Shown here piece by piece: positions 1 to 31,608 of a DNA stretch of 31,608 nt. Every line of letters starts with the position of its first letter. Position 1 is the first letter of the stretch. The notes under the pieces are model-generated. The model saw only the letters and a list, made by a program, of their open reading frames with translations. It was not told where the DNA came from and searched no databases. The translations under genes were made by a program, and so were the position numbers. Source of the DNA: a virus; the IMG/VR virus record IMGVR_UViG_3300043410_001755, positions 1 to 31,608 of that record; one strand, written 5' to 3'.

Positions 1-144
1 GAATTAAGTGTTAGAGAAACGGGTAAAGTTGATAAAGGATTTATACCCAATTGGAATGAATTTGAGAATTGTTTACTAATAAAAAATTTAACAGGTTTGG
101 TAGTTATTCCGACAAAATTAATGAATTTTGTTAATATAAATTAA
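1..144 (+). CDS. 3' end of a split hypothetical protein (complete copy at 31202-31591)
   Basis: An open frame runs from base 1 to the TAA at 142-144 with no start. It encodes the last 47 residues of the protein that is complete at 31202-31591, with one substitution (Phe here, Val there, near the C-terminus). It is the same gene interrupted by the ends of the window and not a second paralogue. Function unknown. Confidence 0.85.
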   Translation, partial: ELSVRETGKVDKGFIPNWNEFENCLLIKNLTGLVVIPTKLMNFVNIN

Positions 145-161
145 AATATTGTTGTAGGTTT
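1..161. repeat. Left copy of 161-bp terminal direct repeat
   Basis: Bases 1-161 recur at 31448-31608 in the same orientation with a single mismatch (T at 127, G at 31574). The repeat cuts through a gene, so the window is one circular or terminally redundant molecule opened at an arbitrary or packaging-related point. The unit length is about 31,447 bases. The mismatch changes Phe to Val in the encoded protein. An exact k-mer overlap from assembly would not normally carry a mismatch, so this may be population variation, a sequencing error, or true terminal repeats. Confidence 0.95.
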
Positions 162-208
162 ATATAAATCTTAAAGTTTGCCAACTAGTTTTAACTACAA
201 CAAATTAT

Positions 209-249
209 AGGGTGGAAGTAGGAGTAATCTGAAAATCCACCCTTTTTTT
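209..249 (+). terminator. Rho-independent terminator after the split gene
   Basis: GGGTGG (210-215) pairs with CCACCC (237-242) around a 21-base loop and is followed by seven T (243-249). It lies about 65 bases after the stop at 144. Upstream, GTTGTAG (151-157) can pair with CTACAAC (195-201), so the 3' untranslated region may be folded. It would end the short operon that starts near 30692. Confidence 0.75.
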
Positions 250-304
250 ATGTCCTATTGATAATCAATGAGTTATGAAATATTTAAAAAAATATTAGAA
301 AATA

Positions 305-336
305 TTAGGAATATTCAAACTTTATTCGTATATTTA
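305..336 (+). promoter_or_regulatory. Bacteroidetes-type promoter for the 368 gene
   Basis: TATATTTA at 329-336 matches the Bacteroidetes -7 element TAnnTTTG except for the last base. Twenty bases upstream lies TTAG (305-308), one mismatch from the -33 TTTG. The sequence GTATATTTACATT here is repeated exactly in the promoter at 30411-30442. It lies between the terminator at 209-249 and the ATG at 368, giving a short leader. Confidence 0.55.
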
Positions 337-367
337 CATTATCAAATAACAATTAAACAACCAAATT

Positions 368-565
368 ATGGCAAACACAAAAACAACCCAACAAATTGAA
401 GAATTAGCAAACGAAGTAGCTAACCTTTCAGAAGAAATCAGCGCATTAAAGTATTTGTTAAAATCAGATTTGACACAATGGAATATCGCTGAAGCAATTG
501 AGAACTTATCCTTTGAATTGAAAAGATACAATGATGGGAAAGGATATGAATACAAAAAGTTCTAA
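368..565 (+). CDS. Small coiled-coil protein, function unknown
   Basis: This 65-aa acidic protein is the first gene after the terminator and promoter at 209-336. Residues about 8-40 are rich in Glu, Leu and Ala with heptad-like spacing (IEELANEVANLSEEISALK), which suggests a coiled coil and oligomerisation. There is no membrane segment, Cys or enzymatic motif. The first 15 coding bases are identical to those of the GIY-YIG gene at 1591, which may reflect a favoured translation start rather than homology. A GC-rich hairpin follows the stop directly. The antiparallel frame covering the same bases is a shadow. I do not recognise a family. Confidence 0.75.
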   Translation: MANTKTTQQIEELANEVANLSEEISALKYLLKSDLTQWNIAEAIENLSFELKRYNDGKGYEYKKF

Positions 566-572
566 AACAAAA

Positions 573-590
573 GGGGAGGGAAACCTCCCC
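573..590 (+). other. GC-rich hairpin with GNRA-type loop, no U-run
   Basis: GGGGAGG (573-579) and CCTCCCC (584-590) form a perfect 7-bp stem closed by a GAAA loop, only eight bases after the stop of the 368 gene. It is followed by ATTAAAAAC and not by a T-run, so it is not a canonical terminator on this strand. It may stabilise the 3' end of the upstream message or attenuate transcription into 607. Confidence 0.65.
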
Positions 591-606
591 ATTAAAAACA
601 AATAAG

Positions 607-720
607 ATGGCAAGTATAGGAATAACAGAATGGATATTAATAGTGGGATTAACAATTGTTTTATTCCCACAAGTTAGAAAAGTATTATATAAAATTCTAA
701 TAAAAAAGTATGGTAACTAA
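607..720 (+). CDS. 37-aa single-pass membrane peptide, TatA-like in outline
   Basis: A 37-codon frame from ATG 607 to TAA 718-720 overlaps the next gene (ATG 710) by 11 bases, a coupling typical of this genome. Residues about 8-21 form one hydrophobic segment (EWILIVGLTIVLFPQ), followed by a basic tail with seven Lys/Arg. The layout, a short N-terminus with Gly and Glu, a 14-residue hydrophobic stretch, Phe plus a helix breaker, then a basic helix, recalls TatA/E. However, the usual Phe-Gly hinge is Phe-Pro and the amphipathic helix is truncated. It could be a holin-like peptide, a membrane effector, or simply an unrelated small membrane protein. Confidence 0.5.
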   Translation: MASIGITEWILIVGLTIVLFPQVRKVLYKILIKKYGN

Positions 721-1444
721 AACAACACAAATTTCAAAAACAAACGATGATAATAATTGCACTGTGATGGCACTTAAATCGGTTACAGGATGGTCGGAAT
801 TAAAATGTCAAAGTATTCTTGATAAAGCAGGTCGTAAAAGAAATGAAGGATTTCATATTATACATCATTTGGATAAATGTAAGGGTAAAATAGAAGATGT
901 AAAACTTACAAAAATTTTAAACTGCAGATATTATAAGGGTAATAATACTATAACATTACAAAACTTTGCAACTCATAGAAATAAAGGTGTATATTATATT
1001 GTTACTAACACTCATGCATTAGCTATTATTGATGGTGTTATTGTAGATAATTTGACAGGTAGAGGTGCAGGTAATCGTCGTGAAGTTAAATATGCGTATA
1101 AAGTTACAGGAAACATTAACCCTAATATTGGTATAGTAAGTGAAGAAGATAAGACAGCTAAAAAAAGATATGCTAGGTTAAATTATGGTGAGAAAGTAAT
1201 TTATTTAGGTGATACAATAGAATGTGATGGTAAAATAGTTGCTAAAAAAGGAGATTTAATTACAGTCTCTACTCAACAAACTAATGGAATAGTTATTGTT
1301 AAATTTTATCATTATGGTAAAAAAATAGATGGTAAATATTCAAATTACTGGTCAGCAACTGCTAAAATTGATAGAACCCTATTACAAACTACAAAAGAGC
1401 GTGAGATAGCTGAAATTGGAAAAATTGAAAATCTTATTAAATAA
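710..1444 (+). CDS. Putative papain-like cysteine protease
   Basis: The 244-aa protein has the outline of the papain-like cysteine proteases found in many phages. Cys17 lies in NNCTVMALKSVTGW, followed by the helix and AGRKRNEGF segment usual after the nucleophile. His102 lies in the TNTHALAIIDG strand, and Asp108 or Asp113 in VIVDN can complete a triad. The N-terminal ~120 residues hold this domain. The C-terminal half, residues ~150-244, is lysine-rich and beta-rich (KVIYLGDTIECDGKIVAKKGDLITV) and may be a small beta-barrel add-on. It overlaps the 37-aa membrane gene and ends before a strong terminator. The substrate is unknown; a role against a host protein or in lysis is possible but not shown. 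Confidence 0.55.
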   Translation: MVTKTTQISKTNDDNNCTVMALKSVTGWSELKCQSILDKAGRKRNEGFHIIHHLDKCKGKIEDVKLTKILNCRYYKGNNTITLQNFATHRNKGVYYIVTNTHALAIIDGVIVDNLTGRGAGNRREVKYAYKVTGNINPNIGIVSEEDKTAKKRYARLNYGEKVIYLGDTIECDGKIVAKKGDLITVSTQQTNGIVIVKFYHYGKKIDGKYSNYWSATAKIDRTLLQTTKEREIAEIGKIENLIK

Positions 1445-1486
1445 AAAAATATATTTTAAAAACCCAATTTTTATATTTTATGGTTT

Positions 1487-1513
1487 AAGGGAGTTAGGGT
1501 TCTCCCTTTTTTT
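1487..1513 (+). terminator. Rho-independent terminator after the protease gene
   Basis: AAGGGAG (1487-1493) pairs with CTCCCTT (1502-1508) around an eight-base loop, and T's continue to 1513. It lies 42 bases after the stop of the 710 gene and directly before the next promoter, so the first early operon ends here. Confidence 0.85.
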
Positions 1514-1541
1514 GCAATATCAAAAATATTTTGTATATTTG
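1511..1541 (+). promoter_or_regulatory. Bacteroidetes-type promoter for the GIY-YIG gene
   Basis: TTTG (1511-1514) and TATATTTG (1534-1541) are separated by 19 bases, a full match to the Bacteroidetes housekeeping consensus TTTG / TAnnTTTG. Transcription would begin near 1548, about 43 bases before the ATG at 1591. This also shows that a coding start at 1531 is inside the promoter and cannot be right. Confidence 0.75.
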
Positions 1542-1590
1542 GACTTCCAGGCGAAATATTTTAATACTTATATTATATAATAATACAACA

Positions 1591-2151
1591 ATGGCAAACA
1601 CAAAATCATGTTCCGATTGCGGAAAACAATTAGAAGCAACATTAGAAAACTTCCACAAACAAAGTAGAGCAAAAGATGGTTTATTAGATAGATGTAAATC
1701 CTGTCAAAATAAACGAACTGCTGAATATAGAGTAGGAAAAGGAAAAAATTATTGGTATAATCAATACAATGAATCAGAAGGATATTTTTTTAAGAATAGA
1801 AAACAATGGCAGGAATATCTAAACAATTGGTGTAGAAAGAATTATAGAGCAAAGTATCCTTGCACTATCTACAAAATCACAAATAAAATTACTGAAGAAG
1901 TTTATGTAGGTTTAACTCAACTTCCTATTGGATTGAGATATTCCCAACATAAGAACGGATTAAACGGAAAGATACATGGAGCCCCATTATTACTTAAATC
2001 ATTCAGAGATTGGGGAGTATTAAATCATAATATTGAACCAATAGAGGAATTGGATACAACTGATAGAAAGATAGGAGAAGAGAGAGAAGAACATTGGATA
2101 AAATATTATGCCCAATTAGGTAAATCATTAAATTCAAATAAAACAAAATAG
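1591..2151 (+). CDS. GIY-YIG endonuclease with N-terminal zinc ribbon
   Basis: I start this gene at ATG 1591, giving 186 aa; the frame's upstream extension overlaps the promoter. Residues 7-38 form a zinc ribbon with C7-x2-C10 and C35-x2-C38. Residues ~91-181 form a GIY-YIG nuclease domain: IYK (93-95) and YVG (105-107) are the paired signature, Arg116 in GLRYSQH, Glu166/167 in REEHWIKYY, and Asn181 near the end fit the catalytic positions. Between them a basic Trp/Tyr-rich stretch may bind DNA. Such proteins are usually free-standing homing endonucleases of phages, moving between genomes, though here it carries its own promoter and heads an operon, which also allows a regulatory or anti-competitor role. 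Confidence 0.75.
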   Translation: MANTKSCSDCGKQLEATLENFHKQSRAKDGLLDRCKSCQNKRTAEYRVGKGKNYWYNQYNESEGYFFKNRKQWQEYLNNWCRKNYRAKYPCTIYKITNKITEEVYVGLTQLPIGLRYSQHKNGLNGKIHGAPLLLKSFRDWGVLNHNIEPIEELDTTDRKIGEEREEHWIKYYAQLGKSLNSNKTK

Positions 2152-2154
2152 GTT

Positions 2155-2463
2155 ATGTTTTATAATACAATAAATCTTCAATCAGATGAATTGAAACAAG
2201 CCAGATTAAAAGCTAAATCACAGCAAGAATTTATTAAAGCAGTTTTTAACAATCATAAAGATTTAAAAATTACACCATCACAAATGTTGAGAGTATTTGG
2301 AAATGATTTATTACCAATTACAAGTGTAAGAAGAGCTTTAACTAATTTAGTTTATGAAAACTTTTTAGAAAAAACAAGTGAAAAAGTATTGGGTATTTAT
2401 GGTAAACCAGAACACATTTGGAAAATAAAGGAATCAAAATCAATTACACATAATTTTTTTTAA
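2155..2463 (+). CDS. Winged-helix DNA-binding protein
   Basis: The 102-aa protein starts three bases after the GIY-YIG stop. Residues ~38-95 read as a small winged helix: a first helix around ITPSQMLRVFG, a recognition helix ITSVRRALTNLVYENFL, and a wing ending in KPEHIWKI. The phrase ITSVRRALTNL is typical of MarR/replication-initiator-like HTH modules in phage regulators. The N-terminal ~35 residues are helical and charged. No effector domain is present. It probably binds DNA to regulate phage transcription or assist terminase-region functions; the target cannot be read from this sequence. It shares an operon with 1591-3954. Confidence 0.6.
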   Translation: MFYNTINLQSDELKQARLKAKSQQEFIKAVFNNHKDLKITPSQMLRVFGNDLLPITSVRRALTNLVYENFLEKTSEKVLGIYGKPEHIWKIKESKSITHNFF

Positions 2464-2464
2464 T

Positions 2465-2653
2465 ATGAAAAGATGTATATGGAAGTTTGGAACATGGTTA
2501 GAAGGATTAATCAATGTTGTAACTTTGGGAAGAGGTAAAGATGTTGCTGGATGGATAGCATGGAAATTCTTTGGAACACATGATTGCGGATGTGATAGAA
2601 GAAAAAAATATCTTGATGAATTATTTAATTGTTACGAAGGAATAAAGTTATAA
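2465..2653 (+). CDS. Small CxC protein, function unknown
   Basis: This 62-aa protein lies one base after the previous stop and one base before the next start. Residues 1-38 are amphipathic and Trp-rich; residues 39-56 contain DCGCDRRKKYLDELFNC, a CxC followed by a further Cys. Similar CGC-RRK-LN proteins are common in Bacteroidetes phages, usually between early genes and terminase, with no known function. Two other small CxC proteins (3180 and 6682) occur in this genome, suggesting metal binding or a structural role as a shared theme. Confidence 0.65.
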   Translation: MKRCIWKFGTWLEGLINVVTLGRGKDVAGWIAWKFFGTHDCGCDRRKKYLDELFNCYEGIKL

Positions 2654-2654
2654 T

Positions 2655-3167
2655 ATGGCTAAAAAAGGAAGACCATTTGAAAATGGTTGGGGTAAAAATA
2701 AAAGCAGAGACCCTAATAGAAGAAGAATACAAACAAAAACAGATTTAAGTGGATTAACAGCTGAAGAAAAAAAGGCTCATATTAAAGCAGAATCTAAAAA
2801 ATATACGCAAAGAATAAAAGAAGAGGAAAAGAGATTAGAATATCTAAAAGAGCCAGCAATCCTATTAACTAGAGATTCCGAACCTTATGATGTATTTCTA
2901 AAAAGAGTAAAGAAAAAGAACTCTGATAGATTAACTGAAATCCTAAATGATCCAGAATTAGTATGGAAAATATTTGCGGATAGGGATGATATTACAACAG
3001 TAGAGTTATATGAATTAAGAGAAAAGAAAAAAGAAAAGAAAAAATATATTACTAATAATGAGATTGATGAAATAATGAATGAAATATACGGAGGAATAAA
3101 AAGAAAGAAAGTATATGAAGAAGATGAAGAAGAATATCACAATCCATATGAACAATCAGAAGAATAA
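2655..3167 (+). CDS. Highly charged hypothetical protein
   Basis: A 170-aa protein, very rich in Lys, Glu and Arg, with a Gly/basic N-terminus (KKGRPFENGWGKNKSRDPNRR), a likely coiled coil at ~35-65, and an acidic tail (VYEEDEEEYHNPYEQSEE). No enzyme motif is visible. It sits between the two small CxC proteins in the operon that leads to the sigma-like protein. The basic start and acidic end suggest nucleic-acid or protein binding. I do not recognise the family. Confidence 0.6.
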   Translation: MAKKGRPFENGWGKNKSRDPNRRRIQTKTDLSGLTAEEKKAHIKAESKKYTQRIKEEEKRLEYLKEPAILLTRDSEPYDVFLKRVKKKNSDRLTEILNDPELVWKIFADRDDITTVELYELREKKKEKKKYITNNEIDEIMNEIYGGIKRKKVYEEDEEEYHNPYEQSEE

Positions 3168-3179
3168 AAACAAAATATA

Positions 3180-3404
3180 ATGGCGCAAGACAAATTTACA
3201 TCAGAAGAATTTTTAGAAATGAAACAAATTCTATCTCAAATCACAACAAGAATACCTGAAGATAAAATGCCCTATATATGGGATAAGTATTTGAGAATAA
3301 CAGGAACACAAGAACCAAAACCATGTGGATGCCAGAGTGCAGCAGGTTTATGGATTAAGGCTATAGATACAATAAGAAAATATATATCCGATAATGATAA
3401 TTAG
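3180..3404 (+). CDS. Small CGC-containing protein, function unknown
   Basis: The 74-aa protein is helical, with ~45 residues of amphipathic helix followed by PKPCGCQSAAGLWIKAIDTIRKYI. A CGC motif followed by an aliphatic helix is typical of short proteins encoded just upstream of terminase in Bacteroidetes phages. Its last 11 bases overlap the start of the 3394 gene, indicating translational coupling with the sigma-like protein. Function is unknown. Confidence 0.65.
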   Translation: MAQDKFTSEEFLEMKQILSQITTRIPEDKMPYIWDKYLRITGTQEPKPCGCQSAAGLWIKAIDTIRKYISDNDN

Positions 3405-3954
3405 TGGAAGTTTAGATATAGATTTAAGAGAAGAAACTAATAGAAGATTAGAACATCTTTATGTTTCTCATAGTAAATGGTTAGAAAGTGTTTCATTCAA
3501 AATAACAAAGGATAAGAATCAATCGGAAGAGCTTATCGGAGAACTATATCTTTATTTAGCGGAAAGACCAAACCCGAATCTGTGGTACGCTACTTCATTC
3601 AATTTGATGTATTTAAGAAGTTTTATTCATTCCCGTTTTATCAATAGTAAGAAAAGAGATAATAAAATGTCATCTTTATCTGAATACAATGATGTTCCAT
3701 ATGAAGAATATGATGAAGAAGGTGATGATAGATTTGAACAATGTTGGAATATGATGATGGATGAATTAGAATCACTTAAAAAACAAAAAGGTTGGAGTAG
3801 TGCAAAACTATTTGAATTATACTACTTTGGAGATACAACATTAGAGAAATTAAGTTCAGAAGTCGGAATATCCCTATCAACAACCTTTATGAATGTTAAG
3901 AAGACAAAAGAACATTTAAAGAAAACACTTCCCAATCCATTTAAGCGAGATTAA
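3394..3954 (+). CDS. Sigma-factor-like regulatory protein
   Basis: The 186-aa protein has the build of an ECF-type sigma factor. Residues ~17-90 resemble a region 2 helical bundle (HSKWLESVSFKITKDKN then EELIGELYLYLAER, then SFIHSRFINSKKRDNK). After an acidic linker (~95-115), residues ~135-178 form a region 4-like helix-turn-helix (LFELYYFGDTTLEKLSSEVG then ISLSTTFMNVKKTKEHL). It overlaps the previous gene and is the last gene before the terminase operon, the expected place for a late transcription activator. It may recognise the GTTATAGTA motifs found before several late genes, but this is inference. It could instead be an HTH regulator without sigma activity. Confidence 0.6.
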   Translation: MIISGSLDIDLREETNRRLEHLYVSHSKWLESVSFKITKDKNQSEELIGELYLYLAERPNPNLWYATSFNLMYLRSFIHSRFINSKKRDNKMSSLSEYNDVPYEEYDEEGDDRFEQCWNMMMDELESLKKQKGWSSAKLFELYYFGDTTLEKLSSEVGISLSTTFMNVKKTKEHLKKTLPNPFKRD

Positions 3955-3973
3955 TAAAAAATATATATTGGTT

Positions 3974-3994
3974 GTTATAGTATTATACTAAAAT
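3974..3994 (+). promoter_or_regulatory. GTTATAGTA motif upstream of terminase operon
   Basis: GTTATAGTA at 3974-3982 lies 34 bases before the ATG of the small terminase gene. The same nine bases occur at 6657 and 16320, each 25 bases before an ATG, with a variant at 13211. Here it overlaps a 13-base perfect palindrome, TAGTATTATACTA (3978-3990). No Bacteroidetes -33/-7 pair is present, so this may be a phage-specific late promoter or an operator. Confidence 0.35.
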
Positions 3995-4007
3995 AGAATA
4001 TTATAGA

Positions 4008-4313
4008 ATGCCATTTGAAAAAGGAAATAGAAAAAGTGGTGGTAGAAGGAAGGGAGTTCAAAATAAAACCACCGAAGAAGCTAAAACGATAATCAATAGA
4101 ATTGTTGATAAGAGTTTGGCATGGGCGGAAGAGGATATAGAAAAGATTCGTAAAAAAGACCCAATAAGAGGATTTGAATTAGCAATGAAGCTAATGGAAT
4201 ATGCATATCCTAAATTAAAAGCAATTGATATCAAAGGTTCAATGGATGTCAATGCAAAAATAGATAAAATAGTTATTGAAGTAAAGAATGGAACTACAAA
4301 TACAAACGAGTAA
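4008..4313 (+). CDS. terS: Terminase small subunit-like protein
   Basis: This 101-aa protein begins with the basic GRRKGVQNKTTEEA segment seen at the start of many phage terminase small subunits, followed by helices with DPIRGFELAMKLMEYAYPKL, typical of Bacteroidetes phages. It would recognise phage DNA and present it to the large subunit. It is short, lacking an extra oligomerisation or C-terminal domain, and overlaps the large subunit start by 26 bases, which supports the pairing. No clear HTH is visible in the first 40 residues, so the assignment rests on position and the N-terminal signature. Confidence 0.7.
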   Translation: MPFEKGNRKSGGRRKGVQNKTTEEAKTIINRIVDKSLAWAEEDIEKIRKKDPIRGFELAMKLMEYAYPKLKAIDIKGSMDVNAKIDKIVIEVKNGTTNTNE

Positions 4314-5469
4314 GACCTTCACCGATATACAAAACGGAAAGAAGATTGTAATCCTTCGCGGCGGCACAAGATCCGGCAAAAGTTACTCGGCAATCCAGTG
4401 GTTGATAGTTAAAGCATTAGAAGAAGGTGGAACAACTATATCAGTAGTAAGAAAATCTTTTCCATCATTAAGAATATCAGCATTAAGAGATTTCAGAACC
4501 ATAATGACAGATTTGGGATTATGGGAAGAAGATAAATGGATGGCAACGGAGAAAGCTTACCGATTTGATAATGGTAGTATAGTAGAGTTCCTATCAGTAG
4601 ATGATGCAGAAAAACGAAAAGGCACGAAAAGACATTATTTATTTATTGACGAAGCCAATGAGTTAGAATATCAGGATTTCTTTCAGTTATTCATCAGAAC
4701 AACATACAAAACAATTTTAGCATTCAACCCATCATTCAGTAAGCAACATTGGATATACACACAGGTTGCAATCCATCCAGAAGCAGAAGAAATAGTTTCA
4801 ACATATAGAGATAATCCATTTTTAGATAGTGGAATAGTGCAAGAGATTGAGAGATTAAAAGATATCTCACCATCTTATTATGCCACATACGGAAACGCAG
4901 AGTTCGGAATGGTAGAAGGATTAATTTTTGATAATATAAAGATTATTGATGAATTACCTGAAGAAGCTGAACTACTTTGTTATGGTTTAGATGCAGGATA
5001 TTCAAATGACCCATCAGCATTAATAGCATTACTTAAATGGAATGATTCTATCATATTAGATGAAATAGTTTATATGAGAGGTATGTTAGCAAATCAAATA
5101 GCTAATTTTTGTTTAGGTGCATATGAGAATTATGGAAAAGCTGAGGTATGGATAGATTCATCAGAACCCCGTTTAAGAGATGAGATAGCAAGATATGGAG
5201 TAAATATAAAATCAGTAACCAAAGGCCCTAATAGTATTCAGATGGGAATTGATTTAATGAAACAATGGTCTATATTAGTTACAAAACGCTCTAGCAATCT
5301 CGTAAATGAATTATTTTCATATAGTTGGAAGAAAGATAAGGCTGGTAATGTGATCAACGAACCAGAGGATTTTAACAACCACGCAATAGATGCCAGTAGA
5401 TATGCTGTGATGATGAGATTGAGTAAGAAGGCACAAAACAAAGGAACATATAATATAAGAATAAGATAA
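4288..5469 (+). CDS. terL: Terminase large subunit
   Basis: The 393-aa protein is a complete packaging motor. The ATPase half has Walker A GGTRSGKS (25-32), Walker B YLFIDEANE (117-125, with D121-E122), and a coupling motif ILAFNPS (143-149). The RNase H-like nuclease half shows the acidic triad Asp235 (YGLDAGYSNDPS), Asp290 (VWIDSSEP) and Asp368 (NNHAIDASRY). Arrangement and length fit the Terminase_3/PBSX family. It translocates DNA into the prohead through the portal (13691) and cuts it. The start at 4288 overlaps terS. Bases around 4353-4395, coding the Walker A region, are markedly GC-richer than the surroundings. The following coiled-coil gene starts on the last base of the stop. Confidence 0.95.
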   Translation: MELQIQTSKTFTDIQNGKKIVILRGGTRSGKSYSAIQWLIVKALEEGGTTISVVRKSFPSLRISALRDFRTIMTDLGLWEEDKWMATEKAYRFDNGSIVEFLSVDDAEKRKGTKRHYLFIDEANELEYQDFFQLFIRTTYKTILAFNPSFSKQHWIYTQVAIHPEAEEIVSTYRDNPFLDSGIVQEIERLKDISPSYYATYGNAEFGMVEGLIFDNIKIIDELPEEAELLCYGLDAGYSNDPSALIALLKWNDSIILDEIVYMRGMLANQIANFCLGAYENYGKAEVWIDSSEPRLRDEIARYGVNIKSVTKGPNSIQMGIDLMKQWSILVTKRSSNLVNELFSYSWKKDKAGNVINEPEDFNNHAIDASRYAVMMRLSKKAQNKGTYNIRIR

Positions 5470-5684
5470 TGGCAAAAGTATTAGGATTCGGTGAAAATGC
5501 CGAAATAGGGTTACTTAAAGAAGAACTACTACAAAAAGATAATGAGTTGTTACAAATGTATCAGTTAAATCAACAATTAGTTGAAAGACTAAATCAAACA
5601 TTGGATGCTTATAAAGAGTTAGCAGAAAAGGTAAGTAAAGAAAATGGAGAAACATCAGTAACAGAAATAACATTAGGTATATGA
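5469..5684 (+). CDS. Short coiled-coil protein, function unknown
   Basis: A 71-aa protein that starts on the last base of the terL stop codon (TAATG) and overlaps the next gene by four bases (ATGA). Residues ~12-60 form an almost uninterrupted coiled coil (LLKEELLQKDNELLQMYQLN and onward). No other motif. Located between the large terminase and the chaperone-like gene, it could be a head or neck accessory or packaging co-factor; this is a guess from position. Confidence 0.7.
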   Translation: MAKVLGFGENAEIGLLKEELLQKDNELLQMYQLNQQLVERLNQTLDAYKELAEKVSKENGETSVTEITLGI

Positions 5685-5875
5685 GTAAATTCACCGAAGA
5701 AGAAATAGAACAATTAGAATCTCTGATTGTTGAGTTATTAAGAGCAAATGAGGATTTAAACGCAAAGTGTATAGCATTTGATGCGAAGTTACGAAACGAA
5801 GAGGCTAAAGTAAAAGCCCTAAACATTATGTTATATAATTGTAAGCAAGGAGATAAATACATAAACATTAATTAG
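5681..5875 (+). CDS. Short coiled-coil protein, function unknown
   Basis: A 64-aa protein whose start overlaps the previous stop as ATGA, so it is probably translated by coupling. Residues ~5-50 are a charged coiled coil (EEEIEQLESLIVELLRANED); the end has a Cys and an Asn/Ile-rich tail. It resembles its upstream neighbour in size and helix content, and the two may interact. No family recognised. Confidence 0.7.
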   Translation: MSKFTEEEIEQLESLIVELLRANEDLNAKCIAFDAKLRNEEAKVKALNIMLYNCKQGDKYININ

Positions 5876-5882
5876 TTTTTTT

Positions 5883-6506
5883 ATGAAACAAGAAATAACG
5901 ATTGAAGTACCAAAAGATTGGAGTGCGATAACTCTACGAAAGTATTTACAATTACAAAAGGATTTAGAAACATACAAAGATGAGCCGGCAGCAGTAACGG
6001 CAGTAATGTTCCATCACTTATGTGGAATAAATGCGGAAATTACTCAAAAGATAGATATAAAAACATATACTGCTATTAGAGAAGACCTAAATAAATTTAT
6101 GTCAAATACTGAATCTAAATTAGAACAAATAATTGATATAGATGGAGTGAAATATGGATTTGAACCAAACTTATCTCAAATGAGTTATGGTGCATATGTG
6201 GATTTAAGTAAATATGATGAAATCACTATCAACGATAAGTGGGCAGAGATTATGTCTATCTTATACCGACCAGTTGTAAAAAGATTAGGTGATTTATATG
6301 ATATACAAGAGTACAAAGGATTTATGGATAGTGAAATATTTTTGGATGTACCAATGAATATTCACTTTGGAGCTCTACACTTCCTTTTTTTTTTATTAAG
6401 GGACTTGCACAACGCTATCCCGAACTATATGAGCAAGATGGAGGGGATCTCTCCCAATATCAAATCAATTTTGCGAAAAAGTGGAAAACTTATTCAACGA
6501 TTATAG
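5883..6506 (+). CDS. Tail assembly chaperone-like protein (0-frame product)
   Basis: The 207-aa product starts with a beta segment and EVPKDWSAITLRKYLQLQKDL, then FEPNLSQMSYGAYVDLSKYD, IMSILYRPVV and ALHFLFFLL, the layout of Bacteroidetes phage proteins thought to act like tail assembly chaperones (lambda G role). The last ~35 residues after the T-run (RDLHNAIPNYMSKMEGIS...) are basic and less protein-like. A run of ten T at 6385-6394 allows slippage into the -1 frame, which stays open to 6649. This gene is unusually far from the tape measure (25055). Function is inferred from family resemblance and the frameshift. Confidence 0.65.
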   Translation: MKQEITIEVPKDWSAITLRKYLQLQKDLETYKDEPAAVTAVMFHHLCGINAEITQKIDIKTYTAIREDLNKFMSNTESKLEQIIDIDGVKYGFEPNLSQMSYGAYVDLSKYDEITINDKWAEIMSILYRPVVKRLGDLYDIQEYKGFMDSEIFLDVPMNIHFGALHFLFFLLRDLHNAIPNYMSKMEGISPNIKSILRKSGKLIQRL

Positions 6507-6649
6507 AATTAGCAGGTAATGATATAACACGCATAGATGCTATCACAAAAGAGCCGTTGGAAAAATGCTTGATGTATTTATCTTATATTACGGATAGGAA
6601 TTTAGTTGAAAGCATGATTCATAAGGAAAACATTCAGAAAATTAAATAG
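6386..6649 (+). CDS. C-terminal extension reached by -1 frameshift at T10
   Basis: In the -1 frame relative to 5883-6506, an open reading frame continues from the ten-T run (6385-6394) to the TAG at 6647-6649. It encodes IKGLAQRYPELYEQDGGDLS, then FAKKWKTYSTIIELAGND and a helical end, which reads as real protein. Fused with the upstream part it would give about 255 aa. There is no good start inside it, so it is expected only through frameshifting. This parallels lambda G/GT tail chaperones, where a minor longer product carries a tape-measure-binding domain. A homopolymer sequencing error (nine or eleven T) would instead make it a single ordinary gene. Confidence 0.65.
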   Translation, partial: FFFIKGLAQRYPELYEQDGGDLSQYQINFAKKWKTYSTIIELAGNDITRIDAITKEPLEKCLMYLSYITDRNLVESMIHKENIQKIK

Positions 6650-6656
6650 ATTTAGT

Positions 6657-6665
6657 GTTATAGTA
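6657..6665 (+). promoter_or_regulatory. GTTATAGTA motif upstream of the 6682 gene
   Basis: Exact copy of the motif at 3974 and 16320. It lies 25 bases before the ATG at 6682, the same distance as at 16320, and just after the stop of the -1 frame extension (6649). A candidate phage late promoter or processing/translation element. Confidence 0.35.
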
Positions 6666-6681
6666 AAAACATTAGTCTGAT

Positions 6682-6933
6682 ATGAGTGGAACTCCATCAC
6701 AAACACAAAACCAAAGATTAAATAGTGGTGTCTATATAGGCCCGACTAGAGGTAAGAGTTCTCCAAAGAATAGTAGGAGAGCTTGTTTATGTTTAGACGG
6801 AAGAACATATAGCAGAAAATGCTGCAACGGAGCATTAGCAGAGCAAGGTATTGGAAATACACAATCACCTCCGATTCCATATGGCGGATTTTCGGATGGA
6901 TTTTCAGACGGATTTAATATAAGAAATTATTAA
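6682..6933 (+). CDS. Small Cys-rich phage protein, function unknown
   Basis: An 83-aa protein with central ACLCLDGRTYSRKCCNGAL, a CxC and CC pair around a conserved-looking DGRTYS core. Proteins with this core are frequent in Bacteroidetes phages next to tail or fibre genes. The tail has two exact copies of FSDGF, and the N-terminus is Ser/Gln/Asn-rich. The four clustered Cys could bind a metal or form disulfides in a virion component. It lies directly before the fibre gene. No function known. Confidence 0.7.
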   Translation: MSGTPSQTQNQRLNSGVYIGPTRGKSSPKNSRRACLCLDGRTYSRKCCNGALAEQGIGNTQSPPIPYGGFSDGFSDGFNIRNY

Positions 6934-6948
6934 AAGAAATAAAAAGAT

Positions 6949-9900
6949 ATGGCTGAATTAACTAAACAGCAATTGACGGTAGAGAATAATGGTAGTTTTC
7001 CTAGCAATACTACGGGATACATCACTCCTACTATATTAAGAGAATACAACCAAGATATCATAGATTCTATGGTTGATGAAATCAGTTATCAGGCTGATAG
7101 TGGTAGTTTCAATGCAAGAATAAATGCTATTACTAGTAGTGGAAATGTTGATACCGGTTCATTAGTAACTACATCATCATTCAATTCTTATACTGCATCT
7201 AACGATAGCAAAGTAAATAGTTTAATAGCTGCGACAGGATCATATGTAACAACTTCACAAACTTCTTCAATGACAGTTTTAAGTTCTTCATATGCGGTAA
7301 CTGCTTCATATGCATTAAACTCAACATCAATTAATACAGGCTCATTTGTAACTACATCTTCATTTAATGCTTTCACTCAATCATATACAACTGATAGTGC
7401 AAGTTTTAATAGTAGAATTAATGCATTTGCAAGTAGTAGTGTTCCAGCAGGGACAGTATCATCTTCTGCGCAAATTAGTGCATTAGGATATTTACAAACA
7501 TCTTCATTTAACTCATATACACAAAGTGCGGCAAGTGGAGTTACTTCATCTATTAATAGTGCAACTGCATCTTTAAGTTCTTCAGTAGCTGCAATTAATG
7601 CGGCACAAGATACAAAAATAGCTTCTCTTACTTCTAAAACGGGCTCTTATGCTACGACAGGAAGTAATACATTTAACGGAAACCAAACAATCAGCGGTTC
7701 AATAAATGTAACTGGAGCTATAACTGCCAGTTCAATATATACAGTTTATGAAACTGCATCAGTAATCTATTCTTCAGGTTCTAACCAATTTGGAGATGCT
7801 TCAAATGATGTTCAAACACTTTGGGGACAAGTAGATGTAAAAAATAATTTAGCATCTACGGGAAGTATTAGTGCAAGTGCAGGATTCTTTGGAAACTTAA
7901 CGGGTACTGCATCATACGCAAGTAATGGTGGTGTGACTCGTTTATTCGCAGGGCCTAATATCGCAATCTCTCCATCTGATGGATATGGTGCGGTAACAAT
8001 TACTGCTTCTCCAATTAGTGGTGGGTATTATAATACTGCTACGGGATCTTATGGTTCATTCTATGATACTGGATCTTATGCAATTGCTTCGGTTACTACT
8101 GCATACTCAATGAGTTTCAATAGTACGGATATTAGTAATGGTGTTTATGCGAGTGGAAGTGGTAATACTTCTAAAAATAGATTATTCTTTACTAATGCTG
8201 GTGTATATAATGTTCAATTTAGTGCACAATTTACATCATCTGCAAACTCAATTGCTGATGTAAGTATTTGGTTAAGAAAAGGAAATGATGGTGGTGCAGC
8301 AACTGATTTAGATTTCACAAGAGGAACAATATCAGTTCCTGCGAAAGCGGCATCAATTAATGGTAATATAATCGGTTCTTGGAACTATTTTGTAACAGTT
8401 AATTCAAATGATTACATTCAATTAATGTATCAATCAGAAGATACTGGTGTAGCTCTAACAACATTAGGAGCTGGAACAACTCCAACGACACCTGTATCTC
8501 CATCAATAATATTAACTGCACAAAGAGTAGATACATTCTTATCTAATACGGGTTCATTTAGTGGCTCATTCACCGGTCAATTGATTGGTAGTGCTTCATT
8601 CGCAGTGAACGCTGGAACATTAGATGGAAAAGATTCTACTGAATTTGCAACAACAGGAAGTAATAATTTTAGAGGAGACCAAAATATAATTAATGCTGGT
8701 GGTGCTTATCTAACATTAGAATCAAATGTTAATGGTAGTGGTAGTGCTTATTCAGGTGTTACAGTTAAAGTAGATAATACTACTGACCCAACAAATGTTT
8801 ATTCATCAATTGGTGTAACTGATGCGGCAAATAATAATACTATTGCATTAGCATTTAACTCATACGGCCCTTACCCATCTTCTACTCCGGTATTAAATGG
8901 TGGTGGATATTGGAATGGTTCGGATGTTACAATTGGTTTACCTTCATCAGGTATAATGGATGTATGGAAACCAACAACATTCAAAACAGGATCTGTTGTA
9001 ATCAATGGTACTGGAGAAGCACAAGTTGCTTTACAAGTAATTAGTGGCTCAGTAGAAATAGTTGGGCCTAGAGGAAATGGTGGACACTTCTACTCTAACT
9101 TACCTATTACTTCATCTAATGGTAGAATCAACGGAACATTCGTTATTAAAGATTTAATCGTTAGTGGTACTTGGGGTGGTGAAGGTAGTGGTAGTTTAAC
9201 AGTTGAACACAATGCAACAATTACAGGTAGTTTAAGAGTATTAGGTGGAATTACGGGTAGTATTACCACTGCATCATACGCTACAACCGCATCATATGCA
9301 GTAACTGCTTCTTATATAATTAATGGTGGAGTTCCAACTGGTACAGTTTCATCTTCTGCTCAAATAGGAGCATTTGGATATGCAACAACAGGAAGTAATA
9401 GATTTATTGGAGACCAAATTGTAACCGGTAGTGTTATATCAAATACAAGTGTAAATGTAACTTCAGGGCCATATAGTAGTATTGGAGCAACTGCTGATAC
9501 AACTACTGACCCAACAAATGTGTTTGCAGGAGTTGGTGTGAATACATCTGATGGTAGAAACTTTACATTGGCAATCAATTCATATTCACCTCAATATGGT
9601 GCAACACCTGTTCCAACTTTAATTGGATATTATAATAACCAAGATGGTAGTGATACTGCAATTGGTTTCCCATCAAACGGACAAGCAGACCATTGGAAAA
9701 TTTCAAACTTTAAATATGATGTTAATGTAACTGGATCATTTAGAACTAGTGGAAGTGCTACATTTAATGGACAGAATGTATTTAACGGAACAAATGTTTT
9801 CAATACACCATTAACTTCATCAGCAGCTAGAATAAACGGAGCATTAGAATTTGGTGCAAGTGGAAAGATTACAGGTTCATTTAATACTACGGGTTCAATT

Positions 9901-10212
9901 AATGGAAATGTTAGTACATTATCAATTAGTTCAAATACCGCTTCATTAAATTTAAATAATGGAAACTTCTTTACTTTACAATTAGTAGGAGGAACAAATA
10001 CCTTTATTAATCCATCAAATATTAAACCAGGACAAACAATAAACATTAGAGTAAATACAACTGGAAGTGCGACAGTATCATTCCCTACTTCGGTTAAACA
10101 ACCATCAGGAAGTGCTTACATTCCAACTGCAACTACGGCTACTGATGTTATAACATTAGTAAGTTTTGATAGTAGTACATTGTATTTGGCAAATGTTAAA
10201 AACTTAATATAA
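6949..10212 (+). CDS. Large Ser/Thr/Gly-rich tail fibre protein
   Basis: This 1087-aa protein is built of repeated strands such as TGSFVTTSSFNSYTAS and TASYATTASYAVTASY, typical of beta-rich fibres in aquatic phages. Residues ~350-530 form a C1q/TNF-like jelly roll (ATGSYGSFYDTGSYAIAS, NAGVYNVQFSAQFTS, WLRKGNDGG, NYFVTVNSNDYIQLMYQSED). Two diverged copies of a ~110-aa module follow (8650-9010 and 9382-9740). The last ~110 residues (NLNNGNFFTLQLVGGTNTF ... GQTINIRV ...) are a common phage fibre C-terminal domain. It probably binds the host surface. Its position between the terminase and head modules is unusual for a fibre. Nearest alternative: a head fibre or appendage. Confidence 0.8.
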   Translation: MAELTKQQLTVENNGSFPSNTTGYITPTILREYNQDIIDSMVDEISYQADSGSFNARINAITSSGNVDTGSLVTTSSFNSYTASNDSKVNSLIAATGSYVTTSQTSSMTVLSSSYAVTASYALNSTSINTGSFVTTSSFNAFTQSYTTDSASFNSRINAFASSSVPAGTVSSSAQISALGYLQTSSFNSYTQSAASGVTSSINSATASLSSSVAAINAAQDTKIASLTSKTGSYATTGSNTFNGNQTISGSINVTGAITASSIYTVYETASVIYSSGSNQFGDASNDVQTLWGQVDVKNNLASTGSISASAGFFGNLTGTASYASNGGVTRLFAGPNIAISPSDGYGAVTITASPISGGYYNTATGSYGSFYDTGSYAIASVTTAYSMSFNSTDISNGVYASGSGNTSKNRLFFTNAGVYNVQFSAQFTSSANSIADVSIWLRKGNDGGAATDLDFTRGTISVPAKAASINGNIIGSWNYFVTVNSNDYIQLMYQSEDTGVALTTLGAGTTPTTPVSPSIILTAQRVDTFLSNTGSFSGSFTGQLIGSASFAVNAGTLDGKDSTEFATTGSNNFRGDQNIINAGGAYLTLESNVNGSGSAYSGVTVKVDNTTDPTNVYSSIGVTDAANNNTIALAFNSYGPYPSSTPVLNGGGYWNGSDVTIGLPSSGIMDVWKPTTFKTGSVVINGTGEAQVALQVISGSVEIVGPRGNGGHFYSNLPITSSNGRINGTFVIKDLIVSGTWGGEGSGSLTVEHNATITGSLRVLGGITGSITTASYATTASYAVTASYIINGGVPTGTVSSSAQIGAFGYATTGSNRFIGDQIVTGSVISNTSVNVTSGPYSSIGATADTTTDPTNVFAGVGVNTSDGRNFTLAINSYSPQYGATPVPTLIGYYNNQDGSDTAIGFPSNGQADHWKISNFKYDVNVTGSFRTSGSATFNGQNVFNGTNVFNTPLTSSAARINGALEFGASGKITGSFNTTGSINGNVSTLSISSNTASLNLNNGNFFTLQLVGGTNTFINPSNIKPGQTINIRVNTTGSATVSFPTSVKQPSGSAYIPTATTATDVITLVSFDSSTLYLANVKNLI
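8650..9740 (+). repeat. Duplicated ~110-aa module inside the fibre gene
   Basis: Two stretches, 8650-9010 and 9382-9740, encode the same order of motifs: TTGSN-F-GDQ, then TTDPTNV-S/A-GV, then NSY-P, a Gly/Tyr strand, I-G-PS-G-D-WK, and a K-V--TG end. The DNA still shares the 20-base word around ACTGACCCAACAAATGT (8791 and 9503 areas). This is an internal duplication with substantial divergence and not a recent copy. Confidence 0.65.
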
Positions 10213-10213
10213 T

Positions 10214-10738
10214 ATGAATTTTACACCATCATCTTTTTTGGTAAATTCAAGGCCGAATGATTGTAGAGATTATTCGGCCAAATACTACGCTTTGAGTAAA
10301 ACAAGTGCTGTTGGAGGTGAGTGGACAGCACAATGGTTAAATCCATTAACACTTACTTATTGTACAGCTGCTATTCAATCAGCGGCTTCTCCAAGATATA
10401 TTACTGCAGTTCAAAATACAGTTACTGCAATTAGTGGAGATACGGCTAATGTTACTATTACTGATGAAGGATATAATACCAATTATGTTTGTCCAGCTAA
10501 TATGAATTTATGTGTTGGTCAGAAATATCAGATAGTTGTACCTAATTTTCAAATTGCAATTGTATCTTATTTTGATACTGGCAGTTGTAGTTTCGTTTGT
10601 CAAGCAGATTCCGGTAATAACTGGATTAATGGAACATATTACATAGATGCAGTTTCAGGATCAGTAATTACAGGAAAAGGTGGTATTACAATAACTCCAT
10701 CTGGTGCTTCATATACAACGACATGTAGTGGTTGCTAA
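10214..10738 (+). CDS. Putative virion-associated protein, function unknown
   Basis: The 174-aa protein starts one base after the fibre stop. It has an N-terminal DCRDYSAKYYALSKTSAVGG stretch, several Cys (C17, and pairs in the second half) and a beta-rich C-terminal half (QIVVPNFQIAIVSYFDTGS, then TYYIDAVSGSVITG). Composition is like the surrounding structural proteins. It ends in CSGC. It could be a fibre-associated adhesin or capping protein. I do not recognise a family. Confidence 0.65.
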   Translation: MNFTPSSFLVNSRPNDCRDYSAKYYALSKTSAVGGEWTAQWLNPLTLTYCTAAIQSAASPRYITAVQNTVTAISGDTANVTITDEGYNTNYVCPANMNLCVGQKYQIVVPNFQIAIVSYFDTGSCSFVCQADSGNNWINGTYYIDAVSGSVITGKGGITITPSGASYTTTCSGC

Positions 10739-10768
10739 AATATAAACAAAAAACTGAAAATTTAAAAA

Positions 10769-10776
10769 TAAATTTG
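10769..10776 (+). promoter_or_regulatory. Possible -7 element before the scaffold/capsid genes
   Basis: TAAATTTG matches the Bacteroidetes -7 consensus TAnnTTTG, 29 bases before the ATG at 10805. No TTTG is found 19-21 bases upstream, so the -33 half is missing. The gap between 10738 and 10805 is one of the few non-coding gaps in the late region, so a promoter feeding scaffold and capsid is plausible. Confidence 0.3.
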
Positions 10777-10804
10777 TTATTATTAAAAATGTAAATATAA
10801 AATT

Positions 10805-11491
10805 ATGACTTCAAAACAAGTATTAGATAAGATTTTAACTTTACTTTCAACAAAGAAAGAAGAAGTTATTTTCGCTTATGCTAAATTAGCGGATGGTACA
10901 ATTTTAGAATCTCCAACATTTGATGTAGGTGAACCTATTGATATTGTATCAGAAGATGGTAAAACACCAGCACCAGATGGTGAGCATGAAATTGCTCTTA
11001 AAGACACAGAAGGAAAAGATGTGATAATCAGAGTTCAAGTTAAGGATGGTAAAATTGAAAGCAGAGAGAATGTTGAAGAAGCAAACCCTCAAGCTAAAGA
11101 AACTCCTGAATCTGAAATCAAAAAAGAAGTTGCAGCGGCTGCTGAAACAGTAGAAGCACATCCATTACCTCAAACAACTGATGAAGACCCAAGAAACACA
11201 ATTACTGATGATAGTGAGGATACTGAAAAAGATCCATTAATCACTTTATCATATAGAATTAGTGAATTGGAGAAAGCAGTTGAAGAAATGAAACAAAAGT
11301 TTGCTTTAGAACCAGCTCCAAAAGCTGAAGATAAAAAGGAAGCTGATGTTGAATTAGAAAGAGAATTACCAAAATTAAATGGTGCTCCAGTTGAAGAGAC
11401 TAAATTCTCTACAATGAAGACTGAAAAAATTCAAAATAGAAATAAAGAAGAGAATGCACAAAACTCATTCTTATCTAAATTATACAACTAA
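10805..11491 (+). CDS. Scaffold-like head assembly protein
   Basis: The 228-aa protein is directly upstream of the major capsid gene. Residues ~25-80 form a small beta domain (AKLADGTILESPTFDVGEPI then GEHEIALKDTEGKDVIIRV) seen before capsid genes in Bacteroidetes phages. Residues ~85-150 are acidic and disordered, ~150-170 form a coiled coil (ISELEKAVEEMKQKF), and the end is basic (NRNKEENAQNSFLSKLY). This acidic/coiled-coil build fits an internal scaffold removed during maturation by the XkdF-like protease at 26863. No protease motif is visible in it. Confidence 0.65.
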   Translation: MTSKQVLDKILTLLSTKKEEVIFAYAKLADGTILESPTFDVGEPIDIVSEDGKTPAPDGEHEIALKDTEGKDVIIRVQVKDGKIESRENVEEANPQAKETPESEIKKEVAAAAETVEAHPLPQTTDEDPRNTITDDSEDTEKDPLITLSYRISELEKAVEEMKQKFALEPAPKAEDKKEADVELERELPKLNGAPVEETKFSTMKTEKIQNRNKEENAQNSFLSKLYN

Positions 11492-11512
11492 AAATATTAA
11501 AAAGGTATTAAA

Positions 11513-12490
11513 ATGAAACAAAGACAAAATTTTACTAACCCAACAATTACTACGACGTATGCGGGTGAGTTTGCAGGTAAATACATCGCAGCTGCGTTGT
11601 TATCTGCTAAGACTTTGGACAATAAGTATGTTACAATTATGCCGAATGTGAAGTATCGTTCAGTAATCCAAAAGATTGCAGTATCTGATATCATCGCTGA
11701 CGCATCTTGTGATTTCACTGCGACTGGCTCAGTAGCATTGTCTGAAAGAATATTAGAACCAAAAGAATTACAAGTAAACTTACAATTATGTAAGCAACAA
11801 TTCGTAGATTCTTGGGAAGCTTTACAATTAGGATATTCAGCGTTTGACCAAATTCCTGCTAACTTCAACGACTTCTTGGTGAGCTATGTTGGTGGACAAG
11901 TGGCACAAGCAACTGAAATCTCTATTTGGCAAGGTGTTACTGCTACTAACGGACAATTCGGTGGTTTCCAACCAGCGTTATCTGCTTCTATCGCAGCAGG
12001 TGGTTCAACAGCAGTATTACCAGCAAGAACAACAGGTGGTAGTTCAGCAATCATTTCTGGATCAATCACTTCTGCAAACGTGTTATCTAAATTAGATTCA
12101 GTAGTATCTACTATCCCTAACACAGTTTATGGTAAAGAAGATTTATTACTTTATGTTCCAACGAATGTAGGTAAGGCTTACCAACAAGCATTAGCAGGTG
12201 GAGCAGTAGGAGCAAATGGTTGGAATAACCAAATGAACGTGGGCGACAAACCTTTCAACTTCAATGGTATTGAAATCGTATTGTGTCCAGGTATGGCTAG
12301 TGATTCTATCGTAGCTGCACAAAAATCAAACTTATTCTTCGGTACAGGTTTATTATCTGATTACAACGAAGTTAAAGTATTAGACATGGCTGACTTGGAT
12401 GGTTCTCAAAATTATAGAGTAATTATGAGATACACAGCTGGAACTCAATTCGGTATTGGTCAAGACATCGTTTACTACGGAGCTTACTAA
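11513..12490 (+). CDS. Major capsid protein
   Basis: The 325-aa protein follows the scaffold and has HK97-fold characteristics: an N-terminal arm, a helix-rich P-domain segment (LCKQQFVDSWEALQLGYSAF), a long Gly/Ser/Ala-rich loop near 145-185, and a C-terminal beta part (FNFNGIEIVLCPGMA, NYRVIMRYTAGTQFGIGQDIV). Codons are visibly different from neighbours, with more C-ending codons such as ATC, TTC and AAC, as expected for a very highly expressed gene. It is followed by a GC-rich hairpin and the tail tube gene. Function is inferred from position, size and composition. Confidence 0.85.
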   Translation: MKQRQNFTNPTITTTYAGEFAGKYIAAALLSAKTLDNKYVTIMPNVKYRSVIQKIAVSDIIADASCDFTATGSVALSERILEPKELQVNLQLCKQQFVDSWEALQLGYSAFDQIPANFNDFLVSYVGGQVAQATEISIWQGVTATNGQFGGFQPALSASIAAGGSTAVLPARTTGGSSAIISGSITSANVLSKLDSVVSTIPNTVYGKEDLLLYVPTNVGKAYQQALAGGAVGANGWNNQMNVGDKPFNFNGIEIVLCPGMASDSIVAAQKSNLFFGTGLLSDYNEVKVLDMADLDGSQNYRVIMRYTAGTQFGIGQDIVYYGAY

Positions 12491-12513
12491 TAAAAAAAAT
12501 TAGAGAGAATAGT

Positions 12514-12534
12514 GGGGAGGGTTTATCCCTCTCC
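12514..12534 (+). terminator. Hairpin after the capsid gene, partial terminator
   Basis: GGGGAGGG (12514-12521) pairs with CCCTCTCC (12527-12534) over eight positions, with one G-U, around TTTAT. It is followed by TATCTTTCTT rather than a clean T-run. It may be a leaky terminator or a stabilising 3' hairpin that boosts capsid relative to downstream genes. The left arm GGGGAGGG is the same as that of the hairpin at 573. Confidence 0.55.
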
Positions 12535-12574
12535 TATCTTTCTTAAACAAACAAACAATTAAAAAATTAAAAAT

Positions 12575-13111
12575 ATGGCTTGTAATCTAACTCAAGGTAG
12601 ACAAGAAGTATGTAAAGAATCAGTAGGTGGTTTGAAAGGTGTTTACTTTATCAACTACACAACTGCATCTTTTGCTAAAAACGCAACTGGTGAAGTAACT
12701 GCTCTTCCTTCTGGATCTACAGTTTATTATTATGAATTAAAGGGTACAAGCAATTATGTGGAAACAGTTAACTCTTCAAGAGATAATGGTACTACATTCT
12801 TCTCTCAAGCATTAACATTGAATTTAAAGAAGTTGACAAACGAAATGACAACTCAATTAAAATTAATGGCTTATGGTAGACCACAAATTGTTGTTTGGAC
12901 TAATGCAGGAGATGCTTTATTAGTAGGTGAAAAATTAGGTGCTGATTTAACTGCAGGTACAATTCAAACCGGTGGTTCATTAGGAGATTTGTATGGATAT
13001 TCTGCGACTTTCACAGGTCAAGAACAATTACCAGCAGCTTTCTTATCTGGATCAACAACAGGAAGTGCATTTGCAAGTTTAACTTCTCAACCAACTATCG
13101 TATATAACTAA
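12575..13111 (+). CDS. Major tail tube protein
   Basis: The 178-aa protein starts CNLTQGRQEVCKESVGGLKG and continues with VYFINYTTASF, VYYYELKGTSNYVET, NGTTFFSQALTLNLKKL, LMAYGRPQIVVWTNAG and LGDLYGYSATFTGQE. This order of motifs is characteristic of major tail tube proteins in Bacteroidetes phages. It forms the hexameric rings around the tape measure. C-ending codons are common, as in the capsid gene, fitting high expression. It is bracketed by the capsid hairpin and a strong terminator at 13160. Confidence 0.75.
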   Translation: MACNLTQGRQEVCKESVGGLKGVYFINYTTASFAKNATGEVTALPSGSTVYYYELKGTSNYVETVNSSRDNGTTFFSQALTLNLKKLTNEMTTQLKLMAYGRPQIVVWTNAGDALLVGEKLGADLTAGTIQTGGSLGDLYGYSATFTGQEQLPAAFLSGSTTGSAFASLTSQPTIVYN

Positions 13112-13159
13112 TAGAATTAGTTCAACTTTAAGTTTAATAATAAAATTTAAAACATTGGA

Positions 13160-13187
13160 GGGTAATCAAATGATTACCCTTTTTTTA
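13160..13187 (+). terminator. Strong terminator after capsid/tube module
   Basis: GGGTAATC (13160-13167) and GATTACCC (13172-13179) form a perfect 8-bp stem with loop AAAT, followed by eight T (13180-13187). It ends the scaffold-capsid-tube transcript. Confidence 0.9.
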
Positions 13188-13210
13188 TGTAGAAATTTCT
13201 ATTTCCAAAT

Positions 13211-13219
13211 GTTATATAG
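13211..13219 (+). promoter_or_regulatory. GTTATATAG, variant of the late-gene motif
   Basis: GTTATATAG lies 33 bases before the ATG at 13244 and just after the terminator at 13160-13187, where a new promoter is needed to transcribe the portal and tail genes. It differs from GTTATAGTA by a shift of TA. No Bacteroidetes -7 TTTG element is present in the gap. Confidence 0.3.
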
Positions 13220-13243
13220 ATAATACGAGATAAATAATATATA

Positions 13244-13600
13244 ATGCAGGCTTATTTCATTACCGGGTCAAACTATTTCTCTATAAGAACACAACCATTC
13301 GTATCAGGAGCAGCTTTAACATTGCAATTGCAAAATATGCTGACTCTTAAAAACACGTCAGGTTCAATAAACAATTACTCATACAATACATACGAATCAC
13401 TATTACAATGGACAGCAAGTATTAGTGGCTCATTGATTGGCGGTGAATATAGAGCAACAATAACTTCAGGATCAACTGATATATGGCATGGTTCTATACA
13501 AGTTTATCAAACTCAAAGTAATAGTATTGATTACTACAACCAAAATTCTGAAAATTATAAATCTAATATTTCAGCAACAGAATATATAATAATGACATAA
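13244..13600 (+). CDS. Putative structural protein, function unknown
   Basis: A 118-aa beta-rich protein. It starts MQAYFITGSNYFSIRTQPF and has alternating polar strands with SGSLIGGEYRATITSGSTD in the second half, reminiscent of small Ig-like or decoration domains. It is the first gene after a terminator and precedes the portal by one base. It could be a head decoration or tail protein. Family not recognised. Confidence 0.65.
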   Translation: MQAYFITGSNYFSIRTQPFVSGAALTLQLQNMLTLKNTSGSINNYSYNTYESLLQWTASISGSLIGGEYRATITSGSTDIWHGSIQVYQTQSNSIDYYNQNSENYKSNISATEYIIMT

Positions 13601-13601
13601 T

Positions 13602-13736
13602 ATGAAAAAGAATTATCAAAACTTTTCAGTAGTTTCGCTTAATCAACAATCAGTTCCTGTAATTAGGGAAGATGTTAAGACTCGTTTTACATGGGTGCCG
13701 TTTGGTATTACATTGCAGATGATTTCTTTCCATTAA
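13602..13736 (+). CDS. N-terminal fragment of portal protein, frame-broken
   Basis: ATG 13602 lies one base after the previous stop (TAATATG), the usual spacing here. The 44-aa frame reads NYQNFSVVSLNQQSVPVIRE then DVKTRFTWVPFG before drifting into ITLQMISFH and a stop. KTRFTWVPFG is what is expected just before the ADDFFPLITLAYNTS segment of the portal gene in the overlapping -1 frame, where portals typically have W-V-x-(Y/F)-G-x-D-N-x-(F/Y)-P. So this is very probably the true N-terminus of the portal, separated by an indel or frameshift near 13705-13718. Confidence 0.65.
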   Translation: MKKNYQNFSVVSLNQQSVPVIREDVKTRFTWVPFGITLQMISFH

Positions 13737-14863
13737 TTACATTGGCTTATAATACATCTACAACCAATGCGGCTTGTATTGAGGGTGTTAGTGATTTAAT
13801 CTTTGGAAAAGGATTATACACAAAGAACGAATCATTTACTGAAAATTTAAGTAAACTATTACCACAAGAAGAAGTTAAGAGAGTAATCTTTGATTTAAAA
13901 TTATATGGTAATGGAGCATTTCAGGTATATTGGAATGATGACCACACAAAAATCATTAAATTCTATCATATACCAGTTCAAACTTTAAGAGCTGAAAAGA
14001 TTTATGATAATCCTCAAATAGAGAATTATTACTATTGTACTGATTGGTTTGATCAAAAAGCACAAAAACATAAAAAGAAGATTCCTGCTTTCGGTACATC
14101 TACTGAAAATATGGAAATTCTTTACATAAAAAATTACTCACCAGGTAAATTCTATTATTCCCTACCTGATTGGATTCCAGCTTTACAATTCGCAGAAGTG
14201 GAAGCTGAATTAAGTAACTTACATATTAATAATATAGAAAATGGTTTCTTACCATTAGTTATGGTTAATATGAACAATGGCGTTCCTGCTCCTGAAGAGA
14301 GAGATACTATTGAAGATTTGATTGAAAGAAAATTCACTGGTAGTAGAAATGCAGGTAGATTTATGTTATCATTTAATGATGATGTAAATTCAAAACCAAC
14401 TATTGATACAATTAACATTGATAATTTACATGAAAAGTTTGAGTATGTTGCCAATTATGCGCAAGATAGAATATTGGTTGCTCATCGCATCACCTCACCT
14501 CTTTTATTCGGTATTAGAACTGCTAACAATGGTTTTAGTTCTCAATCTGAAGAGATGAAAACTGCATACGATATTTTACAATCAATGACAATCAATCCAT
14601 TCCAAAATTTAGTATTGAATTTCTTAACTGCGGCATTGGATGAAGGTGGATGGGAAGAATCACAATTGTATTTTGAACAATTAACTCCATTGGCTATCTT
14701 ATCAACAACTGCTGAAGAAACAGGACAAACAATCAATGAAGTTCAAGAAGATGTAAATGAGAATGCTGAAAATCCAGATGTAGTTGATTCAGAGACAGAT
14801 GATGTATCTCAATTAAAACATACTGATTTCAATTTCATTAAAAATTACGAAGTATATAAATAA
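13691..14863 (+). CDS. Portal protein (frame with missing N-terminus)
   Basis: The 390-aa frame reads from IADDFFPLITLAYNTSTTNA through ACIEGVSDLIFGKGL, QEEVKRVIFDLKLYGNGAFQ and RILVAHRITSPLLFGIRTAN, and ends in an acidic tail, consistent with the Bacteroidetes phage portal. The ATG at 13691 is an artefact of the frame: the first residues (MGAVWYY) do not match a portal start, and a proper N-terminus lies in the other frame at 13602. The portal forms the dodecameric DNA channel and docks terminase. Unusually, it lies downstream of the capsid gene. Assignment is by motif order and position. Confidence 0.8.
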   Translation: MGAVWYYIADDFFPLITLAYNTSTTNAACIEGVSDLIFGKGLYTKNESFTENLSKLLPQEEVKRVIFDLKLYGNGAFQVYWNDDHTKIIKFYHIPVQTLRAEKIYDNPQIENYYYCTDWFDQKAQKHKKKIPAFGTSTENMEILYIKNYSPGKFYYSLPDWIPALQFAEVEAELSNLHINNIENGFLPLVMVNMNNGVPAPEERDTIEDLIERKFTGSRNAGRFMLSFNDDVNSKPTIDTINIDNLHEKFEYVANYAQDRILVAHRITSPLLFGIRTANNGFSSQSEEMKTAYDILQSMTINPFQNLVLNFLTAALDEGGWEESQLYFEQLTPLAILSTTAEETGQTINEVQEDVNENAENPDVVDSETDDVSQLKHTDFNFIKNYEVYK

Positions 14864-14870
14864 TTAAAAT

Positions 14871-15395
14871 ATGAGCACACCTTACGCTTTATTCATAACA
14901 AGAAATGATATCATTAAGAACTCCCCATTGCAGGGAGCTATTGATGCAGATAAGTTATTACCTTTTGTAAGAACTGCACAAGACAAATATCTTTTAAATC
15001 TATTAGGTACAGTTTTGTTCTACTACTTACAAGCTCAAATTGAAGCTGGAACTCAAGGTAATTTAAGTTCATACTATCAGGTATTATTAAACGACCATAT
15101 TAAGAACACTTTGATATGGTACTCCTGCGTTGAATATATTCCATTCTCAGGGATTCAATTTAAAAGCGAGGGTGCAGTTAAGCATTTGTCAGATCAATCC
15201 GTAGCGCCAGGTAAAAACGAAATAGATTACCTTTTAAGTAAAGCTATGAACAACGCTGATTACTATGCGACTCGTTTACAAAACTATTGTATCGCTTATT
15301 CAGCACAATTACCACAATACTTACAATCAGTAGGTAACTTAACACAAATCTACCCAGATATGGCTAATGCTTATTTCGGTGGAATAAATCTATAA
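14871..15395 (+). CDS. Head-tail adaptor-like protein (DUF6712-like)
   Basis: The 174-aa all-helical protein starts with FITRNDIIKNSPLQGAIDAD and KLLPFVRTAQDKYLLNLLGT, the signature of a family in Bacteroidetes phages placed directly after the portal. It has the size and helix content of gp6/gp15-type adaptors that bind under the portal ring. Bases around 14921-14940 and 15116-15150 use richer codons. It starts seven bases after the portal stop, fitting its connector role. Confidence 0.65.
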   Translation: MSTPYALFITRNDIIKNSPLQGAIDADKLLPFVRTAQDKYLLNLLGTVLFYYLQAQIEAGTQGNLSSYYQVLLNDHIKNTLIWYSCVEYIPFSGIQFKSEGAVKHLSDQSVAPGKNEIDYLLSKAMNNADYYATRLQNYCIAYSAQLPQYLQSVGNLTQIYPDMANAYFGGINL

Positions 15396-15403
15396 GAAAT
15401 TAT

Positions 15404-15931
15404 ATGGCAAATAACATAGTTAATAATACAGGTCAGAACTATTCATTATACTACAATGTATTGGATTTTTTTGGAACAATAATGCAAAATCACCCATCAA
15501 TTGGACAGGTGTCTCAAGGGGATTTGTATGGTATTGATGATAAAGAATTTCCAATTTATCCATTAGGAAATATCCTAATAACAAATGTAGGATTCTCAAT
15601 AAATGAAACAATATTAACTTGCCAATTAACAATAGCTGATAAAGTTAAGTTAAAGAATAATGAATCATCTGGCTCTTATAATCAAATGAGTGTTCCATAC
15701 TATGATGTTGATGATACTGTTGATATTCACTCTAATACATTGAGTATTCTGAACGATTTAACTGCATTTTTACAAAGAGGAGTACAAGGATTTGAAATAA
15801 ACGATAGAATAGATTGTGTTCCTTTTAAAGATACATTTGATAATGGATTAGCAGGATGGGTAGCAACATTTGATTTAACATCACATAATGATAGAAATCG
15901 TTGTTTGTTTGACCTATATCCTCAATCATAA
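15404..15931 (+). CDS. Putative neck/tail terminator protein
   Basis: The 175-aa protein has an N-terminal helix with NYSLYYNVLDFFGTIMQNHP, a central strand region (FPIYPLGNILITNVGFSINE), helix DIHSNTLSILNDLTAFLQRG and a final strand AGWVATFDLTSH. This pattern (short helix, beta sheet ending in W-x-A/S-T-F-D) is seen in small neck or tail terminator proteins encoded between adaptor and tail completion genes. Its stop overlaps the next start by one base (TAATG). Assignment is by position and fold impression. Confidence 0.55.
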   Translation: MANNIVNNTGQNYSLYYNVLDFFGTIMQNHPSIGQVSQGDLYGIDDKEFPIYPLGNILITNVGFSINETILTCQLTIADKVKLKNNESSGSYNQMSVPYYDVDDTVDIHSNTLSILNDLTAFLQRGVQGFEINDRIDCVPFKDTFDNGLAGWVATFDLTSHNDRNRCLFDLYPQS

Positions 15932-16290
15932 TGGCAGTTAGAAAAAGATTCGCTACACTTAATGATGTTGCTAAAACTTGGGAAAGTTTAGCAAAAGCTG
16001 CATCTCCGTTCAAAACAGGAACGATGAGAAGTAGTTTGAATGTCATACCTAGTATGGGTAGTAAGAAAAATGCCATTTTAACTCTAAAAGCAGTTTATTA
16101 TACAATATTTTGGCAAGACCCTGCTGGCCCTAGAAGTAGAACTAAACACCGAAAAGAATTTAATTTTACTAATAAAACTGCTGATTCACCTGAAGTTAAA
16201 AAGATGGTTTTATCTTATACAGCTGGAATAGCAGAGGAAAAAGTGGATGCTTTCTTTAATAGATTGAAAAAAATATATAATAAGAAATAA
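15931..16290 (+). CDS. HK97 gp10-like tail completion protein
   Basis: A 119-aa basic protein. AASPFKTGTMRSSLNVIPSM near the N-terminus is the typical 'P-x-x-T-G-x-(L/M)-x-(S/N)' element of HK97 gp10-like tail completion or neck proteins. A central AVYYTIFWQDPAGPRSRTKH and a C-terminal helix EKVDAFFNRLKKIYN follow. It begins on the stop codon of the previous gene. It would join the head connector to the tail tube. The next gene starts after a 54-base gap with a small hairpin and a GTTATAGTA motif. Confidence 0.65.
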   Translation: MAVRKRFATLNDVAKTWESLAKAASPFKTGTMRSSLNVIPSMGSKKNAILTLKAVYYTIFWQDPAGPRSRTKHRKEFNFTNKTADSPEVKKMVLSYTAGIAEEKVDAFFNRLKKIYNKK

Positions 16291-16319
16291 ACCCATCAAA
16301 TAAAAACCCTACGATTTGG

Positions 16320-16328
16320 GTTATAGTA
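16320..16328 (+). promoter_or_regulatory. GTTATAGTA motif upstream of tail-tip genes
   Basis: Third exact copy of the motif, 25 bases before the ATG at 16345. It overlaps the 3' arm of a 5-bp hairpin, AACCC (16305-16309) with GGGTT (16318-16322). The 54-base gap is one of the few spaces in the late region, supporting a regulatory role. Confidence 0.35.
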
Positions 16329-16344
16329 TAAAGTGAATTAGAAT

Positions 16345-17505
16345 ATGTCTTTAACCTTAACACAAACACCGGCATCAGCTTCTTTGGCACAATCACCAAT
16401 AGCTTTTACTGTTGTTTCCAGTACGGATACAACAAATGCTGGATTTCAATACATAGGCGAGTTATATTATTGGAGTGGTAATGTTGCTGATAGTGGAAGT
16501 GCTAAATATACATTAACTAAATACCCAAACACACTAGGATATGGTATTTTTGATGTATCTAAAATTGTCAATTCTACTTTAACAGATCCTGCAATTGCAA
16601 ATACATCAAATGTAAAATATTTTAAAGTTGTATTTGGAACTCAATGGATTTCAGGTAGTTCTTATACGACGGGTTCTACGCATACCGATTCTGGTGTTTA
16701 TAAAGCATTAGATGGATATGCGATATTCCAAGAATCAATAAATCAATCACTACAATCTAAAACTCCATTTTACCCAATTTTAACCGATGGGCCTGTAACT
16801 CAATCTTTTTTTATTGAGAACATAGGTAGTGGTAGTGTATATGCAGGAAATTTAGGAACAACACAACCAAATAAAATTATATATTCTGGCTCTAATGGAA
16901 ATGGAACATATTCTATAAGTTCAACTGCTGCTACATCAGGTCAGATTGGACACTTTCCACAATATCCATCACAAACAGGATTTCCATTATCAACGACTGG
17001 ATTATTATGGTATACAGTTCAACCATATAATAATTCAACTCCATTAGGAAATCCTATTAGATTTGAATTTGAATGTATCCAAAAATATCCTAATGTTAGA
17101 ATTGCATGGAAAAATAGATTTGGACAATTTGATTTCTTAAACTGCTATGGTGCTTCTCAAACAGGATTTAATACTGCAAGATCAACTTATCAACCACAAA
17201 TTGGTAGTTGGGAAGGAACATCATTGAGTTATGAAAATTATAATACGCAATTACAAACTTATGTAGTAAATGCTAAACAAACATTATTGGTTAATACACA
17301 ATGGTTATCACAGGATTATAATGATATAATTAAACAATTATTATCTTCTGATGAAATTTATTGGTATTATAATGAACCTAATGTTGAAATTAGACCTATT
17401 ACAATAAATGTTAATTCGTTTACATTTAAAACGCATGTTGTAGATAAAACAATCCAATACTCATTCACATTTGATTGGGGACAAGGATATAAACTATTAA
17501 TTTAA
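16345..17505 (+). CDS. Putative tail-tip/baseplate structural protein
   Basis: The 386-aa protein has Ig-like beta repeats at the N-terminus (SLTLTQTPASASLAQSPIAF, YIGELYYWSG), then YPNTLGYGIFDVSKIVN and a Gly/Ser-rich central segment. A conserved-looking element IRFEFECIQKYPNVRIAWKN then RFGQFDFLNCYGA follows, as in tail proteins of Bacteroidetes phages. The C-terminal part has WLSQDYNDIIKQLLSSDEIYW, suggesting a globular helical/beta end. It ends in a short gap and the next gene starts one base on. A distal tail or tip component is the best reading. Confidence 0.6.
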   Translation: MSLTLTQTPASASLAQSPIAFTVVSSTDTTNAGFQYIGELYYWSGNVADSGSAKYTLTKYPNTLGYGIFDVSKIVNSTLTDPAIANTSNVKYFKVVFGTQWISGSSYTTGSTHTDSGVYKALDGYAIFQESINQSLQSKTPFYPILTDGPVTQSFFIENIGSGSVYAGNLGTTQPNKIIYSGSNGNGTYSISSTAATSGQIGHFPQYPSQTGFPLSTTGLLWYTVQPYNNSTPLGNPIRFEFECIQKYPNVRIAWKNRFGQFDFLNCYGASQTGFNTARSTYQPQIGSWEGTSLSYENYNTQLQTYVVNAKQTLLVNTQWLSQDYNDIIKQLLSSDEIYWYYNEPNVEIRPITINVNSFTFKTHVVDKTIQYSFTFDWGQGYKLLI

Positions 17506-17506
17506 G

Positions 17507-19435
17507 ATGAGTGTTACGAGTACCAACCTAATAAACTATAAATTAGTAGCATCTGGCTCTATTTTAGATGTTTTTAGAGATGAGGATATTTTAGTATCCG
17601 ATAATATAACTGGTCTATTTGATATAGGTTCTTTACCTGTTGATTTTAGTAGAACTATTATATTACCTGGTACTAAAAAGAATAATGCTTTCTTTGAGCA
17701 TGTTTATGATATATCAGTTGATAATCCTTACTTATTTTCTACCAATACTAAAGTTCCTGCTTATTTAGATTTTGATGGTATCTATTTAGTTAGTGGATAT
17801 ATTCAATTAAATAAGGTAAATATTTTAGAGGATATAGGTATTGAATCATATGAAGTAAGTTTATTTGGTGCTGTATCATCATTTGCTAGAGATATTAATA
17901 GATATTTTTTAACTGATTTAGATTCATTAGCAGAATATAATCACACTGCTTCAATCTCAAATATATCTGCAAGTTGGCATGGTAATTTACACAATGGTGA
18001 TATAGTTTATCCATTAGCTGATTATGGTACTGGAATTGCATTTACTCCTGAAAATGATTATAATGGAATTGATTCAGCAGGAGGAGCTTTAAATGTACAA
18101 AACTTTAAACCAGCAATTAGAGTTAAAAAAGTATGGGATGCAGTATTTCAAAAATTTGGATATACATACACAGGATCATTTTTTGATGAAGGATGGTTAG
18201 ATGATGTATATTTAGTTTGTAATAATGCATTAAAATATCCAGAGTTTACTAATATTGATTTAGAAACTTATGGACAAATAAAAATTGCTCCATTTAGTGG
18301 AAGCAATCAAACTGATTTTAATTTACCAGTTAATACAATTACTCAATTACCTTGGTATAATGTACTAAACGACCCACAGGCATTCATTGGATTTAATAGT
18401 TCTTATACATTACCTGTATCATCATCATTAACTGGAATTTTAAATTTGAATGTTAATGTTAGTGGATCTCATTTAGGAGCACCACAATTAGAATTACATT
18501 ATTGGGAAACGGGATCATCTCCTGGTGTAACTTATAATGTATTACCTATAATAAGTAATTTCTTTTCAGCATCGTTTACTGCTCAATATGCAGCAGGTAA
18601 TACGGCTGTAAATGAAACATATCAAGTTGCAACTGAATTTAGAACATCTACTTTGAATCCAGGTACTTATTATTTTGGATTAAAGTGGTCAAATCAATTT
18701 AGTGCACCATATAATGATATTAAACTTAAATTAGACCCTAACGGAACACCAAAATCATATCTACAAATTAAATCAGTAGATAATGCGGCAGATAGAAGAA
18801 TTATGGATATTCCTTCTAATATGCCTTATGGAACTGCTGGTATTAAATTAGTTGATTTCATTAAAGGAATACAAAAGAAATTTAATTTAGTAATATATCC
18901 AAATAAAACTAAACCTACTGAATTTATTGTTGAAACATTTAATAATTGGTATAAAAGAGGTGTAAGAAAAGATTTTAATAAATACATTAATTTAAACACC
19001 AATATATCAGTTGTTCCTGCAAATAATTTAGCAGTAAATAAATTAACATTTGGAGATACACTGGATCAAGATTATATATCACAACAATTCGCAAAAGGTC
19101 AGAATAGAAACTTTGGAACATCTTATTATATAGATACTGAAAATTTCTTCTCCCAAGGTGAATTAAAAGTTGAATCAGGTTTTGGAGTTTCACCATTAAC
19201 AAAAATACCTGGCACCGGTATATCAGGATCAGTTGGTGGATTTAATCCTCCACCTAGTTGTGCAAGATATTTATTTGGGCCAGCAATTGCGAGTGGATGG
19301 GTGAATTGGACAAATTGTGATGGTTCTTCAGGTCAATCATATGTTAATATGGGTAGTACATATTATGTAAATTGTGCTAAAATAGGAACAGTAACAGGAA
19401 TTGGACCAGTAGTTTATATAACTTCTTGTGGATAA
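17507..19435 (+). CDS. Large tail-tip protein, putative distal tail/baseplate hub
   Basis: The 642-aa protein begins with LVASGSILDVFRDEDILVSD, then LPVDFSRTIILPGTKKNNAF and FEHVYDISVDN, motifs of a tail protein found in many Bacteroidetes phages (the 'ILPGTKNNN-FF' core). Next comes a beta segment (KVPAYLDFDGIYLVSGYIQL). The middle has a domain with IRVKKVWDAVFQKFGYTYTG, and the C-terminal third has GIKLVDFIKGIQKKFNLVIY PNK and FIVETFNNWYKRG, resembling baseplate/hub modules. Cys are concentrated in the last 60 residues. It likely forms the tail tip with 16345 and 19446. Confidence 0.6.
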   Translation: MSVTSTNLINYKLVASGSILDVFRDEDILVSDNITGLFDIGSLPVDFSRTIILPGTKKNNAFFEHVYDISVDNPYLFSTNTKVPAYLDFDGIYLVSGYIQLNKVNILEDIGIESYEVSLFGAVSSFARDINRYFLTDLDSLAEYNHTASISNISASWHGNLHNGDIVYPLADYGTGIAFTPENDYNGIDSAGGALNVQNFKPAIRVKKVWDAVFQKFGYTYTGSFFDEGWLDDVYLVCNNALKYPEFTNIDLETYGQIKIAPFSGSNQTDFNLPVNTITQLPWYNVLNDPQAFIGFNSSYTLPVSSSLTGILNLNVNVSGSHLGAPQLELHYWETGSSPGVTYNVLPIISNFFSASFTAQYAAGNTAVNETYQVATEFRTSTLNPGTYYFGLKWSNQFSAPYNDIKLKLDPNGTPKSYLQIKSVDNAADRRIMDIPSNMPYGTAGIKLVDFIKGIQKKFNLVIYPNKTKPTEFIVETFNNWYKRGVRKDFNKYINLNTNISVVPANNLAVNKLTFGDTLDQDYISQQFAKGQNRNFGTSYYIDTENFFSQGELKVESGFGVSPLTKIPGTGISGSVGGFNPPPSCARYLFGPAIASGWVNWTNCDGSSGQSYVNMGSTYYVNCAKIGTVTGIGPVVYITSCG

Positions 19436-19445
19436 AAAATAGAAT

Positions 19446-21515
19446 ATGGCTCAGAATATACCAATTTACATACCGACTTATATTTCTTCAATCAATTTTG
19501 ATCCTGCAAGAGTATTACCACGTCTTTATTTCTATAATGGAACATTAGATTGTGCAAAATATTATATGACAGATTTGGATACTCCTAATGTGAGTACAAA
19601 TGAATTTCCTTATTTTGATCACTATAATACTCCTTCAGGTTCTCAATTTCCTACAACAAGTTCTCTTTCATTATTATTCAACAATGAAACACCTGTTTAT
19701 GGTTCTCAACCTGATGAAACACTTTATACAACATATTGGACAGATTATATAAATTTATTATACAATCCTAAAACAAGAATTATATATGCTGAAGCAATTA
19801 TTCCTTTATCAGAATATTTTGATTTAGAGTTAAATGATGTTGTCAATTGGAGAGGTAATTATTATCATTTAAGAGCAATCAATGATTATAATTTAAGAAC
19901 AGGAGAATGTAAATTACAATTATTAGGCCCAATTTTACCTAATGCAGTTACTCAAAATTTAGCAGGTTGTGGATTTAATTTTGAAGCTCCAACAATAACT
20001 ACAACCACATCAACTACATCAACAACTACGACAGCTGCTCCTACTACAACTACTACAAGTACGACTAGTACGACAACTACTGCTGCACCAACGACTACAA
20101 CAACAAGTACAACAACAACGGCAGCACCAACAACTACTACAACAAGTACTACAAGTACGACAACAAGTACAACGAGTACGACAACAAGTACGACTACTAC
20201 AACGGCAGCTCCTACTACGACTACTACAAGTACAACGAGTACAACTAGTACAACTACTGCAGCTCCTACTACTACTACAACAACTACTTTGGAAAGTAGA
20301 TTTTTTAGAGTAGAATATACTTCATCTTTACCAGAAAGTATGAGTGTATTAACTTATTTAAGTACAGCTACTGACCTTTATGCATATAGAAATAAAGGAT
20401 GGCAAAATACTGGTTATATATCAGGTATGAGTAGTTATCAGTTAATACCAACTAATTCAGTTGTTGTTGTATCGGGAAGTAAAACAATGAGTAATAATGG
20501 ATCATTCTCAATTGAATCATTAACTCAAAATCCAATTACAGGATCATCTTTACCTTTTGATGTAATAGTAAAAGACAAGTATGATAATTTTAATACAATA
20601 TCTCAATCTTATTTTGGATTAAATGAATTTAATACAGATGGAGTTAGAAGTGCTGCTGTAATAAATGGATATTATAGTGCTTCAGCTTGGTTGAGTGTAA
20701 CAAGAAGTATTGAATATAAACCAACTGATAATAAAAATTTAGTTTTATGGAATGTTAGTGGAAGTAATGGTTATGCATCTTATGATTTAGCTAGAAGTGC
20801 ATTTGATTCTGCTACTGGAAGTTATTCAACTGCTTTTGCGGTTGGTATTCAACCAATATCACAATCAATGATGCAAAAAGGTTGGAAGAGAGTACCTGCA
20901 TATGATACATCTAGTTACACAAATAGATTTACTGCAAATATTGCAGCTAATAGATTCTATATTGGAGATTTTGGTGGATATAAAACTATTGTAAGATTTG
21001 AAACTGATACATTTAATACATCATCAAATGTTTGGGTTCAAAGATTGGATACTAAAATACCATTCCCAATACAAAGAAAAGGTACAGGTAATTTATTTGG
21101 AGACCAAATTGGTGTAGATTCTAATTTTAAAGCTTGTAATCTTGAAGGTACTGCATCTGGATTTATTTATTATAATCAATCTTCTGCATCATTTTATACA
21201 GGTATAACTGCAGATGGATTCTATGGTTCAACAATTGCTAATACAATGCAATTGCAAGGAACTATACCATATCAAGATTATTATCTTAATGATATATGGA
21301 TTCCAACTATAACTGGAACACAATATACACTTTACTTAAATTCTCAAAATCCAAATTGGCTTGAAACACAACAAGGAAATTTAAATGTTTTAAATGATAA
21401 TTTACCGGAATCTCCTTATATAACTTTTGCAATGAGTAGAACTACTGGAACTGCTACAAATGGTACGACAGTAATACCTTCATATGACAATTGTTGTTCA
21501 TCATCTTGTCCATAA
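19446..21515 (+). CDS. Tail-tip protein with long Thr-rich mucin-like linker
   Basis: The 689-aa protein has three parts. Residues 1-180 include YWTDYINLLYNPKTRIIYAE, EYFDLELNDVVNWRGNYYHL and RTGECKLQLLGPI, a tail module often found joined to the type of protein at 17507. Residues ~181-281 are almost only Thr and Ser with five AAP interruptions, a mucin-like linker of ~100 residues. Residues ~282-689 form a large beta-rich domain with many aromatic strands, probably host-binding. The Thr linker is a candidate for O-glycosylation by the enzymes at 22524-24882. The next gene carries the same linker type. Confidence 0.7.
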   Translation: MAQNIPIYIPTYISSINFDPARVLPRLYFYNGTLDCAKYYMTDLDTPNVSTNEFPYFDHYNTPSGSQFPTTSSLSLLFNNETPVYGSQPDETLYTTYWTDYINLLYNPKTRIIYAEAIIPLSEYFDLELNDVVNWRGNYYHLRAINDYNLRTGECKLQLLGPILPNAVTQNLAGCGFNFEAPTITTTTSTTSTTTTAAPTTTTTSTTSTTTTAAPTTTTTSTTTTAAPTTTTTSTTSTTTSTTSTTTSTTTTTAAPTTTTTSTTSTTSTTTAAPTTTTTTTLESRFFRVEYTSSLPESMSVLTYLSTATDLYAYRNKGWQNTGYISGMSSYQLIPTNSVVVVSGSKTMSNNGSFSIESLTQNPITGSSLPFDVIVKDKYDNFNTISQSYFGLNEFNTDGVRSAAVINGYYSASAWLSVTRSIEYKPTDNKNLVLWNVSGSNGYASYDLARSAFDSATGSYSTAFAVGIQPISQSMMQKGWKRVPAYDTSSYTNRFTANIAANRFYIGDFGGYKTIVRFETDTFNTSSNVWVQRLDTKIPFPIQRKGTGNLFGDQIGVDSNFKACNLEGTASGFIYYNQSSASFYTGITADGFYGSTIANTMQLQGTIPYQDYYLNDIWIPTITGTQYTLYLNSQNPNWLETQQGNLNVLNDNLPESPYITFAMSRTTGTATNGTTVIPSYDNCCSSSCP
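19990..20290 (+). repeat. Thr-codon repeat encoding TTTTTSTT...AAP linker
   Basis: About 300 bases of ACA/ACT/ACG codons with AGT/TCA Ser codons, broken five times by AAP codons (such as GCTGCTCCT and GCAGCACCA). Third positions are mixed and so the DNA is not an exact tandem repeat, which limits slippage while keeping the amino acid sequence. Shorter versions occur at 21793-21882 and 22249-22305. Confidence 0.85.
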
Positions 21516-21540
21516 AAAATATATATTTAATAGTAATAGC

Positions 21541-22503
21541 ATGGCAAATATAAATAAACAAATAACATTAACTGAAAAAGGTGGGGCAGCCGGCCCTTAC
21601 TTTGATGTCTATTATTCAACGGATTGTAGCACATATACAATTTCTTCGGATGGTAGTAATGTTTATTTGCCATCAATCGGTTCAAATGTAATTGTTACTG
21701 TTCCAGATACTTCAATATGTATAAAATTAGTAAATAAAAGTAATGTAGATATTTGTAAAGATAATTCTGTAATATCAGGGTCAAATCCATTTACAACAAC
21801 TACTACAACTACTGCATCACCGACAACAACGACAACATCTACAACTACTGTAGCTCCTACAACTACTACTACAACAATAGCATGTTATAGTTGTGGAGAT
21901 GGTAATATAAGATTTGAAACTTCTTCAACATCTAATGGTTCTTATCCAACAAAAGATGTTTGTTCAACTTCAAATCAATGTGGTACTTTTGTATATGATG
22001 CAATTGATAGACCAAATAGATTTAATCTTTATGATTCATCTGGATTAATTGGTACATCTGGATGGGTTGGATATGCTTCATATGCAGGCCCTTGGGGTTC
22101 TTCATTAAGTGTAACACCAAACGGATCATTTACATATCAATTTAATTCTACATCAGGAAGATATGTGTTAGTTGAATATGGTAATGCGGATCCACTTAAT
22201 CCAATATCAGATGCGGCAGATTGGTCATTAACTTGTGGAACTTGTCCAACAACTACTACAACTACTACGACTAGTACAACTACAACTACAACTACTGCAG
22301 CTCCTACTTGTTATATTTGGGAATCAACAACTTGTCCTGGTACTGCTGGTTGTGAAGTTCAATATTTAAATTGTGCAGGTACACCTGTAACACAAAGTGT
22401 TCCGTACCAACAATCAACTGGTCAATTCTGCGCAAGTATAGCTGAAACACCAAGAGTAACAAAAGGAATATTCACACTTTCACAGGGTAGTGCATGTTCA
22501 TAA
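21541..22503 (+). CDS. Tail-associated protein with two mucin-like linkers
   Basis: I start at ATG 21541 (320 aa); the frame opens earlier but overlaps the previous gene, and MANINKQITLTEK is a natural start. Residues ~1-80 form a beta-sandwich with Cys (VYYSTDCSTYTISSDGSNVY then TSICIKLVNKSN). Then comes a Thr linker (~85-114), a Cys-rich module (ACYSCGDGNIRFETSSTSNG ... WSLTCGTCP), a second Thr linker (~236-256) and a C-terminal Cys-rich module (CPGTAGCEVQYLNCAGTP). It looks like beads joined by glycosylatable strings, probably a tail-surface or adhesin protein. The glycosyltransferase-like gene follows. Confidence 0.7.
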   Translation: MANINKQITLTEKGGAAGPYFDVYYSTDCSTYTISSDGSNVYLPSIGSNVIVTVPDTSICIKLVNKSNVDICKDNSVISGSNPFTTTTTTTASPTTTTTSTTTVAPTTTTTTIACYSCGDGNIRFETSSTSNGSYPTKDVCSTSNQCGTFVYDAIDRPNRFNLYDSSGLIGTSGWVGYASYAGPWGSSLSVTPNGSFTYQFNSTSGRYVLVEYGNADPLNPISDAADWSLTCGTCPTTTTTTTTSTTTTTTTAAPTCYIWESTTCPGTAGCEVQYLNCAGTPVTQSVPYQQSTGQFCASIAETPRVTKGIFTLSQGSACS

Positions 22504-22523
22504 TATAGATTAAAAAATTAGTT

Positions 22524-23498
22524 ATGTTATTAAGACAATTAAGATTTTTATCAGCACAACCTGCTACACTTTATTATGCGTGGCAGGTAGAAGTAATGAT
22601 TAATAATTTTATGGAGATGGGAGTTAATCCTAATTCCATAGATATTGTATGTTGGAAACAAAATGGAATTATTCCTGAAGAATGGAGTAAATTAGCTAAT
22701 AATTATCCAGCACGATTTTTCTTTTATGATGATATAAGAGATACAAAACATTATATTTCATCAATTAGACCTAATATTCTTAAACAACATTTTGCTGAAC
22801 ATTCTTATTTAAAGAATGATGCAATCTTTTATCATGATTCAGACATTTTATTCACAAAACCAATTAATGAATGGATTACCGATGAAATGATTGCTGATTA
22901 TAAATGGTATGGTTCAGATACTCGTTGGTATATTGCACATTCTTATATAAAATCAAAAGGTCAAGATATAATAGATGAAATGTGTAAAATAATGGAATTA
23001 CCAGAATCTTTAATTGAAAAAAATGAACTTAATTCAATTGGTGCACAATATTTGATGAAAAATATAGATCATCATTTTTGGAATAGAGTTGAAACGGATT
23101 CAGAAAGATTATATAAAGAGATAACTGATTTAAATAATGAAAAAATTCAAATAGATAGACATACAATGCCTGAAGGTGAAGCTAGACAACCATATCATCC
23201 TTTACAAATATGGTGTGCAGATATGTGGGCAGTATTATGGGGTGCTTGGAGATTAGGATATGAAACAGTTTGTCATTCTAATTTTGAATTTAGTTGGGGG
23301 ACATCAACAGCTGATGAATATCATAAATTAAACATAATGCATAATGCAGGTGTTACATCATCAGGTGATTTATTTTATAAAGCTGAATTTATGAATGAAT
23401 TACCATATAATAAATCTTTACAAATTAGAGAAGAAACCGCTAGTTGGCACTATTGGGATTGGATACAAAAAACAGCAAAAAAATCAGTTTTAATATGA
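22524..23498 (+). CDS. Glycosyltransferase-like protein with DSD motif
   Basis: The 324-aa protein has an N-terminal Rossmann-like part (TLYYAWQVEVMINNFMEMGV, NSIDIVCWKQN) and a HDSDILF segment (104-110), a DxD motif as used by GT-A glycosyltransferases to hold metal and nucleotide sugar. Trp- and His-rich segments follow (QPYHPLQIWCADMWAVLWGA). The build recalls O-glycosyltransferases acting on proteins in eukaryotes and phage-encoded enzymes. It overlaps the next gene by four bases (ATGA). Position directly downstream of Thr-rich tail proteins suggests those as acceptors. Alternative: modification of host surface sugars. Family assignment is by eye. Confidence 0.6.
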   Translation: MLLRQLRFLSAQPATLYYAWQVEVMINNFMEMGVNPNSIDIVCWKQNGIIPEEWSKLANNYPARFFFYDDIRDTKHYISSIRPNILKQHFAEHSYLKNDAIFYHDSDILFTKPINEWITDEMIADYKWYGSDTRWYIAHSYIKSKGQDIIDEMCKIMELPESLIEKNELNSIGAQYLMKNIDHHFWNRVETDSERLYKEITDLNNEKIQIDRHTMPEGEARQPYHPLQIWCADMWAVLWGAWRLGYETVCHSNFEFSWGTSTADEYHKLNIMHNAGVTSSGDLFYKAEFMNELPYNKSLQIREETASWHYWDWIQKTAKKSVLI

Positions 23499-24016
23499 TT
23501 AAACATATAACATCAGAAAATCCTGCAGACCATTGGAGATTTTTAAATGTAAAAGATAAGATTGTAATGGATATGGGATGTTCATTTTGGGATTCAACTT
23601 GGAATGAAGATTGGTTAAGTTCATCAGAATATTTTGTTTCTAAAGGTGCTAAAAAAGTAATAGGATTTGATGCAGCTAAACATGATATTGATAGATATAA
23701 TGAATTATATCAGAATGATATTAGGTATGAAATATTTCACTTATATGTAAACGATAAATTAGGTTTAGAATTTATATTAAACAAATATAAACCTCAAGTA
23801 ATCAAATGCGACATAGAAGGAGCAGAAATAAATTTTGAAGATTTAAATTTAGATATTTTTGAAAATATTGAAGAAATGGCAATTGAATATCATAACGGCC
23901 CAACATTGGAAATGTGTAAAAAGTATTTACCAATTTGGGGATTTAAAAATATAGACATCTACCAATTACATGGTTTAGATTTAAATTCAGTAGGAGTATA
24001 TCACGCATGGAAATAA
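23495..24016 (+). CDS. FkbM-type SAM-dependent methyltransferase
   Basis: I place the start at ATG 23495 (173 aa), overlapping the previous stop as ATGA; the frame runs open further upstream but there it is inside 22524. A SAM-binding motif IVMDMGCSFWDSTWN lies at ~23-37, GAKKVIGFDAAKHD at ~51-64 with Asp59 as the ribose-binding acid, and IKCDIEGAEINFED at ~103-116 is the FkbM 'K-D-(V/I)-E-G-A-E' signature. Such enzymes methylate sugar hydroxyls. Between two sugar-enzyme-like genes it would cap or modify the glycan. It overlaps the next start by 10 bases. Confidence 0.75.
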   Translation: MIKHITSENPADHWRFLNVKDKIVMDMGCSFWDSTWNEDWLSSSEYFVSKGAKKVIGFDAAKHDIDRYNELYQNDIRYEIFHLYVNDKLGLEFILNKYKPQVIKCDIEGAEINFEDLNLDIFENIEEMAIEYHNGPTLEMCKKYLPIWGFKNIDIYQLHGLDLNSVGVYHAWK

Positions 24017-24882
24017 TACACGCAACATATGGAGGAGTTGATGTAACTGATATAGTTAAATCAAAAATAAAGGGTGACGCTTTGATTTTAAGAGCAGATA
24101 ATTCAATCTTTGGTGATACTAAAGTTGGAGAGATAAAGTGGTTGGAAATTGAAGGAAAAGTGGGTACAAATGAATTTTTTGAAAGAGTTAAGGAAGGTAA
24201 TTTGGCAATCATACCAAAATCTGAAAATAAAAGATTAGGAATCTTCTATTCAAACAATACAAACGAAACAATTTATCCTGCAATTAGAGCATCTTTAAAA
24301 TCAATACAAAAAGCTGCAGAGGGTAAAGCTGATATTTATACCTGTATGTGGAGAAGTGAGCCTGAAAATCCATTTAGAGAATATATTGCATGGACACAAA
24401 CTCAATCTCATTTAAATCAATTACTTCAAATCATGCAGTTATTATATTCTGCAAGAGAGATTAATCAATACGAATATGTTTCTTTTTTAGAGCATGATGT
24501 ATTATATGGAGAAGGATATTTTGATTTTGAACATTTTGAAAGAGGTAAAGTTCTAACAAATATGAATTATATGGGGATTTGTAGTGATGGATGGCAACCA
24601 TTAGGTCAGAGAGATGAACCATTCCATCAGATGACAATGCATTTTGAAGATGCAATTCTACATTGTCAGGATATATTAGCAAATGCTTTAATTCGTAATT
24701 GTGGATTAATTGAACCTCAAAATTTAGATAGAATACAATGGGAATCGTTAAATCCATCAGTTCATATCAATCATGGACACCATTTTACATCTCATTATAA
24801 TGTTTATAGGAAAGATAATATATATTCGGAACATCCATATTGGGGAGAACACAAAAATTGGTTATATCTATTCGGTAAATAA
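24007..24882 (+). CDS. Glycosyltransferase-like protein with DUF3395-like N-terminus
   Basis: The 291-aa protein starts with IIHATYGGVDVTDIVKSKIK and continues LRADNSIFGDTKVGEIKWLE, resembling the DUF3395-type domain ('ATYGG-DVTD ... N-FGD-x-G-K-LE') known as a fold attached to other domains. Residues ~75-291 contain YEYVSFLEHDVLYGEG (156-170), with EHD in the place of a GT-A DxD, followed by HF/ FEHFERGK and His-rich segments. It ends in a WGEHKNWLYLF segment. It forms the third member of the likely glycan cassette with 22524 and 23495. Precise activity is unknown. Confidence 0.5.
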   Translation: MEIIHATYGGVDVTDIVKSKIKGDALILRADNSIFGDTKVGEIKWLEIEGKVGTNEFFERVKEGNLAIIPKSENKRLGIFYSNNTNETIYPAIRASLKSIQKAAEGKADIYTCMWRSEPENPFREYIAWTQTQSHLNQLLQIMQLLYSAREINQYEYVSFLEHDVLYGEGYFDFEHFERGKVLTNMNYMGICSDGWQPLGQRDEPFHQMTMHFEDAILHCQDILANALIRNCGLIEPQNLDRIQWESLNPSVHINHGHHFTSHYNVYRKDNIYSEHPYWGEHKNWLYLFGK

Positions 24883-24905
24883 TAAACATTTAGTGTTAAA
24901 AAGAT

Positions 24906-25055
24906 ATGATAGCAAAACTAATTGATTTATTAATACTTGATGATTTCTATGGTGTGTCTAAAAGAATGGATATTGCCAAAGGAATGTATCAAATACCATA
25001 CTCATTTAAGAGTGCTGGAAAACAAATAAAAAGAATTGTAAAAAGTAAAAGATAA
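24906..25055 (+). CDS. 49-aa basic protein before the tape measure
   Basis: A 50-codon frame from ATG 24906 to TAA 25053-25055; the stop overlaps the tape measure start by one base (TAATG). It begins MIAKLIDLLILDDFYGVSKR and ends in a basic tail (GKQIKRIVKSKR), with an aliphatic N-terminal helix. Size, coupling and position are like small membrane or chaperone proteins encoded just before tape measures. It has no recognised family. Confidence 0.55.
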   Translation: MIAKLIDLLILDDFYGVSKRMDIAKGMYQIPYSFKSAGKQIKRIVKSKR

Positions 25056-26833
25056 TGGCGGATAATACTACCACATACACAACTGTCATTGAAGCCGAAG
25101 TAAAGGGTGGTGATAAATTGCAGGATTTAGGTGATAAAGCTCAAGAAGCGAATGATAAATTCGTTCCTTTGAGAAAACAAATTCGTCAAACTACAATTGA
25201 TTTACAGGAATTGGCTGATGCAGGTAAGCAAGGAACAAAAGAATTTAGAGAATTATCTAACAAATTAGATGATTTACAAGATCAACAAAAAAGAGTTGCT
25301 TTCCAATCAGGTCAAATTGAAGATAAATTAGCGGCATTACCTGGCCCTATCGGACAGATAGGTAAGAGTTTTGCATCCGCAAAAGAATCGGTGGATACTT
25401 TTGGTAAAGGTATTACTGCTGCTTTGGGTATAGTTGGTTTAGTTGTTGCAGCCATTTTGGCGATGAAAAAAGCATTAGAATCAACTGCTGAGGGACAACA
25501 AACTCTAAACAAACTATCTCAAGCATTCAGTTCTATTTTAGGGCCATTATTAGCAATAGTTGAAAAAGTTGCAGTTCCAGTATTTAATAAATTTGCTGAA
25601 ATACTTGCAAAAGTAGGTGGAGCATTTGCTTGGTTTGCTGAGAAATTAGGTATATCAAAAGAAAAAATTAAAGAAGCTACTCTATCAGTTGATAAAGTTC
25701 AGCAAGATATTAATGAAAAGGAAAAGAAGAGATTAGAAGATTTAGCTAAAAAGCAAGAAGAAGCTAGAAAGAAAAAAGAAGAAGCTGATGCAAAAGCATT
25801 AGAGAAAAGAAAGAAACAATTAGAGGAACAAAAGAAAGCAGAGGAAGAAGCTAATAAAGTTATTACCGATGCTTATCTTACAACTTTAGGTGATAGAGAT
25901 AAGGAAATATATATCAGAGGTCAGAAATTACAGGAGGATTTATTAAAACTAGAAAAAGCTGGAATCAAAGATAGAACTCTTGTAATGGAATCATACAAAA
26001 CTGATGTTAATAAAATTAACACAAAGTATGATGATGAGGAGAAGAAAAAGCAAGAGGAGAAAGATAATAAAGCAAAAGAAGAAGCTGAAAAGAAAAAGAA
26101 AGAAGCAGAAGATGCTGAAAAAGATAGAATTGATAAATTAATTCAAGCTAATGAAGATGAAGCTAATTTAGATGAACAAACATTTAATCTAAAGAAAGCA
26201 AAGAATGAAGCAACTTTCCAAGATGAATTAGATTTATTTGATAAGACAAGAGAATTAGGTAAAGAAAATTTAATTGCTCAAAAAGCGAGTGCTGATGCAT
26301 TAACTGCATATGATAAAGAAACTGCGGCAGTTAGAATACAAATTGAAAAGGCACAACAGGAAACTAAACTTGCAATTGTATCAAATGCATTAGGAACATT
26401 AGCAGAAGCAGTTGGAGCAAATACGGCAGCAGGTAAAGCAATTGCAGTTGCACAGGCAACTATTGATACTTATGCTGGTGCAACTAAAGCATTAGGTGCT
26501 TACCCACCTCCATTTGGTGCAATTGCTGCAGCAACAGTTGTAGTAGCAGGTTTATTGAATGTTAAAAAGATTTTATCTACTGAAATACCTAAAATGCCAG
26601 GAGCAACAGGTGGTGGTAATAGTGGAGCAAGTGCACCTTCAATTGCACCTCCTACAATTCCAACAACTTCAGCACCTCAATTTAGTGTAGGTGGAGCACA
26701 AAATCCATCATCTCAAATTGCTGAATCTTTGGCTCAGGCGAGTGGAAAACCAATTAAAGCATATGTAGTTCAACAAGATGTTGCTAATCAGAATGCATTT
26801 GCAAGAAGAACTAATAACGCAGCTACTTTCTAA
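25055..26833 (+). CDS. Tail tape measure protein
   Basis: The 592-aa protein has the features of a tape measure: long charged helices (residues ~15-95 and ~200-430, including Lys/Glu-rich stretches such as KKRLEDLAKKQEEARKKKEE), a hydrophobic segment at ~120-138 (ITAALGIVGLVVAAILAM), and a second at ~458-505 (GAIAAATVVVAGLLNVKKIL). The C-terminal part is Gly/Ser/Pro-rich. At roughly 0.15 nm per residue it predicts a tail of about 90 nm. No lysozyme or peptidase domain is present. It lies far from the chaperone-like gene at 5883, which is unusual. Confidence 0.8.
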   Translation: MADNTTTYTTVIEAEVKGGDKLQDLGDKAQEANDKFVPLRKQIRQTTIDLQELADAGKQGTKEFRELSNKLDDLQDQQKRVAFQSGQIEDKLAALPGPIGQIGKSFASAKESVDTFGKGITAALGIVGLVVAAILAMKKALESTAEGQQTLNKLSQAFSSILGPLLAIVEKVAVPVFNKFAEILAKVGGAFAWFAEKLGISKEKIKEATLSVDKVQQDINEKEKKRLEDLAKKQEEARKKKEEADAKALEKRKKQLEEQKKAEEEANKVITDAYLTTLGDRDKEIYIRGQKLQEDLLKLEKAGIKDRTLVMESYKTDVNKINTKYDDEEKKKQEEKDNKAKEEAEKKKKEAEDAEKDRIDKLIQANEDEANLDEQTFNLKKAKNEATFQDELDLFDKTRELGKENLIAQKASADALTAYDKETAAVRIQIEKAQQETKLAIVSNALGTLAEAVGANTAAGKAIAVAQATIDTYAGATKALGAYPPPFGAIAAATVVVAGLLNVKKILSTEIPKMPGATGGGNSGASAPSIAPPTIPTTSAPQFSVGGAQNPSSQIAESLAQASGKPIKAYVVQQDVANQNAFARRTNNAATF

Positions 26834-26862
26834 AAATACATAATCTAAATTGTTAAAGTAAT

Positions 26863-28002
26863 ATGAATGTAAATATAGGAGATAAATTACCTCTCTACGA
26901 GTTAAAAATTCAGGATGAAACTGATGAAGTTTTTGCACTATCATTAGTAGAAAATCCTGCTATTGAAGCAGATTGGGTTTACTTCTCAAACGAAAAGAAA
27001 GAGGAAGTAAAATTTGCTACAATTGATACGGATAAGCATTTGATTATTGCACCCGTTTTAATTCCTGATAAAAAGATTATCAGAATAGATGATATGGGTA
27101 AAGAGTATTTAGTATTCTTCACAAAGGATACTATTGAAAGATTGGCTCAAAATTATCTTAAAAATGGATATCAGGAGAAAGCAACATTTGAACATTCTAA
27201 AAATATAGATGGTGATGTGACAGTTGTTGAGAGTTGGGTTAGTGAATCATCTACCAAAGATAAATCAGCATTATACTTTAATAGAAGTTTTCCAGCAGGA
27301 ACATGGTTTGTAACATTCAGAGTGAACAACGAAGAATTGTGGAAAAACTATATTAAGACAGGTGTTGTGAAAGCAGTATCTATTGAAGGTATTTTTGCAC
27401 ATGAATTGGTTAAACAATCACACATTGAAAACCTATTGATGGATAAAGAGATTACTGAATTATCTGAAATGGAAGCAGAAATCCTATTAGGTAAAATAAA
27501 AACTATCATTAAGAAAGATAGAAGATATAAGAGTGGTGAGAAATTAGAAAAAGAATCATTCAACGATTATCCTGATTCAGTTGTTAATGCTGCAAAGAAA
27601 GCATTAGAGTGGGCTGATAAGAATGGATGGGGAAGTTGTGGTACACCAGTTGGAAAACAAAGAGCAAATCAATTAGCTAAAAGAGAACCAATATCAGTAG
27701 ATACAATCAAAAGAATGTATTCTTATGTGAGTAGACATGAAGGTGATTTACAAACATCAACATCTTATTCAGAAGGTTGTGGAAAACTTATGATGGATAG
27801 TTGGGGTGGATTAGGTGCAGGTAGATGGGCTAAAGCTCGTTTAACTGAATTAGGATTATTAGAAGAAGCTGAAGCAAACCCATCAGTATCATCAACTTAT
27901 CCAGGTGAAGCAGCAGATGAGATTGTAGCACCTGCATTGATAGTAAATCCAAAAAAGAAAAAACAAAAATGGAGTGAGATATTCTCCCAAATTAAAAAAT
28001 AG
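26863..28002 (+). CDS. XkdF-like prohead protease with C-terminal domain
   Basis: The 379-aa protein starts LPLYELKIQDETDEVFALSL and VENPAIEADWVYFS, as in XkdF-type (Peptidase_S78_2) serine proteases. His111 in ATFEHSKNID and Ser173 in VKAVSIEGIF, with Glu175, fit the catalytic set of HK97-like proheads. Residues ~233-335 are an added domain (FNDYPDSVVNAAKKALEWAD, NGWGSCGTPVGKQRANQLAK, RMYSYVSRHE, SEGCGKLMMDSWGG), frequent in Bacteroidetes phages and of unknown role. It probably cleaves the scaffold and capsid. Its position at the end of the late operon instead of next to scaffold and capsid is notable. Confidence 0.75.
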   Translation: MNVNIGDKLPLYELKIQDETDEVFALSLVENPAIEADWVYFSNEKKEEVKFATIDTDKHLIIAPVLIPDKKIIRIDDMGKEYLVFFTKDTIERLAQNYLKNGYQEKATFEHSKNIDGDVTVVESWVSESSTKDKSALYFNRSFPAGTWFVTFRVNNEELWKNYIKTGVVKAVSIEGIFAHELVKQSHIENLLMDKEITELSEMEAEILLGKIKTIIKKDRRYKSGEKLEKESFNDYPDSVVNAAKKALEWADKNGWGSCGTPVGKQRANQLAKREPISVDTIKRMYSYVSRHEGDLQTSTSYSEGCGKLMMDSWGGLGAGRWAKARLTELGLLEEAEANPSVSSTYPGEAADEIVAPALIVNPKKKKQKWSEIFSQIKK

Positions 28003-28007
28003 AAATT

Positions 28008-28373
28008 ATGGCATTTGTAGATTATTTATCAACCCTTAATAGTGCTAAACAACAGGCTATATTTTGGCATAACCAAACTGAAGTTTATTCAGAACATAAA
28101 ACTCTTAATTTCTTCTATGATGAAATCGTAGAACATTTAGATGGTTTAGTTGAAAGTGTAGCTGGTATCTACGGAAGACCTACGGGTTATTCAGTAGTAG
28201 AACCAACTGATTGGGTATCAACTGATGAAACGATAAAATACTTTCAGAACTTATATCAATATGTTGAAACAACTAGAAAAGAATTATATTCAGAAAGTTG
28301 GATTCAACAACAATTTGATAACATATCACAATTGATTGCACAAACAATTTACTTATTAACTTTAAAGAAATAA
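28008..28373 (+). CDS. DUF5856-like ferritin-fold protein
   Basis: The 121-aa all-helical protein reads QQAIFWHNQTEVYSEHKTLN then FFYDEIVEHLDGLVESVAGI, with His/Glu/Asp residues spaced as in Dps/ferritin four-helix bundles (H-x(n)-E/D). Such DUF5856-type proteins are widespread in Bacteroidetes phages. Some metal-ligand positions are present (E, H, D, E), so iron binding or simple structural reuse are both possible. It starts five bases after the protease stop and lies in the cluster of small virion-associated genes 28008-30203. Confidence 0.55.
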   Translation: MAFVDYLSTLNSAKQQAIFWHNQTEVYSEHKTLNFFYDEIVEHLDGLVESVAGIYGRPTGYSVVEPTDWVSTDETIKYFQNLYQYVETTRKELYSESWIQQQFDNISQLIAQTIYLLTLKK

Positions 28374-28374
28374 G

Positions 28375-28788
28375 ATGTATAACGAAAAGTTTATAGCTAA
28401 ATTGAAATTTCAATCAGAGGGATGCCCTCCTGCAACTCAAGATATCAAAATCAATTTACATAATAGACAGATTGCGATTGATACGGCTCATTACGGGCCT
28501 TTAAATCCAAATGAACCTAACGATGAATATTGGCAAGCGAAAGCAGACCAATTCAATACATCAGTTGAGGAAGCTAAAACTGCACTATGTGCAAATTGTG
28601 GATTTTTTAATCAAACAAGAAGAGTATTAGATTGTATTGCCAATGCATTAGGTGAAGGTGAAAACATTGAAGATGCATGGGATACAATTCAAGCAGGTGA
28701 TGTAGGTTATTGTGAAGCATTTGATTTTAAATGTGCTGGAGCTAGAACATGCGATGCGTGGTTAGCAGGAGGCCCAATTGTAGATTAA
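28375..28788 (+). CDS. Cys-rich HiPIP-like phage protein
   Basis: The 137-aa protein has an N-terminal half with KINLHNRQIAIDTAHYGPLN and a Cys-rich half: CANCGFFNQTRRVLDC, then GYCEAFDFKCAGARTCDAW. The spacing (CxxC, then C-x5-C-x5-C near the end) is like proteins in many phages compared with high-potential iron-sulfur proteins. Six Cys are available, enough for a 4Fe-4S cluster or disulfides. It follows the ferritin-like gene directly, so the two could both handle iron, but that is speculation. Confidence 0.6.
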   Translation: MYNEKFIAKLKFQSEGCPPATQDIKINLHNRQIAIDTAHYGPLNPNEPNDEYWQAKADQFNTSVEEAKTALCANCGFFNQTRRVLDCIANALGEGENIEDAWDTIQAGDVGYCEAFDFKCAGARTCDAWLAGGPIVD

Positions 28789-28789
28789 G

Positions 28790-29143
28790 ATGAATAGTAA
28801 TACTATACATAATAAAATACAACAGTTTGCTGAACCAAAATATATTTCAGTAGATGAGTTCTTATCATTACTTTATACATCAAGTAGAAGTAATAAGATG
28901 GGAATAAGATGGTACACCGAAGGTAGTGCAGATGGAAGTGGTAAACCTCCACATTTATCTGAACATCTAATGTGGTGGGATTCATCAGCTTATGTTGGTG
29001 GAAATGCAGGTGGAAGTGCAACAAAAGAATTACAAGATCAATTAAACTTACAAGTAACTCCTGGAAGTGGTAATTGGAGAACTTTAAGTTATGAAAACAT
29101 AGAGTCAGTTACTTATAAAGGAAGATACTATAAAATAAAATAA
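28790..29143 (+). CDS. Hypothetical protein
   Basis: The 117-aa protein starts one base after the previous stop. It has an N-terminal helix (IHNKIQQFAEPKYISVDEFL), a central Gly/Ser segment rich in Trp and His (IRWYTEGSADGSGKPPHLSE then HLMWWDSSAYVGGNAGGS), and a final strand pair (NIESVTYKGRYYKIK) like a small SH3-type barrel. The predicted minus-strand frame over it is a shadow. No family recognised. Confidence 0.6.
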   Translation: MNSNTIHNKIQQFAEPKYISVDEFLSLLYTSSRSNKMGIRWYTEGSADGSGKPPHLSEHLMWWDSSAYVGGNAGGSATKELQDQLNLQVTPGSGNWRTLSYENIESVTYKGRYYKIK

Positions 29144-29144
29144 T

Positions 29145-29231
29145 ATGTCACAAATCATTTACGAAACTCCAACAATTAAGTTGGTAAGACAAGAAGACGG
29201 AACAGTAGTTAAAATAGATAAACCTCAATAA
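29145..29231 (+). CDS. 28-aa small protein
   Basis: A 29-codon frame from ATG 29145 to TAA 29229-29231, one base after the previous stop and one base before the next ATG, which fits the standard spacing of this genome exactly. It is too short for a fold: SQIIYETPTIKLVRQEDGTV with a basic end. The precise packing into the operon is the main support. Confidence 0.5.
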   Translation: MSQIIYETPTIKLVRQEDGTVVKIDKPQ

Positions 29232-29232
29232 T

Positions 29233-29790
29233 ATGCCAGTAAAACCAACAGGATCAGAAACCGAACAAGAATTTATCGGAAGATGTATGAGTGAAGAAAA
29301 AGATTCATTCCCTGATCAAGCACAAAGATATGCAGTATGTAAATCTAAATGGGATACTGAAAATATGGGAGGAGTAGATTTAGCAGTAGAAGATACTTCT
29401 GAATTACCTGAACCAAAAGAGGGAGAGTCACAAGACAAATATTTGATGAGATGTATTCCAACAATTTATAAAGAAGGTGGAGAATACGACCAAAGAACTG
29501 CAACAGCAATGTGTGCAGATAGATATCAGAACTCAAATACATTATTAAAAAAAGAAAATATGACAAAATCACCATTCCAAAGAAATGCAGAACAATTTGA
29601 AGCTGCATCTTTAAGATTAAAAGCTGCACAAATAGAATTTGAATTTGCAAAAGAAGGTGTTGAATTAGCACCAAAAGGTGAAGCATCATTTCCATGGGAA
29701 GATTGTATTGCAAAAATGATGGATGAATATGGAGATGAAGATACTGCAAATAAAGTTTGTGGTATGATTAAATCAAAATACGGACACTAA
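29233..29790 (+). CDS. Protein with three Cys-pair modules
   Basis: The 185-aa protein contains the module P-x-G-(E/S)-(S/T)-x(2-3)-(E/D)-(F/Y)-(I/L)-x-R-C(M/I)... R-x-A-x-C twice: first at ~5-38 (EFIGRCMSE ... QRYAVCKSKW), then at ~60-98 (KYLMRCIPT ... TATAMCADRY). A third, looser pair is at ~152-185 (WEDCIAKMMDEYGDED, NKVCGMIKSKYG). Between the second and third, residues ~105-150 form an Ala/Glu-rich helix. The module is typical of phage proteins near portal or prohead protease genes. Each Cys pair could make a disulfide or the modules could bind metal. Function unknown. Confidence 0.6.
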   Translation: MPVKPTGSETEQEFIGRCMSEEKDSFPDQAQRYAVCKSKWDTENMGGVDLAVEDTSELPEPKEGESQDKYLMRCIPTIYKEGGEYDQRTATAMCADRYQNSNTLLKKENMTKSPFQRNAEQFEAASLRLKAAQIEFEFAKEGVELAPKGEASFPWEDCIAKMMDEYGDEDTANKVCGMIKSKYGH

Positions 29791-29793
29791 TTG

Positions 29794-30075
29794 ATGGAAA
29801 ATATATATTCTGTGTTGATGACCGCTATTACTGTTTTAGGTGGAACTGCCGCATGGAGGTTCTATGAAAAGAGAGCAGATAGAAGGGAAAGAGATGAAGA
29901 ATTTATCAGACATGATTGTAAGGATAGAATATCTAAATTAGAAGCACTATTGGAACAATCATCAAAGGAAAAAGATGAATTAAGAAATATTGTGTTGGAA
30001 TTAACTAAAGAAGTAGCTAAACTACAAACGGAAGTTGCTTTTTTACAACAACAAAATAAAAGAGTAGGATTATAA
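29794..30075 (+). CDS. Membrane-anchored coiled-coil protein, possible holin or spanin
   Basis: I use ATG 29794 (93 aa) although TTG 29791 is also in frame. Residues ~3-22 form one membrane helix (IYSVLMTAITVLGGTAAWRF), followed by basic residues (YEKRADRRERD) and a coiled coil at ~45-88 (ISKLEALLEQSSKEKDELRN then KEVAKLQTEVAFLQQQ). One TM plus periplasmic or cytoplasmic coiled coil is a layout of i-spanins and of some single-pass holins; it is the only lysis candidate in this part of the window. It overlaps the next gene by one base. Confidence 0.6.
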   Translation: MENIYSVLMTAITVLGGTAAWRFYEKRADRRERDEEFIRHDCKDRISKLEALLEQSSKEKDELRNIVLELTKEVAKLQTEVAFLQQQNKRVGL

Positions 30076-30203
30076 TGGCAAAAAGTAGTAAAAGTGGAAG
30101 CACACAAAAGATATCGTTTGGTAAAAGAGGCGTGGGAAAAGCGAAGAAAAGTTATGGCCCAAAAGAACAAAAACCAAAACGATATAGAGGTCAAGGCCGT
30201 TGA
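30075..30203 (+). CDS. Small basic phage protein
   Basis: A 42-aa protein starting on the last base of the previous stop (TAATG). The sequence SGSTQKISFGKRGVGKAKKS then YGPKEQKPKRYRGQGR is of a type I know as common in Bacteroidetes phages: Lys/Arg/Gly-rich and ending in K-x-Y-R-G-Q-G-R. It likely binds nucleic acid or a virion surface; no function is known. The overlapping frame at 30094-30279 is a shadow. It is the last gene before the terminator at 30301. Confidence 0.75.
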   Translation: MAKSSKSGSTQKISFGKRGVGKAKKSYGPKEQKPKRYRGQGR

Positions 30204-30300
30204 TATAGTTTGGGCTAATGTTAGAATTAAATCTAACCCACCAAATCTTACGACCATTGAACTTTCTCCTACCCGATAGGGTGTTTATATATATCTTACT

Positions 30301-30329
30301 AAAGCTCCTCTTAAAATGGAGCTTTTTTT
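30301..30329 (+). terminator. Late operon terminator
   Basis: AAAGCTCC (30301-30308) pairs perfectly with GGAGCTTT (30318-30325) around a nine-base loop, with T's continuing to 30329. It ends the long structural operon after the 30075 gene. Confidence 0.9.
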
Positions 30330-30410
30330 ATGCAAAAAAAAAATAAAAAAAGTTGTAAAAACTTAACTACATTTTTTATTTCCTATGTTAGATATAAAAG
30401 AATAAAAAAG

Positions 30411-30442
30411 TTTGGAAAACTGAAAATTATTCCGTATATTTA
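30411..30442 (+). promoter_or_regulatory. Bacteroidetes-type promoter for the small RNA
   Basis: TTTG (30411-30414), 20 bases, then TATATTTA (30435-30442). GTATATTTACATT matches the promoter at 329 exactly. Transcription would start near 30448. Confidence 0.65.
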
Positions 30443-30447
30443 CATTG

Positions 30448-30573
30448 TTAATGTTAAAACATAATTAAGTGTATAAATAAAAAGTCTCGTATCATTTTAG
30501 TGCCATCTTTATGATACATCTATTTAGATTAATTCCAATTCAGAGTGAGTTTTAAGACTTCTCACTCTTTTTT
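30448..30573 (+). ncRNA. Candidate small RNA, about 125 nt
   Basis: The segment has a promoter at its start and a strong terminator at its end and no credible coding frame (the only ATG near the start gives five codons). It contains a hairpin with perfect 7-bp stem GTATCAT (30489-30495) and ATGATAC (30511-30517) with a 15-base loop, then the terminator hairpin 30542-30568. This is the typical layout of a trans-acting small RNA. Its target is unknown. Start is inferred from the -7 element and is approximate. Confidence 0.5.
30542..30573 (+). terminator. Terminator of the small RNA
   Basis: AGAGTGAG (30542-30549) pairs perfectly with CTCACTCT (30561-30568) around an 11-base loop, followed by T's to 30573. 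Confidence 0.85.
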
Positions 30574-30655
30574 AAAGTAAGACAATGTTTGGAGTTTAAT
30601 CCTTATATTTATATAAAACAGGCAAACTTAAATCTTAAACTATAATCATAAACAT

Positions 30656-30686
30656 TTTGATATTACAAATATTTTTCTTATATTTG
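30656..30686 (+). promoter_or_regulatory. Bacteroidetes-type promoter for the structured RNA operon
   Basis: TTTG (30656-30659), 19 bases, then TATATTTG (30679-30686): a full consensus match, as at 1511-1541. It would start transcription near 30692, about 345 bases before the first coding start at 31037. Confidence 0.75.
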
Positions 30687-30691
30687 TAACA

Positions 30692-31000
30692 CTTCAATTA
30701 AGATAATCTCACCAATTATCTGAATCCGGAAACTATTAAGGAGATTGATAGACAGTAGAAGTCGTAGTTGAAATACTACCGGAGTGATACCGATGAGGGA
30801 ACTGGCCGATAATATTCTATGGTAGGGGACTCGTTTCAAGTAGAGAAGAGTTTACATTTATCCTATCACCCATCTATTTGTTTTACACTACATTGGTAGT
30901 ATTGACAAATGAGTATTATGGGACTGATAGGATAGGTGGATCTGATTCAAATAAAGACACTATAAGCAGCTTAGCAGTAAAGCAAAAAAATAAGTGTAAA
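30692..31000 (+). ncRNA. Long structured RNA or leader of unknown class
   Basis: Downstream of a consensus promoter, this non-coding stretch is clearly GC-richer (about 30776-30835) than the AT-rich genome. Stems seen: AGATAAT (30701-30707) with ATTATCT (30715-30721); GTAGT/ACTAC around 30765-30779; and a long nested hairpin at 30859-30934 with 10 bp (TATCCTATCA/TGATAGGATA), 5 bp (CCCAT/ATGGG), 6 bp (ATTTGT/ACAAAT) and 5 bp (ACTAC/GTAGT) segments around an ATTG loop. ACACT (30958-30962) and AGTGT may close another. Long-range pairs GAATC (30722) with GATTC (30944) and CACC (30710) with GGTG (30935) are possible. No terminator follows, so it leads into 31037. Class not recognised; the 3' end is approximate. 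Confidence 0.6.
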
Positions 31001-31036
31001 TTGTTATTATATATACAGATTTACATATATATTGTT

Positions 31037-31174
31037 ATGAAAGAAGAAGTATTAGAAGATTGGTTTGATTTAGACTTATTTGATGTAGGTTTAGACGAAT
31101 ATCTTACACAACTATTTAAAGAGTTGGATGAAAGAGATATATCTAATGCTAATAACTTTCAGATAATGGAATAA
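31037..31174 (+). CDS. 45-aa acidic protein downstream of structured RNA
   Basis: I choose ATG 31037 and reject the longer frame from 30878, which would run through the RNA hairpin and has unlikely residues. The 45-aa product (KEEVLEDWFDLDLFDVGLDE, then YLTQLFKELDERDIS) is very acidic, with about 15 Asp/Glu and few basic residues, and looks helical. Small acidic proteins near phage early promoters are often host-protein inhibitors or DNA mimics, but that is inference. It is the first coding gene after the structured leader. Confidence 0.6.
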   Translation: MKEEVLEDWFDLDLFDVGLDEYLTQLFKELDERDISNANNFQIME

Positions 31175-31183
31175 AAATATTAG

Positions 31184-31191
31184 TAACTTTG
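31184..31191 (+). promoter_or_regulatory. Possible -7 element before 31202 gene
   Basis: TAACTTTG is a perfect TAnnTTTG and lies 11 bases before ATG 31202, which would leave an almost leaderless transcript. The -33 side has only TTTC at a spacing of 23, so support is weak. The adjacent GTTATATAG (31191-31199) repeats the motif at 13211. Confidence 0.25.
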
Positions 31192-31201
31192 TTATATAGA
31201 C

Positions 31202-31591
31202 ATGAAAAAAGTTTTATTAATGTCTATAACTGATAAAGAAAATTGGTTATCAGAGTTACAAACCATAAGAGAAATATATATTCCTGAAGGAAAAATATTA
31301 GTTTTTTGTAATAGATTTGATGAGGAAGATAATAAAGTTTGGATTACATTTAATACAAAAATAGAATATAATTTCAAAAAGGATAATATAGTAAGAATCA
31401 ATAGAAATAAAGAAACAAATACTCTATTCAGTATAAATGCTATAAATGAATTAAGTGTTAGAGAAACGGGTAAAGTTGATAAAGGATTTATACCCAATTG
31501 GAATGAATTTGAGAATTGTTTACTAATAAAAAATTTAACAGGTTTGGTAGTTATTCCGACAAAATTAATGAATGTTGTTAATATAAATTAA
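31202..31591 (+). CDS. Hypothetical protein (complete copy of split gene)
   Basis: The 129-aa protein has an alpha/beta look: KKVLLMSITDKENWLSELQT, IYIPEGKILVFCNRFDEEDN, VWITFNTKIEYNFKKDNIVR, SINAINELSVRETGK, and an aliphatic C-terminal strand (LTGLVVIPTKLMNVVNIN). There is one acidic loop and two Cys. No enzymatic motif. Together with the 45-aa acidic gene upstream it forms the operon behind the structured RNA; after wrap-around the transcript ends at the terminator at 209-249. Family not recognised. Confidence 0.7.
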   Translation: MKKVLLMSITDKENWLSELQTIREIYIPEGKILVFCNRFDEEDNKVWITFNTKIEYNFKKDNIVRINRNKETNTLFSINAINELSVRETGKVDKGFIPNWNEFENCLLIKNLTGLVVIPTKLMNVVNIN

Positions 31592-31608
31592 AATATTGTT
31601 GTAGGTTT
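31448..31608. repeat. Right copy of 161-bp terminal direct repeat
   Basis: Matches 1-161 at 160 of 161 positions, the exception being G at 31574 against T at 127. It covers the 3' part of the 31202 gene and the first bases of the following gap. Confidence 0.95.

Follow-up and report, generated by a model that had tools for sequence, protein, structure and literature searches.

The window analysed here, i.e. the whole stretch of 31,608 nt, raises the question of how a phage starts its replication when no initiator gene is recognisable in its genome, and of what a folded non-coding region at 30689-30960 is doing after a late operon that closes with tail-end genes at 30203 and ahead of small early genes starting at 31037. 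The preliminary description of this DNA recognised a structured, promoter-driven RNA, which has stood, and suggested as its role either a regulatory leader, which is not supported, or a processed stand-alone RNA; it missed that the RNA, as comparison of the genomes indicates, sits where relatives keep a gene of replication-initiator type (the initiator slot).

The phage and its family

The record is a complete circular genome, since positions 1-161 are repeated at 31448-31608 with one mismatch, giving a circular map of ~31,447 bp; end repeats had not been flagged for the record despite this 161-bp direct terminal repeat. The source is a Bacteroidota phage of freshwater type, belonging to a large, almost uncultured family of phages of ~32 kb. 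A capsid scan gave at least 600 candidate stretches of the family, 595 of them confirmed among the matches listed, and the nearest cultured relatives are the Nonlabens phages P12024S/L with a capsid identity of 27%. PHROG scans of the main ORFs of the window gave structural, nuclease and sigma-like matches together with proteins lacking an assigned role, and no replication initiator, helicase, primase or polymerase. The sigma-factor-like protein (3394-3954; phrog_1740, 3.2e-7) is kept throughout the family. One related contig, G011 (IMGVR_UViG_3300043395_001957, 62,622 bases; L032 and L040), has two capsid genes and carries the early genes twice, and is apparently two related phage genomes joined.

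A conserved structured RNA

The region at 30689-30960 is almost certainly a real conserved structured RNA. Four homologues ~260-300 bases in length constitute class A: the window; L010:11612-11907, 92% (91.9%) identical to it; L008:1351-1626, ~80% identical over the RNA; and the diverged L161:825-1085 (R1 E = 1.5e-9). L010 was reached through an exact 23-mer, L008 through its neighbour genes, and L161 with model R1, which was built from the other three sequences. That 91.9% identity of the RNA contrasts with 65-75% for the capsid, portal, protease, holin-like and 129-aa genes of the window and L010, which implies either that the RNA is strongly constrained or that its module was exchanged recently. 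The features of the region are collected in Table 1.

Table 1. Features of the RNA region and of the adjoining early genes in the window
Feature	Position	Strand	Remarks
Bacteroidota-type promoter TTTG-N19-TATATTTG	30656-30686	+	exact match to TTTG-N17..23-TAnnTTTG
Class A structured RNA	30689-30960 (model R1 matches 30689-30986)	+	homologues, covariation, strand preference
Helix 1, AGATAAT/ATTATCT	30701-30721	+	two both-sided changes in three-sequence MAFFT alignment
Long-range closing helix	30722-30730 with 30941-30948 (30722-30948)	+	CG to UA at one pair
Local hairpin GTAGT-TGAAAT-ACTAC	30764-30779	+	L161 counterpart GGTAT-TGAAAT-ATACC
Most conserved primary sequence, GTGATACCGATGAGGGAACTGG	30783-30804	+	also in L161, bar single changes
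Long nested hairpin, helices 6-7	30857-30936	+	26 pairs, small bulges; apical 5-bp stem 30887-30900
AGCA-rich, then very AT-rich 3' tail	30961-31036	+	three AGCA in 90 nt, p ~0.02
45-aa acidic ORF	31037-31174	+	window and L010 only; outside the module in L008 and L161
129-aa gene	31202-31591	+	homologues in L010, L008, G007 and L009

The claim of a real RNA rests on comparative evidence, since fold z-scores by themselves fail to separate the region: it folds with -82.9 kcal/mol (z = -3.0), and RNA-bearing slots, initiator-bearing slots and other intergenic regions of the family give much the same z-scores, which were accordingly rejected as a discriminator. In a three-sequence MAFFT alignment both-sided changes keep 8 of the 84 predicted pairs, including pairs of helix 1 and of the long hairpin. 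Once L161 is aligned to the model, the paired cells amount to 94.6%, both-sided changes are found at 22 pairs as against 7.5 +- 2.2 in shuffles (0 of 500 reach 22), and sliding the partners by 1-3 columns lowers pairing to 32-44%, all of this in an alignment that leans towards the model, the structure having been derived from three of the four sequences. Helix 1 then has both-sided changes in 6 of its 7 pairs, again leaning towards the model, and the closing helix in 3 of 8, with 87.5% of cells paired. The most convincing structural case is helix 7, in which 100% of cells are paired and 5 of 9 pairs show both-sided changes, the apical part of the long hairpin being swapped in L161 for a different, fully paired hairpin. 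The local hairpin at 30764-30779 competes with the outer parts of model helices 4-5, and these outer parts are uncertain; hairpins of its kind, with a background of 0.026 per kb, are also present in G011 (class C, below) and L219. Both stems singled out in the preliminary description exist and carry compensatory changes, the one at 30701-30721 as given and the nested 26-bp hairpin, put at 30859-30934, with slightly wider bounds and its additional apical stem.

The + strand folds better than the - strand in all classes, and paired positions hold 29 G-U against 7 A-C, a count biased by folding of the structure on the + strand; the two together favour an RNA with the same orientation as the genes. 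No open frame is common to the homologues, and stops occur in all six frames of all four, in keeping with the earlier statement that there is no reading frame; compensatory substitutions without a conserved frame are the general marks of a structured non-coding RNA. A 98-aa ORF starting with TTG at 30878 was rejected as a gene of the RNA region, as it merely runs into the 45-aa gene. The local rise in GC described earlier is likewise real: 36.9% in 30690-30960, compared with 21.5% upstream, 24.1% downstream and 31.5% overall.

The promoter had been called full-consensus. This is valid for the Bacteroidota type only, to whose -33/-7 form (TAnnTTTG) it conforms exactly, since as a sigma-70 promoter it scores only 10/12 (TTGATA-N16-TATATT) and the region's nine sigma-70-like matches are no excess over the 7.2 in shuffles. 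In these phages the background of such promoters is ~0.1 per kb on each strand, and the predicted transcript start at ~30690-30693 coincides with the onset of conservation (alignment A1). L008 shares this promoter and its spacing from the RNA; L010 has none at the adjacent position and one ~210 nt upstream (11400). A scan for this promoter form found none on the - strand in any slot.

Rfam 15 at the gathering threshold gave no family match (riboswitches, ribozymes, 6S, tmRNA, GOLLD and ROOL included), agreeing with the preliminary view that no riboswitch or ribozyme is clearly matched, and at a relaxed threshold only a chance snoRNA match on the - strand. R1 found no match in 50 further family records and ~395 Bacteroidota genomes. 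Class A searched against 50,697 phage records gave nothing beyond short matches, almost all of them in the promoter, and apart from such matches classes A-C gave none in phage and plasmid records. Pattern-scan matches in viral contigs beyond the four homologues were coincidental and resemble coding sequence. Among the records searched, class A RNA is rare, and a literature search of partial coverage found no paper on these RNAs.

Contents of the initiator slot

The slot was surveyed in 80 loci around a conserved early gene, and ~40 further records were annotated. Most surveyed loci hold in the slot one of five protein types from unrelated families, four of which have PHROG matches to replication-initiation functions: the DUF1376 type to 'primosomal protein' (5.9e-7 for this match), the Lin1244 type to 'replication initiation protein' (4.6e-28), the KRFTD type to replisome organizer/DnaD-like, and the SYWS type to replication initiation, O-like. 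Slot proteins also match 'replisome organizer DnaA-like' (1.7e-42, 2.1e-43) and, in a type other than Lin1244, 'replication initiation protein' (6.3e-10 and 7.6e-12). The fifth type, DUF6291 (PF19808), lacks an assigned function, is named as an initiator in no library searched and is counted as one by position only; the slot protein of G007 has no family match and is counted through its relatives. Predicted structures were of no help, as the KRFTD-type and DUF6291 proteins gave mean pLDDT values of 53 and 64 with meaningless PDB matches, and the G007 protein gave a model too poor for use.

RNAs of two further classes, both covarying, occupy the same slot in initiator-less phages. Class C (L231, L167, L209, which is G020, L208, and L152, which is G011) shows 13 pairs with both-sided changes as against 3.8 +- 1.5 in shuffles. 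Class B consists of two sequences only (L186 and L204); over 286 nt these are 78% identical and show both-sided changes at 14 pairs. Among complete slots, counted by hand from annotation tables after removal of near-duplicates, 8 have RNA only (class A, B or C: the window, G010, G008, L186, L204, L231, G020 and G011), 29 have an initiator only, none has both, and two (L219, L228) lack a recognised initiator as well as a class A-C RNA (Fisher p = 7e-7, ignoring relatedness).

Two pairs of relatives look, from their alignments, like replacement of one module by another. In the better pair, L161 and L163 share a downstream block of 2,035 bp (96.8% identity) and one of 105 bp just upstream (88.6%). 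The stretch enclosed by the two blocks carries, in L161, the class A RNA plus a 164-aa ORF, which moves along with the RNA, and in L163 a DUF6291 gene plus a small ORF. L008 and G007 share a downstream 121-aa gene (94% aa identity), which is preceded by the RNA and an 84-aa gene in L008 and by the initiator and a homologous 80-aa gene in G007.

Other origin signals were also sought. Iterons in initiator genes follow no clear common pattern, and GC skew shows no clear switch at the slot, being uninformative where all genes run in the same direction. No consistent DnaA boxes are found near the window RNA. Perfect pairs of the DnaA box TTATCCACA with 11-bp spacing lie near or in the slot at G020:28687+28698, G038:1394+1405, L204:2429+2440 and L219:1317+1328, i.e. 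in initiator-bearing as well as RNA-bearing relatives.

Possible function of the RNA

A complete genome without a recognisable replication gene, close relatives that carry a protein initiator, and a conserved RNA at the initiator's place find their best explanation in an RNA that would start replication by means of host enzymes. That the RNA module replaces the initiator gene is fairly probable; that the RNA is an RNA-based replication origin standing in for the initiator protein is a reading on which the judgement is evenly balanced. Slightly less assured is the broader proposal of a family-wide plug-in slot, which in most members would hold one of several unrelated initiator-type proteins and in the others a structured RNA (at least three classes) and no phage replication protein, the modules being exchanged by recombination. 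ColE1-like priming specifically is offered only as a tentative suggestion.

The proposed events would begin with transcription of the 260-300-nt RNA by host RNA polymerase from the 30656 promoter, as promoter and onset of conservation suggest, and with folding of the transcript into the closed multi-helix domain that the covariation shows. The folded RNA may then remain on, or go back to, its template in the AT-rich sequence that follows directly downstream, and there prime DNA synthesis or open the duplex for the host helicase and polymerase. It would in this way do the job of the initiator protein, presumably the same function, so that phages carry RNA or initiator and not both; exclusivity and syntenic exchange suggest that the module passes between phages by recombination.

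The slot lies in a variable region in which many small genes differ between relatives, and in several class C and D units a terminator-like hairpin precedes the next gene, so that these look like stand-alone RNAs, complete from promoter to terminator; large structured phage RNAs without a known function also exist (GOLLD, ROOL; PMC12286853). This would suit a structured RNA acting in trans from its own promoter in another early function (e.g. host transcription control or defence), and lying by coincidence where the genome exchanges most readily. Such an RNA is nevertheless an unlikely explanation, since it does not account for the absence of these RNAs from all initiator-bearing slots, for the lack of precisely the initiator in RNA carriers, or for the start of replication in the complete window genome. 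Still more doubtful is regulation in cis, with the RNA serving the early operon from 31037 as a leader of riboswitch, attenuator or processive antitermination type. The RNA does form part of the 5' leader of the genes that follow it in the same orientation, no terminator was found ahead of ATG 31037, as was originally remarked, and long structured antitermination leaders are a precedent. However, a leader is made less likely by the downstream genes, which differ between the four homologues (45 aa and 129 aa in the window and L010, 84 aa and 121 aa in L008, 164 aa and 110 aa in L161), the 129/121-aa gene being found in G007 behind a protein initiator with the RNA absent, and by the hairpins that set class C and D RNAs off from the next gene. 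No association with one downstream gene or pathway, as expected of a leader or riboswitch, is found, and the earlier idea that the RNA mainly regulates the two small genes after it is not supported by this evidence.

Compensatory changes would also arise in single-stranded DNA, and a DNA-level element, i.e. a replication origin or a primosome-assembly/single-strand origin that folds as ssDNA, would fit the position at the initiator slot and the tandem TTATCCACA boxes near it in four relatives. The strand preference and G-U excess (biased as stated), the promoter directly upstream with conservation beginning at its predicted start, and the absence of such boxes near the window RNA make this element improbable. 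Least credible, indeed very improbable, is an unrecognised small protein beside the RNA as the true initiator, with the RNA merely its regulator: L161 and L186 do have a 164-aa ORF after the RNA, and other small ORFs take this place elsewhere, but no ORF is common to all RNA carriers, no family match points to replication, and the 164-aa family stands, by position and sequence, beside a DUF1376 initiator in G002 (166 aa).

Relation to known systems

If the RNA is an origin of this kind, its logic looks, by analogy, the same as in the mycobacterial cluster A prophages, which are either of a RepA or of a non-RepA type (Wetzel et al. 2020, PMC7157519). In the latter an ncRNA-expressing region is needed for extrachromosomal replication, its necessity and sufficiency were shown, and the authors termed these the first RNA-based prophage systems (PMC7157519). 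In both cases relatives divide between those with an initiator protein and those with an ncRNA region, no initiator gene is recognisable in the RNA type, and a short intergenic segment encodes the RNA, its transcription being predicted here. Unlike the mycobacterial prophages, the present phages belong to Bacteroidota and not Actinobacteria, the RNA takes the very slot of the initiator, neither parABS nor signs of a lysogenic plasmid or extrachromosomal prophage are seen, and the role is read from genome comparison. Homology to the mycobacterial RNA regions was not found among the 50,697 phage records, a weak test across such distant groups.

ColE1 RNA II shares the proposed logic, in that replication begins from a folded transcript through host enzymes, the element encoding no initiator of its own, and is at most a functional analogue, not a homologue: here no antisense promoter is found (Bacteroidota type scanned), there is no Rfam match, no plasmid relatives are found, and a G-rich/C-rich hybrid or an RNase H site would be hypothetical. 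Phage T4 encodes its own replisome, and no conserved folded domain is required of its origin transcript, features that set it apart from the present case. What the T4 R-loop origins, where phage replication is primed by a transcript at the origin (review PMC3016281), would have in common with these phages is transcript-primed replication, as proposed here. With GOLLD, ROOL and OLE the present RNA shares structure, phage carriage in some of them and an open function. These RNAs are longer than the ~260-300 nt seen here, and the present RNA further differs in having no Rfam match and another gene setting. GOLLD, ROOL and OLE are large ornate structured RNAs, some of them in phages (PMC12286853).

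RNA-only origins have so far been found mainly in ColE1-like plasmids and, in phages, in mycobacterial prophages. The proposed reading, if true, would extend them to another bacterial phylum and would mean that protein and RNA initiators swap in one slot of close relatives, which would supply natural near-isogenic pairs for studying how an RNA does an initiator protein's job, and would help to explain complete small phage genomes without a recognisable replication gene.

Additional hairpins and tails

A UGARAU hairpin loop recurs in class A, G011 and L219. A single superfamily of classes A-D based on this loop is suggestive only, as the motif was defined after A and C had been seen. Terminator-like hairpins with TGCCAT in the loop are found at L167:3547-3579, L189:6348-6383, L195:1710-1742, L222:852-887, L224:6483-6519, L231:6317-6348 and L219:6129-6188, and a weaker hairpin with a similar loop at 30494-30522 of the window. 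TGCCAT is complementary to ATGGCA, a frequent gene start (Met-Ala) in these phages, and GCCAT lies in such hairpins in 32 of its 206 occurrences, compared with 0-7 for six control pentamers; a start-codon-pairing terminator or regulator is thus possible.

A non-coding region in the partial, initiator-less slot L190:1820-2060, in which six G stand in a row twice and an AGCA tail is present, is possibly another RNA class. Tails rich in AGCA/CAG directly follow several of the RNAs (window 30961-30986, L010, L161, G011, L190 and L219), with up to 4 AGCA per 90 nt versus 0.5 expected, and could be related to primer or primase sites.
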